Assembly (NCBI RefSeq): GCF_024436435.1
Contig: NZ_JAFMZP010000004.1
Location: 682,001 to 746,000 of the forward strand
DNA: 64,000 nucleotides
Direction: 5' to 3'
Origin: Desertivirga xinjiangensis
GTDB lineage: Bacteria > Bacteroidota > Bacteroidia > Sphingobacteriales > Sphingobacteriaceae
The notes under the pieces are model-generated. The model did not search any database, had not been told where the DNA came from, and saw only the letters and a list, made by a program, of their open reading frames with translations. Both the position numbers and the translations under genes were made by a program. Below, piece after piece: positions 1 through 64,000 of the stretch. Positions within the stretch are counted from its first letter, which is position 1. Each line of letters opens with the position of its first letter.

Positions 1-1829
1 ACGGCGTTAATGCCCTGACTTTAGTTTTTGTAGCGATACTGGTTTTTGCCATTGCCTACAGGTTTTACGGAATTTTTCTAGCAAATAAGGTATTGCGCTT
101 AAACGGCAATAATCTTACACCTGCTGTAGAGTTCTCTGATGGCAAAGACTATGTCGTCACCAACAAGAATGTACTTTTTGGTCACCACTTTGCAGCAATT
201 GCTGCCGCCGGGCCGCTGGTTGGTCCGGTACTGGCAGCGCAGTTTGGCTACCTTCCCGGCGCTTTGTGGATCCTGATCGGCTGCGTGCTGGGAGGAGGTG
301 TTCACGACATGGTAGTGCTCTTTGCCTCGGTAAGGCATAAAGGTCAGAGTTTGGCTACCATAGCGAGTAAGGAAGTAGGAAAGGGCACGGGTGTCATTGC
401 CGGTTTGGCCATACTTTTTATTCTGATCCTAACACTCGCCGGACTTTCACTCGCTTGTATTAGCGCAATGCATGAAGCTTCCTGGTCTTTGTTTACTGTG
501 ATAATTACGATGCCTATTGCGGTTATCATGGGTTTGATTATGCGCTATGGAAAAGATAAAATCACCTTTGCAAGTATTTTGGGAGGGGTGTTGCTCATTG
601 CAGGTATCATCGGAGGTAACGAGCTGATGAAGATCAAAGAGGTCAGCGACATGTTTAACTGGAACATAAAAACCATTTCCGTAGCTATTACAGCATATGG
701 GTTTCTGGCCTCTGTGCTGCCCGTATGGCTGCTGCTGGTTCCAAGGGATTATCTTTCTACTTATCTGAAGATCGGTACCATATTGATGCTGGCGGTGGGA
801 GTGATTTTTGTTCACCCTACCTTGCAGATGCCTGCGATTACTCAGTTCATCAACGGCGGAGGACCTGTAATTGGCGGCGCTGTTCTACCGTTCATTTTTA
901 TTGTTATCGCCTGCGGGGCTATTTCGGGTTTTCACGCGGTAATCGCCACCGGAACAACACCTAAAATGCTTGGCAACGAAAAAGAGATCCTTTTCGTAGG
1001 TTACGGGGCCATGCTGGTTGAAGGCTTTGTAGCTTTGATGGCCTTAATTGCAGCTTGTACTTTAGTGCCAGGTGATTATTTTGCCATCAATACACCAAAA
1101 GAAATGTATGATGCATTCCTTGCTCAGCATCCTGAACTTGCAGCTGTAGACCTGCAGCATTTCAGTGAAAGGATTGGCGTTGATCTTCATGGCAGAACCG
1201 GAGGGGCAGTATCCTTAGCGGTTGGTATGGCGCATATCTTCAATAAAATTCCTTTCATGGACGATGTAATGGCCTACTGGTACAACTTTGCTATTATGTT
1301 CGAAGCGGTGTTTATCCTAACCGCCATTGATGCCGGAACCAGGGTAGGGCGTTTCTTCCTTCAGGAAATGCTGGGTAATGTTTATCCTAAGTTTAACGAT
1401 AAGAACTGGATGCCGGGAGTGATCATTTGCAGTCTACTCTTTACGTTCTCCTGGGGATACCTGGTGTATACCGGTAATGTGAGCAGTATCTGGCCGTTAT
1501 TTGGTATCAGTAACCAATTGCTGGCTGCCTGCGGACTGATAGTTTGTACCACGATGCTTATTCGTCTCAACCGTAAGAAATATGCTCTTACCTCCGCCAT
1601 TCCTGGAGTGTTTATGGCGATTATTACATTCTGGGCAGGTTATGAGCAGATCAAAAATATTTATTTACCGAAGGGTCAGTATCTATTATCGTTTCTGGCT
1701 TTTCTTGCCATGGTGTTAATGTTAATCGTGTTTGTAAATACGTTTAAAAAGTGGAGTAAGCTTCTGAAAGTAGAAGAAGAGAAAGTTGATTTTTATGGGG
1801 ATAAGGTAAAGGAGCTGGTGGAGAGGTAG
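1..1829 (+). CDS. cstA: Carbon starvation protein CstA (5' truncated by window edge)
   Basis: Polytopic inner-membrane transporter of the CstA family, linked in other bacteria to uptake of peptides and pyruvate during carbon limitation. The reading frame is open from base 3, so the gene starts before the window. The first visible residues (NALTLVFVAILVFAIAYRFY) are the family's first membrane helix, and only a few residues should be missing. The family core is clear: AAAGPLVGPVLAAQFGYLPG followed by GGGVHDMV, many hydrophobic helices, and the C-terminal CstA-type segment with FILTAIDAGTRVGR. An internal TTG at base 93 is not the start, because homologous sequence continues upstream of it. The gene is followed by a tetR gene 98 bp downstream, and no link in regulation is evident. 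Identification is firm; the substrate cannot be told from sequence. Confidence 0.95.
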   Translation, partial: GVNALTLVFVAILVFAIAYRFYGIFLANKVLRLNGNNLTPAVEFSDGKDYVVTNKNVLFGHHFAAIAAAGPLVGPVLAAQFGYLPGALWILIGCVLGGGVHDMVVLFASVRHKGQSLATIASKEVGKGTGVIAGLAILFILILTLAGLSLACISAMHEASWSLFTVIITMPIAVIMGLIMRYGKDKITFASILGGVLLIAGIIGGNELMKIKEVSDMFNWNIKTISVAITAYGFLASVLPVWLLLVPRDYLSTYLKIGTILMLAVGVIFVHPTLQMPAITQFINGGGPVIGGAVLPFIFIVIACGAISGFHAVIATGTTPKMLGNEKEILFVGYGAMLVEGFVALMALIAACTLVPGDYFAINTPKEMYDAFLAQHPELAAVDLQHFSERIGVDLHGRTGGAVSLAVGMAHIFNKIPFMDDVMAYWYNFAIMFEAVFILTAIDAGTRVGRFFLQEMLGNVYPKFNDKNWMPGVIICSLLFTFSWGYLVYTGNVSSIWPLFGISNQLLAACGLIVCTTMLIRLNRKKYALTSAIPGVFMAIITFWAGYEQIKNIYLPKGQYLLSFLAFLAMVLMLIVFVNTFKKWSKLLKVEEEKVDFYGDKVKELVER

Positions 1830-1897
1830 GAATTGTCATGATTATTCCATTAAATTTCCGATAATGCAAATACACTTCTTTTTTTATAAAAGAGTGT

Positions 1898-1918
1898 TAC
1901 TTTTGCTAACGCTGTTAG
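1898..1918 (+). promoter_or_regulatory. tetR promoter -7 element and overlapping operator
   Basis: TACTTTTG at 1898-1905 matches the Bacteroidota -7 consensus TAnnTTTG exactly. It abuts the palindrome CTAACGCTGTTAG at 1906-1918, which ends 9 bases before the tetR start codon. A repressor bound here would cover the transcription start, so autoregulation is likely. The arms CTAAC/GTTAG recur twice downstream, at 2566-2578 and 2673-2685. Confidence 0.7.
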
Positions 1919-1927
1919 GTTTTTATT

Positions 1928-2530
1928 ATGGGAATAGTTGAACGGAGAATAAGAGAGAAGGAAGAAGTAAAAACGAAGATAATTTGTACCGCCTGGGACT
2001 TAGTAAAAAAGGAGGGTTGGCAAGCTTTGTCTATACGGAAAATCGCAGAGAGGATCGAATATAGTTCGCCTGTGATTTACGACCATTTTAAAAATAAAGA
2101 GGCTATCCTTCTGGAATTTAGTAAAAAGGGATTTGCTTTATTAACCTCATCTCTGACCGAACAAATAAAGGAAGGTCAGGAGCCTGAGGATCAGATAAGG
2201 GGCATGGCTGAGGCCTACTGGAATTTTGCCTTTGAGAACAGTGAATTGTATCAGATGATGTTTGGCATCGGAACAATTGGTTGTGATATAAATGAAGCAT
2301 CGCCGGGGCGTGAAAAATTCCGGGGAATAGTGACTGAGGTTATAGAAGCTTTAAAGAAAAAGACGGGGCGTACAGATATAAGTTCCTGCCTGAAGTTTCA
2401 TACCTTATTTTCTGTGATGCACGGTTTGATTTCTATCAAGCTTGTCAATACATGTACTACCATTGACGCTGAATTAAATAAGATGGTATTGGACGATGCG
2501 ATCGAAGGATATATAAAAAGTTTTACTTAA
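1928..2530 (+). CDS. TetR/AcrR-family transcriptional regulator
   Basis: One-component repressor of 200 aa, the usual TetR length. The N-terminal DNA-binding domain includes a helix-turn-helix around residues 30-60 (LSIRKIAERIEYSSPVIYDH, then FKNKEAIL). The C-terminal half is an all-helical ligand-binding and dimerisation region with no recognisable ligand signature. It lies immediately upstream of, and in the same direction as, an RND efflux operon, the common arrangement for a local efflux repressor. A palindrome with CTAAC/GTTAG arms occurs at its own promoter and twice in the gap before the efflux genes, so it probably controls both itself and the pump. The inducer is unknown. Confidence 0.92.
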   Translation: MGIVERRIREKEEVKTKIICTAWDLVKKEGWQALSIRKIAERIEYSSPVIYDHFKNKEAILLEFSKKGFALLTSSLTEQIKEGQEPEDQIRGMAEAYWNFAFENSELYQMMFGIGTIGCDINEASPGREKFRGIVTEVIEALKKKTGRTDISSCLKFHTLFSVMHGLISIKLVNTCTTIDAELNKMVLDDAIEGYIKSFT

Positions 2531-2565
2531 AAAACGCTATTAGCTTTTTTTTTTGGAACAAGTTT

Positions 2566-2578
2566 CTAACAGTGTTAG
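2566..2578 (+). promoter_or_regulatory. TetR-type operator palindrome, copy 2
   Basis: CTAACAGTGTTAG is a perfect 13-base palindrome around a central G. It shares its arms with the site at the tetR promoter and with the site at 2673-2685. It lies 36 bases after the tetR stop codon and upstream of a terminator-like hairpin. Confidence 0.65.
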
Positions 2579-2640
2579 GATATATTCACCTGTAAGAGCA
2601 AGGGGCTCTTAAAAGAAAAACGTTGCAAAATAGCAATATG

Positions 2641-2662
2641 GAAGCGTATTCGCTTTTTTTTT
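2641..2662 (+). terminator. Rho-independent terminator after tetR
   Basis: The stem AAGCG/CGCTT (2642-2646 with 2651-2655) has a TATT loop and runs into an unbroken T tract. It sits between the second and third operator copies, so it would separate the tetR transcript from the efflux operon transcript. Confidence 0.65.
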
Positions 2663-2672
2663 AACTAGTTAG

Positions 2673-2685
2673 TTAACAGTGTTAG
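2673..2685 (+). promoter_or_regulatory. TetR-type operator palindrome, copy 3, upstream of efflux operon
   Basis: TTAACAGTGTTAG matches copy 2 at 12 of 13 bases and lies 78 bases before the membrane-fusion-protein start. It probably overlaps the efflux operon promoter. No exact TAnnTTTG was found immediately beside it; TATAAGTTG at 2701-2709 is only an approximate -7 element. Confidence 0.6.
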
Positions 2686-2763
2686 CAAAAAAATCATTGT
2701 TATAAGTTGCCGACTGGAGCGGCGGAAAAAGATTAAAAACTCAAAAAATAAAAATAATATGTT

Positions 2764-3936
2764 ATGAAAGCTATACAAAAATTAACAATCCCTCTAGTAA
2801 GCGCTGCAGCACTAAGCGCCGCCTTCTTCCTGCAAAGCTGCAGCTCCTCTTCGGCGGAAAGTGCCGGGGCTGCACCACCTCCTCCGGAGCTTCCGGTCAT
2901 TGCCCTGAACGCTGAACCCGTGACAATTTTCTCTGAGTATAACGCTTCAGTTACAGGAAAACGTGACATTGAAATCAGACCAAAAGTAGATGGATATCTG
3001 GAAGAAATCTTCGTGGACGAGGGCGCATTTGCGAGAAAGGGACAACCCTTATTTAGAATTGACTCAAGAAACTACCGCACGCAATTGAGCACTGCCCTGG
3101 CACAGTTAGAATCAGCAAAGGCAGCCCTTGAAAATGCATCGATTGATGTGGCCAAGGTGGCTCCACTGGTCCAGAACAATGTGGTGTCGGAGGTTAAGCT
3201 ACGTTCGGCAAAAGCCGCTTACAATGTGGCGAAGGGCAGTGTGGCTCAGGCACAAGCTCAGGTTCAGGAAGCCAGGAACAATTTGAATTACACTACCATC
3301 ACAGCTCCTGCAGATGGATATATCGGCAGTATTCCCTTTAAGACGGGCAGTCTGATCAGTTCGGCGAGTGTGCAGCCGTTGACGGTATTGTCTGAAACCA
3401 GGGAGGTGCATGCACATTTCACGATGAGTGAGGTAGATTTCATCGACTTTAAAAATCAGGCAACGGGCGTAACCTTAGCTGAAAAACTGAAGCGCTTACC
3501 GGAAATTGAATTGGTTCTTCCTGATAACACCATATACCCCACCAAAGGCAGAGTAGAACTGGTAGAAGGGCAATTCGGAAAAACAACCGGCACCATCAAC
3601 TTCCGGGCATCCTTCCCAAATCCTGATGGTTTGTTAAGATCAGGAAGTACTGGCAAGATCCGGATTCCAAAAATAATCAATAATGCTATACTGGTGCCCC
3701 AGGAAGCCACCTTTGAGCTTCAGGATAAGGTGTTTGTTTATGCAGTGGGAGATAGTAGCAAAGTTGCAGGTAAGGCACTTACCATTATGGGAACAAAAGG
3801 GGATTTTTACCTCGTTTCCAAGGGAGTATCCCCGGGTGACAAGATCGTATTCAGCGGAATAGACCGTCTGACTGAGGGTACGGTGATCAAGTCAAAAGTA
3901 ATTCCCGCCAGCAAACTGTCCGCGCAGATAGAATAA
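2764..3936 (+). CDS. RND efflux periplasmic adaptor (membrane fusion protein) lipoprotein
   Basis: Periplasmic adaptor that joins an inner-membrane RND permease to an outer-membrane channel. It has 390 aa. The N-terminus is a lipoprotein signal with lipobox LQSC, giving Cys26 as the lipidated residue. Next come a short Ser/Ala/Pro-rich linker, a biotinyl-lipoyl-like half (RPKVDGYLEEIFVDEG), a helical hairpin rich in Ala and Gln around residues 105-165, the second lipoyl half (ITAPADGYIGSI), and beta-barrel and membrane-proximal domains. This is the MexA/AcrA order. It is the first gene of the operon: the permease follows after 45 bp and the channel 4 bp after that. Expression is probably repressed by the upstream TetR protein through the palindromes at 2566 and 2673. 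Confidence 0.95.
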   Translation: MKAIQKLTIPLVSAAALSAAFFLQSCSSSSAESAGAAPPPPELPVIALNAEPVTIFSEYNASVTGKRDIEIRPKVDGYLEEIFVDEGAFARKGQPLFRIDSRNYRTQLSTALAQLESAKAALENASIDVAKVAPLVQNNVVSEVKLRSAKAAYNVAKGSVAQAQAQVQEARNNLNYTTITAPADGYIGSIPFKTGSLISSASVQPLTVLSETREVHAHFTMSEVDFIDFKNQATGVTLAEKLKRLPEIELVLPDNTIYPTKGRVELVEGQFGKTTGTINFRASFPNPDGLLRSGSTGKIRIPKIINNAILVPQEATFELQDKVFVYAVGDSSKVAGKALTIMGTKGDFYLVSKGVSPGDKIVFSGIDRLTEGTVIKSKVIPASKLSAQIE

Positions 3937-3946
3937 ATTTTGAATC

Positions 3947-3967
3947 GTTATCCTTTACCTGGATAAC
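3947..3967 (+). other. Intercistronic hairpin between adaptor and permease genes
   Basis: GTTATCC at 3947-3953 and GGATAAC at 3961-3967 form a perfect 7-bp stem with a 7-base loop in the 45-bp gap. No T tract follows, so it is not a classical terminator. It could affect mRNA stability or the relative expression of the two genes. Confidence 0.4.
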
Positions 3968-3981
3968 AAAAATATCAAATT

Positions 3982-6900
3982 ATGTTTAGAAAGTTTATAG
4001 AGAGACCGGTTCTGTCTACAGTGGTCTCTATTATCCTAACCTTACTGGGAGCGCTGTCATTATATTCGCTGCCCATTACGCTGTTCCCGGATATAGCTCC
4101 TCCAACGGTGCAGGTGACAGCAGCCTATCCGGGGGCGAACGCAGAAGTTGTTGCCAGGGCTGTTGCCACACCTATTGAAGAGGCCGTTAATGGCGTGGAG
4201 AACATGACCTACATGACCTCTACCGCCAGTAATGACGGTGCTCTTACGCTGAATGTGTATTTTAAGCTTGGGACAGACCCCGACCAGGCAGCTGTAAATG
4301 TTCAGAACCGTGTCGCAAAAGCGGTCAGTCAGCTGCCTCAGGAAGTTGTTCAGGCGGGGATATCTACCCAGAAGCAGCAGAACAGCATGATCTATGTGCC
4401 TCTGATGTACAGCACTGACAGCACATACGATGAAACGTTTTTGCAGAATTATGCCAAGATCAATATCATACCCGAGATTCAACGGGTGCCGGGTGTCGGC
4501 CAGGCGATGATATTTGGTGCACGGGATTACTCTATGCGGATCTGGCTGAAACCCGACCGGCTGGTCGCCTCAAATCTTTCTGCACAGGAGGTGATCTCGG
4601 CTATCAGGGAACAAAACATCGAAGCAGCTCCGGGACGGTTCGGACAAAGCAGTAAGCAGGCCTTTGAATATGTGTTGAAATACAAAGGTAAGTACACGCA
4701 GAACAGGGAATATGAAGAAATTGTACTGAAAGCCAACCCTGATGGTTCGGTGATCAGGTTAAAAGATGTTGCCAGGGTAGAACTGGGATCATTTACTTAT
4801 AGTGCCAACACCATGATCGCTGGAAAAAATGGTACCGGGCTGGCTGTTTTTCAAACGGCAGGTTCCAACGCCAATGAAATCCTGACTGAGGTTGACAAGG
4901 TAATGAAGAAAGCCTCTAAAAACTTCCCTAAGGGGATTGGCTATTTCACGATGTATAGTTCGAAAGAGTTTCTGGACGCTTCGATCAGCCAGGTGCAGCA
5001 CACTTTACTGGAAGCTTTTATCCTGGTTTTCATCGTGGTGTATATTTTCCTCCAGGATTTTCGTTCCACCTTAATTCCGGCAATCGCTGTTCCTGTAGCT
5101 ATTATTGGCACGTTCTTCTTCATGAAACTTTTTGGTTTTTCCATCAACCTTCTTACACTTTTCGCCATGGTGCTTGCCATCGGAATTGTGGTGGATGATG
5201 CCATTGTAGTGGTAGAAGCGGTACACGCAAAAATGGAAAACACCCGTTTGTCGGCTAAAAAGGCGACCATTCAATCGATGAGTGAAATATCAGGTGCCAT
5301 AGTGTCCATTACCTTGGTGATGGTGGCTGTGTTTGTTCCCGTTGCGTTTTTAGAAGGGCCGGTTGGGGTGTTCTACAAACAGTTTGCGTTCACTCTAGGA
5401 ATCGCTATCCTGATCTCTGCCGTCAATGCATTGACATTAAGTCCTGTGTTATGTGCTATCTTTTTGAGAAGGGAGCACCACGGACCAGGCCTGGACCAAG
5501 CTAAGAAAAGTTCTTTTAAACAACGTTTTTTTAACGCCTTTAACGTTGGTTTCAACCGGACCACCGATAAGTATGTGAAGGGACTTCGATTTCTTATTGC
5601 CCGCAAGTGGCTGGCTTCTGGCTTACTTCTTTTAGTTACTGTCATAACTGTTGTTCTGATGAAGCGAACTCCTTCCGGATTTATTCCCACAGAAGATCAG
5701 GGTTTCGTGGTCTATTCTGTGAATCTTCCTCCGGGCGCCTCCCTCGACAGAACGCAAAAGGTAATGAACAAAATTGATCAGATTCTTAAGAAGGAGCCTG
5801 CTATAGAACGTGTTGGGGCAGTAACAGGTTTAAATATTGTTGCTAATGCCAACAGCTCGAATTATGCAGTGGGATTTATACGCATGAAGCCTTTTGGGGA
5901 AAGAGGCGAAGTAAACGATCTGGATAAAATCATCGGGGTTTTGAACCAGAAGTTTACGGCGATAAAGGAAGCCAGTGTCTTTGTGTTCGTCTATCCTACG
6001 GTACAGGGCTTTGGAAATACAACGGGTTTTGAGCTGATATTGCAGGACCGGTCAAGTGGTCGTTTAGACAAGATGAACGCTACTGCAAACGGCTTTATCG
6101 GTGAATTAATGAAGCGTAAAGAAATTATGTACGCTTTCACCACTTTCAATACCAATAACCCTCAATACAGCTTAGACATTGACCAGAAAAAAGCCAAACA
6201 GCTTGGAGTATCGATTTCGGATCTGATGCAGACTTTACAGGTCTTTTATGGCAGCACATTTGCGTCTGATTTTAACCGGTTCGGAAAATTTTATCGCGTG
6301 ATTGTTCAGGCTGATGCTACTTACCGGGCTGAGCCTGCTTCATTAAATGGCGTTTATATTAAGAATAACCTGGGCCAAATGGTTCCTGCGAATGTACTGG
6401 TTAAATTAAAACGTGTTTTCGGTCCGGAAACTGTTACCAGAAATAACCTGTTCAACGCAGTTGCTATCAATGGTATTCCTAAGCCCGGATATACATCAGG
6501 AGATGCGATAAAAGCCGTACAGGAGGTGGCCGAGCAATATCTGCCCAGGAACTACTCATATGAGTGGACCGGGATGACCCGGGAAGAACAAAGTTCGGGA
6601 TCTCAATTGGTATGGATATTCGTTTTGAGCCTTTTGTTTGTTTACTTTCTCCTTGCTGCCCAGTATGAAAGTTACATACTCCCTTTCGCGGTTATACTTT
6701 CAGTACCGACCGGAATCTTCGGAGTTTTTGTTTCAATTGGATTAACGGGGATTGAAAATAATATTTATGTGCAGGTTGGTCTGATTATGCTTGTAGGACT
6801 GTTGGCGAAAAATGCAATCCTTATCATTGAATACGCGCTTCAGCGCCGGAAAGATGGAATGGATCTTGTAGATGCCGCGCTCGAGGCATCAAGGTTAAGA

Positions 6901-7170
6901 TTGCGGCCAATTCTCATGACTTCTTTTGCCTTTATCGTCGGCCTGCTGCCTTTAGTTACAGCTACCGGAGCCTCCGCCATGGGAAACCGCTCTATTGGAA
7001 CCGGCGCAGTAGGAGGAATGCTGACGGGAGTTGTTCTCGGGATATTTATCATTCCGGTGCTTTTTGTCATCTTCCAGTATTTACATGAAAGGATAGCAGG
7101 GCGCATGGGTAGTGAAGAAGAGGAAGAAATAGACGAATTGGAAGAAGAATTAGTAAACACTGAAATTTAG
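3982..7170 (+). CDS. RND multidrug efflux permease, HAE1 (AcrB/MexB) family
   Basis: Proton-driven inner-membrane pump of 1062 aa, the full length of the HAE1 family. The start FRKFIERPVLSTVVSIILTL is typical. The fourth-helix motif GIVVDDAIVVVEAV carries the paired aspartates near residues 405-406. The matching lysine is in GLLAKNAILIIEYAL near residue 941. Two large periplasmic loops follow helices 1 and 7. The C-terminal tail is very acidic (EEEEEIDELEEELVN). It is co-transcribed with the adaptor and the channel. The substrates cannot be deduced. Several ORF-like stretches antisense to this gene are codon-usage shadows. Confidence 0.97.
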   Translation: MFRKFIERPVLSTVVSIILTLLGALSLYSLPITLFPDIAPPTVQVTAAYPGANAEVVARAVATPIEEAVNGVENMTYMTSTASNDGALTLNVYFKLGTDPDQAAVNVQNRVAKAVSQLPQEVVQAGISTQKQQNSMIYVPLMYSTDSTYDETFLQNYAKINIIPEIQRVPGVGQAMIFGARDYSMRIWLKPDRLVASNLSAQEVISAIREQNIEAAPGRFGQSSKQAFEYVLKYKGKYTQNREYEEIVLKANPDGSVIRLKDVARVELGSFTYSANTMIAGKNGTGLAVFQTAGSNANEILTEVDKVMKKASKNFPKGIGYFTMYSSKEFLDASISQVQHTLLEAFILVFIVVYIFLQDFRSTLIPAIAVPVAIIGTFFFMKLFGFSINLLTLFAMVLAIGIVVDDAIVVVEAVHAKMENTRLSAKKATIQSMSEISGAIVSITLVMVAVFVPVAFLEGPVGVFYKQFAFTLGIAILISAVNALTLSPVLCAIFLRREHHGPGLDQAKKSSFKQRFFNAFNVGFNRTTDKYVKGLRFLIARKWLASGLLLLVTVITVVLMKRTPSGFIPTEDQGFVVYSVNLPPGASLDRTQKVMNKIDQILKKEPAIERVGAVTGLNIVANANSSNYAVGFIRMKPFGERGEVNDLDKIIGVLNQKFTAIKEASVFVFVYPTVQGFGNTTGFELILQDRSSGRLDKMNATANGFIGELMKRKEIMYAFTTFNTNNPQYSLDIDQKKAKQLGVSISDLMQTLQVFYGSTFASDFNRFGKFYRVIVQADATYRAEPASLNGVYIKNNLGQMVPANVLVKLKRVFGPETVTRNNLFNAVAINGIPKPGYTSGDAIKAVQEVAEQYLPRNYSYEWTGMTREEQSSGSQLVWIFVLSLLFVYFLLAAQYESYILPFAVILSVPTGIFGVFVSIGLTGIENNIYVQVGLIMLVGLLAKNAILIIEYALQRRKDGMDLVDAALEASRLRLRPILMTSFAFIVGLLPLVTATGASAMGNRSIGTGAVGGMLTGVVLGIFIIPVLFVIFQYLHERIAGRMGSEEEEEIDELEEELVNTEI

Positions 7171-7174
7171 TATT

Positions 7175-8584
7175 ATGAGCCTTATCAAAATTTTTAACTA
7201 TATCCTAATTATATCTGTGCTTTTAGGAAGCGGATGTAAGGTTGGACAAAATTACCAAAGGCCATCTGTTCAGGTTCCTGTTGGTTTTGATTCGACCTCT
7301 CATTCGGATACCAGCAGCATTGCCAGTATAAAATGGAACAGCTTTTTTAAGGACACCGCCCTGGTGACCTTAATTGATAGCGGGCTGCAGTATAACAATG
7401 ATTTGCAAGTGGCTGTTAAACGAATAGATATTGCAGAACAACAGCTTAAACAGGCCCGGCTTTCGCTGCTTCCTCAGCTAAACCTCCAGGTAGCGGCTTC
7501 CTATACCAAACTTTCGGAAAATAGTTTGAATGGTTTAAGTGCGGGACAGTTTGGTATCACAGATATTGAAAATTATACCGGAAGTCTGAACCTTTCCTGG
7601 GAGCTGGATATTTGGGGAAAGATCCGCAGGCAGAAAGAATCGGCTCTGGCGCAATATTTTCAAACTTATGAAGCCACAAAAGCCGTGCAAACGCAGTTGG
7701 TAGCAAATATCGCTCAGGGCTACTATAATCTCTTAATGCTGGATAAGCAATTGACTATTGCCAGAAGAAACCTCTCTCTGAACGATAGTACTTTAGTGCT
7801 GACCCGTTTGCTAAAAGCTTCGGGAGATGTGACAGACCTCGCTATACAGCAATCGGAGGCACAACGACAGGCAACAGCTTTGCTAATTCCACAATTAGAA
7901 CAGGCAATAACACTTCAGGAGAACGCCCTTCAGCTGCTGGCTGGCAGACTGCCCGGTCGGATTAAGCGGGTAGATACGGATCAGGGAGAGGAGCTTAATC
8001 CGGGTGTGAAGACAGGTCTGCCTGCTGCAATTGTCAGTCGCAGGCCCGACATCAGGGCGAATGAAATGGCGCTGAAGTCAGCAAACGCTGCAGTGGGCGT
8101 GGCACAAGCGAGCATGTATCCTTCATTAACTTTATTTGCTGGCGGAGGTATTGAAAGCTTAAGCTTCGACAAGTGGTTCAATGTGCCTGCTTCTTTGTTT
8201 GGATTGGCCTCAGGAGCCCTGGTTCAACCAGTGTTTAATGGGAGGGCATTAAAAACACAATACGAGACGGCGAAGCTCAGGCGTGAGCAGGCAGTACTGC
8301 AGTTCAGGCAATCGGTATTAGTAGCCATGTCGGAAGTGTCGAATGCCTTAGTTCAAACTAAGAAATTAAGTGAACAAAGGACTTTGGCCCAGCAACAGGT
8401 TGAAACTCTTCAAAAAGCTACTCGTAATGCTAATCTTCTTTTCCAGAGCGATATGGCTAATTACCTGGAGGTTATCACTGCACAACGCAGTGCCTTACAG
8501 GCCGAACTAAACCTTGTAGCGATACAAAGACAACAAAAGGGTGCTGTTGTAGAATTGTACCGGGCTTTAGGAGGAGGGTGGTAG
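7175..8584 (+). CDS. RND efflux outer-membrane channel lipoprotein (TolC/OprM, NodT family)
   Basis: Outer-membrane factor of 469 aa that completes the tripartite pump. The signal peptide ends in the lipobox LGSGC, with Cys21 lipidated as in OprM. Two repeated OEP (outer-membrane efflux protein) domains follow. Characteristic segments are LSWELDIWGKIRRQ near residue 145, SRRPDIRANEMALKSANAAV near residue 285, and the C-terminal helix with YLEVITAQRSALQAELNLV. Its start lies 4 bp after the permease stop codon, so translation is probably coupled. A strong hairpin terminator follows at 8610. Confidence 0.96.
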   Translation: MSLIKIFNYILIISVLLGSGCKVGQNYQRPSVQVPVGFDSTSHSDTSSIASIKWNSFFKDTALVTLIDSGLQYNNDLQVAVKRIDIAEQQLKQARLSLLPQLNLQVAASYTKLSENSLNGLSAGQFGITDIENYTGSLNLSWELDIWGKIRRQKESALAQYFQTYEATKAVQTQLVANIAQGYYNLLMLDKQLTIARRNLSLNDSTLVLTRLLKASGDVTDLAIQQSEAQRQATALLIPQLEQAITLQENALQLLAGRLPGRIKRVDTDQGEELNPGVKTGLPAAIVSRRPDIRANEMALKSANAAVGVAQASMYPSLTLFAGGGIESLSFDKWFNVPASLFGLASGALVQPVFNGRALKTQYETAKLRREQAVLQFRQSVLVAMSEVSNALVQTKKLSEQRTLAQQQVETLQKATRNANLLFQSDMANYLEVITAQRSALQAELNLVAIQRQQKGAVVELYRALGGGW

Positions 8585-8609
8585 TTAGAAAATATTAAAC
8601 ACACTGGAG

Positions 8610-8640
8610 AGGCCTGTTTGTAGCAAATCAGGCCTTTTCC
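8610..8640 (+). terminator. Terminator of the RND efflux operon
   Basis: AGGCCTG and CAGGCCT form a 7-bp stem, extended by TTG/CAA inside the loop, followed by TTTTCCTTTT. It lies 26 bp after the channel gene and before a convergent gene. Confidence 0.8.
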
Positions 8641-8681
8641 TTTTATTGGAAAATTTGGATTGACTGCGTTTATGGAGCAAA

Positions 8682-10004
8682 TCAGTCGATCAATTGATCC
8701 AGAGTTGTAAATATTTCTTCTGTATGCAGGATATACATACCTAAGCGTTCCTCTGATATACCGTGTTTTATTTTATAAGAAAACACAGGTTTTTCGTTAA
8801 CGAAATTACACTCAAAGTACTGAAATGCTATCCCATCGAGCTTCTTTAATTCATCTGTGATCTCTGTGAAGTGGCTGGAGATCATGAATTTAGAGCGGTG
8901 GATCATTGATAGTTTTGAAGTGATTAGCAGGGTAGCTTCAAATGCGTCTTTCAGGTTTGTGCCTCGGAAGAGTTCGTCAAATATTACGAAGACCTCTCCA
9001 TGCTCTGCAAGCTTGGTAATCGTCTTTTTAATTCTTTTAACTTCACTATAAAAATGGCTTAATCCCTCATGAAGGTTATCTGGCAAGTTGATGGTTGTTA
9101 TCAAACCTTTAAATACCGGAAGCCTGATTTTCTCGGCGGGTACTGGAAAACCCAAATGGGACAAGTATACAGCGATACCAACAGCTTTCAGAAACGACGA
9201 TTTACCAGCCATGTTGGGTCCGGTTAGGAATATTACGTTGGTTTTTTCATCAATATAAGAATCGTTGCTTACAGGTTCACTTATTCCAGGATGAATAAGT
9301 TTTTCAAATGAAATATCCTGGCTCTTATCCTGATGAAATTTTGGGTAACACCAACCCTGCTTGTCAGACAGAGCGGCAAGCGATCCAAGCACATCGATCT
9401 CGTAAACAAATTCTAAAAATTCTTTTATACGATCCTTTTTTTGTTTCCTAAAAAGGTTGTCCAGGTAGTTTATTTGGAAACAGCGTAAGGGTTTGTCGGA
9501 TGGGATTAGCTTTTTCAAAACATCATCTTGCAGGATCTCTTTTACATGCTCAATCTGTTTTCCAAAACGATCCGGAAGATCCGGTTCCTTTACCTTATTA
9601 AAAAGTATTGAAAAAGATTTTAGTAACACCAGGAGGTTTTCGATCCCGGTAATGATCTGGTAGTGGTCCTGGCTTGGATTGATTTTGTAGTTATAATGAT
9701 CGTATAGGGCGTCAATAGGATTATTTGACAAACATTTTTTATTGAAAGACAGGTAGTAGTCAATTGAATCAAGCTGATGATAATTGAGTTCGATGTTAAA
9801 ATTTTTGTTCCTACAAAATTTTATAGATCTTACTCTTTCCTCAAGCACGATTTTGTTACTTAAGGGCTCCTGCATCATTCTATACAGTAATTTTGCACCA
9901 CCTGCCGTCTGAGTTTTATCATAAATTGAATAGATGCTATCTCCTGTATCATTATGGAAGATCCCCAGATCCCTGTATGTTTCGTTGTCTATCTCAAAAC
10001 TCAT
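8682..10004 (-). CDS. Short MutS-family ATPase (lacks the mismatch-recognition domain)
   Basis: Protein of 440 aa made of a MutS core/lever region (about residues 1-230) and the ABC-type ATPase domain V. Walker A is GPNMAGKSS near residues 261-269, and the Walker B region is FVIFDELFRGTNLKDAFEA, followed by the conserved SSHFTEI segment. The N-terminal mismatch-binding and connector domains of true MutS (about 850 aa) are absent. So is the Smr nuclease domain of MutS2, and mismatch repair by itself is therefore unlikely. Bacteroidota genomes commonly carry such short MutS-like proteins of unknown role. It is monocistronic, lying between two terminators. DNA junction or branch binding is possible but is inference. 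Confidence 0.85.
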   Translation of the reverse strand: MSFEIDNETYRDLGIFHNDTGDSIYSIYDKTQTAGGAKLLYRMMQEPLSNKIVLEERVRSIKFCRNKNFNIELNYHQLDSIDYYLSFNKKCLSNNPIDALYDHYNYKINPSQDHYQIITGIENLLVLLKSFSILFNKVKEPDLPDRFGKQIEHVKEILQDDVLKKLIPSDKPLRCFQINYLDNLFRKQKKDRIKEFLEFVYEIDVLGSLAALSDKQGWCYPKFHQDKSQDISFEKLIHPGISEPVSNDSYIDEKTNVIFLTGPNMAGKSSFLKAVGIAVYLSHLGFPVPAEKIRLPVFKGLITTINLPDNLHEGLSHFYSEVKRIKKTITKLAEHGEVFVIFDELFRGTNLKDAFEATLLITSKLSMIHRSKFMISSHFTEITDELKKLDGIAFQYFECNFVNEKPVFSYKIKHGISEERLGMYILHTEEIFTTLDQLID

Positions 10005-10076
10005 AAATAAACATAAACAAAAAAAAGGAAAGATGTAAGATCGGTTGAGATCCGGAACTTCATGTTTTGAGCTGAT

Positions 10077-10118
10077 AAAAAAGGCCCGGTTTTAATTTTA
10101 ACGCGGGCCTTTTTTTTA
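10077..10118 (-). terminator. Bidirectional terminator downstream of the His-rich lipoprotein operon
   Basis: AAGGCCCG (10081-10088) pairs with CGGGCCTT, with an A run on the left and a T run on the right. It works for minus-strand transcripts arriving from the lipoprotein gene that ends at 10137. Confidence 0.85.
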
Positions 10119-10136
10119 GTTCAGTTTCGGTTTTGA

Positions 10137-10733
10137 TCAGTGATCATCATGATCTCCCTCTACAACATGGAGCGGGAACTTCAACGTAAAGTCAGCTGAA
10201 CCGCCAAAGCGAACATGGTTTGCATCATCCCAATCTGCAGCAGTAGTTTTTGACTTATCCAGGCCGTGACGAAGTACCGCAGTTAAGGTCATAGAGCCGT
10301 CGGATGGTTTAAGAGTTGACAAGCGTCCTGTTACACCAACCTTATCATCTTCATAAGTATAATCCAGCACACCTTCCTGTGCTCCGGTGATAAACATCTG
10401 GTGCTCATCAGCTTCTTCAACGAATTCATCCTGCATCTCGCGGCCGGCAAAATCATAAGCTACTACCTTCAGGCGGTAAACTGCATCTGCATGCAGATCG
10501 TAGTGGCTTCTTGTTGCATTGCCATCTGCACCGAACACAATTTTAACCGTGTCGGTTGTTTCGTGGAAATGATCATCATCTGCCTCCAGTTCTATAAAAT
10601 TGAACACAACGCTCTTGAATTCTTCCTGGGCAACTTCCGGCTCTGGATCATCTTTTTTACAAGCATTGAACGTTAAAATCAAGCCGGTTGCAAGTGTTGT
10701 TGCAATGATTCGGTACATCTTAGTGATAGTCAT
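10137..10733 (-). CDS. His/Asp-rich outer-membrane or periplasmic lipoprotein (putative metal-binding), copy A
   Basis: Protein of 198 aa from the preferred ATG at 10733; a start nine codons upstream is possible but would displace the signal peptide. The lipobox is TFNAC, with Cys25 lipidated, followed by KKDDPEPE. The mature part has metal-ligand-like clusters: DDDHFHE near the start, HYDLHADAVYRLKVVAYDF in the middle, and the terminal HVVEGDHDDH. It is clearly paralogous to the lipoprotein at 14609-15304: same order, same HFH, LHADAVY/LHLEADAIY and Asp-His tail. It is the last gene of a minus-strand operon after a CxxC protein and a ZnuD-like TonB receptor. The role in capturing a transition metal (Zn or Cu) is inferred from composition and context. 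The family was not recognised by name. Confidence 0.8.
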   Translation of the reverse strand: MTITKMYRIIATTLATGLILTFNACKKDDPEPEVAQEEFKSVVFNFIELEADDDHFHETTDTVKIVFGADGNATRSHYDLHADAVYRLKVVAYDFAGREMQDEFVEEADEHQMFITGAQEGVLDYTYEDDKVGVTGRLSTLKPSDGSMTLTAVLRHGLDKSKTTAADWDDANHVRFGGSADFTLKFPLHVVEGDHDDH

Positions 10734-10776
10734 TTTATTGAAAATTAAAGTGTTAAACATTTATTGATTATGATTA

Positions 10777-13089
10777 TTAAAATTTGAAAATGGTCCTGAT
10801 CGTGATATTTCTCCCCTGATCATGAGAATAATATTTGAACCGGTTCATGTATTCTTTATACAAAGTGTTAAAAAGATTATCTACGGATGCGTTTAATACC
10901 AGTGTGTTTTTTCCCAATTTGAGTTCGGTACCACCCTGTATGCCGAACAAATGGTAAGCTGGGGGTGGCGGCATATAGTCGCTTGATTCCACATACCTGT
11001 TCTGCCGGGCCACGTACAGATGTTTCACATTGATGTAGCTTCCTGTGATTTTTTCATCGGCTCTTAAAAAGTATGTCAGGCTGTTTTCAATACGGTCGGA
11101 AGGGATCCAAGGCAGGTAACCATCTGTGTTGAGGTTTTTCGCTCTCACCAAAGCTCCTTTCAGTCCATAATCAAGGCCTCTTAAAATACGGTATGTTAAG
11201 CCAATATCACCGCCTGAAAATAGCGCATCCGCTTGTTTGTAATAAAACTCAGGAAACGTTCCCCTAATACTTTGATAAAAATTACCTGTAGGCTCCAGAT
11301 AGATATAATTATTAATCCGGTTAAGGAAAATGCTGAGATCAAGGCTCAGCTTATTGCCATGGTGCTCCGCCGAAGTGATCCATTTATAACTTTTTTCACT
11401 TTCGAGACCAGGATCACCGATCTCGAAGGCAGCAGAGCCATGGTGCAGTCCGTTACTAAAGAGCTCGCTTACCACAGGAGGCCTCCAGGCGGAAGCGAGA
11501 TTAGAACGCAGTGCCCATTGGTTTGGCAGGTTAAGCACACCTCCAAGGCTTGCTGAAAAGTTATTAAATTCCCCTGTACCTCCGTACAAATTCTGTTCAA
11601 TATCATAACCTAATGCATCCTGGTATTTATGGTCAAATCGGATGCCGGCTTCCAGCTCATAATTGTTTTTACTCAGCTTCGTGATATAATACAGACCTGC
11701 ATTATACGTGTCGTAGTTTGGAATAAGAGGAATGACGGATGTTCCCGGAACGTTGTTATTTACCTGCAGCAATCCGTTTACTCCCAGAGTCTGTTTCCAG
11801 CCTGCACTACTAAAACTTTCCAGGAACAAATCCAGGGTTTGCGTGGTGAGTGTAAGGTCAAGGGAGGGAATGCTGCTTCTTCCTCCGCGACGTTTATCAT
11901 ATTCCTGACGGGTATTGCGCTGAAAGCCATAGATGAGATCAATATGAGTGTTACTGTTTAGATGAAAATGGCTTTCCAGTTTCAATAGGCTATGAGCTAC
12001 GTCTTGTCGCGGAGCATCGATACGATAGCTGAAGTCTGCCTCCTGAAAAGGCCTGCCATTGGCGATGACCGCTTTAAGATCCTCGATGCTGCCCACGTGG
12101 GAACCGCCGAATATTCCAACCTCGGTTTGAAAGTGGCTGAAATAGAGATCAGTTTCAAATTTCTTACGCGAATATCCAAGCGCACCGGAAAAGTTAAGCT
12201 CCCGTAATCCTGTATTCTCCAGGTAATAGTCAGCAGTCTCTATATTTCCCGAGGTTTTTGCAGTGCCTTGCAATCGCCAGGCCAAGCCCGGGAACTTACT
12301 AACCCCTCCTTCGACTCGACCTGAGATAGCACCTGCAGCTCCATTCGAAGAGCCGGTAAGGTTTAACTCTCCTTTTATTTCAGGCTGCTTCGGTAGAGGA
12401 GAGGGTTTCACAAGGATGACCCCGCCGATAGCCTCGGGGCCATATCTTACACCTTCTGCACCCTTAATCACCGTTACCGACTGTGCTACAAAAGGGTCTA
12501 TTTCTGGTGCGTGCTCCATACCCCATTGCTGTCCTTCCTGCCGGATACCATTGTTTAGTATCAGAAGACGATTGCTGTGGAGACCCTGAATTACAGGCTT
12601 CGAAATCGACGAACCTGTCTGAAGTGTGCTTACTCCCGGAACTGTTTTAAGCGCATCGGCAAGTGTACCTCCTCTTGTTTGCTCAAGCTGCTTACCTGAT
12701 ACCGTTACAGCTTTGTTTAGTCCTGAAGTAACAGGCTTTCTTCCCTTGACCACAACTTCGTCAAGCTTTACATCTGACCGTTGCAATGGAAGAGTAAGAT
12801 CCAGGTCGGATGTGACGGAAAGTTTCCTTTCATAGACATTGTAGCCTATGGCGTTAACCGTCAGTATAATGGTGCCATCACATAGCTTGTTTAGGCTAAA
12901 ATGACCGTGCTCATCAGTGTAAGAGGTTCGGTTGGACGTAGATATTCTGATGGAAGCGCCGGGAACAGATTCTTTCGAAAGCGAATCTGTAATAAGGCCT
13001 TCCACGCGGAAGCGACAATTAGTTTGCTGGGCAAACAAAGATCTGGAAAAACAAACGAGTGTAAGGATAATAAATACCCGGTACTTCAT
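10777..13089 (-). CDS. TonB-dependent outer-membrane receptor, ZnuD-like, with CarboxypepD_reg N-terminal domain
   Basis: Outer-membrane active transporter of 770 aa. I chose the ATG at 13089 because it gives the signal peptide MKYRVFIILTLVCFSRSLFA; a longer reading frame starts at 13161. A carboxypeptidase-regulatory-like domain follows (residues about 25-110), then the TonB-box/plug start LDEVVVKGRKP. The plug has IQGLHSNRLLILNNGIRQEG and QQWGMEHAPEIDPF, which is the pattern of ZnuD-type metal receptors. The beta-barrel ends in an aromatic residue (TIRTIFKF), as expected for BAM recognition. It is flanked upstream by a CxxC exported protein and downstream (16 bp to the most upstream ATG) by a His-rich lipoprotein. 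A transition-metal substrate is inferred, with zinc or copper most likely. Confidence 0.88.
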   Translation of the reverse strand: MKYRVFIILTLVCFSRSLFAQQTNCRFRVEGLITDSLSKESVPGASIRISTSNRTSYTDEHGHFSLNKLCDGTIILTVNAIGYNVYERKLSVTSDLDLTLPLQRSDVKLDEVVVKGRKPVTSGLNKAVTVSGKQLEQTRGGTLADALKTVPGVSTLQTGSSISKPVIQGLHSNRLLILNNGIRQEGQQWGMEHAPEIDPFVAQSVTVIKGAEGVRYGPEAIGGVILVKPSPLPKQPEIKGELNLTGSSNGAAGAISGRVEGGVSKFPGLAWRLQGTAKTSGNIETADYYLENTGLRELNFSGALGYSRKKFETDLYFSHFQTEVGIFGGSHVGSIEDLKAVIANGRPFQEADFSYRIDAPRQDVAHSLLKLESHFHLNSNTHIDLIYGFQRNTRQEYDKRRGGRSSIPSLDLTLTTQTLDLFLESFSSAGWKQTLGVNGLLQVNNNVPGTSVIPLIPNYDTYNAGLYYITKLSKNNYELEAGIRFDHKYQDALGYDIEQNLYGGTGEFNNFSASLGGVLNLPNQWALRSNLASAWRPPVVSELFSNGLHHGSAAFEIGDPGLESEKSYKWITSAEHHGNKLSLDLSIFLNRINNYIYLEPTGNFYQSIRGTFPEFYYKQADALFSGGDIGLTYRILRGLDYGLKGALVRAKNLNTDGYLPWIPSDRIENSLTYFLRADEKITGSYINVKHLYVARQNRYVESSDYMPPPPAYHLFGIQGGTELKLGKNTLVLNASVDNLFNTLYKEYMNRFKYYSHDQGRNITIRTIFKF

Positions 13090-13188
13090 AAAATATACGA
13101 TTAAAATGATGATGCGCAGCAGACGCATGCAATAGCCTAAAGGCAATAAGCTTATGAACAAATTATCCGCAGGATACGTGAGAGGATA

Positions 13189-13563
13189 TTATGCTATGGG
13201 TGGGCCCTTATTTGTCCAGGTGTGGACACAGCGGTCAAATAAACTTTCTGTGAAAGATGCAGGCAACACAGGAAGTTTTGTTTGGAAGATCAATGATGCT
13301 AGTCCCTGATGGTTGCTGAGATAACGTGATTGATGGTTTTGAATGTAATCACAAACCTTGCACTTGATCTCCGCCTTGTTAATCTCCGTATTTGAGGTGT
13401 TATAGATGTCTTTAACGGGTTTGATGACTTTACTGTTTTTACCTAACGATACAGAACAGGTCTCCTCATGATGGCTGTGTATGCATTGAGCCAACTGAGC
13501 CGCAGAGAAGATCAGCAGCAAGAGCAACGCAATGTAGTTATTTAAGCTTCGGAAATCTGTCAT
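13189..13563 (-). CDS. Small exported CxxC protein with C-terminal TNKGPP motif, copy A
   Basis: Hypothetical protein of 124 aa from the ATG at 13563; the ORF can start nine codons earlier. It has a hydrophobic N-terminal signal or anchor (YIALLLLLIFSAAQL), then HSHH, a Cys-containing linker, the motif KCKVCDY near residues 70-76, and near the C-terminus TWTNKGPPIA. The adjacent divergent gene at 13667 encodes a protein with the same layout. The arrangement recalls DUF2946 proteins of Proteobacteria, which have a signal peptide, a Cys/His pair and a terminal R-A/G-P-P, and which occur beside copper TonB receptors. That comparison is from memory and is an inference. It is the first gene of the minus-strand operon with the TonB receptor. 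A metallochaperone or metal-sensing role is plausible. Confidence 0.75.
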   Translation of the reverse strand: MTDFRSLNNYIALLLLLIFSAAQLAQCIHSHHEETCSVSLGKNSKVIKPVKDIYNTSNTEINKAEIKCKVCDYIQNHQSRYLSNHQGLASLIFQTKLPVLPASFTESLFDRCVHTWTNKGPPIA

Positions 13564-13666
13564 CACTATTAACGCCCACAAAAATGACATTTTTACCTGA
13601 TATAATGAAAATTTAACTAAAGTGTTCTAAAATTTTTACAATCCTATTTTAAAACTAAGAATATTA

Positions 13667-14083
13667 ATGCATCTTTGTTGCATATTGAAAAGGCAAAGAA
13701 TAATATGGCTAGATAGATTCCGTTCCGCAGGTTCGCTTATGCTGCTCATGCTTTTCCTTTCTGTGCCTTTGATCAATGTCTTCCATTATCACACTGCGGT
13801 AATGCAATGTGAACTGCCGGGGGATGATGAATATATAGATAGCCTTGGCGGTGTACCTGAGCGTACATTTAGCAACACACATATCGGCCCTGAAGTTGAT
13901 TCATGTAGGATATGCGATTACTTGGCTCATAAACAAGGTAGAGAACTTTACTTGTCTTTTCCTCCGCAACTAGTGCTTCCCATCCTGGAGCCAGTTATGC
14001 GAAATACTCCTGTAATTGCTGTGAACTATAAATTCACTCTCCAGGGCTTCACTAATAAAGGTCCCCCTTATTTGCTGGCCTGA
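13667..14083 (+). CDS. Small exported CxxC protein with C-terminal TNKGPP motif, copy B
   Basis: Hypothetical protein of 138 aa, divergent from and paralogous to the product of 13189-13563. Shared features are a basic N-terminus and hydrophobic segment (LMLLMLFLSVPLINV), His residues just after it (FHYH against HSHH), SCRICDYLAHKQ against KCKVCDYIQNHQ, and the ending FTNKGPPYLLA. The start is uncertain. The ATG at 13667 lies in GCATCTTTG, which itself resembles a -7 promoter element, so a downstream start such as the ATG at 13739 cannot be excluded; the basic residues before the hydrophobic segment favour the upstream one. It appears to head a plus-strand half-locus with a broken receptor gene and a second His-rich lipoprotein. 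Confidence 0.7.
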   Translation: MHLCCILKRQRIIWLDRFRSAGSLMLLMLFLSVPLINVFHYHTAVMQCELPGDDEYIDSLGGVPERTFSNTHIGPEVDSCRICDYLAHKQGRELYLSFPPQLVLPILEPVMRNTPVIAVNYKFTLQGFTNKGPPYLLA

Positions 14084-14252
14084 TATTAGTTCGAATGATT
14101 ACCGATTGTTTTTACGCAAAGCATATGTTAGAATATCTATTATATTTTAATATATAGCTGTAATTAAAACAGGTTTCATTTTTTTGAACATTCTCACAGG
14201 CCCTTCACTTCTTCAATCTCATAATATAATTTAATCGCATAAAGCGATGTAT

Positions 14253-14282
14253 CCTGAAGCTAACCAGTATTTCTGGTTCAGG
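14253..14282 (+). other. Bulged hairpin in the gap before the receptor remnant
   Basis: CCTGAAGCTAACCAG (14253-14267) pairs with CTGGTTCAGG (14273-14282) if a 5-base bulge is allowed. It is the only structured element I see in the 250-bp gap between copy B of the CxxC gene and the receptor remnant. Function unknown. Confidence 0.3.
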
Positions 14283-14336
14283 GACGTCGTCTGATCCTAT
14301 GTTGGTCAATAATACCGTCTTTACAATAAGCGCCGA

Positions 14337-14548
14337 ATGGTTCAATTCGTTATGGCATCTATCATTTTTATAGCAACAAATGCATCTGTGCAGGCAAAGC
14401 AGTTTATGTTTTCAGGATCTGTGACTTATACAGAAGGACAGCCATTGCCTGAAGTACAGATCAATGTGTCTGGCAGTTCGCTTAGCGTACACAATTCTTC
14501 CTACAACATGACGCTTTTAACTACGTAGGATACAACATTGACTATTAG
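14337..14548 (+). pseudogene. N-terminal stub of a TonB-dependent receptor or OMP (frameshifted, barrel deleted)
   Basis: A 63-codon ORF encodes a signal-like segment (FVMASIIFIATNASVQA) and then GSVTYTEGQPLPEVQINVSG, the usual beginning of a CarboxypepD_reg domain in Bacteroidota TonB receptors. It stops at 14526. In the shifted frame from 14513 the sequence reads AFNYVGYNIDY, which restores the expected (S/N)YVGY motif of that domain, and then hits a stop at 14546. The plug and the roughly 2 kb of beta-barrel are absent. The position mirrors the intact receptor of the opposite half-locus (CxxC protein, receptor, His-rich lipoprotein). I read it as the relic of a second receptor. A short standalone ORF is the alternative. 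Confidence 0.55.
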
Positions 14549-14590
14549 TAATCTCTCGTCTAATTAAAGAATAATATAAAGAATCACTTC

Positions 14591-14606
14591 AATCAATCAA
14601 TCAATC
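14591..14606 (+). repeat. (AATC)4 tetranucleotide repeat immediately before a start codon
   Basis: Four exact AATC units end two bases before the ATG of the second His-rich lipoprotein, and part of a fifth precedes them (CTTC-AATC...). The repeat occupies the ribosome-binding region. Slippage would change the leader but not the reading frame. Confidence 0.7.
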
Positions 14607-14608
14607 AA

Positions 14609-15304
14609 ATGAAACATTTAAAATCACTAAAATTCGCCTTTTTTGCAGCTATCATCATTGTATCGTCTGTAACGTCTTGTAAAAAAGATGACAATGATCC
14701 GGAACCAATAAAAGAAGGTATCGAACGCTCGGAACTGATCCTTACAGAAGTGAACGGGCATGCTCATGGAGATCATTTTCATGATCTGGCAGACATACCC
14801 GGAGCAACCCCAATTGTTATTAAATTTGACGAAAAGGGTACAGCTACCGCCAACGGCCATCTTCATCTGGAAGCAGATGCCATTTATAAAATACAGCTTA
14901 AAACTTGGGACTATACAGGTAAAGAAGTGCAAAACGACTATATTGCAAGCAAAGCTGTGGCTGATAACTATAAAGCATTCCTGGTGGGAGGCAATTTGAT
15001 TCTCAATCAAAACACGCAGAACGAAAGTGGAGCTATTTTTCAACCTAGGGAAGCTACTTATGGAGATGGAACCGCTGTATCGGGTGCGATCCAAACTACT
15101 GGAATATTGAGCTACTTTACTCTCGGGCACGAAAATGAAGGCGAGAAAGAAGTAAGCTATATCCTCAGAAAATTAAATAATGGTGTAAAAGCGACAATCA
15201 CCAGAGGCGATTGGAATCATAACGATTATGCAACTAAGTTTGCCGGAGAGGATGTACTTAAACTAAAGTTTGAGATCCATGCAGAGGGAGGGCATGATCA
15301 TTAA
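14609..15304 (+). CDS. His-rich lipoprotein (putative metal-binding), copy B
   Basis: Protein of 231 aa, paralogous to copy A at 10137-10733. The N-terminal signal has lipobox VTSC and is followed by KKDDNDPEPIKEG, close to the KKDDPEPE of copy A. The mature part has GHAHGDHFHDLAD, GHLHLEADAIYKIQLKTWDY and a terminal EIHAEGGHDH, all rich in potential metal ligands. It is longer than copy A by an insertion in the middle (about residues 130-165). It follows a degraded receptor stub and is preceded by an AATC repeat in its leader. Surface or periplasmic metal capture is inferred. A strong bidirectional terminator follows at 15311. Confidence 0.8.
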   Translation: MKHLKSLKFAFFAAIIIVSSVTSCKKDDNDPEPIKEGIERSELILTEVNGHAHGDHFHDLADIPGATPIVIKFDEKGTATANGHLHLEADAIYKIQLKTWDYTGKEVQNDYIASKAVADNYKAFLVGGNLILNQNTQNESGAIFQPREATYGDGTAVSGAIQTTGILSYFTLGHENEGEKEVSYILRKLNNGVKATITRGDWNHNDYATKFAGEDVLKLKFEIHAEGGHDH

Positions 15305-15310
15305 TTAAGA

Positions 15311-15345
15311 ATTATTGCAGGGCTAATATTTTGCCCTGCAATAAT
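15311..15345. terminator. Bidirectional terminator between convergent genes
   Basis: ATTATTGCAGGGC (15311-15323) and GCCCTGCAATAAT (15333-15345) form a perfect 13-bp stem with a 9-base loop, exactly between the convergent lipoprotein and SDR genes. Confidence 0.8.
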
Positions 15346-15349
15346 ATTA

Positions 15350-16165
15350 TTAAACTCCGCTAAATGCCGTGAATCCTCCGTCCACCGGCAAAATTACACC
15401 GGTGATAAAGCTGGCTGCAGCGGAACAAAGAAATTGCACTGTTCCGTTTAGCTCCGAAATATCACCAAATCTCTTCATAGGTGTTTTTTGAATCACTTTC
15501 AAGCTTCTGTCGGTATAGCTTCCATCAGGATTAATAAGTACTGCCCTGTTTTGATCACCAATGAAAAACCCAGGTGCAATGGCGTTAACTCTTACACCCT
15601 CACCAAATTTTTGCGCCATTTCTGTAGCAAGCCACTGGGTGAAAATGTTTATCCCTGTTTTTGCCACCGAATATCCTGGAACGCGGGTAATGGCCGAATA
15701 AGTAGCCATAGAGGATACATTGATAATACTTCCGGAGCCTTGCTCCGCCATCAATTCTCCAAATGCCAGGCAAGGGTACACCGTACCATTGATATTTAAA
15801 TTGGTAACCTTTTCCCAATCCTCGATCTTCATATCAAAGACATTTTGATCCTCCCTTAAAGTAGCTCCGGGGATATTGCCTCCGGCGCAGTTCACCAGGA
15901 TGTCTACACTTCCCCAATGGGCTTTAATTTTCCTTGCTACTTCTTTTAAGTTGTCTATGTCAAGAACATCTCCAACCATGCCGGTCACATCTTTATGGAT
16001 CTGTTTTAATTCGGCAACCCTGGTATCCAGGTTTTCCTGCCTGATGTCCATAGCAACAACTTTAGCTCCGGCTTTCATTAAGCTTGCAGCGATGCTCCCA
16101 CCTAATACACCACCGGCCCCAGTAATTACGGCAACTTTGCCGCTTATATCAAATAATGATGTCAT
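15350..16165 (-). CDS. SDR-family oxidoreductase, probable D-mannonate oxidoreductase (fructuronate reductase)
   Basis: NAD(P)-dependent classical short-chain dehydrogenase of 271 aa. The Rossmann motif is TGAGGVLG (residues 15-22), NCAGG and the N-N-G stretch follow, and the catalytic Tyr165-x3-Lys169 is in YSVAK with a preceding SSM. It lies 31 bp downstream of uxuA in the same operon. In Bacteroidota an SDR enzyme often takes the UxuB step, converting fructuronate and mannonate in glucuronate catabolism. The family is certain from sequence; the specific substrate is inferred from the uxuA neighbour. Confidence 0.88.
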   Translation of the reverse strand: MTSLFDISGKVAVITGAGGVLGGSIAASLMKAGAKVVAMDIRQENLDTRVAELKQIHKDVTGMVGDVLDIDNLKEVARKIKAHWGSVDILVNCAGGNIPGATLREDQNVFDMKIEDWEKVTNLNINGTVYPCLAFGELMAEQGSGSIINVSSMATYSAITRVPGYSVAKTGINIFTQWLATEMAQKFGEGVRVNAIAPGFFIGDQNRAVLINPDGSYTDRSLKVIQKTPMKRFGDISELNGTVQFLCSAAASFITGVILPVDGGFTAFSGV

Positions 16166-16196
16166 TTGTAAAGATTTGTAAGAGTATTTAAATTAA

Positions 16197-17399
16197 TTAT
16201 GATAAACTCCGTTCAATACCTATTTCTAGTCCGGTAATTTCCACGAGCCCCCTCATCCGTCCGATAAGTGGGTAACCGGGATTGCTGGTCCTATTAAAAT
16301 CATCAAGTATTTTCAACCCGTGATCTGGCCTGAATGGCATACGGTGATCCTTTCGTCCATTGGCCATTCTCTGGTGCTGCTCTTCCAAGAGTGCTTTCAA
16401 AACCTCATACATATCAACTACACCATCGAGGTGCGCTGATTCGTAAAAGCTGCGTGTCCCGATACGCTTTATATTTCTTAAGTGAACAAAGTGTATGCGT
16501 TCGCCAAAACGCTTTGCAATCTTCACGAGGTCATTATCCTCCCTCACCGACAAGGATCCGCTGCAGAATGTAAGTCCGTTCGCTCTTGACGGATAATTGG
16601 AAAAGATCCAGTCGAAGTCCTCGAGAGTGCTTGCTATCCTTGGCAAACCCAATAAAGGATACGGCGGGTCGTCAGGATGAATACAAAGGTTGATACCCAC
16701 TTCTTCGGCCACAGGAATAACGTCTTCCAGGAACAGGAGCAGGTTATTTCTTAAAACATCTTTATCAATATCATCATACTTGCTCAGATAGTCCAGAAAA
16801 ACTTGCTTGTAATTCTGAACATTGCCTACTGTGCCATTGATAAAGCCCTGAGTGACTACAATAATATTAAAAGCAAGGGTATTTTGCTCGTCAATAGTCA
16901 TCTTATCGAAGATCTGTTTTGCTTCGGCTAATATATCCTCAGGATAATCCTGTTTTGCATTGGGGCGATTCAGGATGAAAATGTCAAATGCAGCAAAGGT
17001 AGCGTGATCATAGAGCATGGATTCTGCACCACTTTCGCTCACAAAATGAAGGTCTGTTCTTGCCCAATCGAGCACAGGCATAAAATTGTAACAGACCGTG
17101 TCAATTCCGCAAGAGGCTAGATTCCTGAGAGAGATCTTATAATTCTCAATCAGCTGCTTACGGTCTGAATTGTTTTGCTTTATTCCCTCAGACACCGGCA
17201 GGCTTTCAACCACACTCCAGCGCATACCATGTCTTTCAATTTCTTCTTTTACCTGCATAATTTCTTCTACAGGCCAAACAGCTCCCCCTTTTATATGATG
17301 TAAGGCGGTAACTATACCCTCTACACCAAATTGCCTTAATTCGGAAAGCTTAATACTGTCATTGGGGCCGAACCACCTCCAAGTTTTTTCTAGCGCCAT
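16197..17399 (-). CDS. uxuA: Mannonate dehydratase UxuA
   Basis: Converts D-mannonate to 2-keto-3-deoxygluconate in hexuronate catabolism; cytoplasmic, metal-dependent, TIM-barrel. The 400 aa length fits the family. Recognisable segments are the N-terminal KTWRWFGPNDSIKLSELRQF and GVEGIVTALHHI, the metal-site region NLCIHPDDPPYPLLGLPRI, and HFVHLRNIKR near residue 300. It is the first gene of the uxuA-SDR operon, divergent from a LacI regulator. A perfect 16-bp palindrome lies 58 bp upstream of the start, well placed for repression. KDG kinase and aldolase genes are not in this window. Confidence 0.95.
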   Translation of the reverse strand: MALEKTWRWFGPNDSIKLSELRQFGVEGIVTALHHIKGGAVWPVEEIMQVKEEIERHGMRWSVVESLPVSEGIKQNNSDRKQLIENYKISLRNLASCGIDTVCYNFMPVLDWARTDLHFVSESGAESMLYDHATFAAFDIFILNRPNAKQDYPEDILAEAKQIFDKMTIDEQNTLAFNIIVVTQGFINGTVGNVQNYKQVFLDYLSKYDDIDKDVLRNNLLLFLEDVIPVAEEVGINLCIHPDDPPYPLLGLPRIASTLEDFDWIFSNYPSRANGLTFCSGSLSVREDNDLVKIAKRFGERIHFVHLRNIKRIGTRSFYESAHLDGVVDMYEVLKALLEEQHQRMANGRKDHRMPFRPDHGLKILDDFNRTSNPGYPLIGRMRGLVEITGLEIGIERSLS

Positions 17400-17457
17400 A
17401 TTTCCTATTTGTGTTTATAAATTGGTTATTTGAGACCGACGTAGTTTCATATACAAG

Positions 17458-17473
17458 TAGCAATCGATTGCTA
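17458..17473. promoter_or_regulatory. LacI-type operator upstream of uxuA
   Basis: TAGCAATCGATTGCTA is a perfect 16-bp palindrome with the central CG typical of LacI-family sites. It shares the core CAATCGnTTG with the site at 17577-17594. Confidence 0.8.
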
Positions 17474-17544
17474 TTTATTATATATCGCCTATGAAGCCAT
17501 TTGGCCTTTTAATTTATTAAGTTTTATGTTTTGGTTAAAAAAAA

Positions 17545-17594
17545 TTTGCGATGTAAAGGTATGTAATTCGTTTGAAATAACAATCGGTTGTTAT
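17545..17594 (+). promoter_or_regulatory. lacI promoter with overlapping operator
   Basis: TTTG at 17545-17548 and TTCGTTTG at 17567-17574 (one mismatch to TAnnTTTG) are separated by 18 bases, as in Bacteroidota -33/-7 promoters. The palindrome ATAACAATCGGTTGTTAT at 17577-17594 lies just downstream, over the expected start of transcription, and ends 77 bases before the regulator ATG. Autoregulation is likely. Confidence 0.65.
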
Positions 17595-17671
17595 ACTAAT
17601 TTTTAATCCTTAATTTAGGCGGAAGGGAAGCTAGTAATAAGCCTAAGAACACTAAATTTGCTTTCAGCGAT

Positions 17672-18739
17672 ATGAAGCCTAAAGAAGTTACTATTTATGA
17701 TATTGCGGAACGTCTTAATATTGCTGCATCCACAGTAAGCAGGGGATTAAAAGGACATTCTTCAGTCAGCCTGGAAACACAGAAAAAGATTGCTGCCATT
17801 GCGGAAGAAATGGGCTACAGGTCCAATAACTTTGCCGCCAATCTCAGAACTAAAACCACTAATACCATTGGAGTAATATTGCCGCGACTTAACAGCAGCT
17901 TTGTAGCCAATGTAATTGCGGGGATTGAAAAGGTGTGCAATAATAAAGGCTATAATCTCATCATTACACAATCCCTGGAGAGCAGAGAAAAAGAGATAAG
18001 AAATGTAAAAACCATGTTTTCGAACAGGGTAGACGGGCTCCTGGTTTCGCTATCTGAAGACACAAAAGACATTAGCCATTTCGACCTCTTCTTTAAAAAA
18101 AATATTCCTGTTTTATTTTTTGACCGGGTTCCTAATGATAAATCCGTTGCTTCCGTCTTTATAAATAATGAAGAAGCAGGGTATCTGGTTACTAAGCACC
18201 TGATCTCTACCGGAGCAAAAAGAATTGCACATATCAGTGGTAATCAGGAAATCAATGTTTATGAAGACCGGTTTAGAGGTTATCTGCGCGCTTTAAAAGA
18301 ATTTAATCTCAGCTTCGATGAAAGATATTTGATTATAACTGACCTGGGAGAGGAGACCGGTAGAGAAACAGCAAAAGCGATTGTTAATATGAAGGCGGAT
18401 GGTGTTTTCGCGGCCAATGATACTTCAGCGGCGACTTGCATGAACGAGCTGAAACGACTAGGGTATACAGTTCCTGACGACATTCTGGTAGCAGGTTTTA
18501 ATAATGATGTCATTTCACGAAATGTAAGCCCCCCGCTTACTACCGTAGACAATCCAGGTATGCTGATCGGTGAAATTGCCGCAAAGTCGATGGTTGATCA
18601 TTTGGAAAACCAGATGAATCTTCACATCACCTCGGGAATAATACTAAAATCGGAACTGATTGTAAGAGAATCTACGGGCAATATTCCACAAATAGAGGAA
18701 CAGAAATATGCTGATGAGCAAAGTAGGCTTAAGGATTAA
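17672..18739 (+). CDS. LacI-family transcriptional regulator of the hexuronate operon
   Basis: Repressor of 355 aa. The N-terminal LacI helix-turn-helix (residues 4-30, TIYDIAERLNIAASTVSRGL) is followed by the hinge region and a periplasmic-binding-protein-like effector domain with TIGVILPRLNS, DGLLVSLSE, DRVPNDKSVASVFINNEEAG and DGVFAANDTSA. It is transcribed away from uxuA. Two CG-centred palindromes in the 272-bp divergent region probably serve both promoters. A uronate or KDG-type effector is inferred from the neighbours. Confidence 0.93.
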   Translation: MKPKEVTIYDIAERLNIAASTVSRGLKGHSSVSLETQKKIAAIAEEMGYRSNNFAANLRTKTTNTIGVILPRLNSSFVANVIAGIEKVCNNKGYNLIITQSLESREKEIRNVKTMFSNRVDGLLVSLSEDTKDISHFDLFFKKNIPVLFFDRVPNDKSVASVFINNEEAGYLVTKHLISTGAKRIAHISGNQEINVYEDRFRGYLRALKEFNLSFDERYLIITDLGEETGRETAKAIVNMKADGVFAANDTSAATCMNELKRLGYTVPDDILVAGFNNDVISRNVSPPLTTVDNPGMLIGEIAAKSMVDHLENQMNLHITSGIILKSELIVRESTGNIPQIEEQKYADEQSRLKD

Positions 18740-18766
18740 GAAATTAAAAAGAATCTCCAAAGGTGC

Positions 18767-20746
18767 TTAGAATAAAGAAACCTGTTCCGCTGATCCTGAC
18801 TGCTGATTTTGGTACGCACGGATCAAATTAAGTATTTCCGCACCAAACTGGCTGGTCTTTTGCTGGCCGACTCCTTTGATCGCTCCCAGTGCTTTTAAGC
18901 TTGCAGGTAGCTTCAGTGCAATCGTTTTGACGGTTTGATCACTGAAGATCATGGAAGCTGAGAGTTTAAGCTGCGCTGCCTTTTCTTCACGCCAATGAAT
19001 CAAGTGCGCTACCAGTTCCTCATGTGGGTGCGCGCTGAGCGCCTGAATGAGTTTTTTATACCGGGACCGGTCTCTCCTTTGGAAGGATAAATATTCCTCC
19101 GAAGAAAAATCCTGCTTGCTAAAGTGCGACATCAACTCCTCTTTTTTCAATATAGCATCCATAATCGCATCAGCCTTTACTACCTTACCCGGCGAACCAT
19201 CGGCCGCTGTCCGTAGTTGTAACTCCGCTTTCTCTATGGTACTATGGAGTTTATCTTTGAAATATAACGCAGCCTTTTTAATTCTTTCGGGCGCATAGCC
19301 GGGCAGTTGGGCCTGCATTTTTTTAGCAATTTCAAACACATCGTCATCTAAAGCCAGCGAGACACCTGGTAATTTTCCCAACGAAGTATGAAGTTCCGTA
19401 AAGCTGAAAAGCTCCTGAAGCAAAAACTGCCTGTAGCGTTCTTCGTCAGCTTTTAAAGTATTTTCATCAGGGGCAAGCTTAGGTGCGGAGGCATCAAACT
19501 GCTTCACGTTGGGGTCAGCAATAATATTGGCTTTCGAAACAGGCTGCCTTAACAGTAAGCCGTCAAGACTGCGGCAACGACTTAGCGCTACATAGGCTTG
19601 CCCTGGTGCAAATGCTTCACTGACATCCACGATCGCCTTGTCGAACGTGAGGCCCTGGCTCTTATGGATCGTAATTGCCCAGGCAAGTTTGAGCGGTATT
19701 TGGGCGAAGCTGCCAGCCATGCTTTCACCGATCTCACCATCTACTAACTTATACTGGATATTCGACCATTCGCTTGCCTGCACGGCGATCTCGCGGTCTT
19801 CGTTTTCGCATTGAACGAAGACCGTATCAGTGGCCAAGCGTATGACTCTTCCAATCTTTCCGTTGAAGTACAACTTTTCAGGAGAATTGTCATTTTTAAC
19901 AAACATCACTTGTGCGCCGACTTTTAACTGAAGATTGATGTCGGTTGGATGGCTATCTGGCGGAAATTCACCGCGAACAGACGCTTTGTATTCAACCAGG
20001 TCTCCTTCAAGCTCCTGGAGGCGAGATCCGTTGATCTCCTGGACGATCCGGTTATGCGTAGTCAGTACAATGTAGCTGTCAGTATCATCTAATGTTGCGC
20101 TATAACGCTCATTCAATCGAGCAAGAGACTCGTCGCTGATCTGCTGTTCCCGAACCTGATTAAGAATATCTACAAATACCGGGTCACTTTGCCTGAATAC
20201 CTCTGTAAGCTCAATACGGACAAAGCCAGCCCTGTTCAGCGCGCGACTGCTGAAAAAATATGGCGAATTGTAAAAGCCTCTTAAGTGCGACCACTCGTCA
20301 TCGCGTATAATGGGACTCAATTGCGAAAGATCACCAATGAGCAGCAGTTGCACTCCTCCAAAGGGATGATCATTCTTTTTAACATTCCGCAGCAACAGAT
20401 CAATACGGTCAAGCACATCGGGCCGCACCATGCTGATTTCGTCGATGGTCAATAATTCCAATGCCTGCAGAAGCTCGCGCTTTTCCTCGGAGAAATGACT
20501 TTCCGGACGTTCAGCGCCTTCAGGCAATAATGGGCCGAAAGGCAATTGAAAGAACGAGTGGATAGTCATCCCTCCGGCATTGATCGCGGCAACGCCGGTT
20601 GGTGCGACAACCGTTAATTTCTTCGAAGTATTTTGACGAATCTTCCGCAGAAACGTCGTTTTTCCCGTACCGGCCTTCCCGGTAAGGAAAACGATGCGGT
20701 TGGTTCGCTGTAAGTAATCTTCAGCGACTTGAAGTATTTGGCTCAT
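18767..20746 (-). CDS. PIF1-like superfamily 1 helicase with C-terminal HRDC-like domain
   Basis: Helicase of 659 aa. Walker A is GKAGTGKTT (residues 23-31), motif Ia is VAPTGVAAINAGG, Walker B is TIDEISMV (Asp102-Glu103), and GDLSQLSP follows. The late motif LAWAITIHKSQGLTFDKA with YVALSRCRSLDGL is the PIF1/RecD-type C-terminal part. The last 80 residues (IALKLPASLKALGAIKGVGQ, then FGAEILNLIRAY) look like an HRDC nucleic-acid-binding domain. A role in resolving replication or recombination intermediates is likely from the family. It ends 27 bp from the convergent lacI gene. The 17-bp gap to the upstream oxidoreductase gene suggests co-transcription, though the functions seem unrelated. Confidence 0.88.
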   Translation of the reverse strand: MSQILQVAEDYLQRTNRIVFLTGKAGTGKTTFLRKIRQNTSKKLTVVAPTGVAAINAGGMTIHSFFQLPFGPLLPEGAERPESHFSEEKRELLQALELLTIDEISMVRPDVLDRIDLLLRNVKKNDHPFGGVQLLLIGDLSQLSPIIRDDEWSHLRGFYNSPYFFSSRALNRAGFVRIELTEVFRQSDPVFVDILNQVREQQISDESLARLNERYSATLDDTDSYIVLTTHNRIVQEINGSRLQELEGDLVEYKASVRGEFPPDSHPTDINLQLKVGAQVMFVKNDNSPEKLYFNGKIGRVIRLATDTVFVQCENEDREIAVQASEWSNIQYKLVDGEIGESMAGSFAQIPLKLAWAITIHKSQGLTFDKAIVDVSEAFAPGQAYVALSRCRSLDGLLLRQPVSKANIIADPNVKQFDASAPKLAPDENTLKADEERYRQFLLQELFSFTELHTSLGKLPGVSLALDDDVFEIAKKMQAQLPGYAPERIKKAALYFKDKLHSTIEKAELQLRTAADGSPGKVVKADAIMDAILKKEELMSHFSKQDFSSEEYLSFQRRDRSRYKKLIQALSAHPHEELVAHLIHWREEKAAQLKLSASMIFSDQTVKTIALKLPASLKALGAIKGVGQQKTSQFGAEILNLIRAYQNQQSGSAEQVSLF

Positions 20747-20763
20747 GCTCCTGTCTTCCTAAC

Positions 20764-21795
20764 TCAAATCTTTTCACGCCATCCCAGTGCAGGTGCAACA
20801 TGCTCCAAAATAGATGATAGCACGTGTATATTATAATCAACTCCTAAAGTATTAGGTATGGTCAATAGGAGTGTGTCGGCTTCCTGGATAGCTTCATCCT
20901 GGGCTAATTCCTTGATCAGCTGATCCGGTTCTGCAGCATAACTTCTTCCAAAAATTGCCCGTCTATCACTTTCAATAAATCCGATTTTATCACCCTGATT
21001 GGCTTGTTGTCCAAAGAAATATCTATCCTGATCGTTTACCAATGCAAAAATAGAACGACTGACAGAAACCCTTGCTTCCCTCTCATGTCCGGCCTTTTTC
21101 CAGGCTTCTCTGTATAATCTTATTTGCTCTGCCTGCTGTACATGGAAAGGTTTACCACTTTCATCGTATTTTAAAGTAGAGCTTTGCAGGTGCATTCCGT
21201 TCTCTGCTGCCCAAACGGCGGTTGCATTAGACGCCGCTCCCCACCAGATACGTTCGCGCAATCCTTCAGAGTGAGGCTCTAAGCGGAGCAAGCCTGGTGG
21301 ATTCGGAAACATTGGGTAGGGGTTAGGGTCGGCAAAGCCGATACCGTCTAGTTTATTTAGAAATTCCAATGCTTTTCGGCGTCCCATATCTGCGTCGGTT
21401 TCTCCCTCTGCAGGTTCATAACCGAAGTGTCGCCAACCGTCGATCACCTGCTCGGGCGAACCCCTGCTAATTCCTAGCTGTAAGCGCCCCCCGGAAATCA
21501 AATCCGCGGCGCCAGCATCTTCTATCATGTACATCGGGTTTTCATACCGCATATCGATCACTCCGGTTCCGATCTCTATTTTGCTTGTTTTGGCACCGAC
21601 AGCCGAAAGCAAAGGAAATGGCGATGCCAGCTGGGCCGCAAAATGGTGTACCCTGAAGTATGCGCCATCTAAACCAATTTCCTCGGCAGCAACAGCCAGA
21701 TCGATAGACTGAAGTAATGTATCGGCTGCAGTGCGGGTTTTATAGGCAGGATGGTTGGACCAATGCCCAAATGATAAAAATCCTATTTTTTTCAT
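20764..21795 (-). CDS. LLM-class flavin-dependent oxidoreductase (luciferase-like monooxygenase)
   Basis: Protein of 343 aa with the bacterial-luciferase TIM-barrel fold. It opens with KIGFLSFGHWSNHPAY. Other family segments are EEIGLDGAYFRVHHFA, KIEIGTGVIDMRYENP, EDAGAADLISGGRLQLGISR and the C-terminal DTLLLTIPNTLGVDYN. It would use FMNH2 or F420-like reduced flavin; the substrate is unknown. The promoter element TACCTTTG lies 20 bp before the start on the minus strand (21822-21815). Transcription may read on into the helicase gene. Confidence 0.88.
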   Translation of the reverse strand: MKKIGFLSFGHWSNHPAYKTRTAADTLLQSIDLAVAAEEIGLDGAYFRVHHFAAQLASPFPLLSAVGAKTSKIEIGTGVIDMRYENPMYMIEDAGAADLISGGRLQLGISRGSPEQVIDGWRHFGYEPAEGETDADMGRRKALEFLNKLDGIGFADPNPYPMFPNPPGLLRLEPHSEGLRERIWWGAASNATAVWAAENGMHLQSSTLKYDESGKPFHVQQAEQIRLYREAWKKAGHEREARVSVSRSIFALVNDQDRYFFGQQANQGDKIGFIESDRRAIFGRSYAAEPDQLIKELAQDEAIQEADTLLLTIPNTLGVDYNIHVLSSILEHVAPALGWREKI

Positions 21796-21814
21796 AGATC
21801 TCTTATTCTTAAAT

Positions 21815-21822
21815 CAAAGGTA
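21815..21822 (-). promoter_or_regulatory. -7 promoter element of the LLM oxidoreductase gene
   Basis: On the minus strand this reads TACCTTTG, an exact TAnnTTTG match, 20 bases upstream of the ATG. No clear -33 TTTG is at the usual distance. Confidence 0.5.
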
Positions 21823-22020
21823 CACCAAAGAAAGAACATGTAGGGAATGACCTTATGAAATCGCATGAGCGCATTCCTAAAAGAGGATCGTGACTGTCGA
21901 AGTCGATACAAATTCGTGAATTGGAAACAAAGCGTTGTTCATTGTCCATATTTCCTGTTTCAGCCTGTTAATATCTGTTTTCGTCGGTTGAGTGTTTGAA
22001 GTAAAAGAAAAATCAGGGAT

Positions 22021-22059
22021 ATTAACCGAAATAATTCTTTTTAGAACATAATTAACCGA
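22021..22059 (+). promoter_or_regulatory. Direct repeat ATTAACCGA x2 before the DUF3826 gene
   Basis: ATTAACCGA occurs at 22021-22029 and 22051-22059, exactly 30 bases apart (about three helical turns), just upstream of the start at 22075. TCGGTTGA, a near inverted copy, occurs at 21984. This spacing suits tandem binding of a regulator; no protein is assigned. Confidence 0.35.
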
Positions 22060-22074
22060 TTACCCAAGTATAAT

Positions 22075-23277
22075 ATGAACACTATGCTCAGCAGGCTAAC
22101 ACTAATGATCCTGATCCTATCATTACCTTTTACCTCTATTCAAGCTCAGGAAAAGTCCTACAGGGAAGTAGCGAAAGAGCGGGCCGATAAAATTATTGCA
22201 AGCCTTGATCTTTTTGTCAAAGATAAATTGCTTCGTACAAGGGATAATATTGCGGATCAGTATGTTGCCTTAAATGAAATTCAGGAGGCCAGAGATAAGA
22301 AGATAAAAAGTGTAGAGAATACGGCAGATGCCAAAAAGCAGATTGAGATCATTAAAAAGGAGTCGGACACTGCAATTGCTAAGCTGCATCAATCGTTTCT
22401 GGCAAAGCTGTCGAAGGATATGGACAGGGAGCAAGTGGATAAGGTGAAAGACGGAATGACCTACAACGTCGTTCCCCTTACGTTTGCAAACTATTTACTG
22501 ATGTTGCCCTACCTTACTCAGCAGCAGCAAAATAAGATCATGGATTACCTGGTAGAGGCTCGTGAATATGCTATGGATGGCGGTTCTTCAAAAGAAAAAC
22601 ACGCCTGGTTCGGAAAGTACAAAGGCAAAATAACCAACTACCTGACGGCAGAAGGATTCGATTTAAAGAAGGAAGGTGCAGACTGGGCTAAGCGTAGAAA
22701 TATCAATAGCTCAGAACTGGAAATCGTTGAATCAAATCGCATAATAACTGTCCTGAAATTTGATGATGACGCTCAGAAAGAGTCTGCAAGAAACCTGATT
22801 GCGCACCAGTACCAGCAGATTCAGGAGCTTCTAAAAGAAAGAGATGCAAAGATGGCGGAGAGTCGTGCGCAGATCAAAGACAAGGAGCAAGCCAATAAGG
22901 CTGAATCTGAGGTTTGGGTTCGCTATAAAAAGAAACTTGATGATCAGAGAGATCTGTTCATTCGTACCTTGGTAATGTTTGTGGGATCTGAGCAGGTGGA
23001 ACTGGTAAAGAATGAAATGACTGGGAACGATCTTCAGAAAGAGTATTCCAAGTTTCTGGCTTTGCTTCCGGATATGAACAATGTGCAAAAAAAGAAAGTA
23101 TACGACTACTTATTGCAAGCCAGAAAAAATGCGATGAACGTACTGACCAGCAGGGACCGGGAGCAGTGGTTTGCAAAATATCGTGGAAGAGCTAATAACT
23201 ATCTGGCCAGCCAAAATTATGATCTGAGGAAGGCAACGGAGGAGCTGGAAAAAAGAGAAGCGAAGGGTGTGAAATAA
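22075..23277 (+). CDS. Exported protein with two tandem DUF3826 domains
   Basis: Secreted or periplasmic protein of 400 aa. The signal peptide (MLSRLTLMILILSLPFTSIQA) is followed by two similar halves, about residues 30-215 and 220-395. Each half has a helix-rich stretch, then a conserved pattern: EQVDKVKDGMTYN against EQVELVKNEMTGN, LPYLTQQQQNKIMDYLVEAR against LPDMNNVQKKKVYDYLLQAR, and WFGKYKGKITNYL against WFAKYRGRANNYL. DUF3826 proteins are usually single-domain and occur near pectin and other polysaccharide-utilisation genes in Bacteroidota; their function is unknown. A terminator follows directly. The duplication is visible in the sequence; any carbohydrate role is inference. Confidence 0.85.
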   Translation: MNTMLSRLTLMILILSLPFTSIQAQEKSYREVAKERADKIIASLDLFVKDKLLRTRDNIADQYVALNEIQEARDKKIKSVENTADAKKQIEIIKKESDTAIAKLHQSFLAKLSKDMDREQVDKVKDGMTYNVVPLTFANYLLMLPYLTQQQQNKIMDYLVEAREYAMDGGSSKEKHAWFGKYKGKITNYLTAEGFDLKKEGADWAKRRNINSSELEIVESNRIITVLKFDDDAQKESARNLIAHQYQQIQELLKERDAKMAESRAQIKDKEQANKAESEVWVRYKKKLDDQRDLFIRTLVMFVGSEQVELVKNEMTGNDLQKEYSKFLALLPDMNNVQKKKVYDYLLQARKNAMNVLTSRDREQWFAKYRGRANNYLASQNYDLRKATEELEKREAKGVK

Positions 23278-23301
23278 TTCAGATGCGGCGCGCTTCCTAA
23301 A

Positions 23302-23334
23302 AAAGTGGCAGGCGATGGAGCCGTCTGCCACTTT
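23302..23334 (+). terminator. Terminator after the DUF3826 gene
   Basis: AAAGTGGCAG (23302-23311) and CTGCCACTTT (23325-23334) form a perfect 10-bp stem, flanked by A- and T-rich sequence, 24 bp after the stop codon. Confidence 0.8.
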
Positions 23335-23530
23335 AATTTAAAAACATTGATGTTCACTTTAGAAAGTACTGGCATACTAAACTTTAGATCTCTGCCTTTC
23401 GTAGTCTATTTTACCATAGTCTCCATTGCAAAAATCTCTATAGGCATTTGCGATCTCCATTTGGAATTCATCACAAAAGGGCCTTCAGCGAATATCGGTT
23501 TCTGATAAGACTCTCCACCAAATAAGATAA

Positions 23531-23710
23531 AGTCACAGGCTTCCTAAGGCTGACATCATCTATCAGTGGCACAGCAGAAAACGGTATTCAGATTTTATCG
23601 ACTGTTATCCCCAACTGATGGAACGTTTTCCGCAGCATACCACCGCGTCCTATCTCGGGGTTAATAAAGATACGCTTAGTCGTGTGAAACGCCAACGCCT
23701 TCCCCAAAAA
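23531..23710 (+). pseudogene. C-terminal remnant of a Crp/Fnr-family regulator
   Basis: The frame opened after a stop at 23528 reads RYSDFIDCYPQLMERFPQH and then TTASYLGVNKDTLSRVKRQR. This is the characteristic end of Bacteroidota Crp/Fnr (cyclic-nucleotide-binding fold) regulators, including the winged-helix recognition helix. The sensory domain (about 140 residues) has no trace upstream in any frame that I could read between the terminator at 23302 and 23530. The remainder of this 480-bp gap before the GH43 gene holds nothing else I recognise. Confidence 0.65.
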
Positions 23711-23759
23711 TTAAAGAAAGATACTAAGTCTTTATTAATTTTTTATATTGACCACGAAT

Positions 23760-24809
23760 ATGAAGAAGTTTATTTTTGCCTGCATTTTATTATTACACGC
23801 CTTTTGTTCTTTTTCGCAACCTGTTGCAGGAGGAAAATCAAAAGGTAAGGTCGATTCACAAAGCTTTATTGTTCCCGGTGCAGAATGGAAAGATACAGAT
23901 GGCAACCCAATCAACGCACACGGTGGTGGAATCTTGTATCATAAAGGTACCTATTACTGGTATGGTGAACATAAAGGAGATTCCACTTATTGGAATCCTA
24001 AAGTTCCCAGTTGGGAATGCTACCGTACCGAAGCGGGAGGGGTGTCTTGTTATTCTTCAAAGGATCTTAAAAGCTGGAAGTTCGAAGGGATCGTGTTGAA
24101 ACCGAATTTAACAGATTCCTTGTCCGATCTGCATCCTTCGAACGTTTTGGAAAGGCCTAAGGTGATTTACAATGAGAAGACAAAGAAATTTGTAATGTGG
24201 CTGCACGTCGACAGTCATGATTATGCTAAGGCTGCCGCTGGTGTTGCCGTTTCGGACAGCCCTGCTGGAGAATTTAAATACCAGGGATCCATACGCCCAA
24301 ATAATGCCATGAGCAGGGATATGACGCTGTTTAAGGATGAAGATGGTAAAGCTTATCATGTATATTCTTCAGAGCATAACAAGACATTATATATCAGTTT
24401 GCTTACAGACGATTATCTACAACCAACGGGCACCTTTACCCGGAACTTTATAGATAAGTCCCGGGAAGCTCCGGCCGTGTTTAAACGTAAAGGAAAATAT
24501 TATATACTTTCCTCCGGTTGTACCGGTTGGGATCCTAATCAGGCTGAATATGCAGTTGCCGATTCTATGTTAGGTCAATGGACGGTAAAAGGGAATCCGT
24601 GTAGCGGGAAAGATGCGGAATTTACGTTTTACGGACAAAGTACGCATGTGTTACCGATAGCCGGAAAGCGTGATGCATATATAGCCATGTTTGATAAATG
24701 GAACAAAAAAGACCTGATCAATTCAAGGTATATTTGGCTGCCTGTAAAGTTTACGGATAACGCGGAACTGGATATAGCATGGCAGGAAAAATGGAATATT
24801 GATAATTAA
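23760..24809 (+). CDS. Glycoside hydrolase family 43-like exported protein
   Basis: Secreted five-bladed beta-propeller glycosidase of about 349 aa. I chose the ATG at 23760, which gives the signal peptide MKKFIFACILLLHAFCSFS; the frame also has an ATG at 23748. Family features are DTDGNPINAHGGGILYHKG followed by TYYWYGEHK, LERPKVIYNEKTKKFVMWLH, SRDMTLFKDEDGKAYHVYSS (with a typical acidic residue in the second blade), and REAPAVFKRKGKYYILSSG (candidate general acid Glu). Similar GH43 proteins act on galactan or arabinan side chains; the subfamily is not assigned. It is convergent with the GLPGLI gene. No SusC/SusD pair is nearby, so it is not part of a standard PUL. Confidence 0.87.
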   Translation: MKKFIFACILLLHAFCSFSQPVAGGKSKGKVDSQSFIVPGAEWKDTDGNPINAHGGGILYHKGTYYWYGEHKGDSTYWNPKVPSWECYRTEAGGVSCYSSKDLKSWKFEGIVLKPNLTDSLSDLHPSNVLERPKVIYNEKTKKFVMWLHVDSHDYAKAAAGVAVSDSPAGEFKYQGSIRPNNAMSRDMTLFKDEDGKAYHVYSSEHNKTLYISLLTDDYLQPTGTFTRNFIDKSREAPAVFKRKGKYYILSSGCTGWDPNQAEYAVADSMLGQWTVKGNPCSGKDAEFTFYGQSTHVLPIAGKRDAYIAMFDKWNKKDLINSRYIWLPVKFTDNAELDIAWQEKWNIDN

Positions 24810-24834
24810 TTTTTCGTTCGGTTTAGAGTTACCT

Positions 24835-25611
24835 TTATAACACAAAAAACTTAAAGTACAGTTGGGCTTGCTGCCCCCATTGTTTAAACGCCTTTTGAAG
24901 CGTTTCTTTTAATCCCGTATTGTCAATAGCTTTTCCTTTAGCCGGCGCCTGTAAGCTTGTTTTTGCCACAGGGGTGTCAGTTACCTTTGTCGCAAACCAG
25001 CTGATATGGTCGTGAGGAAGTGCTACTCCGAGGATCATCCCCGGAAGGCCGCTAAAGGTTTCCGGTCCTCCGGAAACAGGTATCTTATCGCTGTAAAAAG
25101 CCACTACATAAATGGAATCCATTACCAATGCATTTGCCCTGCGGCATTGGTAGCCTGCTATTTCTCTTGTTTCATCCGTTATCTTCCACTTTATTTTCCG
25201 GGTATTATCTTTCACCAGAAAAACCTGCTCAAACACTGTTTTCTGGATAGTGGTGCTATGGGTGGTATAGTTATTATGCACCACGTTAATTTGATTCACG
25301 CCGGGAAAAAAAGCAAAGGAGTTCTGTGGCGGGGTTCCTCCGGTTTCTGCCGCTTTAAAAAGTGATTCTTCTCTAGAAAAAGTAAGGACGCTTTTTGTGG
25401 TTACGAACTGGGGCTGTGAAGCTCTGTACTGATCATAGGTCCTTTGCATGTAGGCCTCGTTATCTTTATTGATAAAGGATCTTAGCAATGCAAACATGTT
25501 TACCTTCTTTTCGTACTGTATTTCGCCTTGCTGCGTAAATCGTACGTGCTGAGCTGTCATTTGAAAAGATAACAGCAGATTTAAAACTAAGGTGCTTAGG
25601 ATAATTTTCAT
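24835..25611 (-). CDS. GLPGLI-family exported protein
   Basis: Protein of 258 aa from the ATG at 25611, which gives the signal peptide MKIILSTLVLNLLLSF and MTAQ. The frame extends 17 codons further into the neighbouring gene, but that start would bury the signal. The name-giving motif appears as FSGLPGMILGVALP after the segment ITDETREIAGYQCRRA. The family is restricted to Bacteroidota and of unknown function, and is often encoded just after a TonB-like outer-membrane beta-barrel gene, as here. The start overlaps the upstream stop in ATGA, so translation is probably coupled. An envelope partner role is inference. Confidence 0.88.
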   Translation of the reverse strand: MKIILSTLVLNLLLSFQMTAQHVRFTQQGEIQYEKKVNMFALLRSFINKDNEAYMQRTYDQYRASQPQFVTTKSVLTFSREESLFKAAETGGTPPQNSFAFFPGVNQINVVHNNYTTHSTTIQKTVFEQVFLVKDNTRKIKWKITDETREIAGYQCRRANALVMDSIYVVAFYSDKIPVSGGPETFSGLPGMILGVALPHDHISWFATKVTDTPVAKTSLQAPAKGKAIDNTGLKETLQKAFKQWGQQAQLYFKFFVL

Positions 25612-28421
25612 CGCGGTGTTGCAGGTGTTTTTATACCTCCACCCATTTTGTTGAAATCCCAAATGAGCGAAAGTAGGAAATATCTTTTAATGGTAGTGTA
25701 AGTGTTCTGTGTAATGGTGTTTCCGTATGCATTGCGGCTGAAACCATTGTTCTGGTTCAACAGGTCGTTTCCTGATAAGGAAAGCGCAAGATTATCCGTT
25801 TTCAGGAACTTCTTCTTAATGCTTGAATTCACTATAAAGCGTTCGAAATCCTCGTTGAAGCTTATCGTTTTTTCCTGGAAGCGATATTCTCCGTTTAAAG
25901 AGAACTCAAATTTGCCAGGTAGATAAAGACCCACATTACCCTGTCCGTTAAAATTCCATCCGTTATTGTTCAGCTGCTTTTGCAGGGATGACTCACTGGT
26001 ATTATAAGAGGGGCCAAAAGAAAACCACATTTCATACTTCTTGGCCTTGTATTTATTGACACTCAGGTTTAAGGAGTAGTTGTTAGACTTTGTACGATTG
26101 AGCTCGTCATTGATGTAATTGAAGTAGGTGTTGCCATAGCCGTTAAAATTAAATCCAAGATTGAGATCTCCTAAAGCAGGGAATTTCCTGGAGAAACCTC
26201 CATACAAATTGAAATTGGATGGTAATTTGCCTTTAATATTTACAGATTGATAGGTGCTTTTGCCGAAGGAATCAGTGAAACGGCTATCTACAATGGCGTT
26301 GGTTGTAAATTGAAAGGAGCCGGAGGCATAAAAGTACTGATTGCTCAGGATCTTAAAGGTGTTGTAGTTAGCGTTGAAACGGTTATTAAAAGAAGGCTTG
26401 AGACCGGGATTCCCAAGGTAAATATTTAGAGGGTCGGTATTTACTCTTACCGGTTGTATTTGGTTAATGCCCGGCTGGTTGTTATTACCATTATAGTCAA
26501 TCCTCAAAGCTTTCTGCTGCGAGAATTTGTACTGGTAATTTACCTGCGGACTGAAGTTGATAAATTCTCTTTTGTAGCTGTTGGAATTATACAGATCAAC
26601 CTGGTCAAAGTTAACATAGGAAACCTTGCTGCCGAAGTTTACTGTGGTTTTATCCTTTTTGTAGTTGAAGATTGCACCTGTTTGGTGTGATAACTGATTC
26701 AACTCAAAGTTATTACTAAATACCTCATCAAAATCATTATAAACTCCCGGAGCGGTTTGATTATATGAACGCATGTCCGAGGAGCCTTTATTTAAGCCCA
26801 GGCTATAGTTAAAGGTTAATGCCAGCAGTTTACTCAGGGGTTCGGTATAAGTGATGTTAGAATTGAATACCTTGCCGGTACTGTTATTTAGTTTTAGTTG
26901 GTCAATTTTAACTTCACTGTCTATAAGAGGGCTGCCATCGGGACTACTTACCGGGTTATAAAACTGGTTAACAGAGTTCAGGTAACCTTCAGAATCGTTT
27001 TTGTTGTACGATCCGGTAGCATTTACAGAAAGGGTGCGTCGTTTTTTCTTCAGCTTTTTGGTCCAGAAGACATTCGCATAAAAGTTTTGCTGGTCGCCTT
27101 CGTTAGTTAGCAAACGGGTACTTGTGTTTTGCAGCTTTTGTTCTCCATTGCGACTGACGGTATTGTAATTGTTGTTTGACTCAGTATTCCTTATAGTCCC
27201 TTCAATAGTGAGCTTAAGATCTGAGGTCGAGTCTAATTTTACTTTATAGATAGCGTCTAGTTTCTGACGCGAAAGATAGTTTCTGAAATCCTGATCACTG
27301 TTGGTGTTTAACACCCCTGTCGGCAGGTTATTCTGGCTCAGGTTATTTCTTATCCCATTGATGTCAATCGCACCAACTTTATAATTCAGGTTTATAGATT
27401 CCTTATTTTCGTTCCATTTGGTTTCATAATGAACTGCACCTGTCTGTGCTTCGGGTATGCCTTCACCATTGTAATTAATGTCATCGCGGTTGCCATAAAA
27501 CACAATATCTCCGTCCGAATTAACCTCGGTATTCGAAGCTCCGTACCTATTGCGGTCTTCCCAGTTCAATCCTGTTTTTCCTGTATTACTGTTTATGCCA
27601 TATAAAGATATTTTCTGTTTGGCTGTGAAGGCGTTGAACATTGCTTGTGATGAATTGTAGTCGTCGGATGCGCCCGCATCTACTTTACCGAAGTAGCCTT
27701 TCTTTTTGTCTTCTTTAAGCTTAATGTTCAGTGTTTTGTCTTTAACGCCGTCATCGATACCGGTAAATGTCGCCTGGTCGCTTTTTTTATCATATAGTTG
27801 TACTTTATCAACCATATCGGCCCTCAGGTTTTTAGTTACCAGGGTTGGGTCGTCTCCAAAGAACTCTTCTCCGTCGACCAGAACTTTTGTTACCGTTTGG
27901 CCCTGTGCTGTGATTTTACCATCCTTATCGACCTGTATACCGGGAAACTGTTTGATCAGGTCTTCAACCCTGGCATTCGGTTGTATCACATATGCCGAGG
28001 CGTTAAACTCGGTAGTGTCTCCTTTGATGGTGATCGCATCGGCTTTCCCTTTGATCACGACTTCTGCAAGCAGACGGGCGGTTAGCTGCATGTCGATATT
28101 TCCGCAATCTTTCGTAATATGGATACTGTCTAAAGTAAAATGTTCCACATAGTCGGCATAACCCGGATAGGTCATTAGCAGGATCAGTTTACCTGTGGGC
28201 AGGTTATTGATGCTGAAGTTTCCGTCAGCAGCAGCGCGTGTAAAATCAATAAGTGTAGAGTCTTTTGCGTTTAAAACGCTGATGCTGGTATTGGGAAGTT
28301 TCAAAAAGGCTGCAGAGTCTCTTGCTACACCTTTTATAGTAAACTTGTCCTGGGCGGAGGAAGTAATCGAAAGAAGGAGTAGTAAAACTACACTCAGTGC
28401 TTTAAAAGCCATTCTTCTCAT
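25608..28421 (-). CDS. Outer-membrane beta-barrel protein, TonB-receptor-like (OMP_b-brl_3 type)
   Basis: Protein of 937 aa with a signal peptide (MAFKALSVVLLLLLSITSSA), an N-terminal carboxypeptidase-regulatory-like domain, and a plug region (LLAEVVIKGKADAITIKGDT and KQFPGIQVDKDGKITAQGQT). A long barrel rich in Asn, Tyr and Ser follows. It ends in Pro/Arg-containing residues rather than a terminal aromatic, which is common in this subfamily. It forms a two-gene operon with the GLPGLI gene through a 4-base ATGA overlap. The cargo is unknown. It is similar in design to the protein at 31943-34378. Confidence 0.9.
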   Translation of the reverse strand: MRRMAFKALSVVLLLLLSITSSAQDKFTIKGVARDSAAFLKLPNTSISVLNAKDSTLIDFTRAAADGNFSINNLPTGKLILLMTYPGYADYVEHFTLDSIHITKDCGNIDMQLTARLLAEVVIKGKADAITIKGDTTEFNASAYVIQPNARVEDLIKQFPGIQVDKDGKITAQGQTVTKVLVDGEEFFGDDPTLVTKNLRADMVDKVQLYDKKSDQATFTGIDDGVKDKTLNIKLKEDKKKGYFGKVDAGASDDYNSSQAMFNAFTAKQKISLYGINSNTGKTGLNWEDRNRYGASNTEVNSDGDIVFYGNRDDINYNGEGIPEAQTGAVHYETKWNENKESINLNYKVGAIDINGIRNNLSQNNLPTGVLNTNSDQDFRNYLSRQKLDAIYKVKLDSTSDLKLTIEGTIRNTESNNNYNTVSRNGEQKLQNTSTRLLTNEGDQQNFYANVFWTKKLKKKRRTLSVNATGSYNKNDSEGYLNSVNQFYNPVSSPDGSPLIDSEVKIDQLKLNNSTGKVFNSNITYTEPLSKLLALTFNYSLGLNKGSSDMRSYNQTAPGVYNDFDEVFSNNFELNQLSHQTGAIFNYKKDKTTVNFGSKVSYVNFDQVDLYNSNSYKREFINFSPQVNYQYKFSQQKALRIDYNGNNNQPGINQIQPVRVNTDPLNIYLGNPGLKPSFNNRFNANYNTFKILSNQYFYASGSFQFTTNAIVDSRFTDSFGKSTYQSVNIKGKLPSNFNLYGGFSRKFPALGDLNLGFNFNGYGNTYFNYINDELNRTKSNNYSLNLSVNKYKAKKYEMWFSFGPSYNTSESSLQKQLNNNGWNFNGQGNVGLYLPGKFEFSLNGEYRFQEKTISFNEDFERFIVNSSIKKKFLKTDNLALSLSGNDLLNQNNGFSRNAYGNTITQNTYTTIKRYFLLSLIWDFNKMGGGIKTPATPR

Positions 28422-28571
28422 AAGATTTAGGAATGTGTTAAATTGATTAGTAAAGCGTTTAATTAGTTTTTTCTTCGAATGTAAAAATTAATTTTAAGAT
28501 AAAAATGGTCTGATTGTTAAGGTTTGTTAAAAGATGATCTTTTTAAAAAAAGCTGCCGGATTAATAGGAAT

Positions 28572-28776
28572 TTTGGGAAGAATTTGAATATCGTATTTGT
28601 GTATACCAACTATGATAGCGCAGAAGTTTTTTCTTAATGGGAAGAGCCTGGGTGTACAGCGTAAAAATAACAGCAGTCCCCAGAACCGCTAGCGCTTAAT
28701 GTGGATGGATGTGAAATACGAACCGGGTACATTAAAGGTAGCCTCAAGCAGTAAAACCTTAGCGGTGAAAGCCTGA
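28572..28776 (+). pseudogene. C-terminal fragment of a GH2 beta-galactosidase-like gene (frameshift plus nonsense)
   Basis: In one frame the sequence reads LNIVFVYTNYDSAEVF. After a run of six T's (28626-28632 region) a shift is needed to continue FLNGKSLGVQRKN, then SSPQNR, a TAG stop at 28690-28692, and RLMWMDVKYEPGTLKV to a final TGA at 28774. NYDSAE-FLNGKSLG and W-D-KYEPGTLK are the hallmark C-terminal segments of GH2 beta-galactosidases. The rest of the roughly 2.4-kb gene is missing. It lies in the 426-bp gap between the OMP and hydroxylase genes; the remainder of the gap is AT-rich with no recognisable gene. Confidence 0.8.
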
Positions 28777-28784
28777 ATTCAGGG

Positions 28785-28813
28785 CTATTCAGGCTTTCCC
28801 TTAGTCTGAATAG
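28785..28813. other. Hairpin between the GH2 relic and the hydroxylase gene
   Basis: CTATTCAG (28785-28792) and CTGAATAG (28806-28813) form an 8-bp perfect stem with a 13-base loop. It is downstream of the minus-strand hydroxylase gene, so it may help end that transcript, although no T run follows. Confidence 0.35.
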
Positions 28814-28847
28814 CTTTGAATTTCTGAATCTCTTGCGCTATCACTTC

Positions 28848-30065
28848 CTACGTTTCAGAATAAATAATCCTCAGGTACCATTGTTGAACCGGCCGCGTTA
28901 ATGTCAATAAAAAAATTGCAGAAGCTGAGAGAGCTAAAAGAATATACGTATCGAACAGGAGGCTTATGTAACCGGTTAACAGCAAAAGCCTGATGATCTC
29001 CAGGTAAAAGATCCATCTTCGCTGTTCAAGCAGAGCCCCACAATTGATCAAAGTGATCAGGATAAATGCAGAAGAAAAGAACTTATCAGCAAAATCAAGA
29101 TCACCAAAGAAGTAGGTGACCAGGAACAGCAGACTTGCCACTGCCAGTACCTGGATGTTGAGGTACACTTTAAAACTAAGCTTCTTGACCGGTCTGTTTA
29201 CAACTTTGTGGGGTAAGAATCTCTTCTCGAGAGAGGCCCTGATATCCTGGTCGAGAATGGCTGGGTCTCCGAAAATGATCTTCAATTTGTTCCATAATCC
29301 GGTAGTACGCCTGCAGGCTTCGGCCATTTCCATGTAGTAGTGGAAGTGTTGCCACATGAAACTGTAGCTGTTAAGGGGATGTGTTAAACCGTAAACTGGC
29401 TTTTCTTCCTCTTTTTCAAATGTACCGAATAGTTTGTCCCAGAAAACAAAAAGATCGCCGTAGTTTTTGTTAAGATACTTTTCATTAGATGCGTGGTGAA
29501 CCCCGTGGATCGAGGGGGTAACGAATACATATTCCAGCCATTGAGGAGCTTTCAGCAGCTGTGTATGAGTGAAAAAGGAATAAGCCCCATGGATCACCAG
29601 GATGCTCATTACCATAAGGGGATCAAATCCAGCAAATGGAAGGATGCACCAAAATAGATTTCGTACAACCGCTTGAATGGTAGTGATCCTTGCAGATACT
29701 GTGTAATTAAATTCTTCGCTTTGGTGGTGAACAATGTGGGCTCCCCAAAAGAGATTTATCTCGTGCCCCAGACGGTGATACCAGTACCAAACCAAATCTG
29801 TCGCTAACAGCAAGATCACCCAAACCCACAAGCTGCGGGGAATATCAAATATTGCGAAGTTGTTATAAACATAGCAAAAGAGCTGATAGAAGCTAACCGA
29901 AATAAACAGGTTTAACAACCGCTCTGCCAGGCCTATACTTAGGTTGGCTACCGAACTTTCATATTTATAAATGTCAGTGCGGTTTTTTCGTTTTGCGGCA
30001 ACATACTCCAACGCCAAAAAAATAAAAAATGCAGGGATAGCAAATGCTGCGTAACTATACTCCAT
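28848..30065 (-). CDS. Sterol desaturase / fatty acid hydroxylase family membrane protein
   Basis: Integral membrane di-iron enzyme of 405 aa. The three His boxes are present: HRLGH, HIVHHQSEEF with HxxHH, and SIHGVHHASN. The spacing is typical of the fatty acid hydroxylase superfamily (SUR2/ERG3 type). At least four membrane helices surround the catalytic boxes, and the C-terminal 130 residues add about four more hydrophobic helices beyond the usual catalytic domain. It would hydroxylate or desaturate a lipid; the substrate is unknown. It appears monocistronic. Confidence 0.9.
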   Translation of the reverse strand: MEYSYAAFAIPAFFIFLALEYVAAKRKNRTDIYKYESSVANLSIGLAERLLNLFISVSFYQLFCYVYNNFAIFDIPRSLWVWVILLLATDLVWYWYHRLGHEINLFWGAHIVHHQSEEFNYTVSARITTIQAVVRNLFWCILPFAGFDPLMVMSILVIHGAYSFFTHTQLLKAPQWLEYVFVTPSIHGVHHASNEKYLNKNYGDLFVFWDKLFGTFEKEEEKPVYGLTHPLNSYSFMWQHFHYYMEMAEACRRTTGLWNKLKIIFGDPAILDQDIRASLEKRFLPHKVVNRPVKKLSFKVYLNIQVLAVASLLFLVTYFFGDLDFADKFFSSAFILITLINCGALLEQRRWIFYLEIIRLLLLTGYISLLFDTYILLALSASAIFLLTLTRPVQQWYLRIIYSET

Positions 30066-30222
30066 AAATTTAATGAACTTAACCTGAAATGCCTGAATTA
30101 AAGATCGTGTGTTTGTTAAAGCAAATGTAAGAATTTTACATGTAATAGTCTATTGTGTTGATAGGTTATTGCTGGGCCGTCGCGATTATTCCCAAGTTAG
30201 TGCTAGTTACAGTCTGCAGCTT

Positions 30223-30230
30223 TACTTTTG
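30223..30230 (+). promoter_or_regulatory. -7 promoter element of the alginate-lyase-like gene
   Basis: TACTTTTG is an exact TAnnTTTG match 73 bases before the start codon at 30304. A clear -33 TTTG is not seen at the standard distance. Confidence 0.45.
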
Positions 30231-30303
30231 GTCCGGTTGTAGGAAATATTATTTATATCTGGAAAAAATGTATTATTGCAGCTATAAACCACACCAATAG
30301 ACC

Positions 30304-31524
30304 ATGAATTGTTCCCGAAGTTATTCAAAGATTTCGTCAGAGACAGTATTTTATCAATACACTTTTAATTTCATTCTTTTAAGCGTTTTTCTTTTTTCAG
30401 CTATAAAGACAAATGCGGGTACAAACCTCTTAAGCAAAAGTAAGCCTGCCAGGGTACTGCAATCGGTGATCATGCGCGAAGCGACCTGGGCTTTAATGCA
30501 GCAACCCATCACAGTAACTGCCGAGACCTCGGGCAGAAGTGCGGGCGGTAAACACGACTTCTTTTCAGAAGGTGACTATTGGTGGTCTGATCCGAAAAAT
30601 CCTTCGGGGCCCTATATTCAAAAAGACGGGATGACTAACCCGGATAATTTTGTGGCACATCGCCAGGCTATGATCCGCTTTAGCAGGATCGTAGGGGCCC
30701 TTGCTTCTGCATATAAACTTACCGGCGATAAAAAATATGCAGATCACGCTTTAGTTCACCTGAAAGCTTGGTTCGTTGATCCTGAAACCCTGATGAACCC
30801 TAACCTTTTATATGCTCAAGCGATACAGGGACGCTTTACCGGCAGGGGAATCGGGATTATTGACACTATTCATCTCATGGAAGTGGCCCAGGGCGTATTG
30901 GTTATGAAGGCTGCCTTCAACGAAACGGATGTTAATGCCATAAAAAACTGGTTCTCAAGGTATCTGGACTGGCTTACAAGCCATCAGTATGGCAAGGATG
31001 AAATGAACGCAAAGAATAACCATGGCACCTGTTGGGTGATGCAGGTTGCATCTTTTGCGAAGCTTACCGGAAATCAGGAGCTGCTTGATTTTTGCGTAGA
31101 ACGCTATAAAAGAGTGCTTCTCCCGGATCAGATGGCCGCCGACGGCAGTTTTCCACTGGAGCTGGCCCGCACCAAACCATACGGCTATTCCATCTTCAAC
31201 CTGGATGCAATGACGATAATCTGTCAAATCTTGTCCAATAAAAAGGAGAACCTATGGAATTATAAAACTTCAGAGGGTAAGTGGATGCACAAAGGCATTG
31301 AGTTCCTTTATCCCTATGTTGCTGAAAAGGACAAATGGCCATTCAAAAAAGATGTTATGTACTGGGAGAACTGGCCCGTTGCTCAACCTTTCCTCGTAAT
31401 GGGCGCCGCGGCCTATGGCAACAAGAAATGGTTCCATACATGGAAAAAGCTTGATCATAGTCCGGAGGTTGAAGAGGTACTACGCAATCTGCCAATACGG
31501 AATCCGCTGATCTGGCTTGATTGA
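30304..31524 (+). CDS. Alginate lyase superfamily protein (PL5/PL38-like)
   Basis: Exported polysaccharide lyase-like protein of 406 aa with an (alpha/alpha)-barrel fold. After an N-terminal hydrophobic segment (about residues 20-35) come TSGRSAGGKHDFFSEGDYWW and SDPKNPSGPYIQKDG. The core has LLYAQAIQGRFTGRGIGIID, NAKNNHGTCWVMQ (the likely catalytic Asn-His region), and DGSFPLELARTKPYGYSIFN (candidate catalytic Tyr). This layout fits the Alginate_lyase Pfam family. PL38 members act on glucuronan and polymannuronate, so a uronic-acid polymer is the likely substrate; that is inference. No other lyase or SusCD gene is adjacent, but the UxuA pathway lies 13 kb away. Confidence 0.85.
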   Translation: MNCSRSYSKISSETVFYQYTFNFILLSVFLFSAIKTNAGTNLLSKSKPARVLQSVIMREATWALMQQPITVTAETSGRSAGGKHDFFSEGDYWWSDPKNPSGPYIQKDGMTNPDNFVAHRQAMIRFSRIVGALASAYKLTGDKKYADHALVHLKAWFVDPETLMNPNLLYAQAIQGRFTGRGIGIIDTIHLMEVAQGVLVMKAAFNETDVNAIKNWFSRYLDWLTSHQYGKDEMNAKNNHGTCWVMQVASFAKLTGNQELLDFCVERYKRVLLPDQMAADGSFPLELARTKPYGYSIFNLDAMTIICQILSNKKENLWNYKTSEGKWMHKGIEFLYPYVAEKDKWPFKKDVMYWENWPVAQPFLVMGAAAYGNKKWFHTWKKLDHSPEVEEVLRNLPIRNPLIWLD

Positions 31525-31590
31525 TTCTTGAAAGGCAAAGAATAAAAATAATCGCTTTGAGTTTGGAGGGGCGATTTGATGAGATTGTCA

Positions 31591-31619
31591 GGTTAGTGCA
31601 TCTATATGACGCACTAACC
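31591..31619. terminator. Hairpin between convergent lyase and histone-like genes
   Basis: GGTTAGTGC (31591-31599) and GCACTAACC (31611-31619) form a perfect 9-bp stem with an 11-base loop. No T run follows, so it is only a candidate bidirectional terminator. Confidence 0.45.
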
Positions 31620-31659
31620 GATAAGTAAGGTCTTTATAACCTGGATCTAAAAAAACAGA

Positions 31660-31842
31660 TTATTCTTTTCCCTTATTTTTAAGTTCAGTTATTTCTTTTC
31701 TTGCATCTGAAGCTAAGCCTTTGATTTCCTGAAGTGCCTTTCTTACACGGGTACCAGCAGCTGAATTACCTCCGTTATAAAATTTCTCTGCATCAGCTTC
31801 TATTGATGCTACTAATTCCTTAATCTGATTGAATTTTTCCAT
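31660..31842 (-). CDS. Histone H1-like (Hc1-type) small DNA-binding protein
   Basis: Small protein of 60 aa from the ATG at 31842. An upstream ATG at 31881 would add 13 residues with no family resemblance. The sequence MEKFNQIKELVASIEADAEK followed by FYNGGNSAAGTRVRKALQEI matches the short Hc1-like histone H1 proteins that are widespread in Bacteroidota. It is predicted to be one long helical hairpin with a basic C-terminal part (KNKGKE). A nucleoid-associated role is inferred from the family. It is convergent with the lyase gene and divergent from the next OMP. Confidence 0.85.
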   Translation of the reverse strand: MEKFNQIKELVASIEADAEKFYNGGNSAAGTRVRKALQEIKGLASDARKEITELKNKGKE

Positions 31843-31942
31843 GATTATCGTTTTGCAGCTAAGATGCGCAAGACAATCCATAATTGCAAGGCGATATTTA
31901 ATGATTTAACATATTGTTATTTTATTATATTCGAAAATCAAT

Positions 31943-34378
31943 ATGAGACCGGTTTTCTATTTACTTTTCCTGGTATTGCTTAACTTCGATCTTAAAGGGC
32001 AGGCTCCTGCCGCAGGTTTCCTGTCAGGAAAGCTAAAAGATGAAACCAATAATGAGGTGATCGATTATGCTATGGTGAATCTGCTAAGTTCGCAAAGCCG
32101 CTCGGTGATTAAAAGTTTCATGACTGAGAACGACGGGTATTTTCAATTTGAAGATGTTCCGCCCGGAGTCTACTCTATCAAAGTGACCTTTATTGGTTAC
32201 GAGACCCGGATAATAGATAATATTATCATCAGCCGGGATAATATGAGCCTGAATCTGGGAGCCATAAAACTAAAACAATCGTCTAATACACTTGATGAAG
32301 TAGTGATCAGCGACACCCGCTCAGCCGTAGAATTTAACGGAGATACCGTCACTTATAATGTAAGCCAAAGTTTAATGGCTGCGGGAAGCACAGCGGTTGA
32401 CGTCTTGAAGAACGTACCAATGGTTTCGGTTGATATAGATGGAAAACCCTCGATTGCCGGAAAAATAAACACCAGAATATTCATTGACGGCAAACCTTCT
32501 GACTATACTTCGGCTACCATCACAGACTTGATGAACGTTTTGCCGGCAGATGCCATCGAGAAAATTGAAGTGATCACCAACCCGGATGTGAAATATTCTG
32601 CAGATGGTGATGGTATCATAAATATTGTCTTAAAAAAAGGTTATAAAATAGGTTTGAACGGTGCTCTTTCCCTTACGGGAAGTACCATTGGTAATTACAA
32701 TGCCAGTTTATATACTACCTACCGCGACGATAAATTGTCTGTTTCGGTCAGTTACGGATTTAAAGAGACGCTGAGCACAGCCTATGTAAGTTCGCTCAGA
32801 ACCAATTTTAATCAGTCGGGAATAATCTCTTCTTACATGAACCAGTTTTCTGATTCGGAAACAGGGAGCAATGGTCATAATGGAAGGGCGTCTGTGGACT
32901 GGGACATTACAAAAAAGCAAAATATCAGGGCCTCTGCCAATTTTAATACGGCTGCGTCCGACGGGTGGTCGCATCTGGACGATCACCGGTTAAACTCGTC
33001 AGCTGTTGAAACGGAATTACGGGTTCAGGACAATGACAACTCGAGAAGCTCGGCTAACGGGATCTTCAATGTGGATTACACCTATAAGATCAACCCCAAA
33101 AATGAAACCCTGACGGCGGGCCTGGTCTATTATTTAAACGGTATTTCACAGGACAGGGATCTTTCACGGATCTATCATAAGCCGAATGGCTCTACCAGTA
33201 ACCAGTACTCGCAGGCTAATCAGAATGAGATCAAAAACCGGCGACTGGAATTTAGTTTGGACTTCCGGAAACCGCTCACGAAACTTTCAAACATTTCAGT
33301 AGGTATGCAAACCTCCCTGAACAAAAATGCTAACGATCAGGCCGTTTATGGCTTTGATTTTGTGAATCTGGTGGACACCCTAAAGCCTGGCCTGACCAAT
33401 GAGTTTATCTATTCGGAAGATATCATTGCGGCCTACGGCAGCTATAATATCCGCAGCAAAACCCGCTGGTCCCTAAGACTCGGTGTGCGTTCGGAATATA
33501 CATCATTAAATTTTATACAGGCTGCTGATACCGATGTTAATCCTAAGCCTTATCTGAACTTCTTTCCAAATCTGGCCCTAAATAAGCTGTATAAAAAGAA
33601 ATATAATTTCGGCCTGAGTTATAGCCGTAGAATTACCCGGCCAAGGGAATATGCTTTGAATCCTTTGATCGATGATGCCAATCAGTCGAATGTTAGCTTC
33701 GGGAATCCTCTGCTCAAACCTTCATTTACGGATCAGTTTCAATTTAGCTTAGGTACTTATGGTAAGAACTGGTCTTTCACCCCGAGGGTAAGTTATGCAG
33801 TTACCAGCAGGATCATCGAGCGCTTTAGGATCAGTGCCGATAGTGTAACTTACCAGAACCTGGCAACCAACCGGACCTGGACTTATAATATGTTCGGAAA
33901 TTACCGCCCTAGTAAAAAGATCACACTTGCGGGAGGTTTGAGTATGAGCAAGGTGAGTTATGAATCAAAATCGGCGATCCAACCTAACCGCTCTGGTTGG
34001 AGTTACAGGGCGAATGGTAGCTTAACAGGACAATTTCCGCATCAGATGGCCGCTGAAGGTCAAATGAATTATTTCAATAATACCGTGTCTCAGGGAAGAA
34101 GCAAGGGCTCTGCAATAGTAGCTTTTGGAGTGAGGAAAAACTTTTTGGAAAACAAGCTCCTGGTCAGGCTTCTGGCCAACGATCCTTTTACCAATCGTAA
34201 TACGGCAGAATACACCGATGCAGTAACAACTTCGGGCGCAACTTATCAGCAACTCCGAAACAGGATTTCCAATACCCGGAATTATAGCCTTACGATGAGC
34301 TATCGCTTTACCAAGGTTGGCCGCAATACAGTTAATAAACAGAAAGCTGATAAGGAAGAATTAAAAACAATAGAGTAG
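31943..34378 (+). CDS. Outer-membrane beta-barrel protein with CarboxypepD_reg domain (OMP_b-brl_3 type)
   Basis: TonB-receptor-like protein of 811 aa. The signal peptide (MRPVFYLLFLVLLNFDLKGQ) is followed by a carboxypeptidase-regulatory-like domain (SGKLKDETNNEVIDYAMVNL), a plug (LDEVVISDTRSAVEFNGDT, then VDVLKNVPMVSVDIDGK and EKIEVITNPDVKYSADGDG), and a barrel to the C-terminus. A charged tail (NKQKADKEELKTIE) extends past the last strand (LTMSYRFTKVGR). The substrate is unknown. Its last 47 bp overlap the 3' end of a convergent hypothetical gene. Confidence 0.9.
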   Translation: MRPVFYLLFLVLLNFDLKGQAPAAGFLSGKLKDETNNEVIDYAMVNLLSSQSRSVIKSFMTENDGYFQFEDVPPGVYSIKVTFIGYETRIIDNIIISRDNMSLNLGAIKLKQSSNTLDEVVISDTRSAVEFNGDTVTYNVSQSLMAAGSTAVDVLKNVPMVSVDIDGKPSIAGKINTRIFIDGKPSDYTSATITDLMNVLPADAIEKIEVITNPDVKYSADGDGIINIVLKKGYKIGLNGALSLTGSTIGNYNASLYTTYRDDKLSVSVSYGFKETLSTAYVSSLRTNFNQSGIISSYMNQFSDSETGSNGHNGRASVDWDITKKQNIRASANFNTAASDGWSHLDDHRLNSSAVETELRVQDNDNSRSSANGIFNVDYTYKINPKNETLTAGLVYYLNGISQDRDLSRIYHKPNGSTSNQYSQANQNEIKNRRLEFSLDFRKPLTKLSNISVGMQTSLNKNANDQAVYGFDFVNLVDTLKPGLTNEFIYSEDIIAAYGSYNIRSKTRWSLRLGVRSEYTSLNFIQAADTDVNPKPYLNFFPNLALNKLYKKKYNFGLSYSRRITRPREYALNPLIDDANQSNVSFGNPLLKPSFTDQFQFSLGTYGKNWSFTPRVSYAVTSRIIERFRISADSVTYQNLATNRTWTYNMFGNYRPSKKITLAGGLSMSKVSYESKSAIQPNRSGWSYRANGSLTGQFPHQMAAEGQMNYFNNTVSQGRSKGSAIVAFGVRKNFLENKLLVRLLANDPFTNRNTAEYTDAVTTSGATYQQLRNRISNTRNYSLTMSYRFTKVGRNTVNKQKADKEELKTIE

Positions 34379-34988
34379 AGGGATGGTACCTGTTATTAAA
34401 GTTCCTTAAAAGATGCAGTGGTCGCAGAAGCTTAAATAAAGAAGCTTTTGTATACGCAAAGCGTTTGAAGAAGGCTTGAATTTCGATGGTGATCCTTACT
34501 TCTTCAGTTTGCAGTTCAGCAAGATTAGATCGACTGTTTTCAGCAGGGATCTCCAAGGTATTTTTCAGCCGGATGCGGTATTCATTAAGATCAGCACTGA
34601 TCTTATTCTTTAAAATACTGAGGAATGTAAGTTGCTTGGACAACATTTGTAACTGGCAGCTCTGTGAAAGATTGCTTATTGACCGGTACTTTGTTAATAG
34701 GTGAGATAAGAAAGTCAGCTCGTCCTGGAAGTATTGAATATTTAATGTGTCACGTCGGTTTAAATAGTATAACCTGGATTCGATTTCATCATTTCGGTAA
34801 GGCAGATCCTGATACCGGTTCGGTTTTAAGTTATCTTCTGAAATATCCCAATCGACACGCTTTAGCGAATCATCGCTGTGGATGTGATCATATTCTATTT
34901 CAACATCAGAATGATCAGTATTGCGATTCAACAGGCTGAGAATGTATTTAACAGGCCTGATCTTTAACAGATGATTCAAGTAAGCCAT
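34332..34988 (-). CDS. Hypothetical helical protein
   Basis: Protein of 218 aa that I do not recognise. No signal peptide is evident. The N-terminal 80 residues are acidic and polar (HSDVEIEYDHIHSDDSLKRV). The middle (about residues 85-180) is rich in Leu, Gln and charged residues and probably alpha-helical or coiled-coil (YFQDELTFLSHLLTKYRS, LQTEEVRITIEIQAFFKRF). The C-terminus is hydrophobic and overlaps the convergent OMP gene by 47 bp. The clean frame and an amphipathic pattern support a real gene, but the true start is not decided by an obvious ribosome site. Confidence 0.6.
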   Translation of the reverse strand: MAYLNHLLKIRPVKYILSLLNRNTDHSDVEIEYDHIHSDDSLKRVDWDISEDNLKPNRYQDLPYRNDEIESRLYYLNRRDTLNIQYFQDELTFLSHLLTKYRSISNLSQSCQLQMLSKQLTFLSILKNKISADLNEYRIRLKNTLEIPAENSRSNLAELQTEEVRITIEIQAFFKRFAYTKASLFKLLRPLHLLRNFNNRYHPSTLLFLILPYQLSVY

Positions 34989-35089
34989 TTTTCAAGAATT
35001 AGTTTCACAGGTATTAAGCGGATCGCCTGGCAAGTTTGGTAAATTACATCCTGTAAATTACTCTAACTATTGCTGGTCAACTAATAACG

Positions 35090-35121
35090 TAAAAAAATGC
35101 CCGTTGTTCTTTCCGGGCATT
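35090..35121 (-). terminator. Terminator of the esterase-dehydrogenase operon
   Basis: On the minus strand AATGCCCG and CGGGCATT (35121-35114 with 35103-35096) form an 8-bp stem with a 10-base loop followed by a run of seven T's. It lies 31 bp after the stop codon of the dehydrogenase gene. Confidence 0.85.
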
Positions 35122-35152
35122 AATTTAATTCAGTTTTTTCAGTTATTTAAAG

Positions 35153-36130
35153 TCATTCCCGCTGGCAGAAACTGTCCATGATCCTCATCACTTCTATTCC
35201 TTCCTGTGCAGGGCAGGGGTTTTCTCCTTTGCCGGTAAAATAATCAACCACTAGCTCGATCATGGGCTGTTGTATATGCTGTGGAGCTTTTACCTCATAA
35301 CGTTCTTCTTTTCCTGCTTTGGCAACCGAGTAATACTGGCCAAAAACAGAGAAAGTGATCTTGCCCTCTGAACCTATAATTTCAACCAGGTCTTTTGTTT
35401 CTTCTTTTGGGACGGTAAAACACCAGATGCCTTTAAAAATTACACCGTTCTCAAATAATAATTGTCCTGTGACAATATCGTCGGCAGGGTAATAAGCGCC
35501 CTGATTCCCTGAAATTCCTTCTGTTTTTTTAACTTTTCCGAAGAAATAGAGCATCAGATCTATCTGGTGTGGTGCCAGATCATGGAATAAGCCTCCTCCG
35601 GAAAGTTTGGGATTTACCCGCCAGTTGTCTTCCGTTTTGGTGATCAGTTCTGATTGATGAGGTTGCAGCATTTGCAGGCTCACGAATCTGATATCTCCAA
35701 TCTCATTGGTATCAATAAGTTCCTTTATTTTAATAAATAGAGGAAGTCCGCGGCGGTAATGAGCTACGGTAAGTTTTGTTTGAAACTCTTTTTCTGCCTC
35801 TGCCATTCTTATAGCAGAGAAGCTATTCATCGTCATGGGCTTCTCTACATAAACAGGTTTGCCAGCTTTAAGTGCAGCTACCGTATATTCTTCATGAAAT
35901 AACGGAGGTGTAGCTATGTAAACGGCTTCCACTTCCGGGTCGTTGATAAGGGCATCAGCATCGGTATACCATTTCGGCACTCCATGTCTTCTTGCATAGT
36001 CTTCTGCTTTGGATGCGTCCCTGCGCATTACAGCAACGAGCGCCGAACCGGGAGCTTTGCTAAATCCGGGGCCGCTTTTTACCTCTGTAACATCGCCGCA
36101 TCCTATAATTCCCCATTTTAAAGTACTCAT
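35153..36130 (-). CDS. Gfo/Idh/MocA-family oxidoreductase
   Basis: NAD(P)-dependent sugar or inositol dehydrogenase-like protein of 325 aa, cytoplasmic. The N-terminal Rossmann motif is GIIGCGDVTE, the EKP motif is in KPVYVEKPMTMNS near residue 95, and the C-terminal alpha/beta domain has SGGGLFHDLAPHQIDLMLYF. The substrate is unknown. It is probably co-transcribed with the upstream esterase gene; the 60-bp gap contains a second copy of the esterase 3' end. Pairing of an esterase and an oxidoreductase suggests catabolism of a decorated sugar, which is inference. Confidence 0.9.
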   Translation of the reverse strand: MSTLKWGIIGCGDVTEVKSGPGFSKAPGSALVAVMRRDASKAEDYARRHGVPKWYTDADALINDPEVEAVYIATPPLFHEEYTVAALKAGKPVYVEKPMTMNSFSAIRMAEAEKEFQTKLTVAHYRRGLPLFIKIKELIDTNEIGDIRFVSLQMLQPHQSELITKTEDNWRVNPKLSGGGLFHDLAPHQIDLMLYFFGKVKKTEGISGNQGAYYPADDIVTGQLLFENGVIFKGIWCFTVPKEETKDLVEIIGSEGKITFSVFGQYYSVAKAGKEERYEVKAPQHIQQPMIELVVDYFTGKGENPCPAQEGIEVMRIMDSFCQRE

Positions 36131-36136
36131 ATCATT

Positions 36137-36172
36137 TATTATTTAGTAAACCCTGATCTCTTTAGCCACAAA
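36137..36172 (-). repeat. Duplicate of the esterase gene 3' end (paired with 36188-36223)
   Basis: A 36-base segment differs at two positions from 36188-36223, exactly 51 bases away. The second copy encodes the last residues and stop codon of the esterase (LWLKRSGFIK). The first, in the gap before the dehydrogenase start, would encode LWLKRSGFTK and a stop. It is either a tandem segment duplication or the surviving tail of a deleted second esterase gene. Confidence 0.85.
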
Positions 36173-36190
36173 TCTGACCATATTAAATTA

Positions 36191-37105
36191 TTATTTAATA
36201 AACCCTGATCTCTTTAGCCACAATTCCACACGATCTGTCCAATGATCTGGTGTACGCTCGCTGGCAATTCCAAAACCATGGCCGCCTTTGGGATATATAT
36301 GCATTTCGGCAGGGATGTTGTTTTTAATTAAGGCTTCATAGAAGCGCAGGCTGTTTTCCACTTTTACCGTTTTATCGTCGCCAGCGTGGATCAGCATAGT
36401 GGGAGGAGTTATTGGTGTAACTTGAGTTTCGTTCGAATAAAGCGCGGTAAGCTCTGCCGAAGGTGAAGGGCCGATAAGATTGTCCCTGGAACCTTTATGC
36501 ATTAAGTCTGTGGAGAAACTGATCACAGGATAAACAAGGATCATGAAATCCGGCCGTAAGCTGATGTTTTCTTTGTCAGCAATAACCGGTTTGTTAAAAT
36601 GTGTACCAAGGGTAGAGGCCAGATGCCCACCTGCTGAAAACCCTATTACACCTACCTTTGCGGTATCAATTCCCCATTCTTTCGCCTTGCTGCGTACTGT
36701 TCTTATAGCTTGCTGAGCATCCTGCAACGGTCCGGTTGTTTTATCGGTCATTGTTTTATCAGAAGGCAGACGGTATTTCAAGATAAAGGCGGCAACGCCC
36801 ATTTTAGTAAATTCCGCCGCGATGTCAGTTCCTTCATTAGTGTAAGCAACGATACGATAGCCACCGCCAGGGATGATTACCACTGCAGCGCCGGTTGCCT
36901 TTTCTTTCTCTGGCAGGAAAATTTCTAATGTAGGACTCGAGACCTTTTCGTAGCGGATTTGACCAATGTCGTTAACGTTCTTTATCTCTTCGTCAGGCCC
37001 TTTTACTGAGTTGGGTATTTTTCCGGGATAGAGAGGGATGAGAGTTTGTGAATTACCATTCATAAGTATTGCGGTAAAAAACACAATAAGTAATGATTTA
37101 TACAT
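36191..37105 (-). CDS. Exported alpha/beta-hydrolase, acetyl-xylan-esterase-like
   Basis: Secreted serine esterase of 304 aa with a signal peptide (SLLIVFFTAILMNGNSQT). The oxyanion-hole region is AAVVIIPGGGYRIVAY. The nucleophile elbow is GFSAGGHLAS with Ser near residue 157. The acid Asp is in LIHAGDDKTVKVENS and the catalytic His in IYPKGGHGFGIA. This matches the BD-FAE/Axe-type esterases that remove acetyl groups from plant polysaccharides. The 3' end is duplicated just downstream (36137-36172). It is followed by a Gfo/Idh/MocA gene in the same direction. Confidence 0.9.
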   Translation of the reverse strand: MYKSLLIVFFTAILMNGNSQTLIPLYPGKIPNSVKGPDEEIKNVNDIGQIRYEKVSSPTLEIFLPEKEKATGAAVVIIPGGGYRIVAYTNEGTDIAAEFTKMGVAAFILKYRLPSDKTMTDKTTGPLQDAQQAIRTVRSKAKEWGIDTAKVGVIGFSAGGHLASTLGTHFNKPVIADKENISLRPDFMILVYPVISFSTDLMHKGSRDNLIGPSPSAELTALYSNETQVTPITPPTMLIHAGDDKTVKVENSLRFYEALIKNNIPAEMHIYPKGGHGFGIASERTPDHWTDRVELWLKRSGFIK

Positions 37106-37251
37106 AGTTGTTCTTTACCGCAATAATAGTAATAATTATAGATTTGTTATTGTTAGTTGGTTAGCAGCTCAGCTGGCACAGGTATGAAGAAAATATATAA
37201 GAGGATTTGTATAGGCACACAACCCCGTCCTGCTAAAAGCTAGGAAACTAA

Positions 37252-38469
37252 CTACTTATAATAGCCCGACTTGAACGTAAGTACATAACTTTCGCGTTCA
37301 AGCGTATCTTTCCACTGATGAATGAGATGTTTATATGCTTCACCTACCGGCCGGATCTTTCTGTCTAAATCATACAATCCAAGAGAGTTGACATTCCCGG
37401 CATCATTTCTAAGTGCCGAATCCCAGTCTACCTGGTCGGTCAAACTATACCAGGTAAACCCATAAATAGGTATTCCGTCGCGTTTCAACCTTCGAACGTT
37501 GGCCCATTGAGTTTGTAGCCAGCGTAAGGCGTGCGCTTCAGAAATATTCGTCTCAGTATGCATTACCGGTAATTTGTAGCGTGAATAATATTGGTGGGTA
37601 ATTACATAGTACCCAAAGATTTCACCAGCCGCAGAGGTGCTGCCATTTTCATGCACCATGTGCTCATTAGTGATATAATAGTCATTTCCCATGATGCAAT
37701 TACCTTTGATGATGTTGTTTTCAAACCAGTGATATTCTTGTTTGGTCATCCCGTTTTGCAGTAGGTATTCGTACATGGTAACCGAAATAGGGTAACCGTA
37801 ACTCAGATCAAGAGAAAGGAATCTTTTTTGGTTCAGAAAAGCCGATAGGGCATCACAATCGGGAGTCTCCGGATGGAAGTATTCGGAAGATTCACTCTGA
37901 ATAAAGGTGGCATTCGGTTGCACTTCTAAAATTGCATTCATTGCCAGTACATTAGCTTTGCAGAGATTTGTAAGTGCACGCACGAATGAACGTTCATCGG
38001 TCTTGCACTCATTCCACCAGCCATATTGTCCCGAGAACATCGCGGCAACAAAGATTTCATTTACTGGTGTGTAGAACTCTATATGAGGGAAACGCTTTGC
38101 AAATTCACGTGCGTATTCGGCGAAATGTATGGGGAAATCCGTGTTTTGAAAGTCGCCAATAAAATCCGGAGTTCCAAAATGACACAGATCGACGATTGGT
38201 ACAATGCCTACTTCTTTCATGTAATTGAAAGTCTCGTCTACAAAAGTCCAATCGTATTTACCAGGGCCCAGATGGGTTTTATGCAGTGGTGCACCATACC
38301 GGAGAAATTCGATACCCATCTCTTTCACAAGGTCAAAGTCTTCTCTCCAGTATTTATAATGTCCGCATTTTTCCATTTCATCTACTCTTTTTCTTGAGCC
38401 ATCCGGAAGAGTGATCATGGGATAGCTGTTCTCTATCCCTGTAGCAAACATGAACTTATTTTTTCTCAT
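37252..38469 (-). CDS. GH1-like family glycosidase (clan GH-A)
   Basis: Cytoplasmic (no signal peptide) TIM-barrel glycosidase of 405 aa. The likely acid/base Glu is in FYTPVNEIF near residue 138 (GH1 usually T-x-NEP), and the likely nucleophile Glu is in VMHTETN near residue 305 (GH1 usually TENG). Other clan features are GIEFLRYGAPLHKTHLGPG near the N-terminus, VPIVDLCHFGTPDFI, and the late YGFTWYSLTDQVDWDSAL. The two motifs depart from the strict GH1 consensus, so it is a divergent branch. The substrate is unknown. It appears monocistronic. Confidence 0.82.
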   Translation of the reverse strand: MRKNKFMFATGIENSYPMITLPDGSRKRVDEMEKCGHYKYWREDFDLVKEMGIEFLRYGAPLHKTHLGPGKYDWTFVDETFNYMKEVGIVPIVDLCHFGTPDFIGDFQNTDFPIHFAEYAREFAKRFPHIEFYTPVNEIFVAAMFSGQYGWWNECKTDERSFVRALTNLCKANVLAMNAILEVQPNATFIQSESSEYFHPETPDCDALSAFLNQKRFLSLDLSYGYPISVTMYEYLLQNGMTKQEYHWFENNIIKGNCIMGNDYYITNEHMVHENGSTSAAGEIFGYYVITHQYYSRYKLPVMHTETNISEAHALRWLQTQWANVRRLKRDGIPIYGFTWYSLTDQVDWDSALRNDAGNVNSLGLYDLDRKIRPVGEAYKHLIHQWKDTLERESYVLTFKSGYYK

Positions 38470-38726
38470 GATATCAGATAATATTGGTATTATTTGATAA
38501 GTGTTACAACGGGTGTAAATGAATTGTTTGCACAGGATGTTTCATGCCCTCTCCTAAAGGTTAAAAAAGTCATATAAATTAGATGATTTATTTCTAACAA
38601 GTGGGGAATAAATTGCATGATTGGGGAATTATGGGTAATCTTGAATAAGAGAGGGTCTACATTATTTAATGAAACTTTTTAAAATAACTACAGTATAATC
38701 CATCAAATCAGTTCTTTAAAACAATT

Positions 38727-38765
38727 ATGAACTATGGCGTTGTTTTTGCAAACCATAGGTCATGA
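38727..38765 (+). other. Possible 12-codon leader ORF with hairpin before the 38762 gene
   Basis: ATG at 38727 opens MNYGVVFANHRS, whose TGA stop overlaps the ATG of the next gene. CTATGG/CCATAG arms within it can form a 6-bp stem. It could act in translational coupling. No experimental signature exists, so this is tentative. Confidence 0.25.
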
Positions 38766-39268
38766 TCAAAAAGCTACTTTTAGTAATTCTGCTTCTAAAT
38801 TGCCTCTCAACAATCAAAGCTCAATCTCTAAATTGGTTTGTTTCAGCTCATGCAGGTACTGGCAATTTTAAAACAGCAAGTGCCAACGGCGCGGTTTTGG
38901 CCGGGTTTAAAAACGAAAGGGGACAGCAAGTGGCGATGGGACCTGTGGTAAAGGGATTTATGCACAACGGCATTATGGAAAACGTTATTGGAGGCCGCCT
39001 GTATTCTCAAATGAATCTGGCTGGTCCGGTAGATGTCTACCTGCAATGCGACTTAACTAATGGCAGGAATCAATTACAGTCAGCCAAAGCTCAGGTGCCC
39101 GTCCGACTTGAAACCGGTATGGGGCTGAACTTCCTGATCAGAGAAAACATCGGCATTGGTTGTGGTTATACTTTTGGAGAATATAATCCCATAAGTCAAC
39201 AACGGAAAAGCAGTCCGGTACTTAAGCTTACTTATCTGATGCCTTTTCAGTCATCAAGAAACTGGTAA
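38762..39268 (+). CDS. Small exported, probably outer-membrane, hypothetical protein
   Basis: Protein of 168 aa that I do not recognise. The signal peptide (MIKKLLLVILLLNCLSTIKA) is clear. The mature part alternates polar and hydrophobic residues with many Gly, and ends in strand-like LKLTYLMPFQSSRNW, consistent with an eight-stranded small beta-barrel. The segments LETGMGLNFLIRENIGIGCG and YTFGEYNP look like adjacent transmembrane strands. It stands alone between GH1-like and WecA-like genes. Its function is unknown. Confidence 0.7.
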   Translation: MIKKLLLVILLLNCLSTIKAQSLNWFVSAHAGTGNFKTASANGAVLAGFKNERGQQVAMGPVVKGFMHNGIMENVIGGRLYSQMNLAGPVDVYLQCDLTNGRNQLQSAKAQVPVRLETGMGLNFLIRENIGIGCGYTFGEYNPISQQRKSSPVLKLTYLMPFQSSRNW

Positions 39269-39401
39269 GAATATGCTGGAGCCGGTCGGCGATACTAACG
39301 GTTTATTTAAGTAATTGTTAAATAATTGCGCTTTTTTTATTGTTTTAAATAAAAGGTTGATATTTAGTTTGCTTGTATCAATTATTTTTATCAATATTGC
39401 A

Positions 39402-40520
39402 ATGAAATTATTGCTTATGCTTCAATTAGTTAATATACCCGAACCTGTCTTTTACCTGGCAGTTACATTGATCGCATTCATACTTGTTTTGATCGCAATA
39501 CCCTCAATTATTCACGTCGCAAATCATAGATCTTTATTCGATGATATCGATGAAGGAAGAAAAGAGCATAAACAAGGGATTCCCCGCCTCGGTGGAGTTG
39601 CTATTTTTTGTAGTTTCATGATCACTTCCCTGCTGATATCTAATGATGGCCCTTCAAAAGAGTTTAGTTTACTCTTTGCCTGCTGCATGATCTTATTCGC
39701 GGTAGGATTAAAAGACGATCTTTGGGGAGTTAATCCGAGTACGAAGTTTGGTATGCAATTTATTATTGCTGCTATAATGGTACTATTGGGAAATGTTCGT
39801 TTGACAAGTCTTTACGGAATTTTTAATATTCACGACATTCCTTACGTTGTAAGTATTATGTTAACGATGGTGATCATCACCTTTGTTATTAATGCTTTTA
39901 ACCTGATAGATGGTATTGACGGCCTGGCAGGAGTTACCGGTGCGGTTGTAAATATCACCATGGGACTCATGTTTGCAGATATGTCGCAGACAGGTCTGGC
40001 CTGCCTGGCTTTCTCAGTAGCCGGCGCTTGTATTGGCTTCCTTCGTTTCAACATCACGCCTGCTAAAATTTTTATGGGCGACACAGGTTCGCTCATGATC
40101 GGTTTTATATCGGTTATCCTTTGTGTGAAATTTATAGAGCTGAACAAAATCGGAGGAAATACACCGGTTGTATACGGTTCTGCGCCTTCAATAGCTGTGG
40201 CAGTACTGATCGGGCCAATTTTTGACGCCATCAGGGTATTTACCCTTCGTACGATAAAAAGTGGTTCTCCATTTGTCGCCGACAGAAATCACGTTCACCA
40301 CAGAATGCTGAATGTGGGTTTCACTCATCTTCAAACGACCTTTATTTTAATGGCATTCAACCTGGTAATGATCTATGTGGCTCTTACATTCAGGTCCGCA
40401 GGAAACTTTATTCTTATAGGTGTACTGTTTCTTATCTGCCTGGTATTTAACTATCTTCTTACTTTTCTTATTCGTTCGAGAAAAAGGAATAAATACAGTT
40501 TACTTAACTTTTTGTCCTAG
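39402..40520 (+). CDS. WecA/MraY-family undecaprenyl-phosphate sugar-1-phosphate transferase
   Basis: Polytopic membrane enzyme (372 aa from the ATG at 39402; an alternative start at 39315 adds 29 residues and one hydrophobic stretch). It transfers a sugar-1-phosphate to undecaprenyl phosphate to begin O-antigen, teichoic-acid-like or other envelope glycan synthesis. Family motifs are KDDLWG, FNLIDGIDGLAG, FMGDTGSLMIGF and DRNHVHHRMLNVGFTH, and the spacing is that of WecA/TagO/RgpG rather than MraY. About ten helices are predicted. No other glycan biosynthesis genes are adjacent. Confidence 0.9.
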   Translation: MKLLLMLQLVNIPEPVFYLAVTLIAFILVLIAIPSIIHVANHRSLFDDIDEGRKEHKQGIPRLGGVAIFCSFMITSLLISNDGPSKEFSLLFACCMILFAVGLKDDLWGVNPSTKFGMQFIIAAIMVLLGNVRLTSLYGIFNIHDIPYVVSIMLTMVIITFVINAFNLIDGIDGLAGVTGAVVNITMGLMFADMSQTGLACLAFSVAGACIGFLRFNITPAKIFMGDTGSLMIGFISVILCVKFIELNKIGGNTPVVYGSAPSIAVAVLIGPIFDAIRVFTLRTIKSGSPFVADRNHVHHRMLNVGFTHLQTTFILMAFNLVMIYVALTFRSAGNFILIGVLFLICLVFNYLLTFLIRSRKRNKYSLLNFLS

Positions 40521-40566
40521 GCTTAAAGAGCTTTGCGAAAAAGTAATCTAGGATATGCAACGCTCA

Positions 40567-40587
40567 GCACACGCGACACGCGTGTGC
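40567..40587. repeat. GC-rich palindrome, REP-like (copy 1)
   Basis: GCACACGCG and CGCGTGTGC form perfect 9-bp arms around ACA, 47 bp after the transferase stop codon. The core GCACACGCG(A/G)CACGC recurs at 47071, and a looser relative is at 49191. It may double as a terminator hairpin, but no T run follows. Confidence 0.55.
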
Positions 40588-40637
40588 CAAATAGACCTTC
40601 AGGCGAAACCAATAGGGGAGATTTCGGTTCTATTAAC

Positions 40638-41465
40638 ATGATCACAAAGTCAAATGCTAAAATTGATGGTCTGGATGTAGCCTTGCTTATAAAGCCGGGA
40701 ATGCCTTCTACTGATCCCGAAGTTTCTGTTATCTTCATTCATGGTTTTCCCTTCAGTGGGGAGATGTGGCGGCAACAGCTGGATGCTCTTCCTGACCAAG
40801 TTCAGGGCATTGCATATGATATCAGGGGATTCGGAGAAAGCGAAACCAATCATCATTTCTTTTCTATAGATCTGTTTGCAAGAGATCTTCTGGCGCTAAT
40901 GGATCATCTTGCTATTTCAAAAGCAGTTCTTTGCGGCATCTCCATGGGTGGTTATATCGCCCTGCGCTTCGCGGAACTGTTTCCGGAGAGAGTCTCAGGC
41001 CTGATCCTTTCGGATACAAATGCTGTGGCTGACAGCAACGAAGCTAAACTTAAGCGCTTTGCCATTATAGAACAGGTTTTGGCGGGCGGCAAAGAGGACT
41101 TCATTGCAGCTTTCCTAAAAAACGTTTTCAGCGACGCTACATTCGGAAGCAACAGCTCCGTTGTAACAAACATAGAGAAGGTTATTTTGTCCACTCAGGA
41201 TACAACAATTTGCGCCGCGCTCCTGGCCTTGGCATCCCGAACAGATACCACGTCTATTTTGAATCGACTGGACGTGCCGGCTTTAATCATCAGGGGAGCA
41301 GAGGATAAGTTAATGACCGAAGCCCAGGCTTTATCATTATCAGATAATATAAAATTTTCAGACAATGTAGTTATCCCGAATGCGGGGCACCTCCCAAACC
41401 TGGAAAATCCCGGCGAGTTTAATCATCAGCTTCACCATTTCCTGAACAAACATTTTCTATCCTGA
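40638..41465 (+). CDS. Alpha/beta-fold hydrolase
   Basis: Cytoplasmic hydrolase of 275 aa from the ATG at 40638. The open frame extends upstream to 40533 through the GC-rich palindrome, which is unlikely to be coding. It has the oxyanion HGFPFSG, nucleophile elbow CGISMGGY with Ser near residue 101, acid Asp in IRGAEDKLM, and His in NAGHLPNLENP. It resembles 3-oxoadipate enol-lactonase and other small esterases, but the substrate cannot be assigned. Topoisomerase IB starts 14 bp downstream, so the two may be co-transcribed. Confidence 0.85.
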   Translation: MITKSNAKIDGLDVALLIKPGMPSTDPEVSVIFIHGFPFSGEMWRQQLDALPDQVQGIAYDIRGFGESETNHHFFSIDLFARDLLALMDHLAISKAVLCGISMGGYIALRFAELFPERVSGLILSDTNAVADSNEAKLKRFAIIEQVLAGGKEDFIAAFLKNVFSDATFGSNSSVVTNIEKVILSTQDTTICAALLALASRTDTTSILNRLDVPALIIRGAEDKLMTEAQALSLSDNIKFSDNVVIPNAGHLPNLENPGEFNHQLHHFLNKHFLS

Positions 41466-41479
41466 TTGTTTTATGATCG

Positions 41480-42559
41480 ATGACCGACATTGATCTACTG
41501 CTGGATGAAAATAATCTGATTTATGTTACCAACAGTTCACCGGGAATTACCCGTGAGCAGTCAGGTAATGGCTTTGTCTATTATAATCACAAAGGCGAGG
41601 AAGTGACCGATGAAAAAACGCTCGACAGGATAAAAAAGCTGGTTCTGCCACCTGCCTGGCAGAACGTTTGGATTGCTGCAAAGGCAAATGCACACCTTCA
41701 GGCAACAGGGATTGATGTGGCAGGCAGAAAGCAGTATCGCTATCACAACGACTGGGCTAAATCACGTAATGAAAATAAGTTTTTCAGACTGATGGAATTT
41801 GGAAAAAAGCTGCCCGAATTCAGGCGAAAACTCCAAAAAGATCTGAGAAGAAAAGAGCTTGATGAACGGAAAGTGTTAGCTATTTCAGTTAGCCTGATGC
41901 AAAAGACCCTGATCCGCGTGGGAAATGAATCATATAAGCAGTTGTATGGCTCTTATGGTCTGAGTACACTCAGAAATAAGCATGTGAAAATCGAAGGCAG
42001 TAAAATGAAGCTCTCTTTTAAAGGAAAAAAGGGTGTGATGCATGAAATCAGTCTTACCGACCGGAATCTCGCCCGGCTGGTTAAAAAATGCCGAGATATT
42101 CCGGGGCAAGAGCTTTTTCAATATTATACCGGCGATGGCGAGAGGCGTTCGGTAGATTCAGGACTGATCAACAAATATATTCGTGAAATCAGTTGCTGCG
42201 ATTTTACGGCTAAAGACTTCAGAACCTGGCATGGTACCCTCGAAGCGCTCCGTGCTTACGCCACTTACGAATATACTGAAAGTGAAACAAAGCGTAAGAA
42301 AATCAGCAATGAAGTATTAGACGAAGTTTCCGTAAAGTTAGGGAATACCCGGTCGGTATGCAGGAAGTATTATGTTTTTCCTCCGCTGGTGGAAGCTTTT
42401 GAACGGGGTGAGCTTTATCCGTATCTAAAAAAAGTTGTTCAGCAGGGGACTCCGATTACTGAAGCTGCGCTAAGTGCAGACGAAAAGGTGCTATTAAATT
42501 ATCTGAGGGTAGAAAGGCGTAAGAAGGTAGCCGCTGCTGTAGTTACTACCAAATCCTGA
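41480..42559 (+). CDS. DNA topoisomerase IB (poxvirus-type)
   Basis: ATP-independent enzyme of 359 aa that relaxes supercoils through a 3'-phosphotyrosyl link. Recognisable parts are the N-terminal LPPAWQNVWIAAKANAHLQA, the LVIRVGNE-like ALSVSLMQKTLIRVGNESY, YGLSTLRNKHV with the catalytic Arg, KDFRTWHGTLEALRAYATYE (catalytic Arg/Lys region), and the active-site Tyr in NTRSVCRKYYVFP near residue 297. It follows a hydrolase gene at 14 bp. Confidence 0.93.
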   Translation: MTDIDLLLDENNLIYVTNSSPGITREQSGNGFVYYNHKGEEVTDEKTLDRIKKLVLPPAWQNVWIAAKANAHLQATGIDVAGRKQYRYHNDWAKSRNENKFFRLMEFGKKLPEFRRKLQKDLRRKELDERKVLAISVSLMQKTLIRVGNESYKQLYGSYGLSTLRNKHVKIEGSKMKLSFKGKKGVMHEISLTDRNLARLVKKCRDIPGQELFQYYTGDGERRSVDSGLINKYIREISCCDFTAKDFRTWHGTLEALRAYATYEYTESETKRKKISNEVLDEVSVKLGNTRSVCRKYYVFPPLVEAFERGELYPYLKKVVQQGTPITEAALSADEKVLLNYLRVERRKKVAAAVVTTKS

Positions 42560-42593
42560 GCTCCGTCAATATCTTCTTGTTGTTTATGGTTCC

Positions 42594-43373
42594 TTATTTG
42601 AACAGCATAAAAATCGCAGCCACAATTGTCATAAGTATGATGAGCCAGCGGTAATTCGTTTCGGAGATCTTATGAATAATATTTATTCCAATGAAAGCTC
42701 CAAGAATAATAGCCGGAAGACTACATAGTGCAAATAAGCAGGTATTTAAGTTTATGGTATGCCAGCTAAAGACGTGAAAGGGGACTTTAAGCCAGTTTAT
42801 GATCAGGAAAAACCAGGCAGTGGTACCAATGAAAACGTTTTTAGGTAGCCGGGCAGCCAAAAAATATACTGCCATCACGCTTCCGGCCAGGTTTCCCACC
42901 ATCGAAGTAAACCCACCGCTGATCCCCATACTTGCCGCGAACCAATTACTGTGAGGAACTTCTTCTTTATGGCGGTCTTTATTAAGCCATATCATGAGGC
43001 CGATACTGAGGATGATGGTAACAGCCATAATCAGCCGGAAGGTATGATCATCGATACTTTTTCCTATCACTGTTCCCAGGAAGATCCCGGCAAGCGCCCA
43101 GGGAATGAGCATCTTCAGATGTTTGAATGAAGCATGGCGGTGATAATACCAAACGCCGATGATATCTGCCAAAAGAAGTATGGGAAGCATCGTGCCACTT
43201 GACTGCTGGCCTCCAAATACCATCGCTAGTAAAGGCACTGAAAGCATCCCGGCTCCATGGATTCCGGTTTTTGACATTCCGGTAAGTATTCCCACTGCCA
43301 GGATCAAACAAATGTCTGTGCCTGATAATGAATAAGAAAAAAGTGTGTACAAGTTTTCAAAAATTTGAAGCAA
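42594..43373 (-). CDS. TauE/SafE-family sulfite exporter-like membrane protein
   Basis: Inner-membrane protein of 259 aa with about eight helices and the family's two repeated halves (AVGILTGMSKTGIHGAGML in the first, GISGGFTSMVGNLAGSVMAV in the second). The family exports sulfite, sulfoacetate or related organic anions; the substrate here is not known. It is convergent with the topoisomerase gene and divergent from a small lipoprotein gene. It stands alone. Confidence 0.9.
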   Translation of the reverse strand: MLQIFENLYTLFSYSLSGTDICLILAVGILTGMSKTGIHGAGMLSVPLLAMVFGGQQSSGTMLPILLLADIIGVWYYHRHASFKHLKMLIPWALAGIFLGTVIGKSIDDHTFRLIMAVTIILSIGLMIWLNKDRHKEEVPHSNWFAASMGISGGFTSMVGNLAGSVMAVYFLAARLPKNVFIGTTAWFFLIINWLKVPFHVFSWHTINLNTCLFALCSLPAIILGAFIGINIIHKISETNYRWLIILMTIVAAIFMLFK

Positions 43374-43439
43374 AGTAAGTCAAAAAAAAACTTTTGTTAC
43401 GTTTCCCCAGAGATTTGCGTATTTATCAGAAAGAGCATC

Positions 43440-43856
43440 ATGAAAAAAGTTACCCGGTTTGCCATTTTTATTTTACTGGTTTTGGCAGCTTGTCAGACAG
43501 AGACTGAAAAAGTTTGTGAGGACAGGGTATGTACCGAGGAGTTCCGCTCAGTAGGTGTCCGATTTTTGGACAATAAAGGAGAACTCTTAGTAGTTAATGA
43601 TTATCAATCGCTTAACAAAAGGACCGGTAAAGTATTGCATTCCGGCAATCCTGCTGATCAACCTTTGGAAGGTTACTACACTGTGGCAAGTGATTCAGAT
43701 CTGCGGGAACTCTCAGAGAAAGGTGATGTTATTGTTGTTTCGGCCAGGCATCCTGAAACTGAAGTACTCAAAGAAACACAATTTGTTGTTTCCGGAGGAA
43801 GATGCGCCTGCCATATTTCCAAAATTTCAGGCCCTGAACAGGTCACTTTCGAGTAA
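43440..43856 (+). CDS. Small lipoprotein of unknown function
   Basis: Protein of 138 aa from the ATG at 43440; the frame opens earlier at 43365 but without a signal. The lipobox LAAC puts the lipidated Cys at residue 18. The mature part contains CEDRVCTEEF and, near the C-terminus, GGRCACHIS, so two Cys pairs could form disulfides or bind metal. The rest (DNKGELLVVNDYQS, PLEGYYTVASDSDLREL) looks like a small beta-sandwich. I do not recognise the family. It is followed by the MFS gene after 103 bp. Confidence 0.75.
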   Translation: MKKVTRFAIFILLVLAACQTETEKVCEDRVCTEEFRSVGVRFLDNKGELLVVNDYQSLNKRTGKVLHSGNPADQPLEGYYTVASDSDLRELSEKGDVIVVSARHPETEVLKETQFVVSGGRCACHISKISGPEQVTFE

Positions 43857-43959
43857 GTTTTAACCCCGGGTTCTCTATCAAAATTATTAGAAAAAACGGT
43901 AAAACTTAATAAGCCTATTCCCGTACAAACGAGCATCTACAGAAGAGGGAGTTTGATTC

Positions 43960-45432
43960 ATGGGATTTAGTATAGGATTTCAACCATCCGAGAAGCTTAG
44001 TAAAGAAGAAATTCATTCAGGTTTAAAATTGGTAGTTGCAGATGGCCTGGCGGCAGAGTCGATGGTGGCTTTTACCCAGGGAGCTTTTTTGGTGGCTATG
44101 GCAATTCAGCTGGGTGCCAGCAACTTCCAGTTGGGAATACTTGCTGCCCTGCCAACTTTCAGCAGTATTTTTCAATTAGTTTCGATATGGCTGGTTCAAC
44201 GGTACAATAACCGCAGGGTGATCACCTTGGTGTTTAATTTCCTTGCACGTTTTCCATTATTTATCATTGGGTTATTGCCATTTCTGTTCAGTGCAGGCTC
44301 AAGTATGTATGCCCTGATCTTCTTTCTTTTCTTTCATTATTATTTTGGATCTGTAGCAGGAGCAAGCTGGAATTCATGGATGAGGGATCTCGTTCCGACG
44401 GAAAAACTAGGTACCTATTTTTCGCACAGAAGTAAGATGATGCAGAGCCTGAATGTCGTCTTAAGCCTTGCTACAGCTTTCGCTTTAGATCATATAAAAG
44501 TTCATTACCCCCAGTTTGAGTTATGGGCTTATTCGGGAATGTTCCTGTTGGGTGGTATATTTGGTATGATTGGTATATTCCTGCTGTCGAAAACCCCGGA
44601 ACCAAAATCAGAACTCATAAAGGGTAACGTATTCAATTTGTTGCAAAAGCCATTAAGGGACAGTAACTTCCGAAAGCTTCTTTCTTTTAATTCCTTTTGG
44701 GCATTTGCTTTGAACCTTGCCACGCCTTTCTTTTCTGTGTATATGATGAAAACGCTGGGCATCAGCTTGTCATATATTATTATTCTAGGAATTATTGGCC
44801 AGGTCAGCAGTATTGTCTCCCTTAAAATGTGGGGCAGGTATTCTGACAAATACAGTAATAAAACAATAATTAATATCAGTGCTCCGGTGTATATCTTATG
44901 TATCATGGCCTGGGCATTCACCTCAATGCCGTCGTCGCCGATCGCTGTTTTGTTCTTCCTGGTACTGATCAATATATTCAGTGGAATTTCTACTGCCGGA
45001 ATAAACCTTGCCATCAATAATATCGGTATGAAGCTGGCTCCTAAAGAAGATGCAATTACCTATCTGTCAGTCAAGAATATGGTTGTAGCATTTTTCTCTG
45101 CAATTGCACCAATGTTAGGTGGCTTAATGGCCGATTTCTTTTCATCCCATCAACTGGTATGGAGTTTCGAATGGAAGAATGCGGCGGGTTCGTCGGTATT
45201 TCCCCTCGTTGATTTGCAGGGTTGGAGCTTCTTTTTTATAATCGGAGGCTTGCTGGCCATGTATTCATTAAGAATATTGTCCTCTGTTAGGGAGCAGGGA
45301 GAAGTACACAAAGAACGGGTGGTTGGCGTTATGCGCACACGTGTACGGAGAAGTGTAAAAAGGGAGGCCAGAGGTTTCTTCAAAAAAAGTACTTCTTCAG
45401 CAAAAAGAGTTGCTGGTTTCTTCTCCTTTTAA
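43960..45432 (+). CDS. MFS transporter
   Basis: Inner-membrane permease of 490 aa with twelve predicted helices. The first helix pair follows LVVADGLAAESMVAFTQGAF, and the A-like loop VQRYNNRRVITLVFN lies after helix 2. The GSVAGASWNSWMRDLVPTEK segment is typical of the MFS_1 group with uncharacterised cargo seen in many Bacteroidota. The C-terminal 50 residues are very basic and cytoplasmic (RTRVRRSVKREARGFFKKS). It lies just upstream of guaA in the same direction, but guaA has its own promoter element. Confidence 0.88.
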   Translation: MGFSIGFQPSEKLSKEEIHSGLKLVVADGLAAESMVAFTQGAFLVAMAIQLGASNFQLGILAALPTFSSIFQLVSIWLVQRYNNRRVITLVFNFLARFPLFIIGLLPFLFSAGSSMYALIFFLFFHYYFGSVAGASWNSWMRDLVPTEKLGTYFSHRSKMMQSLNVVLSLATAFALDHIKVHYPQFELWAYSGMFLLGGIFGMIGIFLLSKTPEPKSELIKGNVFNLLQKPLRDSNFRKLLSFNSFWAFALNLATPFFSVYMMKTLGISLSYIIILGIIGQVSSIVSLKMWGRYSDKYSNKTIINISAPVYILCIMAWAFTSMPSSPIAVLFFLVLINIFSGISTAGINLAINNIGMKLAPKEDAITYLSVKNMVVAFFSAIAPMLGGLMADFFSSHQLVWSFEWKNAAGSSVFPLVDLQGWSFFFIIGGLLAMYSLRILSSVREQGEVHKERVVGVMRTRVRRSVKREARGFFKKSTSSAKRVAGFFSF

Positions 45433-45493
45433 TTTAATGCATAAAATAGCGAAACTAATCGTTCTCTTTGTTTCGTAAAAGGCGGCTAATTTT

Positions 45494-45501
45494 TATCTTT
45501 G
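45494..45501 (+). promoter_or_regulatory. guaA promoter -7 element adjoining the start codon
   Basis: TATCTTTG matches TAnnTTTG exactly and ends only 3 bases before the guaA ATG at 45505. TTTC at 45471-45474 is 19 bases upstream, at the distance expected for a -33 element. Transcription should start at or within a few bases of the start codon. Confidence 0.65.
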
Positions 45502-45504
45502 CCC

Positions 45505-47034
45505 ATGCAAGAAAAAATCATCATTCTTGACTTCGGTTCACAATATACCCAACTTATTGCCCGGAGAGTAAGAGAGCTAAGTGTATACTGCGAAATTCAT
45601 CCTTATAACAACCTTCCGGCATTTGATGAAAGTGTAAAAGGTGTTATATTTTCCGGGAGTCCATATTCAGTAAGACAGGAGGATGCCCCTCAAATTGACA
45701 TCAACCTATTCCATAACAAATTACCTTTGCTGGGCGTTTGCTATGGTGCACAATATCTTGCTCAGAAATCGGGCGGTGAAGTAATTCCATCAACTATCAG
45801 GGAATATGGACGGGCTAACCTTCACTACATCAATGAAGTTAATCCCTTACTTAAAAATGTGCCTAAAGATTCACAGGTGTGGATGTCGCATGGGGATACC
45901 ATTGCAGCTATTCCTGAAGATTATGAAGTAATTGCCAGTACCGATACTGTACGCGTCGCAGCCTTCCATGTTTCGGGTACACAAACCTATGGGATCCAGT
46001 TCCATCCTGAAGTAACTCATAGCACTGACGGAAAACAATTGCTGGAAAATTTCCTGGTTGATATTTGCGGGTGCAGCCAAAACTGGACTGCAGACTCATT
46101 CGTAGAAACCACCATAGCTTCACTTAAGGAGAAGTTAGGCAATGATAAAGTTGTTTTAGGTTTATCTGGGGGCGTCGACTCGTCGGTAGCCGCTATCTTA
46201 TTGCATAAAGCGATCGGACCAAACCTGCATTGTATCTTTGTGGATAATGGTCTTTTACGGAAAGATGAGTTCCAGCAGGTGCTTGATTCATACCAGCATA
46301 TGGGATTGAATGTACGGGGTATTGATGCAAAGGACCGTTTTATCGGGCAGTTAACAGGTGTTAAAGATCCTGAGCAAAAACGTAAGATCATAGGTCGCGT
46401 ATTTATTGAAGTATTTGATGATGCGGCTCACGAAGTGCAGGATGTTAAATGGCTGGGACAAGGTACTATTTATCCTGATGTTATCGAATCAATCTCTGTT
46501 AAAGGCCCTTCGGCAACTATAAAATCTCACCATAATGTGGGCGGTCTCCCTGACTTTATGAAACTTAAGGTTGTGGAGCCTCTGAATACTTTATTTAAGG
46601 ATGAGGTTAGACGAGTAGGTAAAGCTCTTGGTATCGACGATATCATTCTTCAGCGTCACCCATTCCCTGGACCAGGCTTAGCGATCAGGATACTTGATGA
46701 AATCACTCCTGAGAAAGTGGCAATCCTGCAGGAAGCCGATGCGATTTACATCAATAATCTGAAGAGTTCAGGTTGGTACGACAAGGTGTGGCAGGCTGGA
46801 GCCATATTCCTCCCCGTTCAATCGGTAGGAGTAATGGGTGATGAGCGTACTTATGAAAATGTGATTTGTCTTCGGGCAGTTGGATCAGTTGATGGTATGA
46901 CCGCCGACTGGAGCCACCTACCGTATGAATTGCTTGCACGGATATCAAATGAGATCATCAACAATGTTAAAGGTATCAATCGCGTTGTTTATGATATAAG
47001 CTCTAAGCCACCAGCAACCATTGAGTGGGAATAA
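45505..47034 (+). CDS. guaA: GMP synthase (glutamine-hydrolysing)
   Basis: Converts XMP, ATP and glutamine to GMP in purine synthesis; cytoplasmic. It has 509 aa from the ATG at 45505; a TTG at 45499 precedes it in frame. The class I glutamine amidotransferase domain has the nucleophile Cys79 in GVCYGAQ and FHPEVTHS near residue 167. The ATP-pyrophosphatase domain has GLSGGVDSS near residue 220. The C-terminal dimerisation domain ends in the family's terminal tail PPATIEWE. The -7 element TATCTTTG lies 3 bases before the ATG, implying a leaderless or near-leaderless mRNA. Confidence 0.98.
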
Positions 47035-47070
47035 ACTTTTTCGGTTGTTATAACAAGATTTTGTTTCTTA

Positions 47071-47094
47071 GCACACGCGGCACGCTGGCAAGCG
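47071..47094. repeat. GC-rich REP-like sequence (copy 2)
   Basis: GCACACGCGGCACGCTGGCA shares its first half with the palindrome at 40567-40587 but lacks a perfect second arm. It lies 36 bp after the guaA stop codon, a similar position to the first copy. Confidence 0.45.
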
Positions 47095-47118
47095 AGTTTT
47101 GAAATATTAATAAATAAT

Positions 47119-47138
47119 AGTCCCCTGTAAGGGGGACT
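47119..47138 (+). promoter_or_regulatory. Hairpin ending next to the RsmB-like start codon
   Basis: AGTCCCC (47119-47125) and GGGGACT (47132-47138) form a perfect 7-bp stem that ends one base before the ATG at 47140. The only purine-rich, ribosome-binding-like sequence (AAGGGGG) lies inside the stem and loop, so folding would hide it. Confidence 0.5.
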
Positions 47139-47139
47139 T

Positions 47140-48312
47140 ATGCCTATGAGATTTGAAAATCAGCTAAAAACGTTCCTGAGGATATTGGAAGAATACGAAC
47201 AGAATGTTCCTTTATCCAAGTTCCTGCCGGTTTTTTTTAGGGCTAACAAACAGATGGGCTCAACTGACAGGCGAAATGCTTCGGGCCTGTTATATAATTA
47301 TTTCCGACTCGGAAAAGCGTCCTCATCTTTACCCGTTCAGGACAGACTTTTTCTGGCTTTGTTCTTGTGTAATAACGCGGTAAATCCTTTCCTTGAATAT
47401 TTTAAACCGGAGTTAAGCTCCAGAATCACTCACTCCCTCGATGAAAAGATACTGTTCCTGCAGGAAGGCGACTATGGCTTTTCATTAAAAGATGTATTTC
47501 CTTTTCATGAACATTTGTCGGCAGGGATAGAAAAAGATGCGTTTTTAAGATCATTCTTTATACAGCCCGACTTGTTTATCAGGCTGCACCGAGGCAAAGA
47601 ACAGTTAGTTAAATCAACGCTTCAGGATGAGGGAATAAGTTTTAAGGAACAGGGAGGGGCTGCTCTCCGGTTACCAAATGGAACAAAACTCACTCAGCTA
47701 TTTTCAGATCCCGAAAGTGTTTTTGAGGTACAGGACCTGTCGTCTCAACAGGCTGGTAACTACTTCAAACCTGCCAAATGGGATTACTGGTGGGATGCCT
47801 GCGCGGCTTCAGGAGGAAAATCTCTTCTGCTGTTTGATAAAGAGCCTACCGTGAAATTACTGGTATCCGATGTAAGGGAAAGCATTTTAGCAAATCTTGA
47901 TGAGCGCTTTCGTAATGCCGGCCTGTTAAAATACCAGAAAAAAGTTCTGGACCTTACCCAGGATCCACAGCCAGTCCTTCATGATTTCGAGTTTGATGGA
48001 ATTATCCTTGATGCTCCCTGTAGTGGGTCAGGCACCTGGGGGCGAAGTCCCGAAATGATAAGCCAGTTCAGGGAAGGCAGGATCGAAGCTTTTCAGAACC
48101 TGCAGCGTTCTATTATAACAAATGTAATCAAATATCTAAAGCCTCGAAAACCATTTATTTATATTACCTGCTCCGCGTTTAGGGAAGAGAATGAGGAAAA
48201 TGTTGACTTCATAATAAGCGAGTTTGGGCTAAAACTAGAGGCCCAGGAAGTGTTAAAGGGCTATCAATACAAAGCAGATACCATGTTTGTAGCGAGGCTG
48301 GTTAAGGGGTGA
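47140..48312 (+). CDS. RsmB-like rRNA (cytosine-5) methyltransferase
   Basis: SAM-dependent RNA m5C methyltransferase of 390 aa. The N-terminal 130 residues resemble the NusB-like helical domain. The catalytic domain has the SAM loop DACAASGGKSLLLF, DAPCSGSGTWGRSPE with one catalytic Cys, and YITCSAFREENEENV with the TC Cys. The target (16S rRNA C967 in RsmB) is inferred from the family. The start is either 47140 or 47146. A hairpin directly before it may restrict translation. Confidence 0.9.
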   Translation: MPMRFENQLKTFLRILEEYEQNVPLSKFLPVFFRANKQMGSTDRRNASGLLYNYFRLGKASSSLPVQDRLFLALFLCNNAVNPFLEYFKPELSSRITHSLDEKILFLQEGDYGFSLKDVFPFHEHLSAGIEKDAFLRSFFIQPDLFIRLHRGKEQLVKSTLQDEGISFKEQGGAALRLPNGTKLTQLFSDPESVFEVQDLSSQQAGNYFKPAKWDYWWDACAASGGKSLLLFDKEPTVKLLVSDVRESILANLDERFRNAGLLKYQKKVLDLTQDPQPVLHDFEFDGIILDAPCSGSGTWGRSPEMISQFREGRIEAFQNLQRSIITNVIKYLKPRKPFIYITCSAFREENEENVDFIISEFGLKLEAQEVLKGYQYKADTMFVARLVKG

Positions 48313-48326
48313 GTTATAAGTTTAAA
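48312..48326 (+). repeat. 15-bp intergenic repeat shared with 62914-62928
   Basis: AGTTATAAGTTTAAA occurs here and at 62914-62928, both just after the stop codon of a plus-strand gene and both followed by further degenerate AAGTT/AAGTC heptamer-like sequence. It is a low-complexity intergenic repeat. Confidence 0.6.
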
Positions 48327-48502
48327 GCCCTAAGTTTTAAGTTCTTAATTCGGAACGTAGATTTGCGTGGCACATTAGTAGATCAGCATACGCTTTGAAG
48401 CAATAGTTCAAGGCTTCTTTCCGTTAATAACGGTCTATTCAATCGCTAAAATTACGTTGATGTGTTTGAAAGTATCGCGACCGGATTGTTCGTACAGATA
48501 TA

Positions 48503-49081
48503 TCAAAGCCCTGTATTTGTCCTGAAAAGCTTGATTGCAATAGCTAGCAAGATCACGCCAAAGGCTTTTCGAAGAACATTCAATCCTGATTGGCCGAGCA
48601 AGCGTTCAATCCGCATGGTGTTCTTCAATACAAAGAAAACGAATATCATGTTTATAAGAATCCCTACCAGGATATTTTGCGTTTCATATTCAGATTTCAG
48701 AGAAAGTAAGGTGGTCATCGTTCCGGCTCCCGCTATGAGCGGGAAGGCGAGAGGCACTATAGAAACACTCTCAGGTACTTCTTCTTTGAAGAAATTTACG
48801 CCCAGGATCATTTCCATAGCTATAAAAAATATTACGAAGGATCCCGCAATAGCAAAGGAGGCTACGTCAAGTCCTATGAGCTGTAGTAGTTGGTCACCAA
48901 GATAAAGAAAGAGGATCATTAATATCGTCGATACCAGGGTTGCTTTTCCTGATTGGATATGCCCGGCTTTTTGGCGTAGCGCGATAACAACGGGTATTGC
49001 TCCGATTATATCGATTATAGCAAAAAGGATCATAGTGATAGTAATGATCTGTTTACTGTCGAGAATAAAGAATTTATTCAT
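48503..49081 (-). CDS. MarC-family (UPF0056) inner-membrane protein
   Basis: Six-helix membrane protein of 192 aa from the ATG at 49081; a longer frame from 49165 would add a Cys- and Phe-rich stretch that overlaps the clpB terminator. The family pattern is seen in FAIIDIIGAIPVVIALRQKA, DVASFAIAGSFVIFFIAMEM and PLAFPLIAGAGTMTTLLSL. MarC proteins have no settled function; the early link to antibiotic resistance was not upheld. It is convergent with the methyltransferase gene. Confidence 0.87.
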   Translation of the reverse strand: MNKFFILDSKQIITITMILFAIIDIIGAIPVVIALRQKAGHIQSGKATLVSTILMILFLYLGDQLLQLIGLDVASFAIAGSFVIFFIAMEMILGVNFFKEEVPESVSIVPLAFPLIAGAGTMTTLLSLKSEYETQNILVGILINMIFVFFVLKNTMRIERLLGQSGLNVLRKAFGVILLAIAIKLFRTNTGL

Positions 49082-49119
49082 AAGAGGAAAAGTATTGCGA
49101 TCACCGAATGTATAACAAA

Positions 49120-49159
49120 AAAATGAAAATAAACAGAAGAGGGGCCAAGGCCCCTCTTC
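49120..49159 (-). terminator. clpB terminator
   Basis: GAAGAGGGGCC (49136-49146) and GGCCCCTCTTC (49149-49159) form a perfect 11-bp stem. On the minus strand it is followed by a T-rich stretch with seven consecutive T's (49127-49120 region). It lies 72 bp after the clpB stop codon. Confidence 0.85.
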
Positions 49160-49190
49160 ATGCAATACTATAGGTTGTTTTTATTTCATC

Positions 49191-49218
49191 GCTGGCGCAT
49201 GCGTGCCGCATGAGCCTA
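49191..49218. repeat. GC-rich REP-like sequence (copy 3, inverted)
   Basis: On the minus strand this reads TTAGGCTCATGCGGCACGCA and continues TGCGCCAGC. It shares GCGGCACGC with copy 2. It lies between the clpB stop codon and its terminator. Confidence 0.35.
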
Positions 49219-49230
49219 ACTCTTGTTCAT

Positions 49231-51843
49231 TTACGTTGTTACTTCAGAACCTTTGTTCAGAAATACAAACTTATTATCGAAGACATCGAGTTGAATATGA
49301 CTGTCTTTATCTACTTTTCCAGCTAGTATTTCTTTAGACAATTCGTTGAGTATCCGTTTCTGGATCACCCGCTTTAAAGGTCTTGCTCCAAACTGAGGGT
49401 CATATCCAAGCTGGGCCAGCCAGTCGAGAGCATCTTCTGAGGCATCCAGCTGGACACCCATTTCAGCAAGCGTAGACTGTACTTGTTTGAATTGCAGCGA
49501 TACAATATCACGCAGCTCGTTTCGGTTAAGCGGAGTGAACATGATCAGTTCGTCTATCCTGTTTAAAAACTCCGGACGAATAGTTTGCTTTAGGAGTTCA
49601 AACAGTTGATTTTTGGTATGTGCCACCACTTCCTCACGGTTGCCTTCATTCAGCGTGCTGAAATTTTCCTGGATAAGATGTGAACCGATGTTAGAGGTCA
49701 TGATGATTATGGTGTTTTTGAAGTTTACCACCCGGCCTTTGTTATCGGTTAAGCGTCCGTCGTCTAGTACCTGCAGCAGGATGTTGAAGACATCAGGATG
49801 AGCTTTTTCAATTTCATCCAACAGGATAACACTGTAGGGCTTGCGACGCACAGCCTCAGTAAGCTGGCCTCCTTCATCATAGCCTACATATCCCGGAGGC
49901 GCACCTATCAGCCTGGAAACAGCATGACGTTCCTGGTACTCGCTCATATCGATGCGCACCATGCTGTGTTCATCGTTGAAGAGGAATTCAGCCAGAGCTT
50001 TTGCCAACTCGGTCTTTCCAACTCCAGTTGTGCCCAGGAAGATAAATGACCCAATAGGTTTGCGCTTATCATGCAAGCCAGCCCTCGAGCGTCGAATGGC
50101 ATCAGATATGGCCTCTATGGCTTCTTCCTGACCGGCAACACGTTTGTGAAGCTCAACCTCGAGATGCAATAGCTTTTCCCGCTCACTTTGTATCATTTTA
50201 TTGACCGGGATACCCGTCCAGCGTGAAACTACCCCGGCTATATCTTCGCTGGTAACCTCTTCTTTTAACATGCGGCTGCCACCAGACTGCTTTTCTTCCA
50301 GTTCTTTTTTCAGCTTCTCAACTTTATCCTGCGAATCTTTAATCTTTCCATAGCGGATCTCTGCTACACGGCCATAATCTCCGGCCCGTTCTGCCTGATC
50401 GGCTTCAAGCTTATAGTTTTCAATCTGCTGAACTTCGTTATTAATTGAATCTACCAGGTCTTTTTCACCTTGCCAACTTGCCTTAAGAGAATCACGGTCG
50501 GCAGAAAGGTTGGCGATCTCTTCGCTTAGCTCTGCAACTTTACGCTCGTCGTTTTCACGCTTTATCGCTTCGCGTTCAATTTCAAGCTGCATGATCTTCC
50601 GGTCGAGCTCATCTACGGCTTCAGGTACTGAGTCCATCTCGAGCCGGAGCTTTGAGGCTGCCTCATCCATCAGATCGATGGCCTTATCTGGTAAAAAGCG
50701 ATCGGATATATAACGCTGAGATAATTCAACTGAAGCGATGATCGCCTCATCCTTAATTCTCACCTTGTGATGGGTTTCATAGCGTTCTTTTAAACCTCGT
50801 AGGATAGATATTGCATCCTGGGTATCTGGTTCATCCACCATCACCTTTTGGAAACGACGTTCAAGAGCTTTATCTTTTTCAAGGTATTTCTGGTATTCGT
50901 TGAGTGTTGTCGCCCCAATGGCTCTTAATTCACCACGTGCTAAGGCCGGTTTCAAAATGTTAGCTGCGTCCATAGCTCCTTCGCCACCGCCGGCACCTAC
51001 CAGCGTATGGATTTCATCAATAAAAAGAATGATCTCTCCGTCACTTTGGGTAACTTCTTTGATGACAGCTTTTAAACGCTCTTCGAATTCGCCTTTGTAC
51101 TTGGCGCCGGCAACAAGCGCTCCCATATCTAAAGAGAAAACAACTTTACTCTTTAGATTCTCGGGTACATCACCTTTTATGATCCTGAAAGCAATACCCT
51201 CGGCAATGGCTGTTTTACCAACACCAGGTTCACCGATCAGTATCGGGTTGTTTTTGGTCCTTCGGGATAAGATCTGGATAACCCTTCTTATTTCTTCATC
51301 GCGACCGATAACAGGATCCAGTTTTCCGGATTCAGCGTATTCATTCAGGTTCCGGGCGTACTTGTTCAGGGCATTGTAGGTAGCCTCAGCGTTCTGGTCG
51401 GTTACACGGTTGTCCCCGCGAAGATCCGCGATTGCTTTTTTAAGATCTTTTTCAGTGACGCCCGCGTCTTTAAGCATTCCGCTAGTCTTATCACCAGAGT
51501 TCAGGATGCCGAGCAGGATGTGCTCAACAGAGACAAACTCATCTTTGAATTCCTTCAGGTACGACTGCGCTTTCTGTAGTGCATTGTTAGTGCCGGAAGA
51601 TAGATAAATATTGCTGCCGCTAACTTTTGGGAAGCTCTGAATTTCGGCATCGAGCACCGTATTTAAGCGGTTTATGTTAACGTTTAATTTCTTTAAAAGG
51701 TAGTTGATTACATTTTCATCAACCAAGAGCAACCCCTTAAGCAAATGCGCGTTTTCGATAGCCTGCTGCTGATTTCCAGTGGCTATTTCTGAGGCTTTCT
51801 GAACGGCCTCCTGTGCTTTGATTGTAAAATTGTTAAAGTTCAT
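49231..51843 (-). CDS. clpB: ATP-dependent chaperone ClpB
   Basis: Hexameric AAA+ disaggregase of 870 aa that works with DnaK to rescue aggregated proteins; cytoplasmic. Two N-terminal Clp repeats precede the first AAA domain (GEPGVGKTA near residues 204-212; [20 protein letters not shown]). The long coiled-coil middle domain spans about residues 400-530. The second AAA domain has GTTGVGKTE near residue 605 and [20 protein letters not shown]. The sensor and C-terminal domain closes with [11 protein letters not shown]. Length and order are those of a full ClpB, not ClpA or ClpC. No heat-shock operator was recognised upstream. Confidence 0.98.
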
Positions 51844-51984
51844 AATACACTGCTTGTATCAAAACTTTTGCCAGCGCCCCCAAATTACACTAAGCTGAAA
51901 TTTTGTCGTTTAATAAGCAAATTACCCGACTAAAAGTCTGTGATAAGCTAAACTTATATGAAATTCTGACGTGTAATCGCGACC

Positions 51985-52383
51985 TTACTCCAGTATCTTT
52001 TTTAGGGATTCTGTTTGCTGGTTCACCAGTTTTTGAAGTGGTCCGCTAGCCATCATCTTCATCATCATGTTGAGTTCAGCAGATACGGTCAGAATGGCTT
52101 CGGTAACGTTGTTGCCAAGATCGGCAAGTACCCAGCGCATTTCAACATTAAATGGAACCTGTGCTGCAGGAATAATAATTACCGTATTGTTCTCAACCCT
52201 GTTCGAGATCTTCAATTCTAGTTTCGCCATATTCTGAATCGTAAAACTTGCCTCATCCTGAGTCGAAGACCAGTTACTGATATTATCAGGCATCAATTGC
52301 TGATGGTTGTTAAAGTCAGAAAGGAATTTATAAACGCTGTTTACTGGTTTATTAATGCTAATCTTATTTTCAAATACTGTCAT
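51985..52383 (-). CDS. SRPBCC-fold small protein (START/Bet v1-like)
   Basis: Cytoplasmic protein of 132 aa. The opening ISINKPVNSVYKFLSDFNNH, with the DNISNWSSTQDEASFTI strand pair and the long C-terminal helix (ASGPLQKLVNQQTESLKKIL), is the usual helix-grip pattern of the SRPBCC (polyketide-cyclase/coenzyme Q-binding) superfamily. No catalytic residues can be named. It lies between pyrE and clpB, all on the minus strand; the roughly 100-bp gaps argue for separate or loosely linked transcription. A lipid-binding role is possible. Confidence 0.8.
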   Translation of the reverse strand: MTVFENKISINKPVNSVYKFLSDFNNHQQLMPDNISNWSSTQDEASFTIQNMAKLELKISNRVENNTVIIIPAAQVPFNVEMRWVLADLGNNVTEAILTVSAELNMMMKMMASGPLQKLVNQQTESLKKILE

Positions 52384-52484
52384 AATTGTCTTTAATACGT
52401 CCTTACAGTCTTTTATTAAATAATAAAGACCTACAAGAGTTTATCTGATAGGTCCTTAATTGAATATATGTAACAATTGTTTTG

Positions 52485-53144
52485 TTAAACCTCACTTTGT
52501 ATGGAGTTGCCCCATTCAGAGGGGTTGTCTCTCCATTTACGAAGTAACTCTAAATCTTCTTTGTTAATGAAACTGTTTTCTGAGGCGTAGTCTATAAGTG
52601 CATGATAATTAGACAAAGTAGAGAAACGACATTTTGCCGCTTTAAAGTTTTCCGTTGCTACGTCCAGATCATAACTAAAAATGGCAACCAGACCTGCTAC
52701 ATCACAGCCTGCTTCTCTCAGGGCCTCAACCGCTTGTAAACTGCTTTTTCCTGTTGATATAAGATCCTCTACTACAACAACACGCTGTCCTGCTGAAATT
52801 TCGCCTTCAATTAAACTTCCTGTACCATGCTCTTTAGGTTTTGATCTTACATATGCAAATGGAAGACCTAGCTCCTGGGCTACAAGAACCCCCTGCGGAA
52901 TACCGGCAGTAGCAACACCTGCAATCAATCCAACAGAGCCGAACTCTTCCTGAATTAAGGTTGACAGCTTCTGGCGAATATAAGTTCTGATAGAGGGATG
53001 AGAGAGCGTTACACGATTATCGCAATATATTGGTGATAGTAATCCCGATGCCCATGTAAACGGTTTGGTTGGTTGTAATTTTATTGCTTTAATTTGTAAC
53101 AAAAATTCTGCAACTTTCTTTTCTGTCTCACTTTTGTTGGTCAT
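52485..53144 (-). CDS. pyrE: Orotate phosphoribosyltransferase
   Basis: Transfers phosphoribosyl from PRPP to orotate in pyrimidine synthesis. It has 219 aa. The start region EFLLQIKAIKLQPTKPFTW and SGLLSPIYCDNR is characteristic. The flexible-loop lysines are in YVRSKPKEHG, and the PRPP-binding motif is VVVVEDLISTGKSS near residues 115-128. The start codon at 53144 is only one base from the start codon of the divergent NUDIX gene. The minus-strand -7 element TATATTTG (53156-53149) is 4 bases before the ATG, which implies a leaderless mRNA. Confidence 0.97.
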   Translation of the reverse strand: MTNKSETEKKVAEFLLQIKAIKLQPTKPFTWASGLLSPIYCDNRVTLSHPSIRTYIRQKLSTLIQEEFGSVGLIAGVATAGIPQGVLVAQELGLPFAYVRSKPKEHGTGSLIEGEISAGQRVVVVEDLISTGKSSLQAVEALREAGCDVAGLVAIFSYDLDVATENFKAAKCRFSTLSNYHALIDYASENSFINKEDLELLRKWRDNPSEWGNSIQSEV

Positions 53145-53145
53145 G

Positions 53146-53751
53146 ATGCAAATATATAGGATTTATATTAACGAAACGCTTTTAATTATCTCAGAATCTA
53201 TGCCAGGCGGCATAGGAAATTATCAACAAATTGATGGTCAAGATTTTGATTTTAAAAATTTTCACAAGCAGGTAAAAGGTAAAGAACCATTTGTTTATGT
53301 GATTTTGGTGAATGAACCGAAATTGTTTTTCCGTAAGGTGCGCAAGCAATACGAAACTATCCATGCGGCCGGAGGGATAGTTATCAATGAGGAAAATGAA
53401 TACCTGTTTATTTTCAGGAAAGGTAAATGGGATTTGCCTAAAGGTAAGCTTGACGAAGGTGAAAAAACTAAAAAAGCAGCGGTAAGGGAGGTGGAAGAAG
53501 AATGCGGGATAAGTGTTCAGGAACTTGGTACCAGGCTTTGTAAAACCTGGCATGTTTACGAGGAGAGGGGACAGGTGGTGTTTAAGAAAACATCCTGGTA
53601 TAATATGAAAGCCCCCAAACAAGAGCTGATTCCGCAACTGGAAGAAGGAATCACAGAGGCCCGCTGGATAGCGCCGGGTGATTTTAGTGTGGTTAAAGCT
53701 AATACTTACCCTCTCATTAACGATGTAATCGGCTTAATAGAAGTAAACTGA
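53146..53751 (+). CDS. NUDIX hydrolase
   Basis: Nucleoside-diphosphate-linked pyrophosphatase of 201 aa from the ATG at 53146 (another ATG at 53143 overlaps pyrE). The Nudix box GKLDEGEKTKKAAVREVEEE ending ECGI fits GX5EX7REUXEEXGU exactly. A distinct N-terminal region of about 70 residues (YINETLLIISES, FHKQVKGKEPFVYVILV) precedes the Nudix fold and is common in Bacteroidota homologues. The substrate is not known. It is divergent from pyrE with start codons nearly touching. Confidence 0.92.
   Translation: MQIYRIYINETLLIISESMPGGIGNYQQIDGQDFDFKNFHKQVKGKEPFVYVILVNEPKLFFRKVRKQYETIHAAGGIVINEENEYLFIFRKGKWDLPKGKLDEGEKTKKAAVREVEEECGISVQELGTRLCKTWHVYEERGQVVFKKTSWYNMKAPKQELIPQLEEGITEARWIAPGDFSVVKANTYPLINDVIGLIEVN
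53149..53156 (-). promoter_or_regulatory. pyrE promoter -7 element inside the NUDIX reading frame
   Basis: On the minus strand this reads TATATTTG, an exact TAnnTTTG match, with 4 bases between it and the pyrE ATG. It lies within the first codons of the divergent NUDIX gene. No perfect -33 TTTG is at the normal distance. Confidence 0.6.
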
Positions 53752-53778
53752 GATATTGAGAAGTTGACTGGGCTTTGA

Positions 53779-53813
53779 GGAAGCCCTGATCTTATAAAAA
53801 TTCCAGGGCTTCC
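53779..53813. terminator. Hairpin between convergent NUDIX and coaD genes
   Basis: GGAAGCCCTG (53779-53788) and CAGGGCTTCC (53804-53813) form perfect 10-bp arms. The right arm overlaps the last codons of coaD. An alternative shorter stem, GGGCTT/AAGCCC at 53770-53786, competes with it. It is a candidate bidirectional terminator without a clear T run. Confidence 0.45.
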
Positions 53814-54253
53814 TTTGGAATAAATTTGCTGACATCTCCTTTGTGACGTAAAATGTCGCGTACGATGGTTGAGCTTATAGATGAATATCCTGGATTACTC
53901 AGAATAAATATACTTTCTATGGAAGGTTCCAGGGCGTGGTTCATTTGCGCAATAGCTTTTTCGTATTCAAAATCTGATACAGTGCGAATACCCCGGAGCA
54001 TATAGGTGGCATTTATCTCCTTACAAAACTCGATGGTAAGCCCTTCGTAAGAGGATACTTCAACTTTGGGTTCTTCGCGAAATACAGATTTGAGAATGTT
54101 TATCCTTGCTTCCAGCGATAGCATGGGCTGTTTTGTGCTGTTTTTTCCGACTCCGATAATGATCTTGTCAAATAAGGAAACGGAACGTTTCAGGATGTCA
54201 ACATGAGCTATTGTTACAGGGTCAAAGGAACCTGGAAAAAGGGCTATCTTCAT
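53792..54253 (-). CDS. coaD: Phosphopantetheine adenylyltransferase
   Basis: Fourth step of coenzyme A synthesis: ATP plus 4'-phosphopantetheine to dephospho-CoA. It has 153 aa, the usual length. The nucleotidyltransferase opening is PGSFDPVTIAHVDIL. The usual T-x-G-H signature appears as TIAH, with Ala in place of Gly. GVGKNSTKQPMLSLEAR and GIRTVSDFEYEKAIAQMN are conserved, and the closing SST-containing motif is YSSISSTIVRDI. The gene is followed on the 5' side by a repeat-filled intergenic region. Confidence 0.95.
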   Translation of the reverse strand: MKIALFPGSFDPVTIAHVDILKRSVSLFDKIIIGVGKNSTKQPMLSLEARINILKSVFREEPKVEVSSYEGLTIEFCKEINATYMLRGIRTVSDFEYEKAIAQMNHALEPSIESIFILSNPGYSSISSTIVRDILRHKGDVSKFIPKEALEFL

Positions 54254-54261
54254 GCGATAAA

Positions 54262-54292
54262 GGTAAACTGTAAAAGGTAAAAGGCAAAAGGA
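54262..54292. repeat. Degenerate heptamer repeat (GGTAAAA-like)
   Basis: GGTAAAC-TGTAAAA-GGTAAAA-GGCAAAA follow one another just upstream of the coaD start. It resembles the CGTAACT heptamers at 62951-62978 in period only. Confidence 0.4.
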
Positions 54293-54342
54293 ATTTCAAG
54301 AAAGAAAATGTGGAAAGATGCGGAGTTATAATTTAATGCTTC

Positions 54343-54728
54343 ACGTCATCCTGAACTTGTTTCAGGACCTCTTGCTTAAGTAGTACTGTCTATAGTTCAA
54401 GAGATGCCGAAATAAATTCACTGTTGTCCGGTAAGGTTTTAAGTAGCATTTAAAAACCCTTATTCTGGCCTCCAATGAGGCCTTTTTTGTTCATACTAGA
54501 TTCCAAACCCCCGAAATCTTAAAAATTACAATCGTATTTAAAATTCGGCTGTCCGGTAAACATTTAACCAAATCACACCTTTTTTCTGCGTTTGACCGCT
54601 TATGGTTGCCATACAGCACTTTCAAAGGTTTTTATCGCAGAATATCGCAGCCATTTTGATTCCGGCTGTCCGGTAAACATTTTACGAAAATCTTTTACCG
54701 GACAACAGTGAAATAAATTCGGCATGAC
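54343..54728. repeat. Dispersed palindromic repeat interrupted by a MITE-like insertion
   Basis: The left arm CGTCATCCTGAACTTGTTTC and onward (54343-54373) and the right arm, starting CAAGAGATGCCGAA before the insertion and finishing TTCGGCATGACG after it, form an imperfect inverted repeat (about 23 of 31 positions pair). Removing 54419-54708 and one target copy restores a continuous element of about 95 bp. Repeats of this GTCATCCTGAA type are common between Bacteroidota genes. Confidence 0.65.
54419..54708. mobile_element. 290-bp MITE-like element with 15-bp TIRs and 11-bp target duplication
   Basis: The ends ACTGTTGTCCGGTAA (54419-54433) and TTACCGGACAACAGT (54694-54708) are perfect inverted repeats. 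GAAATAAATTC flanks it on both sides (54408-54418 and 54709-54719), the mark of a transposition target duplication. Inside, the core TGTCCGGTAA recurs at about 54549 and 54666 within longer GGCTGTCCGGTAAACATTT copies. GGCCTC/GAGGCC followed by TTTTTT (54466-54487) would act as a terminator. No ORF of useful size exists, so it must be non-autonomous. An 11-bp duplication fits IS4-family transposition; the family assignment is inference. Confidence 0.8.
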
Positions 54729-54739
54729 GAGCGACCTTT

Positions 54740-55273
54740 TTACAGCTTAAAAAAACTAAACGAAGAATACCCATATTTTCGCTGTTCAACAAAATTTGGA
54801 TGGTCATCCAGTTTTTTCAGCGTTGGGTGCTCTACAATGAGTACGCCTTCCGGGCGAAGTAAGTTTCTTTCAAAGACCAGTTGCGGTATTAGCGGTATTT
54901 GAGGGATGTCAAAGGGAGGGTCGGCAAAGATCAGGTCGAAGGTTTCGGTTTCTTGTGCCAGATATTTGAATACATCAGCCCTTTGCGGCATTATAGCAGA
55001 CAGACCGTGCTGTTTTGCGGTATTCTTTAAATAGTTATAACAACCGGTATTTTTATCAACAGATATAATCGAGGGGCATCCGCGGGAAGCAAATTCTAAT
55101 GACAAGCTCCCTGTACCGCTGAAGAGGTCGAGCACCTTCAGTTCTTCAAAATTATGCTGGTTGTAGAGGATATTAAATAGAGCCTCCTTAGCCATGTCGG
55201 TTGTTGGGCGTACCGGCAGATTCGGCGGAGGGGTTAGCCTCAAACCTTTTAGTTTTCCTCCTATTATTCGCAT
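54740..55273 (-). CDS. rsmD: 16S rRNA (guanine966-N2)-methyltransferase RsmD
   Basis: SAM-dependent rRNA methylase of 177 aa. It begins MRIIGGKLKGLRLTPPPNLP and continues PVRPTTDMAKEALFNIL, both diagnostic of RsmD. The SAM site is DLFSGTGSLSLEFASRG, and the catalytic D-P-P-F is in DLIFADPPFDIP near residue 120. The gene overlaps the 3' end of the DUF3822 gene by 10 bp, so the two form an operon, a common pairing in Bacteroidota. The MITE-like insertion lies downstream. Confidence 0.95.
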   Translation of the reverse strand: MRIIGGKLKGLRLTPPPNLPVRPTTDMAKEALFNILYNQHNFEELKVLDLFSGTGSLSLEFASRGCPSIISVDKNTGCYNYLKNTAKQHGLSAIMPQRADVFKYLAQETETFDLIFADPPFDIPQIPLIPQLVFERNLLRPEGVLIVEHPTLKKLDDHPNFVEQRKYGYSSFSFFKL

Positions 55274-56094
55274 AAGCTGAGGGCAAATAAAGAAAAGAAC
55301 CGCGATGCTATAGCGCTATTAAGAGCAGTTGGCAGTACAAGGACTGAACTGTCTGTGAATGATATCTTATCAAAGTACTTTTCTATTCGCTGATAAATTA
55401 AATCCCCCGCAACAATATCGCCAGAAAGCATCACTTCCGGAAGGTTTTCTGTAAGCTTTAGTTCTTGAAGGACAGATAGCAGGTAGTAATTAAAGTCATC
55501 CGCATTGTCATAGTTGAATATATTGTAGAAATATAAACCGCTGTTAGATAGTGAGGTAATTTCAAATACAGAAGGGCCGATATTCAGGAAGATCTTGTTG
55601 CTGCCCTGGTGGGCAGATAAGATGCCTGTGATAAATGGTTCCGCTTGCGAATAAAATACGGCCTCCGGAAAAGAGTCCTGAAGCGCTTTTACGACCTGGT
55701 CCGGAGCAGAAAAAAAACTTTTTATTCCGGCTTTTTTTATTCGGGAGGTATAAATTTTGTTTTCCTGCGATTTAGAAACCAGGGGCGCAATGACATCAGA
55801 CTGAGCTTCGGGATAAATATCTTCAGGAATGAATGAGAAATTAAAGCTTTGAATGGCTATCCTGACGTTTTTATATATAAAGTTCAGATACTCATTAGTA
55901 GCCTGAAGCTCCTCCAACGCGCCGGACAAAGGCTTTTTTAAGAGATTGTCGTAAACAACAATAATTTCTTTCCGGTCACTAATTACTGCATAAGATAGCC
56001 TGGAAGGGCTCACCTGTATCAATAGCTCGGAGTCTCCGGCATTACCCTGAGTAAAATCGCCGTCCTTAAAATGAAGCGTTTCTGGATTGTTCAT
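55264..56094 (-). CDS. DUF3822-family protein
   Basis: Protein of 276 aa from the ATG at 56094. The frame is open to 56232 but that part overlaps the divergent helicase gene. It has an actin/hexokinase-like look: alternating strands with SYAVISDRKEIIVVYDN near the start, KIFLNIGPSVFEITSL near residue 190, and VMLSGDIVAGDLIYQRI. DUF3822 proteins occur in Bacteroidota next to rsmD, as here, and their function is not known. The start lies 49 bp from the divergent helicase start. Confidence 0.85.
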   Translation of the reverse strand: MNNPETLHFKDGDFTQGNAGDSELLIQVSPSRLSYAVISDRKEIIVVYDNLLKKPLSGALEELQATNEYLNFIYKNVRIAIQSFNFSFIPEDIYPEAQSDVIAPLVSKSQENKIYTSRIKKAGIKSFFSAPDQVVKALQDSFPEAVFYSQAEPFITGILSAHQGSNKIFLNIGPSVFEITSLSNSGLYFYNIFNYDNADDFNYYLLSVLQELKLTENLPEVMLSGDIVAGDLIYQRIEKYFDKISFTDSSVLVLPTALNSAIASRFFSLFALSLCE

Positions 56095-56143
56095 TGCAGC
56101 AAAACTAACACTTTTTGAAAGGAAATACGCATTTTTACATCTC

Positions 56144-57556
56144 ATGGATATTGCGGAGTATTTAGCCAGGGCTTTTGTGGCGAGCCCCACGCAACAGCAG
56201 CGGGAAGTTTTTGCTGAACTTGAAAAGTTCATTTCTTTTCGACAGAATGAAGGCTGTTTTGTGTTGAAAGGATATGCCGGAACGGGTAAGACAACTATAA
56301 TCGGGACATTGGTTAGGGTGCTGCCTTCTGTTGGTTTAAAATCTATTTTACTTGCTCCGACGGGAAGGGCTGCAAAAGTTATTTCTACTTATTCGGGTAA
56401 AAAGGCTTTAACCATACATAAAAAGATATACCGGAAGAAGTCGGCAATGAGTCTCGATATGAATTTCGTGCTGGCGCAGAACCTGTCGAAGAATACACTT
56501 TTCATTGTAGACGAGGCTTCCATGATTTCTAATGACACCACAGACTTTAGCCGGAGCAGTCTCTTACACGATTTGCTGGAATATGTATACAGTGGTGAAA
56601 ATTGTAAACTGATGCTGGTTGGAGATACGGCTCAGCTGCCCCCAGTGGGTTCGGAAAACAGTCCAGCTCTGGATAATAAACTATTGAGAGATTATTTTTC
56701 ACTTAAGGTCTTCGGTTATGAACTCACCGACGTGGTAAGACAGCAAAAAGAATCAGGAATATTATATAATGCCACTCATATCAGGAACCTGATAAGGAGT
56801 AAAAAGGAAGAGTTTCCCAAACTGATCGTAAAAAAATACCCCGATATCTACCGGATGACCGGCGAAAAGCTGGAAGAAGGCCTGCAATATGCTTATGATA
56901 AATACGGCATTGAAAATTCGCTGGTAATATGCCGCTCGAATAAAAATGCGAATAGTTACAATCAGCAGATTCGTAACCGGATACTGTATCGTGAAGAAGA
57001 ATTAACGGGTGGCGACTATCTTATGGTTGTTCGTAACAATTACTTTTGGCTGGAGAAAGAAAAGGAATCGTCAAGTGCCTTTATTGCAAACGGGGATATT
57101 GTAAAGGTACGGAAAGCAAGGGCCGTTGAAGAGATGCACGGGTTCAGGTTCGTCGATGTGGTACTCGAATTTATTGACTACCCTGAGGATGAACCATTGC
57201 ATTGTAAGATCATGCTCGATACGTTGTATACTGAAGCTCCCAGTCTTACCAGTCAGGACAGCAAGCGCTTGTATGAAGCGGTAATGGCAGATTATGCGGA
57301 TATCCCCGATAAGAAAAAAAGAATGGAAGCATTAAAGACTGACCCTTATTACAATGCCCTCCAGGTGAAGTTTTCTTATGCGGTTACTTGTCATAAAGCA
57401 CAGGGTGGGCAGTGGGACGCCGTTTTTGTAGATCAGGGCTATCTTACGGATGAGATGCTGAACACCGATTTTTTAAGATGGCTATATACCGCTGTAACCC
57501 GTCCGGTTAAAGAACTGTTCCTGGTAAACTTCAGTCAGCAATTCTTTATAAGCTGA
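56144..57556 (+). CDS. RecD-like ATP-dependent helicase (SF1B)
   Basis: Helicase of 470 aa from the ATG at 56144; the frame opens at 56087 but the upstream part overlaps the divergent DUF3822 start. Walker A is GYAGTGKTT near residues 43-51, motif Ia LLAPTGRAAKV, Walker B IVDEASMIS, and motif III GDTAQLPPVGS. The C-terminal UvrD_C_2 motif is VTCHKAQGGQWDAVFVD with WLYTAVTRPVK. It has no RecD N-terminal region and no RecB/RecC partners nearby, so it is a short solitary RecD-like protein, as often seen in Bacteroidota. The DNA substrate is unknown. Confidence 0.9.
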   Translation: MDIAEYLARAFVASPTQQQREVFAELEKFISFRQNEGCFVLKGYAGTGKTTIIGTLVRVLPSVGLKSILLAPTGRAAKVISTYSGKKALTIHKKIYRKKSAMSLDMNFVLAQNLSKNTLFIVDEASMISNDTTDFSRSSLLHDLLEYVYSGENCKLMLVGDTAQLPPVGSENSPALDNKLLRDYFSLKVFGYELTDVVRQQKESGILYNATHIRNLIRSKKEEFPKLIVKKYPDIYRMTGEKLEEGLQYAYDKYGIENSLVICRSNKNANSYNQQIRNRILYREEELTGGDYLMVVRNNYFWLEKEKESSSAFIANGDIVKVRKARAVEEMHGFRFVDVVLEFIDYPEDEPLHCKIMLDTLYTEAPSLTSQDSKRLYEAVMADYADIPDKKKRMEALKTDPYYNALQVKFSYAVTCHKAQGGQWDAVFVDQGYLTDEMLNTDFLRWLYTAVTRPVKELFLVNFSQQFFIS

Positions 57557-57571
57557 TTTAATTTACCCAGA

Positions 57572-58954
57572 TTAACTGAAATTTATGATAAAGACTGTGC
57601 CTTCACCGGGTGCACTTCTTACTTCTATGTTCCCGCCCATGGCAACCACCTGTGCTTTTGTAATATATAAGCCTACACCTTTGCTTTTACTGTTTTCATG
57701 AAAAGTCTGGTAGATACCAAAGATGCTGTCGCCATGCTTTTTCAGGTCGATACCCAGGCCATTGTCTCTCACTTCCATCAAGATCTTGTCGTTCTTTTTT
57801 AAGGTTCTGACGGATATTTCCGGTTCGCGATCTGGGTGTCTGTATTTGATGGCATTTGATAACAAGTTTTGGAATATGCTTTCCAGGTAGCTCTTCGGAT
57901 ATTTTAATTTTGGAACTTCAGAGAAGTCATAATGTAAAATGGCGTTTGATTTTTTGATGTCGGCCGACAGGTTCTTTACGACATTATTGTAGATCTGTTT
58001 GAAGGTAAGCTCTTCATGTACCGCGTAGGATTCATGTTTGCTCCTAAGCATGTCGATCAGATCATCCAGCTTTACAATCAGATTATCGGCAACTTCTTTG
58101 ATTATATCCAGCAAATGTTCTTTTTCTTCCTCTGTAACCGCCTCTTCATATAATTGCAGCAGCGCGATAAGGTTAACGCCGGGAGAACGCAGATCATGTG
58201 ACGCTATGTAAGCGAATCTTTCAAGTTCGTCATTTTGTTTGATCAAGTCCTGGCTCAGGCTCTGCAGTTCAGTTTTCTGAGATTCGAGTATTTCGTTTTT
58301 GTTTTCCACTTCTTTAAACAGTGCAGATAAAGTCTCGCGGTTCTGGACAATACTTATAAGGGCTGAAATGACGATTATCAGCAGGATCCAGTTACTTATG
58401 ACTGAAAAAATCTGTGTTTTTTTGGTGAGTTTCTCAATCGACGCGTTGTTATCTATTAATCTCTCCTTTTCGATCTTAGAAATTTTATTAATGAGTTTAG
58501 TGATGTCATTCATCACCTGGCGCCCCGAGGGATCATTTACTTTGTCGAGCGCCAAACCTTGCTGTCCCTGCCTGTACCAGGTCATGATACTTGCTAACTT
58601 TTCACTTTTAATTTTCATTAAATGGTTTAAGTTAGCCAGATTCTTATGTTGTTCAGGGTAAATGCTCAGGTTGGAGTACAGATGGAAATAGGTGTCTCTC
58701 AGCCGCTCTACCGCCTGTAAATACGCGTCAATGTAAGTACTGTCACGGGTAAGAAGATATCCTTTTAATCCGGATTCTGCATCTTTCAAATTATCAAAAA
58801 GGTAGTGGGTCGTTTCTATTGTTTCATAAGTTTTCTGCGAACGTTCATAGCTTTTTCCATTCTTTGCCGACTGCAAAAGGAAAAAAACCGTATTCACAAC
58901 AATCACTACAATTGTTGCCCCGATAAGATAATAAATGCTTTGAGCATTTTTCAT
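57572..58954 (-). CDS. CHASE3-domain sensor histidine kinase
   Basis: Membrane sensor kinase of 460 aa. An N-terminal helix (about residues 8-27) and a second helix (about residues 185-205) flank an extracytoplasmic CHASE3 helical domain, recognised by NLKDAESGLKGYLLTRDSTY. A coiled-coil linker leads to the HisKA box FAYIASHDLRSPG with His near residue 253. The HATPase domain follows: NLLSNAIKYRHP as the N box, DNGLGIDLKKHG as G1, and GVGLYITKAQVVAMGG as G2. No response regulator gene is adjacent, so it is an orphan in this window. The signal is unknown. Confidence 0.92.
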   Translation of the reverse strand: MKNAQSIYYLIGATIVVIVVNTVFFLLQSAKNGKSYERSQKTYETIETTHYLFDNLKDAESGLKGYLLTRDSTYIDAYLQAVERLRDTYFHLYSNLSIYPEQHKNLANLNHLMKIKSEKLASIMTWYRQGQQGLALDKVNDPSGRQVMNDITKLINKISKIEKERLIDNNASIEKLTKKTQIFSVISNWILLIIVISALISIVQNRETLSALFKEVENKNEILESQKTELQSLSQDLIKQNDELERFAYIASHDLRSPGVNLIALLQLYEEAVTEEEKEHLLDIIKEVADNLIVKLDDLIDMLRSKHESYAVHEELTFKQIYNNVVKNLSADIKKSNAILHYDFSEVPKLKYPKSYLESIFQNLLSNAIKYRHPDREPEISVRTLKKNDKILMEVRDNGLGIDLKKHGDSIFGIYQTFHENSKSKGVGLYITKAQVVAMGGNIEVRSAPGEGTVFIINFS

Positions 58955-59157
58955 AGCTTGATTAGATAGTGCAGATTTTGGCTAAAAATATCATTTTTTA
59001 TGACATAATGCCATTTTTTACTCATATCATCATGCATTAAAGGCTGGTAACCAGCTGCTAAAACGAATTTATTATTTTAATAATTATTAAAATGCTTTAC
59101 CTTAGGCAGATGAGATTTGACCAGCATTCTCTCTAACCAGATAACTTTTTAAATAAA

Positions 59158-60837
59158 ATGAGCACAAACACTTATGATGCTATTGTAATTGGCTCTGGAA
59201 TTTCAGGCGGATGGGCCGCCAAAGAACTTACAGAAAAAGGGCTGAAAACAATTTTACTTGAGCGGGGACAAAATGTTGAGCACGTAAAAGATTACGTGAA
59301 TGCCAACAAAAATCCCTGGGACTTTCCGCACAGAGGAGGTCGGACACAGCAAATGATCGAAGATTACCCTGTATTAAAACGTGACTATGCCTTGAATGAA
59401 ATGAATCTCAGCTATTGGACCAATGAGAAAGAAAATCCATATGTTGAGGTAAAACGTTTTGACTGGTATCGCGGATATCATGTAGGTGGAAGGTCATTAA
59501 TGTGGGGACGCCAGAGCTATCGCCTCGGTGATCTTGATTTTGAAGCAAATGCAAAGGACGGGATTGCTGTTGACTGGCCAATAAGGTATAAAGACATAGC
59601 TCCATGGTATAGTTATGCCGAACGCTTTGCAGGAATAAGTGGTTCAAAGGATGGCTTACCACAGCTGCCCGATGGAGACTATCTACCGGCAATGGAAATG
59701 AACTGTGTAGAAAAGGATGTTGCTGACCGCATTAAAGAGCATTATAAAGGTTTACGGCATATGATAATGGGCCGTACTGCGAACCTTACCGTTCCGCATC
59801 ACAACAGGACTAATTGCCAATACCGTAATAAATGCTGGTTGGGTTGCCAGTTTGGCGCCTATTTCAGTACACAATCTTCTACTCTTCCAGCCGCTATGGC
59901 CACAGGAAATCTAACTTTACGGCCTTTTTCTATTGTAACCAGGATCTTGTACGACAAAGATTCAAAAAAAGCCAGGGGCGTGGAAATACTCGATGCTGAG
60001 ACTAACCAGACATATGACTATTTTGCTAAAGTTGTGTTTGTATGTGCCTCATCGTTAAACTCCGCCTGGGTACTTATGAATTCGGCCACTGATGTATGGC
60101 CTGAAGGTTTAGGGAGCAGCAGTGGCGAACTCGGACATAACCTGATGGATCATCACTTCCGTTGCGGAGCTTCAGGAAAGGCTGATGGTTATGAAGATAA
60201 ATATTATTACGGCCGCCGGCCTAATGGCATATATATTCCGCGGTTCAGGAACCTCGGAGCTGATAAGCGCGATTATATCAGGGGGTTCGGATATCAGGGT
60301 CGTGCCAGCCGGGAAGGCTGGAGCCGCGAGATAGCAGAGCTTAATATCGGCGCTCAGTTTAAGGAGGCATTATGCGAGCCGGGAAGGTGGAGTATCGGTC
60401 TTACTGCCTTTGGAGAGACGCTTCCTTACCATGAAAATAAAGTAAGCCTTGATAAAACTAAAAAGGATAAATGGGGATTGCCGGTTCTCGCCATCGACTG
60501 CGAGATTAAGGATAATGAGAAGAAGATGCGTAAGGATATGATGCTTGACGCGCAGGAGATGCTTGAGATTGCCGGAATGAAAGATGTGACTACTTATGAT
60601 TCAGGATACGCCATGGGCCAGGGAATTCATGAAATGGGAACTGCACGAATGGGCAGGGATCCTAAAACTTCTGTCCTCAACGAATGGAATCAGGTTTGGG
60701 ATGCTAAAAATGTATATGTTACAGATGGATCGTGCATGACTTCTGCCAGTTGCGTAAACCCCTCACTCACTTATATGGCACTTACGGCAAGGGCGGTGGA
60801 CCATGCAGTTAAGGAGTTGAATAAAAGGAATATTTAA
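59158..60837 (+). CDS. GMC-family FAD oxidoreductase (glucoside 3-dehydrogenase-like large subunit)
   Basis: FAD-dependent sugar dehydrogenase of 559 aa. The dinucleotide-binding motif is VIGSGISGGWAAKELTEKG near residues 10-29. The active-site flank is YHVGGRSLMWGRQSYR, the Cys-rich segment is CQYRNKCWLGCQFGAYF, and the C-terminal GMC signature is EMGTARMG with SCVNPSLTYMALTARA. No signal peptide is visible; exported partners such as the Tat-type proteins at 60847 and 62337 may carry it. The gene order matches cassettes that oxidise glycosides to 3-keto-glycosides, but substrate assignment is inference. Confidence 0.9.
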   Translation: MSTNTYDAIVIGSGISGGWAAKELTEKGLKTILLERGQNVEHVKDYVNANKNPWDFPHRGGRTQQMIEDYPVLKRDYALNEMNLSYWTNEKENPYVEVKRFDWYRGYHVGGRSLMWGRQSYRLGDLDFEANAKDGIAVDWPIRYKDIAPWYSYAERFAGISGSKDGLPQLPDGDYLPAMEMNCVEKDVADRIKEHYKGLRHMIMGRTANLTVPHHNRTNCQYRNKCWLGCQFGAYFSTQSSTLPAAMATGNLTLRPFSIVTRILYDKDSKKARGVEILDAETNQTYDYFAKVVFVCASSLNSAWVLMNSATDVWPEGLGSSSGELGHNLMDHHFRCGASGKADGYEDKYYYGRRPNGIYIPRFRNLGADKRDYIRGFGYQGRASREGWSREIAELNIGAQFKEALCEPGRWSIGLTAFGETLPYHENKVSLDKTKKDKWGLPVLAIDCEIKDNEKKMRKDMMLDAQEMLEIAGMKDVTTYDSGYAMGQGIHEMGTARMGRDPKTSVLNEWNQVWDAKNVYVTDGSCMTSASCVNPSLTYMALTARAVDHAVKELNKRNI

Positions 60838-60846
60838 TCGAAAAAT

Positions 60847-62307
60847 ATGTCTGAGAGTAAAAATCAAACTTTAAAAAGCTCAAGAAGAGATTTTATAAAG
60901 AATACGGCAATTGCTGCCGCTGGATTTATCATCGTACCCCGGCATGTCTTAGGCGGAAAAGGATTTGTGGCGCCAAGCGATCGCTTGCTCATCGCAAGTA
61001 TCGGCGTTGGAGGTAAGGGGGAAAGTGATATAAATAGCTTTTATAGTAGTGGTAAGGCCGATATAGCGTATCTGTGTGACGTTGACGACCGGAGGGCTGC
61101 GAATTCCATCAATAAATATCCCAAAGCGAAGTATTATAAAGACTGGAGAGTACTGTTTGACAAAGAAGCGAAAAACTTTGATGCGGTTTCCGTCTCCACT
61201 CCTGATCATAACCATGCAGTACAAACTTTGGCTGCAATGCAGCTGGGGAAACATGTTTATGTTCAGAAGCCTTTGACTCATGATATTTATGAGGCCAGGA
61301 TCCTTACTGATGCAGCGAAGCGTTATAAGGTAGTAACTCAAATGGGTAACCAGGGTGCCTCCGGAGATGGCGTTCGTCAGCTCAAAGAATGGTATGACGC
61401 TGGGGAGATCGGGAAGGTGCATACCATTTATACCTGGACAAACCGGCCGGTTTGGCCTCAGGGAATAGCCTGGCCTCAAACGCGGATAGATGTGCCTAAA
61501 GAACTTGACTGGGATCTGTGGCTTGGCACAGCACCGTATAAAGAGTATGTGGATAAGGTAGTGCCTTTTAACTGGCGCGGCTGGTGGGATTACGGAACAG
61601 GGGCTCTTGGTGATATGGGTTGCCACCTGATGGAGGCTCCTTTCAGCATACTTGGTTTACAGTATGCAACGGATGTGGAATGCAGCGTGGGCACGGTTTA
61701 TGTGGATGAGTTTAAGCGTGGGTATTTCCCTGAAAGTTGTCCTCCGTCTAGTCACGTTACTCTAACATTTCCGAAGACTGATAAAACAAAAGGTCCGGTC
61801 AAAATGCACTGGATGGATGGCGGAATTCAGCCAGAGCGGCCAGAAGAACTTAACGCCAATGAATTATTCGGAGACGGAGGTAACGGTACTCTATTTATCG
61901 GAACTAAAGGTAAAATGATGTGTAGTACTTATGGCGCTAATCCGAGGTTATTGCCTTTGTCGCGTAACCAGGAGGTGAACGTCAAACAAAAACTTGAGAG
62001 GGTGCCCGGTGGAGCAGACGGACATTATGCCCAATGGGTGGAGGCTTGTATTGCCGGTTATGGAAATAAAGAGGTGAGCTCTCCTTTCGAAATTGGAGGA
62101 CCGCTTACTGAAGCATTACTAATGGCCAACCTTGCTATCCGGGGAGCCGATATCAGGAAGCCAAAAGCTAACGGTAAGGGTTTCGATTATCCGGGAAGCA
62201 ATATTAAGCTACTATGGGATAACCAAAATATGAGGGTGACCAATTTTGATGAAGTGAACCAGTATGTTAAGCGCGATTACCGTAATGGCTGGTCGTTAAA
62301 TCTCTAA
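60847..62307 (+). CDS. Exported (Tat-signal) Gfo/Idh/MocA-family oxidoreductase
   Basis: Protein of 486 aa with a twin-arginine signal (SRRDFIKNTAIAAAGFIIVP). The Rossmann part has IASIGVGGKGESD, then LCDVDDRR, and the usual EKP is replaced by YVQKPLTHD. The C-terminal domain has GDMGCHLMEAPFSILGL and a long loop with HWMDGGIQPERPEELN. Such exported members carry bound NAD and often act in periplasmic sugar redox chemistry. It starts 9 bp after the GMC gene, so the two are one operon. Confidence 0.9.
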   Translation: MSESKNQTLKSSRRDFIKNTAIAAAGFIIVPRHVLGGKGFVAPSDRLLIASIGVGGKGESDINSFYSSGKADIAYLCDVDDRRAANSINKYPKAKYYKDWRVLFDKEAKNFDAVSVSTPDHNHAVQTLAAMQLGKHVYVQKPLTHDIYEARILTDAAKRYKVVTQMGNQGASGDGVRQLKEWYDAGEIGKVHTIYTWTNRPVWPQGIAWPQTRIDVPKELDWDLWLGTAPYKEYVDKVVPFNWRGWWDYGTGALGDMGCHLMEAPFSILGLQYATDVECSVGTVYVDEFKRGYFPESCPPSSHVTLTFPKTDKTKGPVKMHWMDGGIQPERPEELNANELFGDGGNGTLFIGTKGKMMCSTYGANPRLLPLSRNQEVNVKQKLERVPGGADGHYAQWVEACIAGYGNKEVSSPFEIGGPLTEALLMANLAIRGADIRKPKANGKGFDYPGSNIKLLWDNQNMRVTNFDEVNQYVKRDYRNGWSLNL

Positions 62308-62336
62308 TTTTAATCTATCTATTTCATTTCAAACAT

Positions 62337-62906
62337 ATGAACAGACGCGAAGCAATTTCAAGGGTTGCGTGGATGCTTGGAGGAACGATTCTGGGTGCAG
62401 AATTATTTGTCGATGCGGCATGTACCACGAAAACAAACCGTGTAAACGAACTTTTTACAAGTGAGCAGGTAACGCTTCTTGATGAGATAGCGGAGACCAT
62501 ACTTCCGCAAACCAGTACGCCAGGGGCCAAAGCCGCGAAAGTGGGCGAGTTTATGACAGTAATGGTAAGGGACTGTTACAAGCCTGAAGATCAAAAGGTC
62601 TTTGTGAAAGGAATATCTGATCTTGAAGCTGCCTGTGAAAAAAAGCACGGCCAAAAATTTCTTGAATGCAGCGCTGAACAACGGACCGCGCTGCTTATAG
62701 ATCTGGACAAGGAACAGAAAGAATTTACCGCCAAGAAAAAAAGCGAAGAAGCGAATCATTATTTCAGGATGATGAAGGAGTTAACCCTCCTTGGATTCTT
62801 TACTTCAGAACCAGGAGCTACCCAGGCATTGAGATATGTGGCAATCCCAGGGAAGTTTGATGGCTGTATGACTTATAAAAAGGGAGATAGGGCCTGGGCA
62901 ACGTAA
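62337..62906 (+). CDS. Gluconate 2-dehydrogenase subunit 3-like protein
   Basis: Small exported partner of GMC dehydrogenases, 189 aa. The N-terminus has an Arg pair and a hydrophobic stretch (MNRREAISRVAWMLGGTILG), a Tat-type signal, and a Cys in FVDAAC that could be lipidated. The mature domain is helical, with TLLDEIAETILPQTSTPGAK characteristic of the subunit 3 family, and GFFTSEPGATQALRYV near the end. In characterised GMC complexes the small subunit is needed for export and maturation of the large one. It follows the Gfo gene by 29 bp. Confidence 0.88.
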   Translation: MNRREAISRVAWMLGGTILGAELFVDAACTTKTNRVNELFTSEQVTLLDEIAETILPQTSTPGAKAAKVGEFMTVMVRDCYKPEDQKVFVKGISDLEAACEKKHGQKFLECSAEQRTALLIDLDKEQKEFTAKKKSEEANHYFRMMKELTLLGFFTSEPGATQALRYVAIPGKFDGCMTYKKGDRAWAT

Positions 62907-62913
62907 ACTAGTA

Positions 62914-62928
62914 AGTTATAAGTTTAAA
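62914..62928 (+). repeat. 15-bp intergenic repeat shared with 48312-48326
   Basis: AGTTATAAGTTTAAA, identical to 48312-48326, lies 8 bp after a stop codon. It is followed by a CGTAACT-type heptamer array at 62951-62978. Confidence 0.6.
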
Positions 62929-62950
62929 ATTCAAGTAATAAGTCGGAGTT

Positions 62951-62978
62951 CGTAACTCGTAACTCGTAATTCGTAAAT
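62951..62978 (+). repeat. Four heptamer units (CGTAACT-like)
   Basis: CGTAACT-CGTAACT-CGTAATT-CGTAAAT follow one another in the gap before the last gene, ending 7 bases before its ATG. It is a degenerate tandem repeat of period 7. Confidence 0.7.
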
Positions 62979-62985
62979 ATATAAC

Positions 62986-64000
62986 ATGTTAAAAAAACTC
63001 CGGTTAGGAATGATCGGCGGCGGGGAAGGCGCCTTTATAGGCGCCGTTCACCGTATCGCAGCTCAGATAGATAACCAATATGAACTTGTTTGCGGCGCTT
63101 TTAGCAGTGATGCGGAAAAATCACGACGGAGCGGTCAGGCCCTGGGTATCAGCAACGACAGGGTTTACGCTTCATACCAGGAATTATTTGAAAGGGAAAA
63201 CCTGCTTCCGCCCGCTGAAAGGGTGGAGGTGATCAGTATTGTAACGCCGAATCATCTGCATTTCCAACCCGCGAAACTCGCACTGGAGAACGGGTATCAT
63301 GTGATTTTAGATAAGCCGATGACCTTCTCTCTCGAAGAAGCTATCGAGCTTAAACAGATCGCAGGAAAAAGTGGACGTTCTTTTTGTCTTACACATACTT
63401 ATACGGGTTATCCTATGATAAAGGAGGCCCGTCACTTCATCCGGTCCGGACAGCTTGGAACCATAAAGAAGATCTATGTTGAATACCCGCAAGGCTGGTT
63501 AAGCACTTTCGAGGAAGGGAAAGATAATAAGCAGGCGGCATGGCGTACAGACCCTCAGAAAAGCGGGATTGCGGGGGCGATGGGGGACATAGGTACTCAT
63601 GCCTTTAATCTGGCTGAATATGTAAGCAATTTGCAGGTCAGTAAACTTTGTGCCGACATAAATACTGTTGTGGAAGGAAGACGACTCGACGACGATGGTA
63701 CAGTGCTCCTGAAGTTTAGCAATGGTGCCAGCGGAATGCTTTTAGCCACTCAGGTTGCCGCCGGTGAGGAAAATAATTTGAGGATACGTGTTTATGGCGA
63801 AAATGGAGGAATTGAATGGCAGCAAAGTGACGCCAATACTTTACAGGTTAAATGGTTAAACAAGCCGGCCGAAGTTTGGCGTACAGGCTCAGCTTACCTC
63901 AGCTCATATGCGCAACATAATACACGAACTCCCGCTGGGCATCCTGAAGGCTACCTGGAAGCCTTTGCCAACTTGTACCGCAACTTTGCTTTAACGGTAA
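62986..64000 (+). CDS. Gfo/Idh/MocA-family oxidoreductase (3' end beyond window)
   Basis: Open from ATG at 62986 to the window end, 338 codons without a stop, so the gene continues beyond. The Rossmann motif is LGMIGGGEGAFIGAVHRIAA, a version with Gly-Gly-Glu-Gly typical of a subset of this family. DKPMTFSLEE is the EKP-type motif, and GAMGDIGTHAFNLAEYVS is the substrate-domain signature. No signal peptide is present, so unlike the earlier exported member this enzyme is cytoplasmic. It may reduce or isomerise the keto-sugar product imported from the periplasmic oxidation step, which is inference from gene order. Confidence 0.9.
   Translation, partial: MLKKLRLGMIGGGEGAFIGAVHRIAAQIDNQYELVCGAFSSDAEKSRRSGQALGISNDRVYASYQELFERENLLPPAERVEVISIVTPNHLHFQPAKLALENGYHVILDKPMTFSLEEAIELKQIAGKSGRSFCLTHTYTGYPMIKEARHFIRSGQLGTIKKIYVEYPQGWLSTFEEGKDNKQAAWRTDPQKSGIAGAMGDIGTHAFNLAEYVSNLQVSKLCADINTVVEGRRLDDDGTVLLKFSNGASGMLLATQVAAGEENNLRIRVYGENGGIEWQQSDANTLQVKWLNKPAEVWRTGSAYLSSYAQHNTRTPAGHPEGYLEAFANLYRNFALTV

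Follow-up and report, generated by a model that had tools for sequence, protein, structure and literature searches.

ZnuD of Neisseria (PDB 4rdr) has a zinc site made up of an Asp, H100, E340 and H499 (PMC4557270). In Caulobacter, ZnuK, ZnuL and ZnuM are TonB receptors regulated by Zur, and ZnuGHI-ZnuK combines an ABC-2 transporter with a TonB receptor (PMC4176598). For copper, regulatory leader proteins have been described. CruR, which belongs to DUF2946, has a CXXC and a C-terminal RAPP about 45 residues apart, senses copper and tunes a copper receptor by ribosome stalling (PMC9426467). CutF-like leaders sense copper as well (PMC9973294).

The locus analysed here lies at positions 10137-15304 of a 64-kb stretch of DNA, the window, from a bacterium that shares its genus with Desertivirga arenae (Bacteroidota, Sphingobacteriaceae). 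It is made up of two divergent gene sets, namely, leader A, receptor and LipA on the minus strand and leader B, a possible receptor remnant and LipB on the plus strand. Its gene content, the conservation of the set, the palindrome between the halves with its company, the ancient split of LipA and LipB and the anatomy of the leaders were established by computation. Like ZnuD and the Caulobacter receptors, it has a TonB-dependent receptor, here with predicted Zur control. Compared with ZnuD, the receptor RecA contains an additional CarboxypepD_reg domain, and the locus adds a near-constant lipoprotein partner and a leader ORF. We consider it likely that this is a zinc-scavenging system controlled by Zur and by nascent-chain leaders, in which one receptor was lost.

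Layout of the locus and origin of its halves

The open reading frames of both halves were confirmed at the positions given by an earlier, sequence-only reading. Leader A (13189-13590, minus strand) stands directly before RecA (10777-13161, minus strand), which begins 27-99 nt behind it depending on the receptor start chosen, and is followed by LipA (10137-10760, minus strand). Behind leader B (13667-14083, plus strand), the receptor stub lies at a distance of 253 nt and LipB (14609-15304, plus strand) at 525 nt. No Rfam match at the gathering threshold and no tRNA was found in the 64-kb window.

Both outer pairs are paralogous between the halves, as had been claimed: the leaders, CxxC-A and CxxC-B, share 34% identity over 71 C-terminal columns (E 1e-8) and the lipoproteins 28% (blastp E 7e-20). 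Together with the mirror arrangement, this had been read as an inverted duplication of one operon. However, LipA shares 86% and 78% identity with its counterparts in two genus mates, and LipB 69% and 58% with its counterparts in other genera. In a tree of the lipoproteins, LipB falls into an old paralogous clade together with LipB of four other genomes (support 100/100), and the AU test rejected a clade of LipA and LipB with p 2e-40. The duplication is refuted for the lipoproteins, and we give a recent duplication of the operon next to no probability. The halves are paralogous and the split between LipA and LipB is ancient. In other genomes, pieces of the locus are arranged in other orders.

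The stub at 14337-14528 (plus strand) resembles a signal peptide plus a partial CarboxypepD_reg start; this part of the former description is weak, and the likeness is not significant alone (Pfam E 0.076, 7.4 bits against the receptor profile). Across the gap that holds it, the best tblastn E value was 0.12. When the own genome was queried for a receptor B at E <= 1e-20, the window receptor was the sole match. The receptor of the plus half was probably lost, and leader B and LipB would then be all that this half expresses.

The receptor and its putative lipoprotein partners

RecA consists of CarboxypepD_reg, plug and barrel domains (Pfam) and carries the motif QQWGMEHAPE reported for it. Its true start is probably the ATG at 13089 (M25), judged from a nearly invariant position in alignment A1. 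ZnuD 4rdr was the best match among solved structures (profile search E 4e-49). H217 and H573 of RecA align with H100 and H499 of ZnuD, and E216 with the Asp preceding H100; no counterpart of E340 was found. In the column of H573, 92 of 94 receptors have a His, whereas the conservation of H217 has to be read with the search pattern in mind, which already contained this residue for 80 of the 94 rows. RecA scored 99.4 bits on the NCBIfam profile for ZnuD (NF038289), far under the curated cut-off of 950, and it is therefore named ZnuD-like only.

In 80 loci picked by the receptor alone, a lipoprotein of the window family adjoined the receptor in 64 cases and stood directly downstream of it in 63, and a leader was located upstream of it in 33. 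Leader and adjoining lipoprotein occurred together in 27 of the 80. Absence of the trio from other genomes had been named beforehand as grounds for refuting the earlier reading, and by these counts it did not hold.

SusCD is a receptor-lipoprotein pair of Bacteroidota. The window locus has the receptor with an adjoining lipoprotein in common with it; in contrast to SusCD, the window-type lipoprotein is an Ig-like sandwich of 190-230 aa without a Pfam family. LipA (lipobox Cys34), a putative zinc-binding partner of the receptor, and LipB were predicted as beta-sandwiches by AlphaFold2 with pLDDT values of 93.9 and 86.6, respectively. Neither gave a Pfam match, or an NCBIfam match above cut-off. 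Three residues of mature LipA, H87, H132 and D157, are invariant in 56 members. LipB is without the two invariant His and retains HGDHFH and HLHL (alignment A5). The His clusters noted earlier do exist in both proteins, but they are not a family trait. With the signal peptide included, His makes up 4.8% of LipA and 5.2% of LipB, whereas the median over 88 sequences of the family is 1.6%, and 32 of these 88 contain no more than two His; the clusters are therefore specific to the window members. Foldseek with LipA returned nothing at E <= 0.001. In a comparison with known folds by VIA, LipA reached a best Z of 8.6 (nuclear pore Ig-like) and at most 7.8 with RhoGDI, LipB 6.5. None of these folds was convincing.

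The palindrome in the divergent gap

The divergent gap contains the palindrome ATGCATCTTTGTTGCAT (13667-13683, no strand, PWM 21.3), a predicted Zur box. Of 78 receptor operons, 47 are preceded by a palindrome like TGCAACANTGTTGCA with up to two mismatches, where shuffled sequences would give 0.2, and the site in the gap is the sole one within two mismatches in the whole 64 kb. As PWM null, 597 random 411-bp pieces gave a mean of -0.5, a 95th percentile of 8.4 and a 99th percentile of 28.7, the latter because the pieces came from palindrome-centred loci. As a control, the box stood upstream of 15 out of 557 other ORFs of at least 200 aa. Most of these 15 were neighbours divergent from the same receptor operons. 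Among ORFs of at least 100 aa, 31 rows had a box, including six Fur and five MerC-like genes of Dyadobacter, and the Pfam check of these neighbours verified six Fur and four MerC genes. With two MerC proteins as queries, phmmer recovered a single MerC gene from the 80 loci; Pfam showed four of those in Dyadobacter.

When 295 genomes of the class were scanned blindly, the exact 16-base palindrome occurred at 11 sites in 9 genomes, and its reversed control at none. Six sites were located beside Fur-family genes (with one ZnuA, Pfam E 6e-52, one CobW and three MerC in this company). Two others precede a leader together with a receptor that has 41% or 38% identity to RecA, two adjoin DUF4625 lipoproteins, in one case along with a TonB receptor, and one is next to an ABC ATPase. 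No papers on DUF4625 were found in the open-access literature. In three genomes (G049, G227 and G254), a Fur gene and a leader-receptor operon each have the exact palindrome, and in a further genome (G008) a Fur protein is encoded beside receptor and LipA. Six sites were obtained from 151 genomes of the order, one of them some 40 bp ahead of a gene for LipB, which had not been used in the search. Given the Fur-family, ZnuA, CobW and MerC genes beside it in the blind scans, the palindrome probably serves these bacteria as their Zur box. The shared operator precedes the leader B side and known zinc genes; for the leader A side this is unsure. In the two genus mates, the region ahead of leader A is without a palindrome, its PWM scores of 4.6 and 1.6 being no higher than noise, and leader A may therefore escape control by the box.

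The own genome has 23 sites within two mismatches of TGCAACANTGTTGCA, mostly inside ORFs (reversed control 8). Of the 21 that were inspected, one is intergenic without clear metal genes and one lies at a third leader; the remaining pair consists of the window site and a further site between genes. The own-genome regulon looks small, since the matches there come down to two leader sites plus one or two more in intergenic DNA. Besides the window site, one match of ATGCANCTTTGNTGCAT with no mismatch is present in the genome, before the third leader. Two Fur-family genes of this genome exceeded the Pfam cut-off, a typical one with 102.8 bits and a divergent one with 35.1 bits, the latter 61% identical to the Fur beside receptor and LipA in G008. 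The candidate Zur-like Fur gene is G000:C6:44526-44939; at the own zur-like gene, no palindrome was detected (PWM -0.2). All NCBIfam scores of the Fur proteins were below every cut-off. In their ranking, PerR and iron Fur came above Zur for the Fur of locus L018, and iron Fur just above Zur for the own Fur.

Behind the same palindrome, the third leader is followed by an ABC ATPase, two ABC-2 permeases of the DUF3526 family, a TonB receptor nearest to MxcH and a DUF4374-like lipoprotein, the last two assignments being below cut-off. This locus (L093) has the ABC-2 transporter genes and the TonB receptor in common with ZnuGHI-ZnuK; the leader ORF and the DUF4374-like lipoprotein are additional.

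Leader proteins, the metal and the proposed function

Leader A comprises 133 aa and leader B 138 aa, with PP two and four residues from the end, respectively. By eye, both have a basic start followed by a hydrophobic stretch. The true start of leader A is probably M10 (13563), as judged from sequence. The start of leader B is uncertain, as the palindrome overlaps the annotated start and contains the first ATG. The spacing from CxxC to KGPP is 47 in both and in the third leader of the own genome (three of three found). A spacing of 41-49 between CxxC and [KR][GA]PP was observed in 30 of 48 leader sequences. The remaining 18 are without such a CxxC, so that CxxC sensing cannot be general. [KR][GA]PP ends 2-12 residues from the C-terminus, and the remainder varies, with 15-49% identity to leader A. 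Pfam PF11162 (DUF2946) matched neither window leader, and one of 15 family members passed its gathering score (L017, 27.2 vs 23.7 bits). The leaders were therefore filed as CruR/CutF-like and not as DUF2946 members. With CruR and CutF they share a small, apparently exported ORF heading a TonB operon, a CxxC and a C-terminal PP, with a spacing close to that of CruR (47 against 45); they differ from CruR in KGPP, a variant of RAPP, and from both in the zinc-type box upstream.

RNA folding behind leader A was not unusual (z -0.58), and behind leader B z was -2.55. Over 47 leaders the mean z was -1.74, with 21 under -2, as measured against mononucleotide shuffles, which are a weak null; no consistent stem-loop was found behind the leaders. 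Among 79 receptor operons, the box occurred alone in 36, the leader alone in 21 and the two together in 11, while the other 11 were without either; the plus half of the window has both. The box thus occurred in 11 of 32 operons with a leader and 36 of 47 without (raw Fisher p 4e-4). Half of the leader operons (16 of 32) had no box even at three mismatches. Before control for kinship, the raw exclusion would fit one replacing the other. Mutual exclusion of leader and box was rejected, as it vanishes under an independent-pairs control for relatedness.

The CxxC proteins are real and paralogous as stated before, but are better read as regulatory leaders of the CutF/CruR type than as metal-handling parts. 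In an alternative with the same zinc uptake, they would be small proteins of an ordinary kind that bind metal or act as chaperones in the periplasm. This would suit their exported look, the His and CxxC they carry, the 18 sequences without CxxC in the expected place and the lack of a consistent stem-loop. The [KR][GA]PP near the end and its near-fixed distance to CxxC amid variation fit an arrest peptide instead, as does a gene directly before the receptor, and such ordinary proteins are unlikely, though they keep appreciable weight. That Bacteroidota leaders are zinc-sensing nascent-chain switches, stacked on Zur or replacing it, is in turn a tentative proposal, with the balance of probability somewhat against it.

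As for the metal, the proposed transition-metal uptake is supported, and zinc is most likely, judged from the Zur-type palindrome, ZnuD as nearest solved relative and the two His aligned with its zinc site. If the metal were copper, the leaders would sense it as CruR does, and the receptor would import it in the manner of OprC. This would agree with the copper sensing of CruR and CutF, with OprC ranking next after ZnuD in a single-sequence search (the profile search puts 9gbc and PhuR between them) and with 80.8 bits on the NCBIfam profile TonB-copper, which is under its cut-off. The zinc-type neighbours of the palindrome (ZnuA, CobW, MerC, Fur) and the likeness to ZnuD, in a comparison that covered the zinc-site residues of ZnuD, make copper improbable. 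A haem or siderophore receptor for iron is more improbable still. TonB-hemin was the best NCBIfam profile for RecA (154.3 bits, cut-off 316.85), PhuR is among its solved relatives and the palindrome has Fur-family neighbours, but ZnuD tops the solved matches, and ZnuA and CobW share the palindrome.

For the preferred zinc-scavenging system, the following course can be proposed. Under zinc shortage, a Fur repressor of the Zur type would come off the palindrome in the divergent gap, and transcription would start. Each mRNA would open with a small exported leader consisting of a putative signal peptide, His/CxxC and C-terminal KGPP, whose nascent chain may sense the metal via CxxC and tune the downstream genes by ribosome stalling, in analogy to CruR. 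The receptor would import zinc over the outer membrane via its ZnuD-like site. LipA, encoded directly behind it, may capture zinc or hand it over, and LipB perhaps assists the one receptor that is left as an additional binder; both would bind zinc and be surface-exposed.

No paper on a Zur box, a zinc TonB system or zinc uptake over the outer membrane in Bacteroidota was found in the open-access literature, which was covered mostly without full texts, and the available parts of the papers on Riemerella ZntR, the F. johnsoniae ribosome and COG0523 contained no Bacteroidota Zur box. The locus offers this phylum a testable predicted operator and a candidate zinc receptor, together with an as yet unnamed family of lipoproteins in which three polar residues are invariant. 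It also offers leaders of the CutF/CruR kind heading zinc operons, whereas both worked-out leaders sense copper. So far, the zinc link of such leaders consists of a zur mutant of Caulobacter in which DUF2946 genes change, including the one at the start of the zinc-efflux operon, which has a Zur site. According to the CruR authors, no riboswitch for Cu or Zn is known (PMC9426467), and a zinc protein leader, if true, would fill this gap.

Gene content and origin of the two halves

Two divergent gene sets lie within 10137-15304. The minus-strand set consists of leader A (the CxxC-A protein), a TonB-dependent receptor with the Pfam domains CarboxypepD_reg, Plug and barrel, and the lipoprotein LipA, while the plus strand carries leader B (CxxC-B), a 63-codon ORF and the lipoprotein LipB. 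LipA and LipB are paralogues (28% identity, E 7e-20), as are both leaders (E 1e-8); none of these four proteins gave a match over cut-off in Pfam or NCBIfam. The 63-codon ORF weakly resembles the receptor start. When the genome holding the window (5.5 Mb, 26 contigs) was searched with receptor B as query (E ≤ 1e-20), the window's receptor was the sole match and no second receptor was found. The unrelated neighbour adjoining the locus (8682-10004, minus strand) is a stand-alone 440-aa protein with MutS domains III and V.

The sequence-only reading had suggested inverted duplication of one operon for the mirrored arrangement. For the lipoproteins, this origin was ruled out by their phylogeny and by identities to LipA and LipB of other genomes. 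The five LipB sequences form a single clade with support of 100/100 in a tree of 34 lipoproteins, and a grouping of LipA with LipB was rejected in the AU test (p 2e-40). Window LipB shares 69% identity with a LipB in genome G029 and 58% with a LipB in G016; for window LipA, the identities to the LipA proteins of two genus mates, which were among the relatives compared, are 86% and 78%. The arrangement of the parts also differs elsewhere. In G016, leader, receptor, LipA and LipB are followed by another receptor, convergent to them and with a leader of its own. The order in G029 is MerC gene, leader, receptor B, a pair of DUF4625 lipoproteins and LipB, and its LipA is on a separate contig. Chitinophaga YR627 has receptor, LipA and LipB in tandem.

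Conservation and likely function of the components

The best 80 of 586 relatives were picked by receptor alignment alone, and lipoproteins were sought in their loci with an iterated profile. A member of the LipA/LipB family was present in 65 of these 80 loci, namely directly downstream of the receptor in 63 (median step 19 nt), upstream in one and elsewhere in one; in the other 15, the contig ended in five cases and the lipoprotein was absent in ten. An upstream leader with C-terminal [KR][GA]PP was found in 33 of the same 80 loci, 27 of which also had the lipoprotein adjacent to the receptor. Leaders A and B are the sole ORFs of 60-230 aa with this ending in the 64-kb window. In Capnocytophaga (L129 and L133), arrays of three and six lipoprotein-family ORFs follow a single receptor.

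ZnuD is the receptor's nearest solved relative (E 4e-49 by profile, 2e-18 by single sequence), followed by 9gbc (an unnamed TonB-linked receptor), PhuR and OprC by profile and by OprC with the single sequence. The zinc site of ZnuD includes H100, E340 and H499 (PMC4557270). In a HMMER alignment read by eye, receptor H217 aligns with H100 and H573 with H499, with a numbering offset of 14 at both places. His occupies the H573 column in 92 of 94 receptors and the H217 column in all 94, 80 of which were selected by a pattern containing H217.

Judged by their anatomy, the CxxC proteins of the window are best read as leaders of the CutF/CruR type. CruR, the DUF2946 leader of a copper receptor operon, is described as a nascent-chain switch with 45 residues from CXXC to RAPP (PMC9426467). 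Among 48 leader sequences (33 from the 80 loci and 15 from a separate set, with one genome represented in both), PP stands 2-12 residues from the C-terminus, and the spacing from CxxC to PP is 41-49 in the 30 with a preceding CxxC; one family member exceeded the Pfam DUF2946 cut-off. Bacteroidota have many CutF-like leaders, and TonB genes rank among the most frequent neighbours of such leaders overall, according to a paper whose main text nowhere contains the word "zinc" (PMC9973294). Two DUF2946 genes were among those changed in a Caulobacter zur mutant (PMC4176598). From the operon they head, we infer that the window leaders would respond to zinc. Of the 33 leaders that immediately precede a receptor, 18 contain CxxC; thus, if all are sensors, the rest would need other ligands.

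The window's genome has a third leader locus (G000:C21:397734-411000; L042, L093), which resembles ZnuGHI-ZnuK of Caulobacter. Its leader contains CxxC and NKGPP with a spacing of 47, as in all three leaders found in this genome, and has a palindrome of the window type at its start. Downstream lie genes for an ABC ATPase and two DUF3526 ABC-2 permeases, then for a TonB receptor that comes nearest to MxcH and for a DUF4374-like lipoprotein, both of the latter below cut-off.

LipA and LipB were predicted to fold as Ig-like sandwiches (pLDDT 93.9 and 86.6). They share their best solved matches, among which was no convincing relative. The His clusters put forward from sequence are indeed present in both proteins, but HFH/HDDH is missing from many relatives. 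For this reason, the His87/His132 pair, invariant in 56 LipA-type proteins together with Cys1, Gly109 and Asp157, is the better candidate for a metal site in LipA. At these two His positions, Tyr/Phe and Lys/Arg/Glu are found in the five LipB proteins; all five keep HGDHFH, and all except that of L075 (4/5) keep HxHL.

A predicted Zur box between the leaders

The gap between the leaders contains the palindrome ATGCATCTTTGTTGCAT (13667-13683). The pattern ATGCANCTTTGNTGCAT has one further perfect match in the genome, before the third leader. From -300 to +60 relative to the operon start, a palindrome of TGCAACANTGTTGCA with at most two mismatches was found in 47 of 78 receptor loci (the 80 minus L143, with too short an upstream region, and L173, with 25 N), compared to 0.2 expected from dinucleotide shuffles. 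Only 15 of 557 upstream regions of other ORFs of at least 200 aa had it; most of these ORFs adjoin the receptor operon in divergent orientation, and one encodes a lipoprotein. With ORFs of at least 100 aa, 31 entries were obtained, among them Dyadobacter genes for Fur (six) and for MerC-like proteins (five); Pfam confirmed all six Fur and the four scanned MerC genes. In Dyadobacter L116, L117, L119, L120, L135 and L138, receptor and Fur gene are clustered with a MerC gene beside them (Pfam-checked in L116, L119, L120 and L138), the lipoprotein is missing from L135 only, and in each of the six the palindrome stands both upstream of the receptor operon and no more than 300 bp from the Fur gene. 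Mutual exclusion of leader and box, suggested by raw counts (box in 11/32 operons with leader vs 36/47 without, p 4e-4), disappeared when operons were compared in 10 independent pairs drawn from the receptor tree (median p 1).

A blind scan of 151 genomes of the order gave six exact sites. When 295 genomes of the class were scanned for the 16-base form, nine of them had it, with 11 sites altogether; the reversed controls gave none in either scan. One order site lay between CobW and MerC genes, another roughly 40 bp upstream of a LipB gene, a third beside a TonB receptor and two beside a pinensin-like lanthipeptide gene, with one unclear. Of the class sites, six adjoined Fur-family genes: ZnuA was also present at one, CobW at one and MerC at three, and one was behind a DUF308-like membrane gene. 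Two stood before a leader and a receptor of the window receptor's family, two by DUF4625 lipoproteins, and the last by an ABC ATPase that shares 58% identity with the one at the third leader locus. Three genomes had the exact palindrome at both Fur gene and leader-receptor operon. ZnuA is a classical Zur target. COG0523/CobW genes lie downstream of Zur sites in many bacteria (PMC2770081). Because of this company of Fur, ZnuA, CobW and MerC genes, the palindrome is probably the Zur box of these bacteria.

Three observations count against this reading: the box is lacking before leader A in both genus mates, it is also lacking at the genome's own zur-like gene, and profile scores did not separate Zur from Fur or PerR among these proteins. 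Two Fur-family genes exceeded the Pfam cut-off in this genome, one typical and one divergent; the divergent protein is 61% identical to a G008 Fur protein beside receptor and LipA. In the window, the box thus clearly fits leader B, and its action on leader A is a guess.

In L072 (G170:C28:34144) and L074 (G151:C1:4816044), an exact palindrome stands beside a 63-aa lanthipeptide precursor, which passes the NCBIfam pinensin model NF038180 in L072 and is nearly identical by eye in L074; zinc control of a lanthipeptide is possible. G029 folE (GTP cyclohydrolase I, Pfam E 7e-60) adjoins LipB (L013, 6191-6874 and 7016) with a weaker copy (PWM 15.1) in between. DUF4625 lipoproteins recur beside the palindrome (L178, L185 and L013) and may represent another family of lipoproteins linked to zinc; no mention of DUF4625 was found in the open-access literature searched.

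Proposed zinc uptake

In the model proposed here, anatomy, conservation, operator statistics and phylogeny come from the analysis above, and each molecular action is a prediction. At low zinc, the operator would be freed and the leader, translated first, would tune the downstream genes. Receptor and lipoprotein would then carry zinc across the outer membrane. In the window's strain, the second receptor has probably been lost, and leader B would now stand at the head of LipB alone.
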